NCBI GenBank assembly: GCA_020852815.1
Contig: JADZAN010000029.1
Location: forward strand, 1-34,676
From: Gemmatimonadaceae bacterium
GTDB taxonomy: Bacteria > Gemmatimonadota > Gemmatimonadetes > Gemmatimonadales > Gemmatimonadaceae
Direction: 5' to 3'
Length of the DNA stretch: 34,676 nucleotides
Below, piece by piece: positions 1 through 34,676 of this stretch (the stretch's first letter is position 1; the number at the start of each line of letters is the position of its first letter). Both the position numbers and the translations under genes were made by a program. The notes under the pieces were generated by a model. The model saw nothing but the letters and a program-made list of their open reading frames with translations, did not search any database and was not told the DNA's origin.

Positions 1-264
1 AGAGTGATCAGCCGTCGCGCGCCGCGTCCCGCCGTCCACTCGCCCCGCCCCTCGCCCGTGTACGCCCCACTCCCACCCCCCGGACCACGTCGCCACTTGA
101 CAGGTCGCTTCATATCAGAGTCAGCGAGAAATCACTTGAAGGGGGTCAGAGTCACCGAACCAAATTCTCGCTGACTCTGACCCCAATCTGGCGCCGAGCC
201 TGGCCCACCCCCCCGCCCCACCCTCCCGATGCGCCGCGCGCGTCCGGAGCCTAGACTCTCCCGC
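1..264. other. Left-edge non-coding stretch
   Basis: I see no convincing gene here. Positions 1-100 are very C-rich, with runs of C and no start codon with a plausible ribosome binding site. Positions 115-184 hold a REP-like palindrome, listed separately. The remainder (185-264) is the leader of the acyl-CoA dehydrogenase gene. Minus-strand open frames across this stretch run antisense to that gene and show no family features. Confidence 0.6.
115..184. repeat. REP-like palindrome, copy 1, with an extra inverted arm
   Basis: The core at 142-184 is 43 bp. Its arms GGGGTCAGAGTCA (142-154) and TGACTCTGACCCC (172-184) are perfectly complementary. It differs from copy 3 at a single base, C for G at 171. 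An additional 16-bp segment at 115-130 is the exact reverse complement of 165-180, so the right arm can pair with either of two partners. The element lies upstream of the acyl-CoA dehydrogenase gene. See also 28017-28059 and 33092-33134. Confidence 0.85.
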
Positions 265-2070
265 ATGACCGACGCCGCCACCGCCGCCGCCCAGGGGGGC
301 GCTGACCACCGCCCCCACCTCGCCGCCCCGGACGAGAACCCCTCCTTCATCAAGGGGCTCTTCCTCGGCGAAATCCGCGAGGAGATGGTCTTCCCCTTCC
401 CGACGATCGCCCCCGACGAGAAGGAGTCGCTCGACGCGATCCTCGATGCGTTCCGCGCGTTCGCGAAGGACCACATCGACGCGAAGCGCCATGACCACGA
501 CGGTCGCTTCCCCGACGAGATGCGCGAGGGCTTCCACGCGTTAGGCCTCATGGGGCTCAACATCCCCGAGGCGTACGGCGGCTTCGGCGCCAGCGCCAAG
601 GTCTTCAACCGGGTCTTCGGCGAGATCGGCGCCACCGACCCGGCGCTCGCCGTCTATTTCGGCGCCCACCAGTCGATCGGCTGCAAGGGAATCGTCCTGT
701 TCGGCACCGAGGAACAGAAGCAGCAGTACCTCCCGCGCTGCGCCTCGGGCGAGATGGTCGCCGCCTTTTGCCTCACCGAGCCAGGCTCGGGCTCCGACGC
801 GCAAGCGATGAAGACGACCGCCGTCCCCACCGACGATGGCCGCGGGTACATTCTCAACGGGACGAAGATCTGGATCTCCAACGCCGGCTACGCCGGGGTC
901 TTCACCGTCTTCGCCAAGGTCCCGGTCGAGGTCGACGGCAAGACGAAGGAGCGCGTCACCGCCTTCATCGTCGAGCGCGGCACCCCGGGCATCTCCCTCG
1001 GCAAGCTCGAGGAAAAGATGGGGATCAAGGCCTCCGACACGCGGTCGGTGATCTTCGACCAGGTGCGCGTCCCGGCTGCCAATCGTTTGGGCGACGTGGG
1101 GCAGGGCTTCAAGATCGCGCTCGAGATCCTCAACTCGGGGCGTCTCGGGCTCGCCGCCGGTTCGGCGCGCGGGACGCGGCAGATCATGAACGAGGCGATT
1201 GCCTACGCGAAACAACGCGAGCAGTTCGGTCGCCCCATCGCCACCTTCGAGATGCTGCGCCGCAAGATCGCCCTGGCGGCCGCCGAGTGCTATGCGGCCG
1301 ATGCGGCGTGGTTCCTCACGGCGGGGATGGTGGACCGCGGGGGGATCGACTTCTCGCTCGAGACCGCCGCCTGCAAGGTCTTCAACTCCGAGATGGCCTA
1401 CCGCGCCTCCAACGAAGGATTGCAAATGGCGGGCGGGATGGGATACTCGAAGGAGTTCCCCTTCGAGCAGAGCGTGCGCGACTCGCGCATCATGCTCATC
1501 TTCGAGGGGACCAACGAGATCCTCCGCGCCCTCATCGCGCTCATGGGCTTGCAGCAGCCGGGCGAACGCCTCAAGGCGCTGGGGAAGGCGCTGCAGGACC
1601 CGATCAACGGATTCGGCGCCATTTCGTCGTACCTCGCCGGCCGCGCGCGCAGCACGCTCAACAAGCCGGACTTCACCAGGGTGCACCCCGCACTCGAGGA
1701 GGAGGGGGAACTGGTGGCCGGGCAGATCCACGCCCTCGCCCGCGCCGTGGAGACGGCGCTGCGCAAGCACGGCAAGGCGATCATCGATCGCCAGTACGTG
1801 CAGGAGCGCCTGGCCAACGCGGCCATCGACCTCTACCTGAGCATTGCCGCGCTCTCGCGCTGCAGCGCCGAGCTCGACGCGGTGGGCGGGAACGTGGAGC
1901 AGGTGGCCAACGAGGTTGACTGCACGCGCGTCTTCGTGCACGCGGCGTACCGCCGCACGCGGCGCGCCCTCAAGGCGCTCAGCATCAACCAGGACTCGCG
2001 TATCGACGCAATCGCCACGCGGGCGGTCGAGGCCGTCGACCTCGCCCCGCCCTCACCCACCGATCGTTAG
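265..2070 (+). CDS. Acyl-CoA dehydrogenase, VLCAD/FadE-like
   Basis: About 601 aa. FAD-dependent alpha,beta-dehydrogenation of acyl-CoA, the first step of fatty acid beta-oxidation, in the cytoplasm. Family signature one is visible as FCLTEPGSGSD near residues 168-178. The conserved YAKQREQFGRPIATFEMLRRK segment is near 314-334. The second signature region ends in IFEGTNEI, whose Glu414 is the expected catalytic base. Ordinary acyl-CoA dehydrogenases are about 380 aa; the roughly 180 aa extra C-terminal helical region matches the very-long-chain / Bacillus FadE-type architecture. I chose ATG 265 (MTDAATAAAQ); ATG 229 in the same frame adds 12 Arg/Pro-rich residues and is less likely. The stop codon TAG lies inside a GTTAGGC word. 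The next gene starts 9 nt downstream. Substrate chain length cannot be read from sequence. Confidence 0.9.
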   Translation: MTDAATAAAQGGADHRPHLAAPDENPSFIKGLFLGEIREEMVFPFPTIAPDEKESLDAILDAFRAFAKDHIDAKRHDHDGRFPDEMREGFHALGLMGLNIPEAYGGFGASAKVFNRVFGEIGATDPALAVYFGAHQSIGCKGIVLFGTEEQKQQYLPRCASGEMVAAFCLTEPGSGSDAQAMKTTAVPTDDGRGYILNGTKIWISNAGYAGVFTVFAKVPVEVDGKTKERVTAFIVERGTPGISLGKLEEKMGIKASDTRSVIFDQVRVPAANRLGDVGQGFKIALEILNSGRLGLAAGSARGTRQIMNEAIAYAKQREQFGRPIATFEMLRRKIALAAAECYAADAAWFLTAGMVDRGGIDFSLETAACKVFNSEMAYRASNEGLQMAGGMGYSKEFPFEQSVRDSRIMLIFEGTNEILRALIALMGLQQPGERLKALGKALQDPINGFGAISSYLAGRARSTLNKPDFTRVHPALEEEGELVAGQIHALARAVETALRKHGKAIIDRQYVQERLANAAIDLYLSIAALSRCSAELDAVGGNVEQVANEVDCTRVFVHAAYRRTRRALKALSINQDSRIDAIATRAVEAVDLAPPSPTDR

Positions 2071-2079
2071 GCATCCCGG

Positions 2080-4014
2080 ATGGAGTCGTTCGACTCGCCC
2101 GCGCCGGCCGCTCCCGCACCGCGCACGCCGGCCGCCCGTGGTGCAGCCGGCGACGCGGCGGGTGACGCAACCCGCGAAGCCGCTCCCGATGCCGCCGGCG
2201 TACAACCATGGGAGGCAGCCGACGCGGCCGGCACGCGCCTGGCCAGCACCGCCGCCACGATCAAGCGGGATTGGTCGCCGCTCTGGATTGCCCTCGTCTA
2301 CGCCGTCCTCGGCATCCTGTGGATTGTCTGGTCCGACGCCGCCGTGCTGGCCATCGTGCGCGACCAGGAGGCGCTGACGCGGCTCCAGACGTACAAGGGA
2401 TGGTTCTACGTCACCGCCAGCGCCGCGCTCCTCTTCTACCTGGTGCGCCGGCGCGTGAACGCGCTCAATGCCGCCATCGCCTCGCAGCAGGCCACGACGC
2501 GCGAGCGCGAACGGCTCGTGACGATCCTCGAGGCCACCACCGACCTCGTGTGCGTGATCAATCCCGACAGCTCGCTGCGCTACCTCAACGCCGCGGGACG
2601 CCGGCTGCTGGGCATTGGCCCCACCGAAGCGCTGGATCGCTTCCGCTCGTCGCAGTTCCTCGCACCATCTGATGCGGGACAGCGCCCCGACGTGCAGCTG
2701 CTCGCCGGGAGCGCCGACGTGCTGGAGCTCGAGCGCGACCTCCTGCGCCTGGACGGGAGCCTGGTGCAGGTGTCGCAGGTGCTTCTCGTGCACCGGGACG
2801 CCGGCGGCGGCGTGGAGTTCATCTCGACCATCGCCCGCGACATCACGGAGCAGCGGCGGCAGGAAGGGGCGCTCCGTCAGGCGCAAAAGATGGAGGCGGT
2901 CGGCCGCCTGGCCGGCGGCGTCGCGCACGACTTCAACAACCTGCTCACCGTCATCCTCAACTGCGGCGACGCGCTGGCCCGCTCGCTCCCTGCGTCGGAC
3001 GAGCGGCGCGAAGAGGCCAGCGAGATCGTGCAGGCGGCGCAGCGCGCGGCACGACTCACGCGGCAACTGCTCGCCTTCTCCCGGCAGCAGGTCCTCGAGG
3101 CACGGACGGTCGACGTCAACACCGTCGTCCGCAACCTGCTCGTGATGCTGCGGCGGCTGGTGGGCGACAACGTCCAGATCCTCGACCGCCTGGACCCGGC
3201 GACACCTCCCATCCTCGTCGACCCTAACCAACTGGAGCAGGTCCTGGTGAACCTGGTGGTCAACGCCCGCGATGCGATGCCGCGCGGCGGGACGATCACC
3301 ATTCGCACCGCCGATGCGCACGTCGGCGAGAAGCGCGTCGCAGTGCTGGAGGTGAAGGACACGGGCGTCGGGATGGATGAAGCGACGCGCGCCCGGATCT
3401 TCGAGCCCTTCTTCACCACGAAGGAGATGGGACACGGCACCGGGTTGGGGCTGGCCACGGTGGCGGGGATCGTGGAGCAGTCGGGGGGCGAGATCGTCGT
3501 CGAGAGCGCCCCCGGGCGCGGTTCCATCTTTCGCGTGCGCTTTCCCGCCGTTGCGGCTGACGACGCCGACCCCGACGCCGCGGCGCGCGCCGCCGGCACC
3601 CCCGCCAGCAGCGAGGCCGTGTCGAGCGACTGGGACCCGCGCTGCCGCATCGTGGTCGTGGAGGACCAGGACGCGGTGCGACAGGTGACGGCGCGCATGC
3701 TGATGGCCGAGGGGTACGACGTGGTGCAGGCCCGCTCGGCCGAGGAGGCGTTGCGCACGATCAACGACGGCCAGGACGTGGCGCTGATCGTCACCGACGT
3801 GGAGATGCCGGGCATCGGGGGAGGGGCGCTGGCGCGCCTCCTCGAACGCGGCGATCGCCGGATTCCGGTCCTCTTCATGTCGGGCTACACCAACGATTCG
3901 CTCCTGCGGCGCGGCGCACTCCCCGCCAACGCGTCGTTCGTCCCCAAGCCGTTCACGCAGGAGGTGCTGCGCTCGGCGGTCCGCAGCGCGATACGCCCGT
4001 CGATCGGCGGCTAG
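2080..4014 (+). CDS. Membrane PAS hybrid histidine kinase
   Basis: 644 aa. An Ala/Pro-rich N-terminus (1-65) is followed by two membrane segments at about 68-90 (LWIALVYAVLGILWIVWSD) and 108-123. A PAS-type domain spans about 145-255. The phospho-acceptor region has GGVAHDFNN with His283. The ATPase domain shows the N-box Asn395, the DTGVGM box at 427-432 and the FEPFFTTK / GTGLGL segment. A C-terminal receiver has the acidic pair Glu528/Asp529, phospho-acceptor Asp573 and Lys623. This is an NtrB-class (HDFNN) hybrid kinase: the receiver would accept phosphate from His283 and pass it on or act as a sink. No output domain or cognate regulator is adjacent. ATG 2080 is 9 nt after the dehydrogenase stop, so the genes may be co-transcribed, though a functional link is not obvious. 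The H-box region closely resembles that of the kinase at 7856-9853. Confidence 0.92.
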   Translation: MESFDSPAPAAPAPRTPAARGAAGDAAGDATREAAPDAAGVQPWEAADAAGTRLASTAATIKRDWSPLWIALVYAVLGILWIVWSDAAVLAIVRDQEALTRLQTYKGWFYVTASAALLFYLVRRRVNALNAAIASQQATTRERERLVTILEATTDLVCVINPDSSLRYLNAAGRRLLGIGPTEALDRFRSSQFLAPSDAGQRPDVQLLAGSADVLELERDLLRLDGSLVQVSQVLLVHRDAGGGVEFISTIARDITEQRRQEGALRQAQKMEAVGRLAGGVAHDFNNLLTVILNCGDALARSLPASDERREEASEIVQAAQRAARLTRQLLAFSRQQVLEARTVDVNTVVRNLLVMLRRLVGDNVQILDRLDPATPPILVDPNQLEQVLVNLVVNARDAMPRGGTITIRTADAHVGEKRVAVLEVKDTGVGMDEATRARIFEPFFTTKEMGHGTGLGLATVAGIVEQSGGEIVVESAPGRGSIFRVRFPAVAADDADPDAAARAAGTPASSEAVSSDWDPRCRIVVVEDQDAVRQVTARMLMAEGYDVVQARSAEEALRTINDGQDVALIVTDVEMPGIGGGALARLLERGDRRIPVLFMSGYTNDSLLRRGALPANASFVPKPFTQEVLRSAVRSAIRPSIGG

Positions 4015-4026
4015 CGCCTAACGAGT

Positions 4027-4046
4027 CCGGCGCCGCCCGGCGCCGC
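4027..4046. repeat. Tandem duplicate of a 10-bp GC-rich word
   Basis: CCGGCGCCGC occurs twice back to back, 13 nt after the hybrid kinase stop. Each unit contains the self-complementary GGCGCC, so the two can fold on each other. There is no T-run, so it is not a canonical intrinsic terminator. The rest of the 197-nt gap (4015-4211) shows no gene; TATCAT at 4153-4158 is a possible -10 for the next gene but has no good -35. Confidence 0.4.
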
Positions 4047-4211
4047 AGGGCAAGGCGCGGCACGTTTCCCCGGGAGCAGGGAGCACGACGCACGACCGCG
4101 CGAGCGCCAACCTCACCGTCGCCGCGCCTCGCGGAGAAGGCAGCCCGGACACTATCATCAAGCACCCGCCAGCACCCACGCCGCGTCCGCTCCACCCCCA
4201 TCCCCACTCCC

Positions 4212-4916
4212 GTGCGCGTCCTGTTCGCCGAGGATGACCGTCAGTTGCGAGAGTCCGTCGCCCGCGGGCTGCGCGAGGCGTCGTATGTCGTCGACCTGGC
4301 CGCCAATGGGACCGACGCGCTGGCGCTGGCGCGCGAACACAGCTACGACGCCGTCATTCTCGACATCCTCATGGCGGGGGCGAGCGGGCTCGAGGTGTGC
4401 AAGGCGATCCGGGCCGATGGAAGCTCGGTCCCCATCCTCATGCTCACGGCACTCGACGCGATCGAGCAGCGCATCACGGGGCTCGACGCAGGCGCCGACG
4501 ACTACCTCACGAAGCCGTTCGACTTCGGTGAGCTGCTGGCGCGCCTGCGCGCCCTCACGCGACGGCGCGGCGAGGTGCTCGCCCCCGAGCTGGTGATCGG
4601 CGACCTCGTGATCGACACGACGCGGCATGAAGTTCGGCGCGGCGCGCGCGTGATCGCACTCACGACAAAGGAGTTCACCTTCCTGCACCACCTCGCGCGC
4701 CACGCCGGGCGCGTGGTGAGTCGCGCCGAGCTGATGGAGCACGTGTGGGAAGACCGGAGCAACGCGTACTCCAACATCATCGACGTCTACGCCAGCCGGC
4801 TGCGCCGCAAGCTGGAGGAAGGCGACGAGACGCCGCTGGTGGTGACGCTGCGCGGGACGGGGTTCATGCTCAACGTTCCGGGTGAGTCGGCGCGGCGCGA
4901 TCGCGCGCGCGGCTGA
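4212..4916 (+). CDS. OmpR/PhoB-family response regulator
   Basis: 234 aa with a GTG start giving MRVLFAEDDRQ. The receiver domain (1-115) has the acidic pocket EDD near residues 7-9, phospho-acceptor Asp51 (ILDILM) and Lys101 (LTKPF). The C-terminal winged-helix DNA-binding domain (about 130-225) carries the typical TTKEFTFLHHLARH and RGTGFMLN segments. It should act as a DNA-binding transcription factor activated by phosphorylation from the histidine kinase encoded 12 nt downstream, with which it forms an operon. The arrangement matches CusR/CusS- and TctD/TctE-like pairs, but the regulon cannot be predicted. A downstream start is excluded because it would remove the first beta-strand of the receiver. 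Confidence 0.93.
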   Translation: MRVLFAEDDRQLRESVARGLREASYVVDLAANGTDALALAREHSYDAVILDILMAGASGLEVCKAIRADGSSVPILMLTALDAIEQRITGLDAGADDYLTKPFDFGELLARLRALTRRRGEVLAPELVIGDLVIDTTRHEVRRGARVIALTTKEFTFLHHLARHAGRVVSRAELMEHVWEDRSNAYSNIIDVYASRLRRKLEEGDETPLVVTLRGTGFMLNVPGESARRDRARG

Positions 4917-4928
4917 GGGCGGCGGCCA

Positions 4929-6524
4929 ATGCGCTGGTGGCCGACGTCGCTCCGCGCGCGGCTCACGCTGTGGTTCACCGTCGTCCTCGGCGTGCCGCTC
5001 GTCGCCTTCGCGATCGTCTCGTACGTCGTCTTCGACCGCACGCTGCTGGCGCGCACCGATCACTTCGTGGATGACGCGCTGTCGGCGTTCGCGCGCGAGC
5101 TGGCCAACGAGCGGCGCCTGGCGCCGAGCAACGAGGTGGCGGCGCGCACGACGGTGCACGAGGTGCGCTTCTCGCAGCTGCAAATCGCCATCGCCGACTC
5201 GCTGGGGCGCACGCTGGCGGCGAGCGCGTCCGATCAGGACGCGGCGGCGCGCGCCGCGGGGATTCCCTCGTTCGACACCGCGCGCGCCCTCGCCGCCGCG
5301 CGCGGCGTGACCGCGGCCGCTCCGCGCTTCCTCACGCTGGCCGGCCCTGGCGGGGACTGGCGCCTGCAAGCGCGCATCGTGCGAGTGGCCGGCGAGCCGT
5401 TGCTCCTGGCGGGCATTGCGCCCTTGCGCGACATCGAGGACGTGCTGGCGCGCATCCGGCGCGCCTTCCTGGTGGCCATCCCGTTGCTGCTGGCGGCCGC
5501 CGCGGCGGGCGGGTTCTTCATGGCGCGCCGCTCACTGTCGCCGGTGGCGGTGATGGGCGCGCGCGCCGCCGCCATCACCGACGCCAACCTGCACGAACGC
5601 CTCCCCGTCGTCACGCCGCACGACGAGCTGGGTGGACTGGCCGTCGTCATCAACTCCCTCCTCGACCGGCTGGAGCGCGCCTTCGCGCAGCAACGACGCT
5701 TCATGGCCGACGCCTCGCACGAGCTGCGCACCCCGGCGGCCATCCTCAACACCGAGTCGCAGGTCACCCTCTCACGCGAGCACCGCAGCGAGGAGGAGTA
5801 CCGCGAGTCGATGACCGTGATGCAGCAGGCCGCCGCGCGCCTGACGCGCATCGTGGACGACCTCTTCCTATTGGCGCGCGCCGATGCCGGCCACCTCGTG
5901 GCTCGCATGCGCGACATCTACCTGGACGAGGTGGTGCACGACGTGACGCGCGCCGCACGCCCGTTAGGCGAACGGCGCGGCGTTCGCGTGGAACTGCAAC
6001 CGGTAGTCGACGCCCCCTTCCACGGCGACGCCGACCTCCTGGGGCGCCTCCTGCTCAACCTGCTGGACAACGCGATCAAGTTCTCCGTGGGTGGCGGCAC
6101 GGTCTCCGTTGCACTCGCTCGTCACGACGCCGCCGCCGGTTCCGCCGGCCCCGCCGGCCCCGCCGGCGCTGCGCGCTATGAGATCCGCGTCGTCGACGAC
6201 GGCCCGGGGATCCCCCCCGAGGTGCAGGAACGCGTCTTCGAGCGCTTCTTTCGTGGCGACCCGGCCCGCGGGCGCGTGGAACCGACCGAGACGAGCGGGG
6301 CCGGCCTCGGCCTCGCCATCTCGCGCCGCATTGCCGAGGCGCATGGCGGCACGTTGCAGCTCGTGGCATCGCGCCCGGGGCGCACGGAGTTCTGCGTCAC
6401 ACTCCCCGCCACCACGCGAGGGGCGTCGACCCCAGCGGCACCCGCCGCACCAGCCGCACCCACGACACCAACCGCACCGGCGACGCCATCGTCAGCACCG
6501 CGCGCCGCGCGTCTCCCCGCCTAA
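4929..6524 (+). CDS. HAMP-containing sensor histidine kinase
   Basis: 531 aa, the likely partner of the upstream response regulator. Membrane segments lie at about 13-38 and 178-200, flanking a roughly 140-residue extracytoplasmic sensor region. HAMP follows (about 200-255), then the dimerisation helix with ASHELRTP and phospho-acceptor His264. The ATPase domain shows N-box Asn381 (LDNAIKF), DDGPGIP and GAGLGLAI. Two oddities are visible: a collagen-like Gly-Pro-Ala insert near residue 400 made by three 9-bp DNA units, and a 40-residue Ala/Pro/Thr-rich C-terminal tail of low complexity. The stop codon TAA falls inside the first unit of a 16-bp tandem repeat. The signal sensed is unknown. Confidence 0.92.
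   Translation: MRWWPTSLRARLTLWFTVVLGVPLVAFAIVSYVVFDRTLLARTDHFVDDALSAFARELANERRLAPSNEVAARTTVHEVRFSQLQIAIADSLGRTLAASASDQDAAARAAGIPSFDTARALAAARGVTAAAPRFLTLAGPGGDWRLQARIVRVAGEPLLLAGIAPLRDIEDVLARIRRAFLVAIPLLLAAAAAGGFFMARRSLSPVAVMGARAAAITDANLHERLPVVTPHDELGGLAVVINSLLDRLERAFAQQRRFMADASHELRTPAAILNTESQVTLSREHRSEEEYRESMTVMQQAAARLTRIVDDLFLLARADAGHLVARMRDIYLDEVVHDVTRAARPLGERRGVRVELQPVVDAPFHGDADLLGRLLLNLLDNAIKFSVGGGTVSVALARHDAAAGSAGPAGPAGAARYEIRVVDDGPGIPPEVQERVFERFFRGDPARGRVEPTETSGAGLGLAISRRIAEAHGGTLQLVASRPGRTEFCVTLPATTRGASTPAAPAAPAAPTTPTAPATPSSAPRAARLPA
6144..6170 (+). repeat. Three 9-bp tandem units in the kinase gene
   Basis: GCCGGCCCC, GCCGGCCCC and GCCGGCGCT run back to back in frame, encoding the Gly-Pro-Ala stretch of the HAMP kinase ATPase domain. 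This is a slippage-prone, coding microsatellite-like tract. Confidence 0.6.
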
Positions 6525-6582
6525 CGTGACCGCTGCCTGACGCGACCGCGGCCTGACGCCACGCCGGCCTAACGCAACCGCG
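6519..6582. repeat. 4 x 16-bp tandem repeat over two convergent stop codons
   Basis: Four adjacent 16-bp units begin at 6519, 6535, 6551 and 6567 (consensus GCCTRACGCGACCGCG, with 2-5 differences). Unit 1 contains the TAA stop of the plus-strand kinase. Unit 4 contains the TAG stop of the minus-strand dehydrogenase. Units 1 and 4 carry the GCCTAAC word; units 2 and 3 carry GCCTGAC. The repeat therefore makes up the whole 44-nt convergent intergenic space plus the ends of both genes. Confidence 0.8.
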
Positions 6583-7621
6583 CGCGCAGCGCCCGCAACG
6601 CCGCCATCCGTTCGTCGCGCCACGCCAGGCGCTGCGGCAGCCGGTCCAGCGGAAGCTGCTCGCGCATCGCCCGGTCCAGCGTCGCGACGATCGGTGGCGT
6701 CACCACCGGCTCGGTGGCTCCGCGCTCGCGCGCCATCTGGTCGAACATGAAGCCGTAGCGTGAGAGGTAGTCGGCAATGCCCCCCGGCGCGTTGAGGTCG
6801 ACGCCTTGCAGGGGACCTAACCAGGCCCAGCGCAACCCGAAGCCGTCCCGTATCAGTGCGTCCACGTCGGCGGGCGTCATGAGCCCGTCGCGCACCACGC
6901 CGAACATCTCGGTGAGGAGCGCGCCCTGCAGGCGGTTCATCACGAAGCCCGGGCGCTCGCCGTTCACGCGCACGGGGACCTGCCCCACCGCGCGCATCGT
7001 CGCGAAGGCCTGTGCCACCACGCCCTCGTCGGTGAATGGCGCCGGTACCATCTCGACCACCGGTATCAGGTGCGGCGGCGTGGCCGGGTGCGCCACGATG
7101 ACGCGCTCGCGCCGCGCCAGTTCGCCGGCGAATCGCGACGCGCCGATCGACGACGTCGAACTCGCCAGGATGGCGTCGGTGCTTGCCTGCGCATCGAGCT
7201 CCGCGAAGAGCGAGCGCTTCACCTCCTCATCCTCCTCCACCGATTCCTGCACCCACTCCGCACCGTGCAGCGCGTCAGGCAACGAACCCGCCAGCGCGAT
7301 GCGCGACACGATCTCGTCAGGGGCAACCTCGGGGGCAATGGCGCGCGCGGCAGACGCGCCCTGGCGAACCCGATCGTGCAGCGAGGCACGCACCGTGGCG
7401 TGTCGCGCGAAGACGCGCACCTCCCAGCCGGCGCGCGCAAAGACGAGCGCCCACGAACTCCCGATGATCCCCGCCCCCACGATCGCCACACGCCGCGTCC
7501 CGGCGTGCGCTTCGACAGGCGTGGCGCCAGTCATGGCGACAGGCATGGCGACAGGCGTGGCGCCAGGCCTGACACCGGGCGCCAAGCGCTGCGTCCCACC
7601 TGATGCACGAGCGTCCGACAT
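6569..7621 (-). CDS. 3-hydroxyacyl-CoA / L-gulonate-type dehydrogenase
   Basis: 350 aa. The Rossmann NAD-binding loop is VGAGIIGSSWA with glycines 49, 51 and 54. Downstream are the ASSTSSIGAS strand end and HPATPPHLIPVVEMV, which carries the family catalytic His. GFVMNRLQGALLTEM marks the start of the C-terminal helical domain. The HP..PPHLIPVVE form is closest to the lambda-crystallin / L-gulonate 3-dehydrogenase and carnitine dehydrogenase branch rather than classical FadB, so the substrate is uncertain. I chose ATG 7621 because GGGAGGG sits 5 nt upstream; the frame is open further upstream without support. Residues 20-40 are encoded by a 12-bp tandem repeat, so the true start could be Met30 at 7534. 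It is transcribed toward the signalling operon and away from the hybrid kinase at 7856. Confidence 0.85.
   Translation of the reverse strand: MSDARASGGTQRLAPGVRPGATPVAMPVAMTGATPVEAHAGTRRVAIVGAGIIGSSWALVFARAGWEVRVFARHATVRASLHDRVRQGASAARAIAPEVAPDEIVSRIALAGSLPDALHGAEWVQESVEEDEEVKRSLFAELDAQASTDAILASSTSSIGASRFAGELARRERVIVAHPATPPHLIPVVEMVPAPFTDEGVVAQAFATMRAVGQVPVRVNGERPGFVMNRLQGALLTEMFGVVRDGLMTPADVDALIRDGFGLRWAWLGPLQGVDLNAPGGIADYLSRYGFMFDQMARERGATEPVVTPPIVATLDRAMREQLPLDRLPQRLAWRDERMAALRALRARLR
7520..7567 (-). repeat. 4 x 12-bp tandem repeat in dehydrogenase N-terminus
   Basis: Units CGTGGCGCCAGT, CATGGCGACAGG, CATGGCGACAGG and CGTGGCGCCAGG (plus strand) run from 7520 to 7567, with a more diverged fifth unit after them. 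They encode the low-complexity Ala/Thr/Pro/Val/Met stretch before the Rossmann fold. The multiple of three keeps the frame if copy number changes. Confidence 0.75.
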
Positions 7622-7626
7622 GTGCG

Positions 7627-7633
7627 CCCTCCC
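7627..7633 (-). promoter_or_regulatory. Strong Shine-Dalgarno deciding the dehydrogenase start
   Basis: GGGAGGG on the minus strand, 5 nt before ATG 7621. It is one of the best ribosome binding sites in the window and is the reason for preferring this start. Confidence 0.7.
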
Positions 7634-7846
7634 GAGAAGCGATGTGGCCAACCGATGTTGCGGACAACTTCGCCAACTGTGGCGCGAGCGACCACGGGGC
7701 ACCCCGACATTAGCATCTCATCATCAATCGGCACGTCAGGAGATTGCGGACTGTCTCCGGCCGACACTTCCAGTAGGGTGCCCGGCGCTGCGCCGCGAAT
7801 GCTTGCGTATGCCTGGCATTGTCCGCTGTGAGACGTTTGATGGAGC

Positions 7847-7851
7847 AGGAG
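7847..7851 (+). promoter_or_regulatory. Shine-Dalgarno of the PAS hybrid kinase
   Basis: AGGAG ends 4 nt before ATG 7856 and supports that start. The 234-nt divergent gap (7622-7855) must hold promoters for both flanking genes, but I cannot point to convincing -35/-10 boxes. Confidence 0.6.
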
Positions 7852-7855
7852 CAGG

Positions 7856-9853
7856 ATGAGCGAAGCGGGATCGGTCGATTGTATCGGGACGGTATTGGCA
7901 CGGAGCTTCCCGGCCGGGGAGCATGTCGGCGAGGTGCTCGACGCCGCGATGGACGGGATCCTCGTCGTCGATTCCACGCGCCGCATCGCCTTTGCCAACC
8001 GCTCGGCGGGTCGCATCTTCGGGCATGCACCGGAGGCGATGCTCGGTCAGCCGCTCGAGCTCCTCGTTCCCCCCACCGCACGCCACCTGCACGATCGCCA
8101 GGTGGGGCATTTCCTCCAGCATGGCCGCAGTGAGCGCGGACACCGGGTCGGCTTCGTCACCGGCGTGCATGCCGACGGGCACGAGCTGACGCTCGACGTC
8201 ACGATCAGTCGCATCAATGCGTGGCAGCGCGGCGCCGCCGTCGCGATCGTTCGCGACGCGTCCGATCGCCTGGCGCAGGAGCAGGCGCTGCGCGAGCGTG
8301 ACTTGCGCTTCCAGCTGGTCGCGCAGGCCTCCGGCGACGTGCTGTACGAATGGCGCCGCTCCACCGGCATCACGTGGTTTGGTGACGCGCTGACGCGCGT
8401 CCTGGGGCACGACCCCGCGGCGGCATGCACCTCCGAATGGTGGCAGGAGCGCATCCATCCGGACGATCGCCCCCGCGTGCTGGCCAGTCTCATGGACTTT
8501 CACACGTCGAACCGCGCGGAGTGGTGCGAGGAGTATCGCTTTCGCCGCCACGACGGGACGTACGCCACGCTCCTCAACCGGTCCACCTCGTCGCGGGACG
8601 ATGGGGGGCGCGTGGACGGCACCGTCGGCGCCCTGATGGACGTGACGGCGCTGCGAGCGGCCGAGGACGCGCGCCTGTCGCTCGAGGCACAGCTGCAACA
8701 GGCGCAGAAGATGGAAGCCATCGGCCGCCTGGCCGGCGGTGTGGCGCACGACTTCAACAACCTCCTCACCGTCATCATCGGCAACCTTGCCCTCGCGCAG
8801 GGAGGGGTGGGGCGCGGCGAGCCGGTCGCCAGGGAAATCGACGAGACGATGAGCGCCGCCCGTCGCGCCGCCGACCTCACCCGTCAGCTGCTCGCCTTCG
8901 CACGCCGCCAGGTCATGACCCCGCGCGTCGTCGACCTGAACGATGCGGCGCAACAGGCGTTGCGCCTCGTGCAGCGGCTCATCGGCGAGCGCATCACGAT
9001 CGACTGGTCTCCCGCCGCCACGCCGCTCTGGGTGCGCATCGACCCGACGCAGTTCGAGCTCCTCCTCGTCAACCTCGCCGTGAACGCCCGTGACGCCATG
9101 CCGTCCGGCGGGACGCTGAGCGTGCAGCTGACGGAAGCGTCGCCGGAGGAATTGACCACGCTCGCCCCCCTCGTGCCGCCCACGGGACGCCCCACACGCT
9201 ACGCGCGCTGCGAGGTGCGCGACAGCGGTTCCGGCATCGCCGCCGACGTGCTCCCGCACATCTTCGAGCCCTTCTTCACCACGAAGGGACAGGGGAAGGG
9301 GACCGGACTCGGCCTCAGCATCTGCTATGGGATCGCGCAGCAGTCGGGGGGACACATCCGCGCACGGTCGCGCCCAGGCCATGGCACCTCGTTCATCGTC
9401 TGCCTCCCGCTCACCGATGCGCCGGAGCGTACCGAGCCCGCCACCGACGCGCCGGTGAGCATGCGCGGCGACGAGACGATCCTGCTGGTGGAGGACGAGC
9501 CGGCCATCCGCTCGCTCTTCTCCACCGTCCTGCGGCGCAACGGCTACACCGTGCTGGACGCATCATCTGCCGAGGATGCGGTGGCGGTCGCCGAGGCGCA
9601 CGGGCGCGCCGTTGACCTTCTCGTGTCAGACGTCGCGCTGCCGCGCGCGAGCGGGGCGTGGCTGGCGCAGGAGCTGATCTCGCGTGCGCTGGCCGCACGT
9701 ACGCTCTTCGTCTCGGGTCACGCCGAGGCGCTGCTGCAAGGCGGCGACGGCGCACTTCCCGGCAAGGGCGCCTTCGTGCACAAGCCGCTCACCGGCGACG
9801 CGCTCGTTGCCAAGGTGCGCGAACTGCTCGACCAGCCACCGTCGGCACCGTAG
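7856..9853 (+). CDS. Soluble two-PAS hybrid histidine kinase
   Basis: 665 aa with no membrane segment, so probably cytosolic. A first PAS domain spans about 20-135 (EVLDAAMDGILVVDSTRRI at the start). A second PAS/PAC spans about 150-275, with the typical EWWQERIHPDDR segment. The kinase core has QAQKMEAIGRLAGGVAHDFN with phospho-acceptor His298, an N-box (LAVNARDAMPSGG), DSGSGI, and FEPFFTTKGQGKGTGLGL. The C-terminal receiver has the acidic residues in LLVEDEPAIR, phospho-acceptor Asp592 and Lys643. Domain order and the near-identical H-box suggest it is a paralogue of the membrane hybrid kinase at 2080-4014. No response regulator lies beside it. PAS domains may bind a cofactor or small ligand, which cannot be specified. 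Confidence 0.92.
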   Translation: MSEAGSVDCIGTVLARSFPAGEHVGEVLDAAMDGILVVDSTRRIAFANRSAGRIFGHAPEAMLGQPLELLVPPTARHLHDRQVGHFLQHGRSERGHRVGFVTGVHADGHELTLDVTISRINAWQRGAAVAIVRDASDRLAQEQALRERDLRFQLVAQASGDVLYEWRRSTGITWFGDALTRVLGHDPAAACTSEWWQERIHPDDRPRVLASLMDFHTSNRAEWCEEYRFRRHDGTYATLLNRSTSSRDDGGRVDGTVGALMDVTALRAAEDARLSLEAQLQQAQKMEAIGRLAGGVAHDFNNLLTVIIGNLALAQGGVGRGEPVAREIDETMSAARRAADLTRQLLAFARRQVMTPRVVDLNDAAQQALRLVQRLIGERITIDWSPAATPLWVRIDPTQFELLLVNLAVNARDAMPSGGTLSVQLTEASPEELTTLAPLVPPTGRPTRYARCEVRDSGSGIAADVLPHIFEPFFTTKGQGKGTGLGLSICYGIAQQSGGHIRARSRPGHGTSFIVCLPLTDAPERTEPATDAPVSMRGDETILLVEDEPAIRSLFSTVLRRNGYTVLDASSAEDAVAVAEAHGRAVDLLVSDVALPRASGAWLAQELISRALAARTLFVSGHAEALLQGGDGALPGKGAFVHKPLTGDALVAKVRELLDQPPSAP

Positions 9854-9993
9854 CCGCGAGCAATCGCCCGCGTGCAGGCCGGCGTACGGCGTGCGCGCGG
9901 CGTGCGCGCGGCGTCGCGGTTGCGAGCTACCCGATGGCGTGCCAACGTTGCCACGACGTGGGGCGTTGCCCCAGCACCGTCCCGACGTTCGAC

Positions 9994-12900
9994 ATGCTGT
10001 CCCCCCATTCGCATTCGCTTATGCTCCCGTTGCGTCCATTGCTCCTTGTCGCAGCGCCCGCGCTCGCGGCGCTCGCCTTCCCGCCCGACAGCACGCCGCC
10101 CACGCGCAGCACATGGGCGGTACCGTATCCGGCGCCCGCCGCGGCGCTCGATTCCACCCTCAAGGCAGGGTACCGCTGGCGCAACGTCGGCCCCGATCGC
10201 GGTGGGCGTTCGATCGCCGCGAGTGGCGTGAAGGGGCGCCCTCGCGAGGCGTACTTCGGCGCCACGGGCGGCGGGCTCTGGAAGACGACCGACGGCGGCG
10301 AGAACTGGCTGCCGGTGACCGATGGTCTCATCAGCTCCGCCTCGGTTGGCGCCGTCGCGGTGAGCGAGTCCAACCCCGACGTGGTCTTCATCGGGATGGG
10401 TGAGACGTGCATTCGCGGCAACATCATGCCTGGCGACGGCGTCTATCGTTCGCGCGACGGCGGGAAGACGTGGACGCATGTGGGCTTCCGCGAGTCGCAC
10501 GGCATCTCGAAGATTCGCATTCACCCCACCAACCCCGACATCATCTACGTCGCGTCGTTCGGCAAGTTCTCGGTGCCAAGCCAGGAGCGCGGGGTGTTCA
10601 AGAGCACCGACGGCGGCTCGACGTGGAAGCGCGTTCTCTTCCGCGACGACAAGACGGGCGCCATCGACATCTCGATCGATCGCAACAACCCCAACGTGCT
10701 CTATGCCTCGTTGTGGGAAGCGTATCGCAAGGAATACCAGATGTCGTCGGGCGGCGAGTCGAGCGGCTTGTTCAAGAGCACCGACGGCGGCGAGACGTGG
10801 AGCGAGATCACGCGCAACCCGGGGATGCCATCGGGGCTCGTGGGGCGCATCGGCGTCGCCGTGTCGGGAGCCAGCTCGAGCCGCGTCTATGCGCTGGTGG
10901 AGAACGAGAAGGGCGGGTTGTTCAGCAGCAACGACGCCGGCGCCACCTGGACGCTGGTGAACGACAAGCGCGACATCCGGCAGCGCGCCTTCTATTACAC
11001 GCACGTCTTCGCCGACCCGAAGAACGCCGACGTGGTCTACATGCAGAACACGTCGATGTTCCGCTCCACCGACGGCGGGAAGACGATGAAGGCGATCGAC
11101 AACGGGACGCACGGCGACTTCCATGACCTGTGGATCGACCCGGACGCCCCCGATCACCTGGTGGTGGCCAACGACGGCGGGGGTGCCGTCAGCAGCAACA
11201 CGGGCGGGAAGTGGACGGCGCAGGACTTCCCCACCGAGCAGTTCTACCACGCGATCACCACGGCGCACACGGTCTACCACATCTGCGGTTCGCAGCAGGA
11301 CAACTCGACGCTGTGCGTCCCCTTCAACTGGAATGCCGCCGCCTTCGGGTTGGGGAGCGGTGGGCGGCGCGGCGGCGGTGGCGGCGGCGCCAGCGACACC
11401 ACGCGCCGCGACATCACGCTGGGCGGGATGGCCGTGTCGTACGTCGCCGGCGGCGGCGAGCCGGGCTACATCGCCACCGACCCGCTCGATCCCGACCTCT
11501 TCTACTCCGGCACCAACAACGGCGCCTACGTCGACAAGTTCAACCGCCGGCTGCAAACGTCGCGCGAGGTGAACCCGTACCCCTGGTTCTACTCGGGCGA
11601 GCCGAGCAAGGAGATCAAGGAACGCTGGCAGTGGACCTTCCCCATCCTCTTCTCCAAGGTCGACCCGAAGCTCCTCTTCGTCTCGTCGCAGCGCCTGTGG
11701 GCCACGCGCGACGGCGGCAAGACCTGGTTGCGCCTGTCGGGCGACCTCACGCGCCACGCGCCGGAAACGCAGGAGAAGTCGGGCGGCCCCATCACTGGCG
11801 ACATGAACGGCCCCGAGGTCTACGGCGTGATCTTCTCCGTCGGCCCCGGCAAGAAGGACGTCAACGTCATCTGGACGGGGAGCGACGACGGCCTGGTGCA
11901 CGTCACGCGCGACTTCGGGAAGAGCTGGAGCAACGTCACGCCGAAAGACATGCCCGACTTCGGGCGCGTGTCGCAGATCGATGCCTCCAACTTCTCGTCA
12001 GGCACCGCCTACATCTCGGTGCGCAAGCCGCTCCTCAACGACTTCTCGCCCTACATCTTCAAGACGACGGACTACGGGAAGAGCTGGACGAAGATCGTGA
12101 ACGGGATCCGCGCCGATGCCTACGTGCACGCGGTGCGCGAGGATCCCACGCGCAAGGGACTCCTCTACGCGGCCACGCAACACGGCGTCTACATCTCGTA
12201 TGACGACGGGGCCAACTGGGAGAGCCTGATGCTCAACATGCCCGACGTCCCCATCTCGGATCTCATCGTCGAGGGGAACGAGCTGGTCATCGCCACGCAC
12301 GGGCGCGGCTTCTGGGTCCTCGACAACATCGCCCCGCTGCGGCAGGCAACGCCGGCCATCACCGCCGGCGACTCGCATCTCTTCACCCCGCCTGCGCTCG
12401 TGCGCTCCGGGCCGGGGATCGTCCTCAGCTGGTGGCTCAAGTCGCCCTACAAGTCGGCCAGGCTCGAGATCCTCGACTCGGCCGGTGTCACGCTCCGCAC
12501 CTTCGAGCCCGATACCACCAAGCCGGATTCGACGCGCCCCCCCTCGGGCGGCTTCGAACGCAACCGGCGCACCTATCTCCCCAAGGGGACCGGGCTCCAG
12601 CGTCTCGTGTGGGACGGGCGCGCCGAGGGGATTTCGTCGTTCCCGGGGATGATCCTGTGGGGCGCGGGGACCAACGGCCCCGCTGTCCCGCCGGGGAAGT
12701 ACAGCGTGCGCCTCACGATCGACGGGAAGAAGCTCACCGCGCCGCTTTCCGTCAGGCGCAACCCGTGGATTGCCGACGTCAGCGACGCCGACCTCGTGGC
12801 GCAGTACAAGTTCGGCAAGATGGTGCGCGACAAGGCCACCGAGGCCAACGACGCCATCATCGCCATCCGTCGCGTGAAGACGCAGCTCGACGACCGCACC

Positions 12901-13269
12901 AAGCGCGCGAGTGCCGATGCGGCGCTCAAGTCCGCCGGCGAGACGTTGCGCACCAACGCCAGCGGCGTGGAAGAGAGCGTGTACCAGGTGAGGAACCAGA
13001 GCGGGCAGGACCCGCTCAACTTCCCCATCAAGGTCAACAACCGCCTGGCCAACCTCCTCGCCATGAGCGAGCGCGGCGACGGACGTCCCACCACCAACAT
13101 GCCCGAGATCTTCGGCATCCTCAGCACGGAGCTCAAGGGTTACACCACGAAGCTCGAGCAGGTGTGGAAGGTCGACCTGGCCGCGGTCAACAAGGAGCTG
13201 GCGCGCCTCAACCTCGCGGCCATCGACCCCAACTGTCCAAAGGCGGAGGGGTGCGGCGTGGTGCCATGA
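9994..13269 (+). CDS. Secreted BNR/VPS10-like propeller protein
   Basis: About 1091 aa. An N-terminal signal peptide (MLPLRPLLLVAAPALAALA, cleavage probably before FPPD) directs export. The body has about ten Asp-box/BNR motifs, including TTDGGENW, SRDGGKTW, STDGGSTW, STDGGETW, TRDGGKTW, TRDFGKSW, TTDYGKSW and SYDDGANW. This matches the VPS10/sortilin-like and exo-alpha-sialidase-like propeller superfamily, probably two propellers. A Gly-rich loop (GGRRGGGGGGAS) near residue 455 separates the halves. After the propellers comes a FlgD-like Ig segment (RLVWDGRAEG ... PPGKYSVRLTIDG), then a helical tail. I see no glycosidase catalytic set, so enzyme activity should not be assumed. The start may be 9994 or 10021; the open frame upstream to 9658 is antisense-like overlap with the kinase gene. 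The gap 9854-9993 holds only a short GC repeat (GGCGTGCGCGC twice at 9889-9910). Confidence 0.85.
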   Translation: MLSPHSHSLMLPLRPLLLVAAPALAALAFPPDSTPPTRSTWAVPYPAPAAALDSTLKAGYRWRNVGPDRGGRSIAASGVKGRPREAYFGATGGGLWKTTDGGENWLPVTDGLISSASVGAVAVSESNPDVVFIGMGETCIRGNIMPGDGVYRSRDGGKTWTHVGFRESHGISKIRIHPTNPDIIYVASFGKFSVPSQERGVFKSTDGGSTWKRVLFRDDKTGAIDISIDRNNPNVLYASLWEAYRKEYQMSSGGESSGLFKSTDGGETWSEITRNPGMPSGLVGRIGVAVSGASSSRVYALVENEKGGLFSSNDAGATWTLVNDKRDIRQRAFYYTHVFADPKNADVVYMQNTSMFRSTDGGKTMKAIDNGTHGDFHDLWIDPDAPDHLVVANDGGGAVSSNTGGKWTAQDFPTEQFYHAITTAHTVYHICGSQQDNSTLCVPFNWNAAAFGLGSGGRRGGGGGGASDTTRRDITLGGMAVSYVAGGGEPGYIATDPLDPDLFYSGTNNGAYVDKFNRRLQTSREVNPYPWFYSGEPSKEIKERWQWTFPILFSKVDPKLLFVSSQRLWATRDGGKTWLRLSGDLTRHAPETQEKSGGPITGDMNGPEVYGVIFSVGPGKKDVNVIWTGSDDGLVHVTRDFGKSWSNVTPKDMPDFGRVSQIDASNFSSGTAYISVRKPLLNDFSPYIFKTTDYGKSWTKIVNGIRADAYVHAVREDPTRKGLLYAATQHGVYISYDDGANWESLMLNMPDVPISDLIVEGNELVIATHGRGFWVLDNIAPLRQATPAITAGDSHLFTPPALVRSGPGIVLSWWLKSPYKSARLEILDSAGVTLRTFEPDTTKPDSTRPPSGGFERNRRTYLPKGTGLQRLVWDGRAEGISSFPGMILWGAGTNGPAVPPGKYSVRLTIDGKKLTAPLSVRRNPWIADVSDADLVAQYKFGKMVRDKATEANDAIIAIRRVKTQLDDRTKRASADAALKSAGETLRTNASGVEESVYQVRNQSGQDPLNFPIKVNNRLANLLAMSERGDGRPTTNMPEIFGILSTELKGYTTKLEQVWKVDLAAVNKELARLNLAAIDPNCPKAEGCGVVP

Positions 13270-13324
13270 GATAAGCGAGGAGAACGCCGCGCGGCGGTCT
13301 CACGCGTCAGGCAGTGTCACGCAG

Positions 13325-13351
13325 AACGGCGGGCCGCCATGGCCCGCCGTT
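13325..13351. terminator. Hairpin between convergent genes, likely bidirectional terminator
   Basis: A perfect 11-bp stem AACGGCGGGCC (13325-13335) / GGCCCGCCGTT (13341-13351) has a 5-nt loop GCCAT. It lies 55 nt after the propeller gene stop and 32 nt after the stop of the convergent STAND gene. The T-tract is short, so termination may be factor-assisted. Confidence 0.65.
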
Positions 13352-13383
13352 TCGCGTTCGCCCCGACCGCCAGGTTGCCCTGA

Positions 13384-15927
13384 CTACTTCGCTGCCTGCG
13401 GCGGGGCGAGGTTGCGCGCGTCCGAACGTCCGCTCGCTGCCTTCCGCCACGTCGCCACGGTGTTCCGGACCTGCTGCGCCGTTGGCGGCTGCGACCAGAC
13501 GCGGATCTCGAGGTTCTCGCCGGTCGTCACCACGGGAGAGCCGGCCGCCAGCGGTGCGATCGACAGGATCTGGTGCTCCGGCCCGGCGGCCGACCAGTCG
13601 CAACGCTCGCTGCGAGTCCCCCACACGATCATGCGCCCCGTACTGGTGGCGATGATGAGTGAAGCGCCGCTGCGCGAGAAGGCGATGGCCGTCGGGGTGA
13701 CGCCCGTCAGCTGCTCGCAGCCGAGTGCTTGGGCGCTGTCGATGCGTCCGCCGCGATAGCGCATGCGGTGGACCATGCTGCCGACCGTCACCGCCACGTC
13801 GCGCCCGTCGGTGGCCACCGCCATCTGGCTCATGGTGCCGGTCACGCTGTCGGTCGCCGGCGCGCGCCAGAGTAGCCGCGCCGCACCATTCCCCACCCAC
13901 CCGAAGACGTTGCCACGTTCATCGGCGGCGAGCAGGTCGCGCTCGTTGAGGTAGGCGAGCGATGTCACCCGACCGCCGCCAGGAAGCCTCGTGCGTCGCG
14001 GCGCGCCCTGCGCCGTCAGCCGCACCACGTCGCCATGTATCGTCCCCACCGCCATCTCGCGCGCCGACGGCGTCACCGCCAGCGACTGCAGCGTATCGGG
14101 GAGCACGGTATCGCGCTCGCGCCGCCAGTCGGGGCGCGTGACCAGCGACACGCGCCCATGACGCCCGGCCACCGCCAGCTTCACCGCCTGCGAGGCGTAC
14201 CCTAACCCCACAATGCCGCCCGCCCACCCCGGCACCACGCCGCGGACGTCGGCACTCGGATCGGCGGCGTTGGCCATGGCCGCCGCATCGTGCAGCACGA
14301 TACCGGACGAATCGCTCCGGACCGTATCGACATGCGGCACCGCGCGCACCAGGACGTTCATCACCCACAGACGACCATCGTCGGTTCCCACGGCGACAAT
14401 CGAATCCGGCGCCGCCGCTGACGACACCACCGGTGTCTGCGTGAGCTTCTGCACGGCTCGCGACACCAGCGCCCGCTGCGCGATCTCCTGCGCCACGCTG
14501 TCGACGTACGGATCGTCGCCCATCGACAGCGCTTCGCGTATCCACGCCGAGGCGACTTCCGGGTTCGAGGCGAGATACGTACCCGCCCGCGCCGCCGTCG
14601 CACGCGCCACGTTCTCGGCAGGTGCAATGTCGACCGGCGTCGCTCCGTCGGCCATCCAGAAGGCGCGTCCCACCGCGAAGAGGATGGTTGCCACGATCGC
14701 GAGTTGTGCCACGCGCAGCGTGCGATCTTCGCGTTTGCGCCTCACCTCCTCGCGCAACTGCCGCACCGCCCCCACCAACCGATCGTGTGCCAGTTCGTAC
14801 CACTGGCCGGCCGCGCGCTCCTCACCACGCAGCACATGCCGGCGCTCGAGCCCCTCGACGACCACGTTCGCCATCCCCGCCGTCTCGTCGCTCTCCCGAA
14901 TCACGCTGCCGCGCGTGCCGCCCGGCGTAATGAGCTCCCTTTCGAGCCAGAAGAGGATCTTCCCACTGCGCATTCGGGTCGTGGTCGACACCGCCGCAAT
15001 CTCGGCGGCGACAAAGCTGCGCAGCTCCTTGTCGATGTCGGCGTCGGGAATGAGCGAATCGTCGGCGGGCTTCACGGCGCCGCTGGCCATCTTGTCCCAC
15101 AGCGTGCGGCAGATGAGCTGCAGGTAGAGCGGCTCGACATACTCGCCTTCGGCCTCGGCGAGTTTGCCGTCGGGCTGTCGCACGAACTCGCGCGACATCT
15201 GGCGCGCCAACTTGTCGGCGCTCGACGCCTTGAACGCGGGAAACTGCCGCGCGAATGCCGAGGCGATCACGTCTGCCGCCGCACGCTGCGTCAGTCGTTC
15301 AACGTGGAAGTACATCACCGAGCGTTCGCGCGCACTGGAGCCGTCGTCCAGCCGCGACAACAGCGACGCGAGCGCCGAGAGGTACTCGGCGCGCATCACC
15401 AGCACCACACGCAGTGCGCTCTGGCCGCGATTGGCGGCGAGGATCGCACCCAGGAACTCCGCACGCTCGCGCCACGCCTGCAGGTGCGTGGTGAACAGTT
15501 CCTCGAACTGGTCGATCACCAGGACGCGCGGCATCGGCGCCCCGTCGGACGAGTTGTGGCGCGGGCGTTGCTCGAGCGCGCTGAGCAACGGATGTGCACC
15601 TGGCGGCACGTCGCCCCCCGCCAGGTAGCTGACCACGTTCCCCTCGAAGATTGGACCCGCGAGATCGCGCCCTGCACGAGCGCGCGCCGCCTCGCCAAGC
15701 CTGGTTATCGGCAGCACCTCGTACTCGGCACGTTCGAGCGCCGGCATGACCCCCGCGCGCAGCAGCGAACTCTTGCCGCACCCCGACGGGCCGACCACCA
15801 CCACGACGCCATGGCTGGCAATCAGCGAGCGCAGCTCGCGGATCTCGGGCGTGCGCCCGAAGAAGTTGGCCGCGTCGTCGCGTTCGTACGGGCGCGGCCC
15901 CGGAAACGGGTTGGCCGCTTCCGTCAC
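13384..15927 (-). CDS. nSTAND1-type NTPase with TM segment and beta-propeller
   Basis: 847 aa from GTG 15927, whose GTGA overlaps the TGA stop of the SIR2 gene (15924-15927), implying translational coupling. The N-terminus NPFPGPRPYERDDAANFFGR is a hallmark of the novel-STAND-1 ATPase family. Walker A GPSGCGKS spans 46-53. Walker B VLVIDQFEE has Asp139. A winged-helix-like region with WYELAHDRLV precedes a single membrane segment at about 405-425 (VAQLAIVATILFAVGRAFW). Residues about 440-835 form short strand repeats ending in GRLWV, GRMIVWG and EIRVW-like blades, that is a WD40/quinoprotein-like propeller. STAND ATPases oligomerise on signal detection and activate a partner effector; here the propeller is the likely sensor and SIR2 the likely effector (inference). 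The open frame continues upstream to 16446, but that region is the SIR2 gene in another frame. Confidence 0.88.
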   Translation of the reverse strand: MTEAANPFPGPRPYERDDAANFFGRTPEIRELRSLIASHGVVVVVGPSGCGKSSLLRAGVMPALERAEYEVLPITRLGEAARARAGRDLAGPIFEGNVVSYLAGGDVPPGAHPLLSALEQRPRHNSSDGAPMPRVLVIDQFEELFTTHLQAWRERAEFLGAILAANRGQSALRVVLVMRAEYLSALASLLSRLDDGSSARERSVMYFHVERLTQRAAADVIASAFARQFPAFKASSADKLARQMSREFVRQPDGKLAEAEGEYVEPLYLQLICRTLWDKMASGAVKPADDSLIPDADIDKELRSFVAAEIAAVSTTTRMRSGKILFWLERELITPGGTRGSVIRESDETAGMANVVVEGLERRHVLRGEERAAGQWYELAHDRLVGAVRQLREEVRRKREDRTLRVAQLAIVATILFAVGRAFWMADGATPVDIAPAENVARATAARAGTYLASNPEVASAWIREALSMGDDPYVDSVAQEIAQRALVSRAVQKLTQTPVVSSAAAPDSIVAVGTDDGRLWVMNVLVRAVPHVDTVRSDSSGIVLHDAAAMANAADPSADVRGVVPGWAGGIVGLGYASQAVKLAVAGRHGRVSLVTRPDWRRERDTVLPDTLQSLAVTPSAREMAVGTIHGDVVRLTAQGAPRRTRLPGGGRVTSLAYLNERDLLAADERGNVFGWVGNGAARLLWRAPATDSVTGTMSQMAVATDGRDVAVTVGSMVHRMRYRGGRIDSAQALGCEQLTGVTPTAIAFSRSGASLIIATSTGRMIVWGTRSERCDWSAAGPEHQILSIAPLAAGSPVVTTGENLEIRVWSQPPTAQQVRNTVATWRKAASGRSDARNLAPPQAAK

Positions 15928-16868
15928 GGCGTCGTCACCGTTCGCCCCGCATCGCCGTGCACCGCGATCCAGCGCCTGCGCAACTCGCGTGTGAAGTCCG
16001 ACGCCGTCCCCCAGAAGAAGCGCACGTTCATCGTGAGCTTGAGGTAGTGCTCGAGGTAGTGCTGGATCGCCTGCGCCATCTGTTCGCTGTTGCCCGTGGG
16101 CGGGAGCTGCACCGCCACGTGCGCGCGCTGTCGGTTGAGTTGCAGCTGTTGCAGCGCCATGCGGAAGATCACCCGGAAGGTGATATCGCTCAGCGAATAG
16201 CCGAGGAAGAGCACCGACGACTCGGCAAACACCTCGGAGACGTCGGGACGGATGCACCGCGGATCCATCGCAATCTCGGCCAGGAAGTCGAGATAGTCGT
16301 CCTCGGTGAGCACCATCGACTCGGGGAACCCCTGCACCCCGTGCAGGTGATAGACCAACGGGATGGAGTCGTTGTCCGGCGTTAGGGATGGCTGTCCGCT
16401 CCGGGCCTGCGCCACGTGCTTGCGCGTGGCCGGATTCCAGGCACACAGGTCCACGACGTACTGCGCCCCCGCGGCCTCGAGCGAACGCTCGATGAACGGG
16501 TCATAGTTGGTCGTGAGGTACTTGGAGAACGGGAGGTCGGCGAGGATGCGGTGCGGATCGGTGCGATCGGCAAAGGCCGCGGCGGTGATCTGGTCTGTCG
16601 CCGTGCTGAATTGCCGCGCCACCTGTTCCTTGATGCGCGGGATATCGTTGCGAATGACCGCGGCGTATTGCGCCACGCGCGGGAGGTTATCGCGATCGTC
16701 GAACGGATAGCCATGTTTCTCGGCCAATGTCTGCGCGAGCGCGCGTCCCGTGGGAAGGCGATGGGCCGACATCCCGGCCCCCAGGAACGGCGTGCAGCGC
16801 TCGTTGCTGATCCGGCTGACGATGGTATCCCAGTCGTCGTCGTCGAGCGCGTTGGCAGGCACGGGCAA
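15924..16868 (-). CDS. SIR2-like protein, probable NADase effector
   Basis: 314 aa from GTG 16868; a GGGG tract lies 6 nt upstream. The NAD-binding SIR2/DHS fold motifs are intact: PFLGAGMSA (Gly30-Ala31-Gly32, Ser34), LTTNYDPFIE with Asn121 and Asp123, VYHLHG with the probable catalytic His176, VLTEDDY at 186-192, and LFLGYSLSD with Gly223/Ser225/Asp228. The zinc-ribbon cysteines of protein-deacetylase sirtuins are absent, and the layout matches the SIR2-like domains of ThsA, DSR and Avs5-type defence proteins, which hydrolyse NAD. The C-terminus (240-314) is a mixed alpha/beta region I do not recognise. It is followed with a 4-bp overlap by the STAND ATPase, so the two are almost certainly made together. 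Alternative roles include ADP-ribosyl or phosphoribosyl transfer. Confidence 0.87.
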   Translation of the reverse strand: MPVPANALDDDDWDTIVSRISNERCTPFLGAGMSAHRLPTGRALAQTLAEKHGYPFDDRDNLPRVAQYAAVIRNDIPRIKEQVARQFSTATDQITAAAFADRTDPHRILADLPFSKYLTTNYDPFIERSLEAAGAQYVVDLCAWNPATRKHVAQARSGQPSLTPDNDSIPLVYHLHGVQGFPESMVLTEDDYLDFLAEIAMDPRCIRPDVSEVFAESSVLFLGYSLSDITFRVIFRMALQQLQLNRQRAHVAVQLPPTGNSEQMAQAIQHYLEHYLKLTMNVRFFWGTASDFTRELRRRWIAVHGDAGRTVTTP

Positions 16869-16932
16869 CCCCAGCGGGAGAATCGCCCGAATTGTGGGAT
16901 CGGGGAAAAGCGATGTCCAGCGAGCGACGCAA

Positions 16933-16947
16933 TCCCTAAATCAGGGA
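16933..16947. promoter_or_regulatory. Small inverted repeat upstream of the SIR2 gene
   Basis: TCCCT-aaatc-AGGGA, 5-bp arms with a 5-bp spacer, lies 65 nt upstream of the SIR2 start in the 114-nt gap after the aconitase-X small subunit. On the minus strand TTGCGT follows it closely and could be a -35. The gap is long enough for an independent promoter, but evidence is weak. Confidence 0.3.
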
Positions 16948-16982
16948 AGACGACCTCATGCATAGCCGCCGGCGCGCCGTGG

Positions 16983-17417
16983 TTAGTGCGACTGGCGCAC
17001 TTCAACCTCTTCCAGCGTCGCCCCCTGCGCTACGCGCACGATGCGGGTGCGCTTCCACGCGCTCACGCGCTCGTACTCGTCGGCGCCCAGCACCAGGACC
17101 GGCACGCTTCGTCCGTAAAGCGCCTCGGCCACCATCGCGCCGAGCGCAATGATCGGGTCGCGCTCCCCCAGCACGATCGCCGCCGGGCCAACGCCCGCGC
17201 GAATCAGCTCGGCCAGCACGCTCGAGCTTGAACTCGATCCGCGGCCGCCAGGCATCAGCATGACACGCCCTGTCACCGACTGTCCGTGTTGCGGATGATG
17301 GGTGTCGATGATCTCGCCGGTGGCCTCGTGCACACCGCCCCAGAAGCTCAGCGGCGCCTCGAGCCGAAGCACGTCGCCTTCGGCGTTTCCGGCGACGAGG
17401 AACTCGGCCGCGATCAT
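16983..17417 (-). CDS. Aconitase-X swivel domain (DUF126), small subunit
   Basis: 144 aa from ATG 17417, overlapping the large-subunit TGA as ATGA (17414-17417), with a purine-rich GGGGGGCGGA immediately upstream. LRLEAPLSFWGGV, GEIIDTHHPQHGQSVTGRV and MPGGRGSSSSSSVLAE are the conserved swivel-domain motifs; the Ser-rich loop is the substrate-contacting loop of AcnX small subunits. Together with the catalytic subunit it forms a mononuclear or cluster iron-containing dehydratase. In bacteria the characterised split form acts as cis-3-hydroxy-L-proline dehydratase; in archaea it is phosphomevalonate dehydratase. An alternative start at 17429 would add MGGG. Confidence 0.9.
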   Translation of the reverse strand: MIAAEFLVAGNAEGDVLRLEAPLSFWGGVHEATGEIIDTHHPQHGQSVTGRVMLMPGGRGSSSSSSVLAELIRAGVGPAAIVLGERDPIIALGAMVAEALYGRSVPVLVLGADEYERVSAWKRTRIVRVAQGATLEEVEVRQSH

Positions 17418-18670
17418 TCCGCCCCCCATGGCGCGTTGTCCCGCCACACCACGCCACGCACCGCCGATTCCACGCATTCCTCCAGGCTGGCAAAGACCAC
17501 CGCATACCCCAGGTTGTTGGGGGCGTACCAGGCCCACTTGGCCGAGTTGGTCATGACGACGCCAGGGCGCCCGGTGAGGATTGGCGTGACGTACGTGCAG
17601 GTGTCGGTCACCAGCTGCACCCCGCTCGCCCGCAGTTCGTCGCCCCACCCTTCCCCGTCGATGCGCGCCAGCGTGTCGCGCCCCGTCGAGACGAAGAACT
17701 CCATCGCACGCGACACCGCTCGCCCCGCCAGCAGCGCGCGCAGGCGCGTAAACTCCTCATACGAGAAATGAGGGGTCCCGATGCTCACCGCGCCTAACGT
17801 CATATCGGTCGTCGACGTGAGGTCGCGCGCCGCCGCGCGCAGGTCGTCTGGGCCCACGTCGATGGTACGGGCTGGTGCGCGATTGCCCAGCGCCTCGCCT
17901 AACGTGGCCGCCTCCGGCGTCACCCCCACCATGTGGAACATCGCCACCGCGCCTGACGAGGCCGCGGCAGCGCCAAAGCCCTTCAACTGGTCCTCGGTGG
18001 CGTGCGGTACGCCATCGATCACCGGAATCGATGTCCCCGTGCGCATCCCCACCAGGTGCCCGAGGGCGGCGAAGAAGGTGTCACGGCGCATCATCGCATC
18101 GCGCACGCCGCGCACTCGCACCAGTACGCGCCCCAGTCGCCCCTCGTCGGTGTGCAGACCCACCTCGGGGACCATCCCCACGACCGCCGCGCAGAGGTCG
18201 ATGAAGTCGCCGTAGCGCTCCGTGCGCGCCCCCAGCACCGAATTGGCGAAGACGATCGCATTCGACTCGGCCCACGCGATCTGCTCCCCGAAGTTAGGGC
18301 GCTCGGCGAGCTGGTATGGGGCACAGGTCCAGGTCTGGCGACAGCCCAGGGCGGCGTACTCGCGCATCATCGCGCGCCCCGCCTCGACAATCTCCGGCCG
18401 GCCGCGGAAGAGCTGTGGATGCAGGAGGTCGATCGCCCCCACGTTGAGCGTCGTCGGGACGGTGACGGTCGCCCCCGAGCGGACCATCGCCCGCACGAAG
18501 TCGAGCGAGGCTGGGCCGTGGTACAGGCACCCGTCGATGTGCGCGCGTGTGATGGGGATCAAGCGGCGCGAGCCGACGAATGCGGCGTAGCGCTCGAGGA
18601 TCGCCCGCGCGAGGTCGCGCGTGGGGGGCGCCGCGTCGGCGGGCTGCAGGGGAGTAGTCGGGGTCGACAC
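17414..18670 (-). CDS. Aconitase-X catalytic domain (DUF521), large subunit
   Basis: 418 aa from GTG 18670 (VSTPTTPLQ); the frame is open to a GTG at 18763, but the added residues cover the putative PadR operator. Family motifs include RLIPITRAHIDG, VPTTLNVGAIDL, GCRQTWTCAPYQ (Cys110, Cys116), GEQIAWAESNAIVFANSVLGART and TDTCTYV with Cys358, then NSAKWAWYAP. The three cysteines are the expected Fe-S ligands. The likely reaction in a bacterium is dehydration of cis-3-hydroxy-L-proline to a pyrroline carboxylate. No proline racemase, pyrroline-carboxylate reductase or UbiD-like decarboxylase is visible nearby, so the pathway cannot be confirmed from context. It starts divergently from the PadR gene. 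Confidence 0.9.
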   Translation of the reverse strand: MSTPTTPLQPADAAPPTRDLARAILERYAAFVGSRRLIPITRAHIDGCLYHGPASLDFVRAMVRSGATVTVPTTLNVGAIDLLHPQLFRGRPEIVEAGRAMMREYAALGCRQTWTCAPYQLAERPNFGEQIAWAESNAIVFANSVLGARTERYGDFIDLCAAVVGMVPEVGLHTDEGRLGRVLVRVRGVRDAMMRRDTFFAALGHLVGMRTGTSIPVIDGVPHATEDQLKGFGAAAASSGAVAMFHMVGVTPEAATLGEALGNRAPARTIDVGPDDLRAAARDLTSTTDMTLGAVSIGTPHFSYEEFTRLRALLAGRAVSRAMEFFVSTGRDTLARIDGEGWGDELRASGVQLVTDTCTYVTPILTGRPGVVMTNSAKWAWYAPNNLGYAVVFASLEECVESAVRGVVWRDNAPWGAE

Positions 18671-18735
18671 GGCGCGAGATATGTCCCGCGCGCGACAGTT
18701 GGGGAAGGCGCTGAAACCAGGAGCCTGAAGCCCCG

Positions 18736-18754
18736 TATGATCATTTCGATCATA
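18736..18754. promoter_or_regulatory. Inverted repeat, candidate PadR operator
   Basis: TATGATC (18736-18742) and GATCATA (18748-18754) are perfect inverted 7-bp arms with a 5-bp spacer. It is an AT-rich island in GC-rich DNA within the 119-nt divergent region between the aconitase-X large subunit and the PadR gene. PadR regulators commonly autoregulate through such dyads, so it may control both directions. Confidence 0.5.
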
Positions 18755-18789
18755 GTACCTCACCCGCCGACGTGCCCGACTCCCCTGCC

Positions 18790-19149
18790 ATGCCGTCCGA
18801 TCCTCGCGCCCTCCTCCCGCTCAAGCCCGCCGACCTCGTCCTCCTCCTCGTGCTCTCCGAAGAGGAGCGACACGGCTACGCGCTCGCCCGCGAGATCGCC
18901 GATCGCACCGACGGGCTGATCGCGCTCGAGCCGGGGAACCTGTACCGCATCATCCGTCGCCTGGAGGATGAAGGGCTGGTCGCCCCTGCGGCGCGGCGCG
19001 CGTCGGGCGATGGGGACGATGAGCGACGGCGCTACTACCGCCTGACCGCGTTAGGGGGGCAGGTGGCGGCGTTGGAGGTGCAGCGCCTGCGGTCGCTCGT
19101 TGCCTCGAAGGCGGCGCGCGCCCTTCCGCCGGTTGGCGCCACCGCATGA
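18790..19149 (+). CDS. PadR-family transcriptional regulator
   Basis: 119 aa from ATG 18790; an in-frame GTG at 18772 is an alternative. The winged-helix PadR pattern is clear: LKPADLVLLLVLSEEERHGYALAREI, then LEPGNLYRIIRRLEDEGLVAP and a wing with DDERRRYYRLTALG. The final 15-20 residues are a short C-terminal helix, as in PadR subfamily 2. Its stop overlaps the permease start as ATGA (19146-19149), so the regulator and transporter are translated as a unit. PadR genes coupled to ADOP permeases are a common arrangement in Acidobacteriota and Gemmatimonadota. It probably represses its own operon, with the dyad 36 nt upstream as the candidate site. Confidence 0.9.
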   Translation: MPSDPRALLPLKPADLVLLLVLSEEERHGYALAREIADRTDGLIALEPGNLYRIIRRLEDEGLVAPAARRASGDGDDERRRYYRLTALGGQVAALEVQRLRSLVASKAARALPPVGATA

Positions 19150-21887
19150 CGCATCGCGCCCCCGCCTCCGTCCGTTCGGTGGGCGAACGCGTCTATGGTG
19201 CCCTGCTCTGGCTCCTGCCGCGTCACTTTCGCCAGCGCTACGGCGAGGAGATGCGCGACTTCCTGCATGACGCACTCCGCGAGGGCCGCGCCGACGGCGG
19301 CTCGTTAGGGTCTCTGGTGGTCTGGTGGCATGCCATCCCCGACCTGTTGCACACCGCCGCGTACGAACATCTCGCCCTCCTCATCCGGCCTGCGCACCTC
19401 CTTCCCCCGCCTCACACGGACCGCATGTCGACCCTACTCCTGAGCGACGCCCGTTACGCGCTGCGCGCCTTCCGCAGGCACCCGGTCTTCTTCGGCGTCG
19501 CCCTGCTCGTTCTTGCCCTGGGGACGGGGGCGGTGAGCACGATCTTTTCCGTCGCCAACGCCGTCGTCCTGCGCCCGGTCCCCGGCGTGCGCGACGCATC
19601 GCGCGTGGTGGAGGTCGGGCGCACGCGCCCGTCGGGCGAGGGGTCGCTCACGGCGTCGTATCCCTACTTCGACTACCTGCGCGATCGCTCCCGATCGTTG
19701 GAGGGTGTGGCCGCATGGGGAATGACGCTGGTCAACGTCAATACGGGTGGGCAGGGAATCTCAGGACTTGGCAACGCCGTCAGCGGCAACTACTTCGCCG
19801 TCCTGGGAGTGCAACCGGCGCTCGGTCGCTTCTTCGCGGGGAACGATGACCGCGCGCTCTCCCGCGACCCGGTCGTCGTGGTGAGCCATGCCTTCTGGCA
19901 GAAGCACCTCGGGGGTGACAGCAGCGTCATCGGACAAGCGCTGCGCATGAACGGTCGCACCTTCACCGTGCTGGGGGTCGCGCCGGCGCGCTTCAGCGGG
20001 GTGTACCCGGCCCTGCGCACCGACGTCTGGATCCCGCTCGACTTCCGCACGCAGCTGCGCGGCAATCCGTCGACGCTCGACGATGCCGGCGCGTCCTGGA
20101 TGCAACTGGTTGGGCGGCTGGCCCCGGCGCACTCCGTGACGCAGGCGCGCGAGGAGCTCAGCGCGCTCACCGCACAGTACGTGGCGGCAAACGGCGCGGC
20201 GGAAGCGACGCGCACCAATGAATACTCGGCCGCCGACGTCGACCCCATCGCCGGCGTCCCGGCCGGCGTCGCCGGGAGCTTCACCTCCTTCTTCGCCGTG
20301 CTCCTGGTCATATCGGCGCTCGTCCTGATGATCGCCAGCATGAACGTGGCCTCGATGCTCCTTTCGCGTGCCGCCGCGCGCCGGCGCGAGATGGCGATGC
20401 GCATGGCCCTCGGCGCGGCGCGGCGCCGCCTCGTCCGGCAGCTGCTCGTGGAGACGCTGCTCCTCTTCGCCATCGGCGGGGGGTTAGGGATCGTGGTCGC
20501 GTTCTGGGGGACGCAGTTGCTGCAGCAGCTCCCGCTTCCCGAGAGCATTCCCCCGCTCAACCTCAACTTCACGCCGGACCTGCGCGTCCTCGCGGTGACC
20601 ATCGGCGCCTCGCTCGTCACGGGGCTCGTCTTCGGGCTCTCGCCCGCGTATCAGGGGACGCGCACCGACGTGCAGGCCGCAATGCGCAGCGATTCGGCCG
20701 GCGCCGGGCGCCGGCGTTCGCGCCTGCGCGACGGACTCATCGTGGCGCAGATCGCCATGTCGCTCCTCCTGCTCTCATCGGCCGGGCTCTTCGTCCGGGC
20801 GTTAGGCAAGGGGCGCGCGGTCGACCCGGGCTTTGCGGTGGACAACATCGTGGTGGCCACGGTCGACCTGGAGAGCGCCGGTTACGATGACGCGCGGGCG
20901 CGCACCTTCTTCCGCGCGCTGCGCGATCGCCTCGCCGCCTTCCCGGCGATGAAGCACGTCGGCGCCGGGCGCCTGCTTCCGCTCTCGATGTCCAACTCCG
21001 GGATCGACATCGCCCTCGCGTCGTATGCCCCGCCCAACGGGCGTGCCGGCGATGCCTTCGGGGTCAGCACCAACACCGTCGACGCCGGCTACTTCGACGC
21101 GTTGCGGCTGCCGATCCTGCAGGGGCGCACCTTCAACGACCGCGACGACGAGCACGCGCCGCAGGTCGCGATCGTGAACGAGACGTTTGCGCGCCGCTTC
21201 TTCCCGCAGGGGAGCGCCATCGGGCAGACATTCCGGCGCGACTCGCTCGTCGTCACCATCGTCGGTGTCACGCGCGACTCGAAGTTCCTCTCGCTCAACG
21301 AGTCTGCCGCGCCATTCGTCTACCTTCCGTTCGCGCAGCAGTGGCGCTCCGCGACCACCTTCCTCCTGCATCACGACGGACCCGCCGAGGCGGTGTCTGC
21401 GGCGCTGCTGCGCGAGATGACGGCGCTCGACCCCTCGCTTCCGCCCCCGCGCGTGAGTTCACTTCGCGAGTCGACCGCGATCGTCCTCCTTCCGCAGCGT
21501 GTGGCGGCCGGCGTGTCCGGCGCGCTGGGGCTCGTCGGCCTCCTGCTTGCCGCCGTTGGGCTCTACGGACTCCTTTCCTTCTCCACCACGCAGCGCACCC
21601 GCGAGATTGGCGTGCGCATCGCACTCGGCGCCTCGCGCGGTGGGATCGTGCGCATGGTGCTGGCCGAGGGGTTGCGGCTGGTCGGCATCGGGATGATGGC
21701 GGGCTTCGTCCTCGCGCTGTTCGCCACACGCGCCTTGCGCCCCTTCCTGTTCGGCCTCGATCCGTTGGATCCTGTCACCTTCGGGGCGATCGGCGTGATC
21801 CTCCTCGGTGTTACGGTGATCGCGACGGTGATCCCGGCGGCGCGCGCCGCCGGGATCGATCCCTCTTGGTCGATGCGGGAGGAGTAG
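19146..21887 (+). CDS. ADOP-type duplicated MacB/FtsX permease
   Basis: 913 aa. An N-terminal ADOP-specific cytoplasmic segment (1-95, LPRHFRQRYGEEMRDFLHDAL) precedes the permease. TM1 lies at about 113-138, then a MacB-like extracytoplasmic core (about 140-375). The first FtsX bundle has segments at about 379-402, 433-458 and 479-503. A second TM1-like segment at 531-552 leads to a second core domain, then the second FtsX bundle at about 788-815, 842-865 and 879-900. TREIGVRIALGASRGGIVRMVLAEG is the typical FtsX coupling motif; the first copy (RREMAMRMALGAARRRLVRQLL) matches it, showing internal duplication. Such proteins are transport or mechanotransmission permeases thought to work with an ABC ATPase, but no ATPase gene is adjacent. 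The substrate is unknown. Confidence 0.92.
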   Translation: MTHRAPASVRSVGERVYGALLWLLPRHFRQRYGEEMRDFLHDALREGRADGGSLGSLVVWWHAIPDLLHTAAYEHLALLIRPAHLLPPPHTDRMSTLLLSDARYALRAFRRHPVFFGVALLVLALGTGAVSTIFSVANAVVLRPVPGVRDASRVVEVGRTRPSGEGSLTASYPYFDYLRDRSRSLEGVAAWGMTLVNVNTGGQGISGLGNAVSGNYFAVLGVQPALGRFFAGNDDRALSRDPVVVVSHAFWQKHLGGDSSVIGQALRMNGRTFTVLGVAPARFSGVYPALRTDVWIPLDFRTQLRGNPSTLDDAGASWMQLVGRLAPAHSVTQAREELSALTAQYVAANGAAEATRTNEYSAADVDPIAGVPAGVAGSFTSFFAVLLVISALVLMIASMNVASMLLSRAAARRREMAMRMALGAARRRLVRQLLVETLLLFAIGGGLGIVVAFWGTQLLQQLPLPESIPPLNLNFTPDLRVLAVTIGASLVTGLVFGLSPAYQGTRTDVQAAMRSDSAGAGRRRSRLRDGLIVAQIAMSLLLLSSAGLFVRALGKGRAVDPGFAVDNIVVATVDLESAGYDDARARTFFRALRDRLAAFPAMKHVGAGRLLPLSMSNSGIDIALASYAPPNGRAGDAFGVSTNTVDAGYFDALRLPILQGRTFNDRDDEHAPQVAIVNETFARRFFPQGSAIGQTFRRDSLVVTIVGVTRDSKFLSLNESAAPFVYLPFAQQWRSATTFLLHHDGPAEAVSAALLREMTALDPSLPPPRVSSLRESTAIVLLPQRVAAGVSGALGLVGLLLAAVGLYGLLSFSTTQRTREIGVRIALGASRGGIVRMVLAEGLRLVGIGMMAGFVLALFATRALRPFLFGLDPLDPVTFGAIGVILLGVTVIATVIPAARAAGIDPSWSMREE

Positions 21888-22099
21888 CGGCTGACGGGGT
21901 GGAGGTGCGCCGCTCGTCAGGCGGCGGCCGTGATGCGTACATGCCGCCGCCAGCGCCAGGCTGCGGCACCACCGGTGCGTCCCGCGGCCGCCAGGAGCTG
22001 CACCGGCAGATGCAACGTCAGCTTGCCAGCGACGCGCGCGCCGATCCCCCGCCGGGCCCACGCCACCACGATCGGAATGAGCCAGTGATCGCCGATGGG
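21888..22099. other. Convergent gap with an in-frame extension of the Nudix frame
   Basis: This 212-nt gap lies between the ADOP permease and Nudix stops. On the minus strand, directly after the Nudix TAG (22100-22102), the same frame stays open for 60 codons to a TGA at 21917-21919. It would encode a plausible peptide including GDHWLIPIVVAWARRG and GKLTLHLPVQLLAAAG. There is no ATG at its start; GTG codons are present internally. It could be chance in GC-rich DNA, a relic, or a readthrough extension. Confidence 0.35.
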
Positions 22100-22501
22100 C
22101 TACGTGCTTCGCGCCCCGGCGCCCACAAGGATGGTCTCCACGAAACGCCGGTCACTCGGCGCCAGCGCCAGCGCGACCAGCTCGTGGGGCATCCCCCACT
22201 GGAGCGCCGTATGCTCGAGGCAGGTGGGCTCCCCGTCGATGGTGACCGGGACGAAGGCGATGTGGAACGGCGAACCATGGTCGTGCACGCCGAGCAGTTC
22301 ATCGCCCACATGCGTCACGGTGACGGCGAGTTCCTCTTGCAGCTCACGGGCAGCCGCCTGGGCATCGCTCTCGCCGGGTTCGAGCTTCCCCCCGGGGAAC
22401 TCCCACAGCCCGCCGTGCCGCTTGTGCGCCGGGCGCTGGCACACGAGGTAGCGCCCGTCGCGCGCGATCACCGCCGCGAGGACGCGGATCGTCGCCGTCA
22501 C
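22100..22501 (-). CDS. Nudix hydrolase, MutT-like
   Basis: 133 aa from GTG 22501, whose GTGA overlaps the FKBP gene TGA (22498-22501). The Nudix box runs from Gly38 to Val60: GKLEPGESDAQAAARELQEEL, with Arg52-Glu53 and Glu56-Glu57 as metal ligands; the usual Gly before the last aliphatic position is Ala59. RYLVCQRPAHKRHGGLWEFPGG before it is typical of the MutT / CTP pyrophosphohydrolase branch, which cleaves oxidised or non-canonical nucleoside triphosphates. Length is normal for MutT. It is the last gene of a minus-strand unit, and coupling to an FKBP lipoprotein is unusual but may only reflect compactness. The open frame continuing to 22843 is a shadow of the FKBP gene. Confidence 0.88.
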   Translation of the reverse strand: MTATIRVLAAVIARDGRYLVCQRPAHKRHGGLWEFPGGKLEPGESDAQAAARELQEELAVTVTHVGDELLGVHDHGSPFHIAFVPVTIDGEPTCLEHTALQWGMPHELVALALAPSDRRFVETILVGAGARST

Positions 22502-23040
22502 TTCGCCGCGCGGACCTCGCTCCACGGCGCGCAGCGCGGCGGCGACGGAACACCGCGGGGCGCCGGTTCGGTGCGCGGCAGCGTGTCGGCCACCGCCATC
22601 AGCTCGACGTCGAAGACCAACGTTGCCTTCGGGGGGATCACCGGCGGGCGTCCATTCTCGCCATACGCCAACTGGTACGGGATGATCAGGCGGCGCCTGC
22701 CGCCAACGCGCATCCCCTCGAAGCCGACGTCCCATCCGGCGATCACCTGTCGCCCGCCCTGCGCGAAGGCGATCGGCGTGCGCGGCTCCCCGTTCGGCAT
22801 CGTGTCGCGGGACGAATCGAACTTCGTCCCGTTGGCGAGCCACCCCGTGTAGTGCGCGTACACGCAGGCGCGGGCTCGCATCGCGGCCCCTCCGCCAGGC
22901 GCAATTTCAAGGGACTGGAGGGCGAACGCCACCGTGGGCGTGCCGCGCACTACGGGGATCGGCGCCGGCAGTTGCGGCTCGCGGCGCCACAGGCACCCGG
23001 CCGTCGCAAGGACGACCGGGGCCACGAGAATCGAGCGCAC
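22498..23040 (-). CDS. FKBP-type peptidyl-prolyl isomerase lipoprotein
   Basis: 180 aa from GTG 23040. A short signal with a lipobox-like TAGC (Cys16) suggests export and lipid anchoring. The FKBP fold is clear: VYAHYTGWLANGTKFDSS, QVIAGWDVGFEGMRVGGRRR, then IPYQLAYGENGRPPVIPPKA and TLVFDVELM. The active-site aromatic residues of FKBPs are present (Tyr of HYTGW, Phe of KFDSS, Trp of AGWD, Tyr of AYG). It probably assists folding of exported proteins outside the cytoplasmic membrane. It lies 17 nt downstream of the secreted jelly-roll gene and overlaps the Nudix gene by 4 bp, forming a three-gene operon. No good ribosome binding site is seen, in keeping with coupled translation. Confidence 0.87.
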   Translation of the reverse strand: MRSILVAPVVLATAGCLWRREPQLPAPIPVVRGTPTVAFALQSLEIAPGGGAAMRARACVYAHYTGWLANGTKFDSSRDTMPNGEPRTPIAFAQGGRQVIAGWDVGFEGMRVGGRRRLIIPYQLAYGENGRPPVIPPKATLVFDVELMAVADTLPRTEPAPRGVPSPPRCAPWSEVRAAK

Positions 23041-23057
23041 CAGGAGTCGTGCCAGGA

Positions 23058-23726
23058 TTACTTCGACACCCCGAAGCTGCTCACCGTCAACTCGACGTTG
23101 TGGCTCACGCGAATGCCATACACACCATCCAGCGACTTGAGCTTGTCACCCGCCACCACGTCGCCCTTGTCGAAGCTGTGCACGACCGTCCCATTGATCA
23201 CGCACGACGCCTTCCCTCCCTTCACCGTCCACCCGATCTCGTTGGTCGAGGCACCGGTGGCGTCGGCCTGCTTGAGCGCCGGCGACTTCTCCAGGTTCAC
23301 CAGTGTCTGCACGTTCGAGCCGTGGAATGTCTTGACCGAGTAGGTGCCGTTCCCGTACGCGATGCAGTACATCAACGTCTCGCTCTCCCCCTCGAGATCG
23401 TTGCCGCCGATGAAGATCCCGTACGAGTGCGGGTGACTGGCGGTCATCTTGTGTTCCTTGAACGTCGCCTTGACCGTGTAGTCACCCGATGCGGTGTTGG
23501 CCGGGTTGTAATAGAAGGCGGCCGGCCCGATGGAGAGGCGGAAATCCTTCCCCTCCTGCACGAACTTCGAGTCATTGATCGTCTTCCCTTGTCCGGCGGG
23601 ACGGCGGTCGATGCGCCCCTTCCAGCCGGCGACGGCGATGCCCCCCTTCACCGAACGATCGGCGTCCTGGGCGTGAACGGTCGTGGAGGCGACGAGCGCG
23701 GCGAGAGCCAGGATCGAGTAGCGCAT
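23058..23726 (-). CDS. Secreted jelly-roll-like protein of unknown function
   Basis: 222 aa from ATG 23726, supported by GGAG 5 nt upstream. A classic signal peptide MRYSILALAALVASTTVHAQ ends at an Ala-Gln-Asp cleavage region. The mature part is rich in short beta-strands: FYYNPANTASGDYTVKATF, SYGIFIGGNDL, TLMYCIAYGNGTYSVKTFHG, and CVINGTVVHSF ... GVYGIRVSHNVELTVSSFGVS. The order resembles a LamG/concanavalin-like domain of the DUF1080 or laminarinase-carbohydrate-binding type, but I see no catalytic residues, so it is best called a putative carbohydrate- or surface-binding exported protein. It is the first gene of an operon with the FKBP and Nudix genes and is divergent from the BlaI-type repressor. 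Confidence 0.75.
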   Translation of the reverse strand: MRYSILALAALVASTTVHAQDADRSVKGGIAVAGWKGRIDRRPAGQGKTINDSKFVQEGKDFRLSIGPAAFYYNPANTASGDYTVKATFKEHKMTASHPHSYGIFIGGNDLEGESETLMYCIAYGNGTYSVKTFHGSNVQTLVNLEKSPALKQADATGASTNEIGWTVKGGKASCVINGTVVHSFDKGDVVAGDKLKSLDGVYGIRVSHNVELTVSSFGVSK

Positions 23727-23731
23727 GAGTA

Positions 23732-23735
23732 CTCC
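23732..23735 (-). promoter_or_regulatory. Shine-Dalgarno of the secreted jelly-roll gene
   Basis: GGAG on the minus strand, 5 nt before ATG 23726. It places the start just at the signal peptide and rules out the much longer open frame that extends to 23996 across the BlaI promoter. Confidence 0.65.
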
Positions 23736-23859
23736 ATCTGCTTGGTGAGGCCCACAGTGTCGCGACCGAGACGCCGGGACACAAGCGATGCTGGGACGGG
23801 GCGCGGCCGCGGGTGGGTACGCCGTGCATTTTCCTGCGCCTCGGCGTGACGAACCGGTA

Positions 23860-23888
23860 TTGACATCCGGGCACACGTGTTGAAAAAT
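23860..23888 (+). promoter_or_regulatory. Promoter of the BlaI-type repressor operon
   Basis: A perfect -35 TTGACA (23860-23865), a 17-bp spacer and a -10-like AAAAAT (23883-23888, 4 of 6 matches). The -10 lies inside the first 16-bp operator half, so a bound repressor would block RNA polymerase. ATG 23938 is about 50 nt downstream. Confidence 0.6.
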
Positions 23889-23911
23889 CAGCAAAGCTGA
23901 AATTTCAGCAC
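23877..23911. promoter_or_regulatory. Putative BlaI operator, two inverted 16-bp sites
   Basis: Site 1 GTGTTGAAAAATCAGC (23877-23892) and the reverse complement of site 2 (GTGCTGAAATTTCAGC, 23896-23911) agree at 13 of 16 bases and are separated by AAA. Site 2 includes the perfect 14-bp palindrome at 23896-23909. BlaI/MecI repressors bind dyads in their own promoters as dimers. A third copy precedes the HEAT-protein gene at 26515-26530. Confidence 0.6.
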
Positions 23912-23937
23912 ATCTGAGACGCCCGGAGTCCCGCGAC

Positions 23938-24330
23938 ATGCCGAAGCCCGCCCCCTCATCTGACCTCACGCGCCGCGAGCGACAGGTCATGGACATCCTT
24001 CACCGCCGGGGGCCGTCCACGGTGAGTGAGATCATGGACGACCTCCCCGATCCCCCCACCTACTCGGCCGTGCGCTCCATCCTCCGCATCCTGGGGGAGA
24101 AGGCGCTGGTGCAGTACCGTGAGGACGGCCCCCGCTACGTCTATCTCCCGACCGCGCCCGCCAACGAGTCGCGAGACACGGCGCTGGCCCACGTGGTCGA
24201 GACCTACTTCGCCGGCTCGACGGAGCAGGCGATTACCGCGCTCCTGCGGCTGAGCGACGCCGGGGTGAGCGAGGAGGAGATCGAACAGCTGCGCGCGCGT
24301 ATTCGCGCCGAGCGCGCCGGAGGGCGCTAG
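23938..24330 (+). CDS. BlaI/MecI/CopY-family repressor
   Basis: 130 aa from ATG 23938, with GGAG (23925-23928) 9 nt upstream. The family winged helix is evident: LTRRERQVMDILHRRGPSTVSEIMDDL, then PTYSAVRSILRILGEKALVQYREDGPRYVYLP. The C-terminal helices (75-130) form the dimerisation region, ending VSEEEIEQLRARI. In the known systems the repressor dimer sits on its own promoter until its gene neighbour, an M56 sensor protease, triggers its inactivation. The M56 gene begins 2 nt after this stop, so the pair is an operon. Two inverted operator-like sites overlap the promoter. The signal need not be a beta-lactam; many such pairs in non-pathogens respond to unknown envelope cues. Confidence 0.92.
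   Translation: MPKPAPSSDLTRRERQVMDILHRRGPSTVSEIMDDLPDPPTYSAVRSILRILGEKALVQYREDGPRYVYLPTAPANESRDTALAHVVETYFAGSTEQAITALLRLSDAGVSEEEIEQLRARIRAERAGGR
24319..24324 (+). promoter_or_regulatory. Shine-Dalgarno of the M56-HEAT gene
   Basis: GGAGGG inside the last codons of the repressor gene, 8 nt before ATG 24333. This gives efficient, coupled translation of the protease. Confidence 0.6.
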
Positions 24331-24332
24331 CC

Positions 24333-26447
24333 ATGATCCCCGCTCTGTCGCCGGAAACGCTCGCCCTCCTCGTCCTGCTGGGGAAGGCGACGGTCGTCCT
24401 CGTCGTCGCCTTCGCCGGCGCCACGCTGCTCGAGCGCGCCCCGGCAGGTGCACGGCACCTGCTGTGGCTCTCCACGCTCGGCGCCATCCTCTTCCTCCCC
24501 GCGCTGTCCACGTGGAGCCCTTTGCGGCTGGCGGTACTTCCCGTGGCGTGGCTGGTGCCGCACGTGGCGACGCCCGACCGTGGTGCCACGGCGCCGAACG
24601 CGACCTCACCAGTTGCATCTGACGATGCGAGACGCGCGACATCGACTCGCGCGCCCAGTACCGTCTCGCCAGGCGAAACCGCCGCGGCAGGCGCCGACGA
24701 GGTGCAGCTGCAAGGCGCGCTGGCGGCCGCGCCCGCGGCGACCGCGTGGCGCCCAACGATGTGGCAGCTCCTCCTGGGCGCGTGGGCGGCGGTCGCGCTC
24801 GCCCTCGGCGGCTGGCTCGCCATCGGGTTCCTCAGCGTCCGTCGCATCGTGCGGCGCGCCACGCCGCTCGTCGATCGCAAATGGTCGGCGCCGCTCTACG
24901 ACATCGCCGACCGACTGGGCGTGGACCGCACGCCGCGACTCGTGCGCAGCGAGGACGTGAAGATGCCCTTCGCCGCCGGGCTCGTCTCGCCAACGGTCGT
25001 GCTCCCCGCCGAGTGCGACACGTGGGACGAAGCCCGCCGTCGCGCCGTGCTCCTGCACGAACTCGCCCACATCGCCCGCAACGACCTGTTAGGGCACACG
25101 CTTGGGCGCGTGGCCTGCGCGTTGTACTGGTTCCACCCGCTCGTCTGGCGCGCCGCGCGCCGCCTGCGAGTCGAGAGCGAACGCGCCTGCGACGACCTCG
25201 CCCTTTCTTGCGGCGTTCGCCCGTCGTCGTATGCCGAGCACCTCCTGGACATCGTCACCAGCATACGCCAGCCACTCACCCCAGCCACGGCGATTCCCAT
25301 GGCCGATCGCAAGGAGTTCGAGGGACGAATGCTCGCCATTCTCGACCCCGAGGTGCGGCGCCAGGGATCGCGCCGGCAGTCGCTCGTCGTTGTCACGGGA
25401 CTGCTCGGCGTGGCGGCGCTGGTGGGTGGAACGACCCCCACCGCGGCGCGTGCCTCGACGGCGCCCCTGGTCGCCCGGGAACCGGCCGTGCCTAACGTCG
25501 ACCGCGCGACGCCACGTGGTGATACGGCGAATGCGCTCGTCGTCCCCTCCTCCCGCCTGGCGCAAGGCTCCGGTGAGCGCCGCCCGGAGACAGGGAGGCG
25601 CGACGCCACGCCGCGCGCGGCGGCCGTCGATTCCGCCGATCCCGTCGGCGCCATCCTGGCCACGATGACCGCTGCAACGGCGGCGCAGGATCAACCGGCC
25701 ACGCGGGATCGCCGTGATGATCGCGCCGAGTTGCTGATGCAGGTGCTGCGCGCCGACACCAGCGCCGGCATCCGTCGCACCGCGGCATGGGGACTGTCGC
25801 GCTACGCCGAACGCGCCGATGTCGTGACCGCGCTCGCGCAGGCGCTGCGCAGCGACAAGGACCAGCACGTGCGCGAGATGGCGGCGTGGGCGTTGGGTGG
25901 TGGCGACGACACCCCGGCCTCACGCGCGGCGCTCCTCGCCGCGCTTGGCGGCGACAGCGACGCCGATGTGCGCGAGTCCGCCGCGTGGGCGCTTGGACAA
26001 ACGACCGACAGCCACTCGGCGCCCGAGGTCGACGACGCGCTGGCCAAGGCGCTCGGCGATGCATCGCCCCGCGTACGCGCCCACGCCATGTGGGCCATCG
26101 GACGCGTGGGCGAGGGGAAGGTCCCGGCCGCCGTGCTCACCGCGCTCGAGTCGCAGGACGAACGTGACCGCCAGGTGCGCGTGATGGCAGCGTGGGTCCT
26201 GTTCCGTCGCGAGGATGCAACAGCTGTACCCGCCATCGAGCGCGCGTTGGGGAGGGAAACGGACGGCCAGGTGCGCGTGGCACTCATCCGCGCGTTAGGC
26301 GCGCTGGGCGAAAGCTCGGCCCCTGCGCTCGCACGGTTGCTCGATTCTCCCGACCGTGACGTCCGGGCGGCGGTGGTCGGGGCGCTCGCCGGGCGCAACG
26401 GCGGCCCGTGGCCCATGCCCATGCCGCGCCCCCGCCCCTTCCCCTGA
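24333..26447 (+). CDS. M56 (BlaR1-like) metallopeptidase fused to HEAT repeats
   Basis: 704 aa. N-terminal membrane segments lie at about 10-30, 35-55 and 60-75, and another near 145-170. The gluzincin site is LLHELAHIARNDLL with His242, Glu243 and His246. RVESERACDDLAL downstream carries the further Glu/Asp residues of the family. A membrane segment near 345-370 precedes a Ser/Arg/Pro-rich linker. From about 460 to 690 it has about seven HEAT repeats of 31 residues (VREMAAWALGGG, VRESAAWALGQ, VRAHAMWAIGRVG, VRVMAAWVLFRRE and others), where BlaR1 would have a penicillin-binding sensor. It ends GPWPMPMPRPRPFP, a tail shared with the next protein. By analogy it cleaves or inactivates the BlaI-type partner when the HEAT domain, probably outside the membrane, detects something; the sensing role is inference. 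Confidence 0.88.
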   Translation: MIPALSPETLALLVLLGKATVVLVVAFAGATLLERAPAGARHLLWLSTLGAILFLPALSTWSPLRLAVLPVAWLVPHVATPDRGATAPNATSPVASDDARRATSTRAPSTVSPGETAAAGADEVQLQGALAAAPAATAWRPTMWQLLLGAWAAVALALGGWLAIGFLSVRRIVRRATPLVDRKWSAPLYDIADRLGVDRTPRLVRSEDVKMPFAAGLVSPTVVLPAECDTWDEARRRAVLLHELAHIARNDLLGHTLGRVACALYWFHPLVWRAARRLRVESERACDDLALSCGVRPSSYAEHLLDIVTSIRQPLTPATAIPMADRKEFEGRMLAILDPEVRRQGSRRQSLVVVTGLLGVAALVGGTTPTAARASTAPLVAREPAVPNVDRATPRGDTANALVVPSSRLAQGSGERRPETGRRDATPRAAAVDSADPVGAILATMTAATAAQDQPATRDRRDDRAELLMQVLRADTSAGIRRTAAWGLSRYAERADVVTALAQALRSDKDQHVREMAAWALGGGDDTPASRAALLAALGGDSDADVRESAAWALGQTTDSHSAPEVDDALAKALGDASPRVRAHAMWAIGRVGEGKVPAAVLTALESQDERDRQVRVMAAWVLFRREDATAVPAIERALGRETDGQVRVALIRALGALGESSAPALARLLDSPDRDVRAAVVGALAGRNGGPWPMPMPRPRPFP

Positions 26448-26514
26448 GGAACGTGAGCGGGCGCTGAGCGTCGCGTCACCACGCGTGCGCCCAGCGCCTG
26501 TTTCTTCACCACAC

Positions 26515-26530
26515 GTGCTGAAAAATCAAC
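26515..26530 (+). promoter_or_regulatory. Third copy of the putative BlaI operator
   Basis: GTGCTGAAAAATCAAC matches site 1 upstream of the repressor at 14 of 16 bases. The match extends left as CACACGTG (identical at 23873-23879 apart from one position), so over 20 bp are shared. It lies 17 nt before ATG 26548, in a 100-nt gap otherwise without features, and overlaps the best -10-like AAAAAT (26521-26526). Confidence 0.6.
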
Positions 26531-26547
26531 CGTCCGCCTCCACCCGA

Positions 26548-27987
26548 ATGGCCATGTTCAGGCTCCCCCTCATCTTCGCGTTAGGCGCCGTCGCCGGTGG
26601 CAGTGTCGCCACCAGCCGCCACCATGCCCCGCTCGTGCCCACGGTTGGCGTCGAAGCCGTCGCGGTGGCTGTCACGTCCAACGGCATCCTCGCGCCCGTC
26701 CCCGGCGCAGAGTCGGCGCGTCCCATCATGGATGTGCGCGGGTTGCTGGGTGCACTGCACGGGCTTCCCGGCGTCGTGTGCGGACTTGCGGCCGAGGCGG
26801 CGTCGGGCTGGGGAGGCGGGTCGTGGATGAATGCGCCCGCGCCGCCACTCGGCCCCGACGCCGCGGCCCGCACCATGCACTTTCCTCGCGCCCGCCTAAC
26901 GCCTGCCGAGATTCGCATGGTGCTCGATTCCATCGCGTCGCCGGATCCGTGCGTGCGTGAACTCTCCGTGCGTCTCGTGGGTCGTCTCGACACGGCCTTC
27001 GTCGAGGCGCCGCTGCGCGAGCGCCTCGCATCGTCCAACGCCGTGGCCACGCGCGAGGCGGCGGCGCTCGCGCTCGGGCTCGTGCGCGCCAGGGGGTCCA
27101 GCGACGCGCTGCAGCGCCTGCTGGGCGAGGACAGCGATGGGCTGCGGGCCAACGCCGTGTGGGCGCTGGGGCGCCTCGACGACAAGCAGGTCGCCCCCGC
27201 CGTGCGCCGCGCGCTCCGGGACGACGCCGACCTGGTGCGCGACGCGGCGGCGGCGGCGTTAGGCACACTGGACGACGACGACGCCGTCGACGAGTTGCTG
27301 CGCGTGCTGCGCACGGACAAGGTCGCCCGCGTGCGCCGCACGGCGGCGTGGGCCCTTGGACGCCTGGACCAGAAGCGCGCCGGCAGCGGCCTGGTGTCCG
27401 CGTTAGGCGCCGAGCAGGATGACGACGTGCGCGAGACCATCGTGTGGGCGCTGGGCACCATCGAGGTGGCCGACGCAGCGCCGGCGATCACCGAGGTCCT
27501 GCGGAAGGATCGGCAGGGAGAGGTGCGGGAGATGGCGGCGTGGGCGCTGGGCCAGCTCGAGTCGGCGGCGGCAGTCGACGCGTTAGGCGAGGCGGCGGGG
27601 GGCGACGCCGAGCCGTCGGTGCGCGCCACCGCCGCGTGGGCGCTGGGGCAACTGGAGCTGCGGCAGGCGCCGGCGGGGCTCATCAGGGCCGTCACCGACA
27701 AGGATGCCGAGGTGCGCACGCGCGCGGCGTGGGCGCTGTCGGAGATCCACGACGCGCGGGCCATCAACGCGCTGCGTTCGGCGCTCAAGGGCGAGAGCGC
27801 GGCGCGGGCGCGCAAGGCTCAGATCCGCGCGCTGGTGCTGTCGGGGGAGAAGTCGGAGGCGTTCTTCAAGGAGCTGCTGACGTCGGACGATCCCGAGGTG
27901 CGTGAGGCGGCGGTGGGGGGGATGGCCGGCCAGCGCATGCATCCGTGGCCCTGGCCGATGCCGAGGCCGCGGCCGTTTCCGGAGTAG
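26548..27987 (+). CDS. Exported HEAT-repeat protein
   Basis: 479 aa from ATG 26548 (MAMFRLPLIFALGAVAGGSVATS), a signal peptide or membrane anchor. The frame is open upstream, but that region overlaps the M56 gene. After a loop region (25-130), HEAT/PBS-lyase-type repeats of 31-32 residues run from about 130 to 455: AALALGLV, NAVWALGRLD, DAAAAALGTLD, RTAAWALGRLD, ETIVWALGTI, EMAAWALGQLE, ATAAWALGQLE, RAAWALSEI. The C-terminus PWPWPMPRPRPFPE is almost the same as the end of the M56-HEAT protein. Repeats are about 93-96 bp apart in DNA, at 27058, 27151, 27241, 27340, 27436, 27532, 27628 and 27721. HEAT arrays are binding scaffolds; it may compete with, or be bound by, the sensor HEAT domain of the protease. 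An operator-like 16-mer in front suggests control by the same repressor. Confidence 0.85.
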   Translation: MAMFRLPLIFALGAVAGGSVATSRHHAPLVPTVGVEAVAVAVTSNGILAPVPGAESARPIMDVRGLLGALHGLPGVVCGLAAEAASGWGGGSWMNAPAPPLGPDAAARTMHFPRARLTPAEIRMVLDSIASPDPCVRELSVRLVGRLDTAFVEAPLRERLASSNAVATREAAALALGLVRARGSSDALQRLLGEDSDGLRANAVWALGRLDDKQVAPAVRRALRDDADLVRDAAAAALGTLDDDDAVDELLRVLRTDKVARVRRTAAWALGRLDQKRAGSGLVSALGAEQDDDVRETIVWALGTIEVADAAPAITEVLRKDRQGEVREMAAWALGQLESAAAVDALGEAAGGDAEPSVRATAAWALGQLELRQAPAGLIRAVTDKDAEVRTRAAWALSEIHDARAINALRSALKGESAARARKAQIRALVLSGEKSEAFFKELLTSDDPEVREAAVGGMAGQRMHPWPWPMPRPRPFPE

Positions 27988-28001
27988 GGGGGGCTGATTT
28001 G

Positions 28002-28074
28002 GGCTCAGCTCAATTTGGGGTCAGAGTCACCGAGAATTTGGTTCGGTGACTCTGACCCCAAATTGAGGTGAGCC
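28002..28074. terminator. Long hairpin between convergent genes (contains REP copy 2)
   Basis: Arms 28002-28033 and 28043-28074 pair over 32 bp with one mismatch around a 9-nt loop. The structure starts 14 nt after the HEAT-protein stop and ends 26 nt before the convergent peptidase stop. It could act as a bidirectional terminator or mRNA 3-prime stabiliser. There is no T-run beyond ATTT in the flank. Confidence 0.5.
28017..28059. repeat. REP-like palindrome, copy 2
   Basis: 43 bp with 17-bp perfect arms (28017-28033 and 28043-28059) and the loop GAATTTGGT. It is the exact reverse complement of copy 3 (33092-33134), 43 of 43 bases. Pairing extends further outward here than in the other copies. 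The exact identity over 5 kb in non-coding DNA indicates recent duplication or active homogenisation. Confidence 0.9.
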
Positions 28075-28100
28075 TAAAACGCCCACGTGCTGCCGCGCCG

Positions 28101-30398
28101 TCAGTTCATCGCCCCCACCCCCGCGCGCCCCCCGGCCGGCAGGTGCTCCGTCAGGTAGCGCTGCAGCAGCGAATAGATGTGCTGCGTCGTCCCCGCCCCC
28201 TCGTAGATCCCGTGCGAGCGGTTCGGGTAGGCCATCATGTCGAACGGCTTTCCCAGCTGGATGAGGCGATTCACGAGGCGCTCGGTCCCCTGATAATGGA
28301 CGTTGTCGTCCCCGCTCCCATGCACGATGAGGAGCTTGCCCTTCAGCCCCTCGGCGTGGTTGATCGCCGAGCCAAGCTGGTAGCCGGCAACGTTATCCTG
28401 CGGGAGCCCCATGTAGCGCTCCTGGTAGATCGTGTCGTAGAGGCGTTGGTCCGGGACCGGCGCCACCGACATCCCGACCTTGAAGACGTCGGGCTCGCGG
28501 AACATGGCGTTGAGCGTGTTGGTCCCGCCCCCGCTCCACCCCCAGATCGCCACGCGGCTCGTGTCGACGAAGGCGTGCATCGCCGCGTACGCGCGCAGCG
28601 CACCGGCCTGCTCGGCGGCCGTCGTCGCCCCCACTGCGCCGTAGATCCCCTTGCGCCACGCGCGCCCCTTGGGTGACGGCGTTCCGCGCGTGTCGAACGA
28701 CATCACGAGGTACCCCTGGTCGGCGATCAGGCGGTGGAAGAGCGCCGTGTTCCCTCCCCAACGATCGGCAGCGGTCATCCCGGCTGGCTCGCCGTAGATG
28801 TGCACGAGGACGGGGTAGCGCTTTGCCGGGTCGAAGTCGCGCGGACGCATCACGTACCCGTCCACCGGGAGCCCCTGCGTCGTGGTCACGGTGAAGAACT
28901 CGGTCGCCGGAGCGCCTAACGCCTGCAACCTGGCGCGCAGCGCTGCGTTGTCCTCGAGAACGCGGACCACCTCGTGGCCGGGGAGGCGGATGATCTCCGT
29001 GCGCGGCGGTTCGTCGAAGCGCGACACCGAGTGCAGCGCCCATCGCCCGTCGGGGGAGATGTCGTATCGGTGCGTCCCTGGCTGGTCAGCCGGTGTCACG
29101 CGTGTCGCCGGCCCACCCTTGAGCGGGACGCGGTACAGATAGTTGTGGATGGCATCACCCGGCGACGCCATCACGTAGAGGATCCCCGCCTTCTCGTCCA
29201 TTCCGGCGAGCGCGACATCGAAGGCGCCCGGCGTGAGCAACGTCGTCGCGCCGGTGGTGCGACTGACGGTGTAGAGGTGGCGCCATCCGTCACGCTCGCT
29301 CTCCACGATCGCCAGCGGCCCCGCCTTCCCTCCCGCGATCCAGCGTGGCTCCTGCACCAGCACCCACGCGCTGTCGGCGTCGGTCCACACCACGCGCCCG
29401 CGCCCGGTGGACGCATCGCCCACCCAGAAGTCGTTGCGGTTCTGCAGGCGATTGAGGTGCTGCACCAGGACACTCGCGGAATCGAGCCATTGCACCTGAC
29501 CGATGTAGCTGGCGGCCGTGTCCCCGGCGACGTCCATCCACGTGACCGCCCCGCCGGTGGGCGCCACCACGCCTAACGTGACGCGCGAGTTGGTCGTCCC
29601 CGCCTTGGGATAGGGAATGGCCGTCGTGTACGGGTAGAGCGAATCGGTGTCGTTGATGAGCAGGAAGTCGCGCACCGCCGAGGCGTCGAAATGCCAGAAG
29701 AGGAGACGCCTCGAGTCCGGGCTCCACTCGAACGCCTGGCGAATTCCCAGCTCTTCCTCATACACCCAGTCCGACGTCCCGTTGATGCTGGTGCGCGAGC
29801 CGTCGTGCGTGAGGCGCGTGATTGCCCCCGTCGCCAGCTCCTCGGCGTACATGTCGTGCTCGCGCACGTAAGCCACCCAGCGGCCGTCGGGCGAGAACGT
29901 GGCGAACATCAACGTGGACGGCGCGGCGTCGCCACCGAGCTTCCTGAGCGTCCCCGCCGTGCGATCGAGCACCCAATAGTCGCCGCGCGTGTTGTAGCGC
30001 CAGACGCGCGTGGTGTTCGTGAAGAGGAGGAGCTTGCGGTTGTCGTCCGACCAGGCAAAGGCGTCGAAGGCAAGGGGTGCGGTTGCACCTGCCGGCGTGA
30101 GTTGCGCGGCCGTCACCAGCACGGTGCGGGCATCGGTCGCCGTCTCATGACGCACGATCTCGCGCCCGGCGCCGGGCGTCGCCGGTTCCACGGTGAGAAA
30201 GGCCTTGCCTCCCTCGATCCATCGCAACTGGCCAACGCCGCGGGCGTTGAACTCGCCGGAGAAGACGCGCTGGACGGTGAGGGCGCCCGGCGCTTGCCCC
30301 TGGGCCCCTGCGGCCTGCGCAAAGAGCGTCGTCGCCAAGAGCGCTGTCGCGGAGATCAGGGAGGCGAGCGTCATGGCGCGGATCGTGGAGGGAGGCAT
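28101..30398 (-). CDS. Secreted S9 (DPP IV-like) peptidase
   Basis: 765 aa from ATG 30398 (MPPSTIRAMTLASLISATALLATTLFAQAAGAQG), a signal peptide; Met at 30374 is an alternative. An N-terminal eight-bladed propeller (about 45-510) carries SDWVYEEELG, the double-Glu motif that anchors the substrate amino terminus in dipeptidyl peptidase IV. The C-terminal alpha/beta-hydrolase has Ser622 in GWSGGG, an Asp in GSGDDNVHYQ (697/698) and His729 in NRSHGIYEG, the expected triad. It probably removes X-Pro or X-Ala dipeptides from peptides outside the cytoplasm. The open frame upstream of 30398 is Arg/Pro-rich and comes from 12-bp DNA repeats, so is not counted. It is divergent from another S9 peptidase. 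Confidence 0.92.
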   Translation of the reverse strand: MPPSTIRAMTLASLISATALLATTLFAQAAGAQGQAPGALTVQRVFSGEFNARGVGQLRWIEGGKAFLTVEPATPGAGREIVRHETATDARTVLVTAAQLTPAGATAPLAFDAFAWSDDNRKLLLFTNTTRVWRYNTRGDYWVLDRTAGTLRKLGGDAAPSTLMFATFSPDGRWVAYVREHDMYAEELATGAITRLTHDGSRTSINGTSDWVYEEELGIRQAFEWSPDSRRLLFWHFDASAVRDFLLINDTDSLYPYTTAIPYPKAGTTNSRVTLGVVAPTGGAVTWMDVAGDTAASYIGQVQWLDSASVLVQHLNRLQNRNDFWVGDASTGRGRVVWTDADSAWVLVQEPRWIAGGKAGPLAIVESERDGWRHLYTVSRTTGATTLLTPGAFDVALAGMDEKAGILYVMASPGDAIHNYLYRVPLKGGPATRVTPADQPGTHRYDISPDGRWALHSVSRFDEPPRTEIIRLPGHEVVRVLEDNAALRARLQALGAPATEFFTVTTTQGLPVDGYVMRPRDFDPAKRYPVLVHIYGEPAGMTAADRWGGNTALFHRLIADQGYLVMSFDTRGTPSPKGRAWRKGIYGAVGATTAAEQAGALRAYAAMHAFVDTSRVAIWGWSGGGTNTLNAMFREPDVFKVGMSVAPVPDQRLYDTIYQERYMGLPQDNVAGYQLGSAINHAEGLKGKLLIVHGSGDDNVHYQGTERLVNRLIQLGKPFDMMAYPNRSHGIYEGAGTTQHIYSLLQRYLTEHLPAGGRAGVGAMN

Positions 30399-30425
30399 GG
30401 TGGGGCGCGCGGTATGGGGCGGGCG

Positions 30426-30461
30426 AGGACGTCTCGGTGGACGTCTCGGAGGACGTCTCGG
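30426..30461. repeat. 3 x 12-bp tandem repeat in a divergent promoter region
   Basis: Units AGGACGTCTCGG, TGGACGTCTCGG and AGGACGTCTCGG, each with the palindrome GACGTC, are followed by a partial fourth (AGGACGTCTT) at 30465-30474. They lie 28 nt upstream of the DPP IV-like gene start in the 222-nt gap (30399-30620) between the two peptidase genes. Equal helical spacing (about one turn) would suit cooperative protein binding. I see no further convincing promoter elements in the gap. Confidence 0.7.
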
Positions 30462-30620
30462 CCGAGGACGTCTTACGCGAAGGCACGTCGACGCGAGACC
30501 ACGTTGGTGCAAACGCGCGGTCATCACGTGATTGACCGCGTAATCTGCAGGATGTTCGCGCGTTGACCAGAGCGATCACGAGGCGCAGCTTCCGCCCTTC
30601 CTGCGCCGCCCTTCCGCCTC

Positions 30621-33011
30621 ATGAGTCGAACGATGCGCCTGTTGCCGTGGCAGACACGATGGATCCTCGCGGCATTCGTCCCCGCGCCTCTCGTTGCGCA
30701 GGCAACGACCGTCACCCCCACACCGCCCTCGATCGACTACCAGCGCGCCGAGCAGATGCTCAGCTGGAATGCGCTGCGTCACGTGTCGGGCGATCAGGTC
30801 GTGCCGACCTTCTATCGCGATTCCACGCGCTTCTGGTATCGCGTGATGACGCCGCGCGGCGCGGAGTTCGTGACCGTGTCGAGCGCCACTGGGCAGCGTG
30901 CGCTGCTGTTCGAGAACGCGCGCCTCGCCGCATCGCTGTCGCGCGCCGCCGACACGGCGATCGCCGGGGAGCGCCTCCCCTTCACCGCCATCGCCTTTGC
31001 CGACGAGGGACGCGACGAATCGCGAATCGTCGTGCGCATCGGTGCACACGGCTACACCTGCGTCCTGGCGTCGTATGCGTGCGTGAAGGGCGACACGCTT
31101 GCTGGCCGCAGCCGCTTCGTGCGTTCTCCCGATGCGCAGTGGGACGCGTTTGCGTCGGGCGGCAACCTGTGGGTGCGAAGGGTCGGGACGGCCGATTCCG
31201 TGCAGCTGACGAGCGATGGCATGGCCGGCTGGGCATACGGCGTGGGGACGCCGCCACCCACGCGCGTGCGCTCGCGAGCCCCTGAACGTCCGCAGCTCTT
31301 CTGGTCGCCCGACAGCAGGCGCATTGCGGTCCTCCGCATCGACGAGCGCGGCGTGCGCATCTCGCACCTGTACTCGTCCACCACCACGCGCCCCACGCAC
31401 TACCAGTGGCCGTACGCCCTCCCCGGCGATTCGGTCGTGCCGATGACCGACCTCTACCTCGTGGACGTCGCGGCGCGCATCAGCCGGCACGTCGATGGCT
31501 CGCGACAACCGCAGCTCGCGTTCTACGGCTTCGGCGCTCGCCAGGTGCAATGGTCGCCGGCGTCGGACCGCGTGTTCTTCACCCACGTCGACCGCGGCCC
31601 AAAACACGTGCAGCTGATGGTCGCCGATGCGGCGGGGAGCGGGGGTGGAGGCGCGCCCACGGTTGGCCGGCAGGTGCTGGCCGACAGCAGCAAGACGTAC
31701 GTCATTGGCTCCATCGACATCACCAACGGGGCGACCAACTGGAAGCCGCTCCCGAACGGTGACGTCGTCTGGTTCTCCGAGCGCGACGGATGGGGACACC
31801 TGTACCACGTGGGAGCGGACGGCGCCGTCCGCCACCAGGTGACCAGCGGCAACTGGGTCGTCACCGAGCTGCTGGATGTGGATGTCGCTTCGGGGCGCGT
31901 CTACTTCACCGCGCGCGGGCGCGAAGCCACGCGTCACCCCGAGTATGACCTGCTCTACTCCGTCGCGCTCGACGGGAGCGCGCTCACCCTCCTTTCTCCC
32001 GAGGATGGCGATCACACGATCGTCCCGGTGCCGGGCGCGCACGTCCTCATCGACAGTTACTCGCGCGTCGACACGCCACCGGTCACCGTGCTGCGCGGCG
32101 CCGATGGGCGCGTGATCCGCGAGCTGGAGCGCGCCGACATCTCTTCACTGCGCGCCACGGGGTGGCGACCGGGCGAGGTGTTCCGCGCCAAGGCGCGCGA
32201 CGGCGTCACCGAGATCACCGGCGTCCTCTACAAGCCGTCCACCTTCGACTCCACGAAGGCGTATCCCGTCATCGACCACATCTATCCCGGCCCGCTCATC
32301 TCGCCCGTGTCGCACGCGTTCTATCCGTCGCGCGTCCTCTCGTCGTACTCCAGCATGGGACAGGTGCAAGCGCTGGCCGAGCTGGGCTTCATCGTGGTGG
32401 AGATCGATGCGTTAGGCAACACCGGGCGCAACAAGTCGCTCTACACCGCGTGGTACGGCAACATGGGCGACAACGGGATCCCCGACCACGTCGCCGCCCT
32501 CCGGGAGCTCGGGTCCCGGCATCGGTGGATGGACCTCGCGCGGGTGGGGATTTTCGGGCATTCGGGGGGTGGGTTCTCGTCGACCGATGCCATGCTGCGC
32601 TTTCCGGACGTCTTCTCGGTCGCCGTGTCCACGTCGGGGAATCACGACAACGCCGCGTACTACCACGGGTGGGGAGAGCGCTTCCAGGGACTCCTCGTGC
32701 GCGAAACGCTGCGCGGGGGCGACAACTTCGCCGACGCGGCCAACAAGAACATTGCCGCCAAGCTCAGGGGGAAGCTCTTCCTCATCCACGGCGACCTGGA
32801 TGACAACGTGCACCCCGCCAACACCCTCGCCCTCGTCGACGCCCTGGTGAAGGCCAACAAGCGCTTCGACCTCCTCATCCTTCCCGACGCCAACCACGAC
32901 CTCACGAGCCACCCGTACGTCATTCGGCGCACGTGGGACTTCTTCGTGGAGAACCTGTTGGGGGCCAAGGGCCCGAGCGACTATGCCATCGCGCCGCGGC
33001 CGGTGCCGTAG
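30621..33011 (+). CDS. Secreted S9 family prolyl oligopeptidase-like peptidase
   Basis: 796 aa from ATG 30621; MRLLPWQTRWILAAFVPAPLVAQA forms a signal peptide (Met30633 is an alternative start). The propeller domain occupies about 40-540. The C-terminal hydrolase shows GIFGHSGGGFS with Ser648, HGDLDDNVHP with Asp727/728 and PDANHDL with His759, the serine-Asp-His triad order of the S9 clan. It lacks the DWVYEEE motif of the neighbouring DPP IV-like protein, so its specificity may differ. Both are exported and may act together in degrading peptides. The only GTTAGGC word in this gene is an Ala-Leu-Gly codon run at 32411. Confidence 0.92.
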   Translation: MSRTMRLLPWQTRWILAAFVPAPLVAQATTVTPTPPSIDYQRAEQMLSWNALRHVSGDQVVPTFYRDSTRFWYRVMTPRGAEFVTVSSATGQRALLFENARLAASLSRAADTAIAGERLPFTAIAFADEGRDESRIVVRIGAHGYTCVLASYACVKGDTLAGRSRFVRSPDAQWDAFASGGNLWVRRVGTADSVQLTSDGMAGWAYGVGTPPPTRVRSRAPERPQLFWSPDSRRIAVLRIDERGVRISHLYSSTTTRPTHYQWPYALPGDSVVPMTDLYLVDVAARISRHVDGSRQPQLAFYGFGARQVQWSPASDRVFFTHVDRGPKHVQLMVADAAGSGGGGAPTVGRQVLADSSKTYVIGSIDITNGATNWKPLPNGDVVWFSERDGWGHLYHVGADGAVRHQVTSGNWVVTELLDVDVASGRVYFTARGREATRHPEYDLLYSVALDGSALTLLSPEDGDHTIVPVPGAHVLIDSYSRVDTPPVTVLRGADGRVIRELERADISSLRATGWRPGEVFRAKARDGVTEITGVLYKPSTFDSTKAYPVIDHIYPGPLISPVSHAFYPSRVLSSYSSMGQVQALAELGFIVVEIDALGNTGRNKSLYTAWYGNMGDNGIPDHVAALRELGSRHRWMDLARVGIFGHSGGGFSSTDAMLRFPDVFSVAVSTSGNHDNAAYYHGWGERFQGLLVRETLRGGDNFADAANKNIAAKLRGKLFLIHGDLDDNVHPANTLALVDALVKANKRFDLLILPDANHDLTSHPYVIRRTWDFFVENLLGAKGPSDYAIAPRPVP

Positions 33012-33035
33012 GTCGGGTCGATTTGCGGGCCGGCC

Positions 33036-33091
33036 GTGGGGTCAGGAGAACTGGGGAGAATTGCTGTCAGAGAATTGGGATCAGGAGAATT
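33036..33091. repeat. Degenerate REP-derived direct repeats
   Basis: Between the S9 peptidase stop and REP copy 3 the sequence repeats variants of TCAGGAGAATTGGGG: at 33042-33055 with AACT, 33067-33079 as TCAGAGAATTGGG, and 33081-33095. These look like decayed copies of the REP arm and its flank. Confidence 0.5.
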
Positions 33092-33134
33092 GGGGTCAGA
33101 GTCACCGAACCAAATTCTCGGTGACTCTGACCCC
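33092..33134. repeat. REP-like palindrome, copy 3
   Basis: 17-bp perfect arms (33092-33108 and 33118-33134) with the loop ACCAAATTC. Pairing extends 4 bp outward (AATT on both sides, 33088-33138). It lies between the convergent S9 peptidase and PepSY-type genes. It is identical to the reverse complement of copy 2 and differs from copy 1 at one base. Confidence 0.9.
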
Positions 33135-33182
33135 AATTTTGACCGACCCCGATTATCCACCGTTTGCCGCCGTCTCCCCACC

Positions 33183-33785
33183 CTACCGCAGGTAGACCAG
33201 CCAGAACCCAAGCGGGATCAGCGCCCCCGCCGCCGTCAACCATCCCCCGCGTCCGGTGATTCCATACCTCCCCTTCAGGACGAAGAGCCCGGTCACCGCC
33301 AGGAGGATCAGCGACAGCGCATAGAGATCGGCGACGTAGGTCCAGGCGCGCTTCGGCTCGTTCAGGTGCAGCTGGTTGAGCTCGTGCAACACGCGCCGCG
33401 GGACGTTTGACTCGACGAGCACTTTCCCCGTGGGGAGGTCGATGCTGTACACCTGCTCGCCGTAGAACAGCTGCAGCGTCTGCGGGTCGGGCTGGTAGCT
33501 CGAACGCGGCGGCGTCGCGAGCGAAAGCCTGGCGAGCGCCGTGTCGACCATCGACGCCCCGGCATCGAGGGCGATCGGCCCGATGGCCAGCGCGCGCTTG
33601 GTGACACGGTAGTTCGGGTTCCAGTCGGCGATGTGGTTCACCGCGAGCCCCGAGATGCCGTACGCAATCGTCAGCGCCACAGCGAGATAGCCGACGTCGC
33701 GATGGAGCACGATGCTCAGCCGGCGCCATGACCAGCGCGGGCCGCTCGTGCGGCCGGCTCGCCGGTCATCCGTGGGCTCCCGCAC
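33183..33785 (-). CDS. PepSY-associated-type membrane protein
   Basis: 200 aa from GTG 33785, sharing one base with the TAG stop of the DUF4920 gene (TAGTG), so translation is probably coupled. Three membrane segments are visible: about 27-48 (GYLAVALTIAYGISGLAVNH), 149-170 (LYALSLILLAVTGLFVLKG) and 179-198. Between the first two lies a soluble domain with a PepSY-like strand pattern (LQLFYGEQVYSIDLPTGKVLVES). LHRDVGYL and NHIADWN put His residues on both sides of the first helix. The family includes membrane proteins of iron uptake and reductase systems; haem binding is possible but not shown. The longer upstream frame is a shadow of the DUF4920 gene. Confidence 0.78.
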   Translation of the reverse strand: MREPTDDRRAGRTSGPRWSWRRLSIVLHRDVGYLAVALTIAYGISGLAVNHIADWNPNYRVTKRALAIGPIALDAGASMVDTALARLSLATPPRSSYQPDPQTLQLFYGEQVYSIDLPTGKVLVESNVPRRVLHELNQLHLNEPKRAWTYVADLYALSLILLAVTGLFVLKGRYGITGRGGWLTAAGALIPLGFWLVYLR

Positions 33786-34279
33786 TACCTGACCCGCGCG
33801 CCCTCTCCCGACAGCTGCACGTCGGTCACCGGCCCCTTCACCTTCGACGAATCGAACGAGGCGAGCGTCCCGCGCTCCTTCGCCACCTCGCGCGCCTGCG
33901 CGATCGCTTGGTCGCGCGAGAGCGTCCGCACCTTCACGATCCCCTCGGCCCGCACGGTCCTGCCGCGGGCGTCCTGCGGGAACGTCATCACGCCGTCGTC
34001 GACCTTGAAACGCAGCGACTCGAACGCCTTGTCGCTGGCGATACGGATCCAGCAGCCGCGCTCCTCGCAGACCTCGATGATGAGCCCTTCGACCAGGACG
34101 CGCTTGCCATCCCACGCTTTGGGATCCTGCAGGATCGACGAAATCGGCGTCGCTTCCTTGAGCGTGAGCGCCTTGCCGTAGTCCTTCGACTGGGCGGTCG
34201 CCGTGGCGGCGGTGGATACGCTGAGGGCGAGCACGACGGCGAGGGCGCGGGCGAGCGTCGAAACGCGGGGTGTCTTCAT
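33785..34279 (-). CDS. Secreted DUF4920 protein
   Basis: 164 aa from ATG 34279. MKTPRVSTLARALAVVLALSVSTAATATAQ is a signal peptide with a likely Ala-x-Ala cleavage site. The mature domain has VLVEGLIIEVCEERGCWIRI, the Cys-x4-Gly-Cys-Trp pattern seen in DUF4920 proteins, then the ARGRTVRAEGIVKV strand pair. The two cysteines (CEERGC) could form a disulfide or bind a metal. The fold resembles OB-like oligosaccharide/metal-binding domains. It is co-translated with the PepSY-type membrane protein, suggesting a joint envelope role such as metal or redox handling, which is inference. Confidence 0.85.
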   Translation of the reverse strand: MKTPRVSTLARALAVVLALSVSTAATATAQSKDYGKALTLKEATPISSILQDPKAWDGKRVLVEGLIIEVCEERGCWIRIASDKAFESLRFKVDDGVMTFPQDARGRTVRAEGIVKVRTLSRDQAIAQAREVAKERGTLASFDSSKVKGPVTDVQLSGEGARVR

Positions 34280-34658
34280 GGCTGGGAGATTGGGCGACGA
34301 GGGGATGGGCGGACGTAGGTACGCCGCGGCGCGTGAGCGCCGCTGGGGTCGCTCGATTGGGGGGAATAGCGAGAGGCGCAGTTCCCTCAAGTATGCCGCA
34401 CATGCGTGCGCGCTGCTGTCATCCAACGTCCGACGGCCGGGCATGGCGGCCCGGCGGTTCGCGATCGGCGGGGGGACCGCCAGAACCATCTGGGAGACAA
34501 GTGGAGCCAGTCCTTCGGCACCTCTTTGGAGACCAGACCAATCAGGACCAATTGGGGTCAGTCAGAATGAAGCGACCGGCTCGCGGTCGTGGTAACGTGG
34601 GTTACGCCGCCGGACGAGCCGACGGACCAGAGCCACAACACGACGGAGCCGGTCGCCT
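34280..34658. other. Right-edge intergenic region with REP half-site
   Basis: 379 nt with no convincing gene. The first part is the leader and promoter region of the DUF4920 gene. At 34548-34560 CCAATTGGGGTCA matches the left flank and first half of the REP-like palindrome, but the second half is missing. From 34572 a large hairpin follows, listed separately. Confidence 0.5.
34572..34656. repeat. Hairpin with 11-bp perfect outer stem
   Basis: GCGACCGGCTC (34572-34582) and GAGCCGGTCGC (34646-34656) are perfect complements. Inside, GTCGTG (34586-34591) pairs with CACGAC (34639-34644), extending the stem. The structure ends 2 nt before a possible start codon at 34659, and its 3-prime arm includes the candidate Shine-Dalgarno GGAG (34645-34648), so it could sequester that site. 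Confidence 0.6.
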
Positions 34659-34676
34659 ATGTCACGTACAGTGCGC
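34659..34676 (+). CDS. Possible gene start cut by the window edge
   Basis: ATG 34659 is preceded by GGAG at 10 nt and opens a frame for the last six codons, Met-Ser-Arg-Thr-Val-Arg. This fits the usual beginning of REP-associated tyrosine transposases (M-S/A-R-x-x-R-I-x-x-P-G), and a REP half-site and hairpin lie just upstream. Six residues cannot identify a family, so this is a suggestion only. Confidence 0.25.

Follow-up and report, generated by a model that had tools for sequence, protein, structure and literature searches.

In the BlaI/BlaR1 system, BlaI is cleaved directly by BlaR1 (PMC9834060). The sensor of BlaR1 resembles class D beta-lactamases, so that the sensor and the induced enzyme recognize the same drug (PMC7593790). 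In BlaR1, the loop EL1 competes for the protein's own sensor site until the drug displaces it (PMC9834060). The bla divergon of B. licheniformis has three operators through which the repressor acts (PMC3305447).

We analyzed a window of 34,676 nucleotides (contig C29 of a 5.38-Mb Gemmatimonadota genome). It contains three genes in the same direction that encode a BlaI-type repressor, an M56 metalloprotease with a C-terminal HEAT array, and an exported HEAT protein (Table 1). To our knowledge, work on BlaR1 has dealt almost exclusively with its role as a penicillin receptor, and a literature search found nothing on BlaR1 with HEAT repeats or on BlaR1 in Gemmatimonas.

TABLE 1 Positions of cassette features and of genes near the cassette in the window
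Feature	Position	Strand	Description
BlaI/MecI-type winged-helix repressor, 130 aa	23938..24330	+	Pfam Penicillinase_R PF03965, 86.4 bits versus cut-off of 22.6, E 2e-24
M56 metalloprotease with C-terminal HEAT array	24333..26447	+	Tail GGPWPMPMPRPRPFP; Pfam
Exported HEAT protein, 479 aa	26548..27987	+	Signal peptide, two-Cys N-terminal region, HEAT solenoid, tail HPWPWPMPRPRPFPE
Codons of sensor tail	26400..26444	+	GGPWPMPMPRPRPFP
Codons of exported-protein tail	27940..27984	+	HPWPWPMPRPRPFPE
blaI promoter	23860..23888	+	-35 TTGACA 23860-23865, 17-nt spacer, -10-like AAAAAT 23883-23888
Operator 1 (putative)	23878..23893	.	TGTTGAAAAATCAGCA, over the -10 box; near-palindrome match
Operator 2 (putative)	23895..23910	.	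AGCTGAAATTTCAGCA, 17 nt from operator 1; near-palindrome match
Operator 3 (putative)	26516..26531	.	TGCTGAAAAATCAACC, 16 nt upstream of the exported HEAT ATG; near-palindrome match
MacB/FtsX-type permease	19146..21887
DPP IV-type prolyl oligopeptidase	28101..30527	-	Divergent pair adjoining the cassette
DPP IV-type prolyl oligopeptidase	30621..33011	+	Divergent pair adjoining the cassette

Architecture of the cassette

The repressor has the traits of the BlaI/Penicillinase_R family, namely, the family profile and two palindromic operator-like sites at its own promoter. In the protease, the Peptidase_M56 domain (residues 109 to 335; Pfam, E 1e-34; 120 bits versus a cut-off of 31) carries the HEXXH motif as HELAH at residues 242 to 246; the motif was found in 15/15 aligned M56 proteins, as HELAH in all but one relative, which reads HEVAH. 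The original prediction held that a HEAT array takes the place of the penicillin sensor. This was borne out by Pfam, which detected HEAT_2 (E 4e-31) C-terminal to the Peptidase_M56 domain, in an array of approximately residues 463 to 687, and no penicillin-binding (class D-like) sensor or beta-lactamase family.

The exported HEAT gene most likely starts at the ATG at 26548, with the signal peptide MAMFRLPLIFALGAVAGGSVA, which would direct its product to the periplasm, the compartment predicted for the sensor array. (Gene starts beyond the window were taken from a simple ORF caller.) The product was likewise predicted to consist of the same repeat type, and HEAT_2 was indeed detected in it (E 4e-57). 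The arrays of the two window proteins do not belong to unrelated HEAT subfamilies, as they align with 46% identity over the last ~245 residues. HEAT-repeat membership is further indicated for the exported protein by its modeled helical solenoid (pLDDT of ~90 across most of residues 120 to 410), which among solved structures is closest to alphaRep and PP2A/importin-type repeats.

Both structure models are single-sequence predictions. That of the M56 protein (mean pLDDT, 55; good in the HEAT part only) contains helices at residues 7 to 35, 38 to 58, 140 to 176, and 347 to 364, with basic residues preceding the last one. Because this pattern matches the topology of BlaR1, the HEAT array is predicted to be periplasmic.

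The exported protein also has a region of ~80 residues after the signal peptide with two invariant cysteines (C78 and C135), which is retained even in the exported proteins of tail-less relatives. Its presence in sensors was considered and rejected, the profile matches there covering mainly the HEAT part. This exported-only region and the operators are additions to the original prediction.

Conservation of the cassette, its operator-like sites, and the C-terminal tail

Conservation of the tail and of the gene adjacency in relatives had been named beforehand as a point on which the prediction could fail, and both were conserved. An M56-HEAT protein of nearly full length was present in about a dozen of 60 relatives, with a second HEAT gene directly after it and with alignments of both HEAT proteins extending to the last residues. 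Gene maps of 20 loci showed the cassette intact among otherwise different neighbors, and a search of 395 genomes added loci with the same conservation. The both-tailed cassette is kept in some thirty Gemmatimonadota genomes despite differing flanking genes, and a BlaI-type repressor gene adjoins the M56 gene in nearly all relatives for which upstream DNA was available. In a tree of M56 domains, the tailed operator-bearing cassettes formed one group of 28. A scan of genome contigs yielded mostly generic HEAT proteins, with tail and operators in L176 (Gemmatimonadetes) only.

Side observations were made on neighboring and related loci. The DPP IV-type pair beside the cassette is not kept as neighbors in relatives. 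At L051 (G018:C4), an orphan tailed exported HEAT gene is followed by a nucleoside hydrolase gene, with no adjoining blaI, M56 gene, or operator. Two M56 proteins of the same genome (L287 and L288) have C-terminal sensor regions without a Pfam match, one with a GGG-rich repeat and the other with a repeat centered on IASDGD. The M56 sensors of Gemmatimonadota look very diverse.

Side-by-side reading of the DNA upstream of all cassettes revealed the near-palindrome TGYTGA-WWWW-TCARCA. Often, a pair of such sites spaced 17 nt apart lies before blaI and a single site before the exported gene. In most cassettes, TTGAC[ATG]-N17-AWWWWT occurs with the operator at a fixed offset, and the A/T core of the operator coincides with the -10 box. 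A 15-base operator pattern was detected in 18/60 genomes, which were exactly those with the tailed cassette, and was absent from the remainder; a reversed control pattern gave 0 matches in the 60 genomes. In the window genome, the operator occurs at three places only, all in the cassette (23878, 23895, and 26516), and matches with two mismatches were no more frequent there than the control level. The site preceded 36 of the 38 tailed exported genes examined as an exact match, and one further gene with a single mismatch, but none of 17 tail-less or sensor-tail-only loci. Among 395 Gemmatimonadota genomes, it was present in 34/36 with a strong match to the exported N-terminal region (E below 1e-24) versus 74/359 others (Fisher p 4e-19, uncorrected for relatedness); some of these 74 represent other families, which may use similar operators. 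Given the cassette-specific operator-like site in front of it, the exported HEAT gene most likely has a promoter of its own and is controlled by the BlaI-type repressor. The regulatory link originally proposed between the two HEAT proteins thus survives in spirit, in the form of this operator-like site.

Ten operator sites outside the cassette were found in the first 60 genomes. Five of these precede genes encoding DUF5916 with a CBM9_1 domain (binomial probability, 6e-11, at an assumed gene share of 0.3%), and these genes, each with its own operator, lie far from the cassette (L122, L124, L127, L129, and L131). Two others precede MacB/FtsX-type permeases (L121 and L126), and the remainder were single cases. 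In L036, L040, L044, L047, L253, and L260, a DUF5916 gene also comes immediately after the cassette, and such genes adjoin tail-less cassettes too (e.g., L053). The C-terminal ends of the DUF5916/CBM9 products led us to guess that they are outer-membrane proteins. None of the several DUF5916 genes in the window genome bears an operator, nor is there one in front of the MacB/FtsX-type permease of the window. A literature search found no paper on DUF5916, and the link to the operators offers a route to the function of this family.

Single loci carried the operator before still other genes. In one relative (L285; G097:C105), one operator copy is located ahead of a gene for a serine hydrolase of the PF00144 beta-lactamase family. 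At positions 5139 to 11674 of L281 (G227:C19:12000-25000), a DUF5916 gene follows a second M56 gene, which lacks HEAT repeats and carries these operators as well; the operator family therefore appears to serve other M56 sensors too.

The tails of the two window proteins read exactly as originally reported and share the C-terminal end PWP-x-P-x-PRPRPFP. When the last 23 residues of the exported protein were searched against all six frames of the genome, the query protein (E 2e-11) and the tail of the M56 protein (E 1e-4) were recovered; no third tail-bearing gene was found in the 5.38 Mb, the remaining matches being noise (E 0.28 and up). Because only the two cassette genes were recovered, the match is neither due to chance nor a general sorting signal; a general processing signal was likewise not supported, and the reading of the tail as a general sorting tag was rejected. 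The exported tail is nearly invariant (consensus, P-W-P-[WQME]-P-R-P-R-P-F-P), and the consensus of the sensor tails differs (P-[WR]-P-W-P-[EQRD]-P-R-P-[FY]-P). In 31 distinct exported sequences, which were selected for a PWP-type tail but not for arginine, both Arg residues were invariant (31/31) and Phe was present in 23/31. The Arg codons vary, with up to six in use (CGT, CGC, AGG, CGG, AGA, and CGA), as do the Pro codons synonymously. (A loose codon pattern for the tail, tried on 60 genomes, was too unspecific.) Where operator-bearing cassettes are of the HEAT type of the window, all exported proteins with a complete C terminus are tailed; the tails of the L046/L048 family are unlike the rest (PWPWPWPMPLNR and PRPEPMPMPEPRPFPGPEE). 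Among farther relatives, a sensor that finishes in a (PR)n, (PE)n, or (PQ)n run is accompanied by a short partner lacking a tail, or both proteins are tail-less. At the class level, a proline tail occurs on the sensor alone, on the exported protein alone, or on neither, and the tail is thus not strictly obligatory.

It had also been suggested that the second protein arose by duplication of the sensor part. In a tree of 31 sensor arrays and 34 exported arrays, the two types formed separate groups, with 2 label changes versus 21.9 in shuffles, and a recent duplication in this lineage was therefore rejected, except for the L046/L048 family, in which the joint clustering of sensor and exported arrays resembles the outcome of local exchange or of a more recent duplication. 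The separation of the array types in the tree indicates an old pair, with any duplication having occurred before these genera arose. An ancient duplication is a possible source, and the self-similarity of the repeats makes claims on deeper origins from this tree unsafe.

Proposed circuit and alternative readings

The best overall explanation, to which we assign a probability of about 0.5, is a self-contained BlaI/BlaR1-like cassette with a HEAT sensor and a HEAT effector for the same ligand. Judging from the sequences, the presence of a BlaI/BlaR1-type circuit with a HEAT sensor is itself highly probable. Within it, we infer repressor binding and cleavage, topology, a shared ligand, and feedback as follows. 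The repressor would bind the TGYTGA-WWWW-TCARCA sites and silence both its own operon (repressor and M56 sensor) and the separately promoted gene of the exported HEAT protein. The M56 protein would reside in the inner membrane, with the protease facing the cytoplasm and the HEAT array in the periplasm. When a ligand meets this array, the protease would inactivate the repressor, and both promoters would open. The main product would be a soluble periplasmic HEAT protein that, sharing the array type and the tail of the sensor, most likely engages the ligand or partner of the sensor, and by binding or clearing the signal it would return the sensor to its off state. Several relatives seem to place a predicted outer-membrane protein of the DUF5916/CBM9 type under the repressor as well. 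The stimulus may for this reason be envelope related, and these targets hint at outer-membrane or glycan matters.

That the exported protein is an effector engaging the same ligand as the sensor follows the logic of BlaR1, whose sensor resembles beta-lactamases, and we rate its chances slightly below even. The counterpoint is that similar repeats are no proof of a shared ligand, because HEAT arrays in general bind many things. The overall explanation is also weakened by the incomplete pairing of the tails (G018 and the class-level relatives) and by the lack of an operator at the DUF5916 genes of the window genome. What the sensor senses may also be what the exported product handles.

A tentative alternative is direct feedback or decoy action, in which one protein inserts its tail into the HEAT groove of its counterpart (or of another copy) and mixed complexes switch the sensor off or hold it on. 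Such tail-in-groove contact is attractive given the anatomy of the two proteins, both of which combine a groove with a tail peptide, and the exported gene is the operator-bearing target. The competition of EL1 for the sensor site of BlaR1, from which the drug displaces it (PMC9834060), is in line with this alternative, as is the modest confidence of the sensor tail (pLDDT, 62 to 69) versus the disordered exported tail (33 to 37) in the single-sequence models. Both the class-level cassettes with a tail on one partner only and G018 argue against it; the latter genome has a tailed exported protein lacking an operator, with no tailed sensor nearby or among its M56 proteins examined. Somewhat more doubtful is a peptide-swap receptor, in which the sensor tail and the tail of the induced soluble HEAT protein would compete for the same HEAT grooves and the state of the receptor would depend on how ligand, its own tail, and the secreted copy balance one another; if true, this would be an M56 receptor with a built-in soluble antagonist.

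It is unlikely that the Pro/Trp/Arg tail tethers both proteins to a common envelope partner (e.g., peptidoglycan or an outer-membrane component) while the arrays have separate jobs, since no candidate partner gene consistently accompanies the cassette. The near invariance of the exported tail amid synonymous codon change, its detection on only these two genes of the genome, and the different Pro-Arg or Pro-Glu tail in the same place in class-level sensors would fit such tethering. Least probable by far is a functionless, low-complexity proline end drifting with simple-repeat DNA beside a circuit that alone matters: in distant relatives the tail varies as (PX)n runs, in line with drift, but the constancy of Arg amid synonymous codon change fits purifying selection on the protein rather than repeat slippage.

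Comparison with known repressor-protease systems

CopY/TcrY copper repressors, which are relatives of BlaI, are also winged-helix proteins, and CopY_TcrY was the best NCBIfam match of the cassette repressor. The score was far below the cut-off (38 versus 122 bits), and the cassette repressor, unlike CopY/TcrY, is partnered with an M56 protease. The HEAT parts resemble alphaRep and phycobilin-lyase-type HEAT proteins in repeat sequence and solenoid fold; those proteins are artificial or enzyme linked, and none of the ones recovered is fused to M56 or is itself an exported partner bearing this tail.

As in BlaI/BlaR1 and MecI/MecR1 (S. aureus and B. licheniformis), a repressor gene is followed by a gene for an M56 HEXXH membrane protease. 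The window M56 protein scored 82.7 bits against NCBIfam blaR1_generic, below the cut-off of 400. Its sensor is a HEAT array, in contrast to the penicillin-binding sensor of BlaR1/MecR1, and the predicted target is an exported HEAT protein (in relatives, DUF5916 too) instead of a beta-lactamase or PBP2a. The operator TGYTGA-WWWW-TCARCA also differs, and the genes are codirectional, whereas those of BlaI/BlaR1 are divergent. The repressor-protease machine thus appears to be wired here to a repeat-protein sensor and a secreted sensor-like protein, with operators readable from sequence, which provides a first handle on what the M56 receptors of nonpathogens sense and a testable case, outside antibiotic resistance, of the rule that a sensor is made like its effector. 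As with BlaI/BlaR1, regulator and target promoters carry multiple operators (PMC3305447), which in the cassette are operator-like sites read from DNA alone. In BlaI/BlaR1, the sensor shares its fold with the enzyme for the same ligand (PMC7593790); in the cassette, sensor and output are both HEAT proteins.
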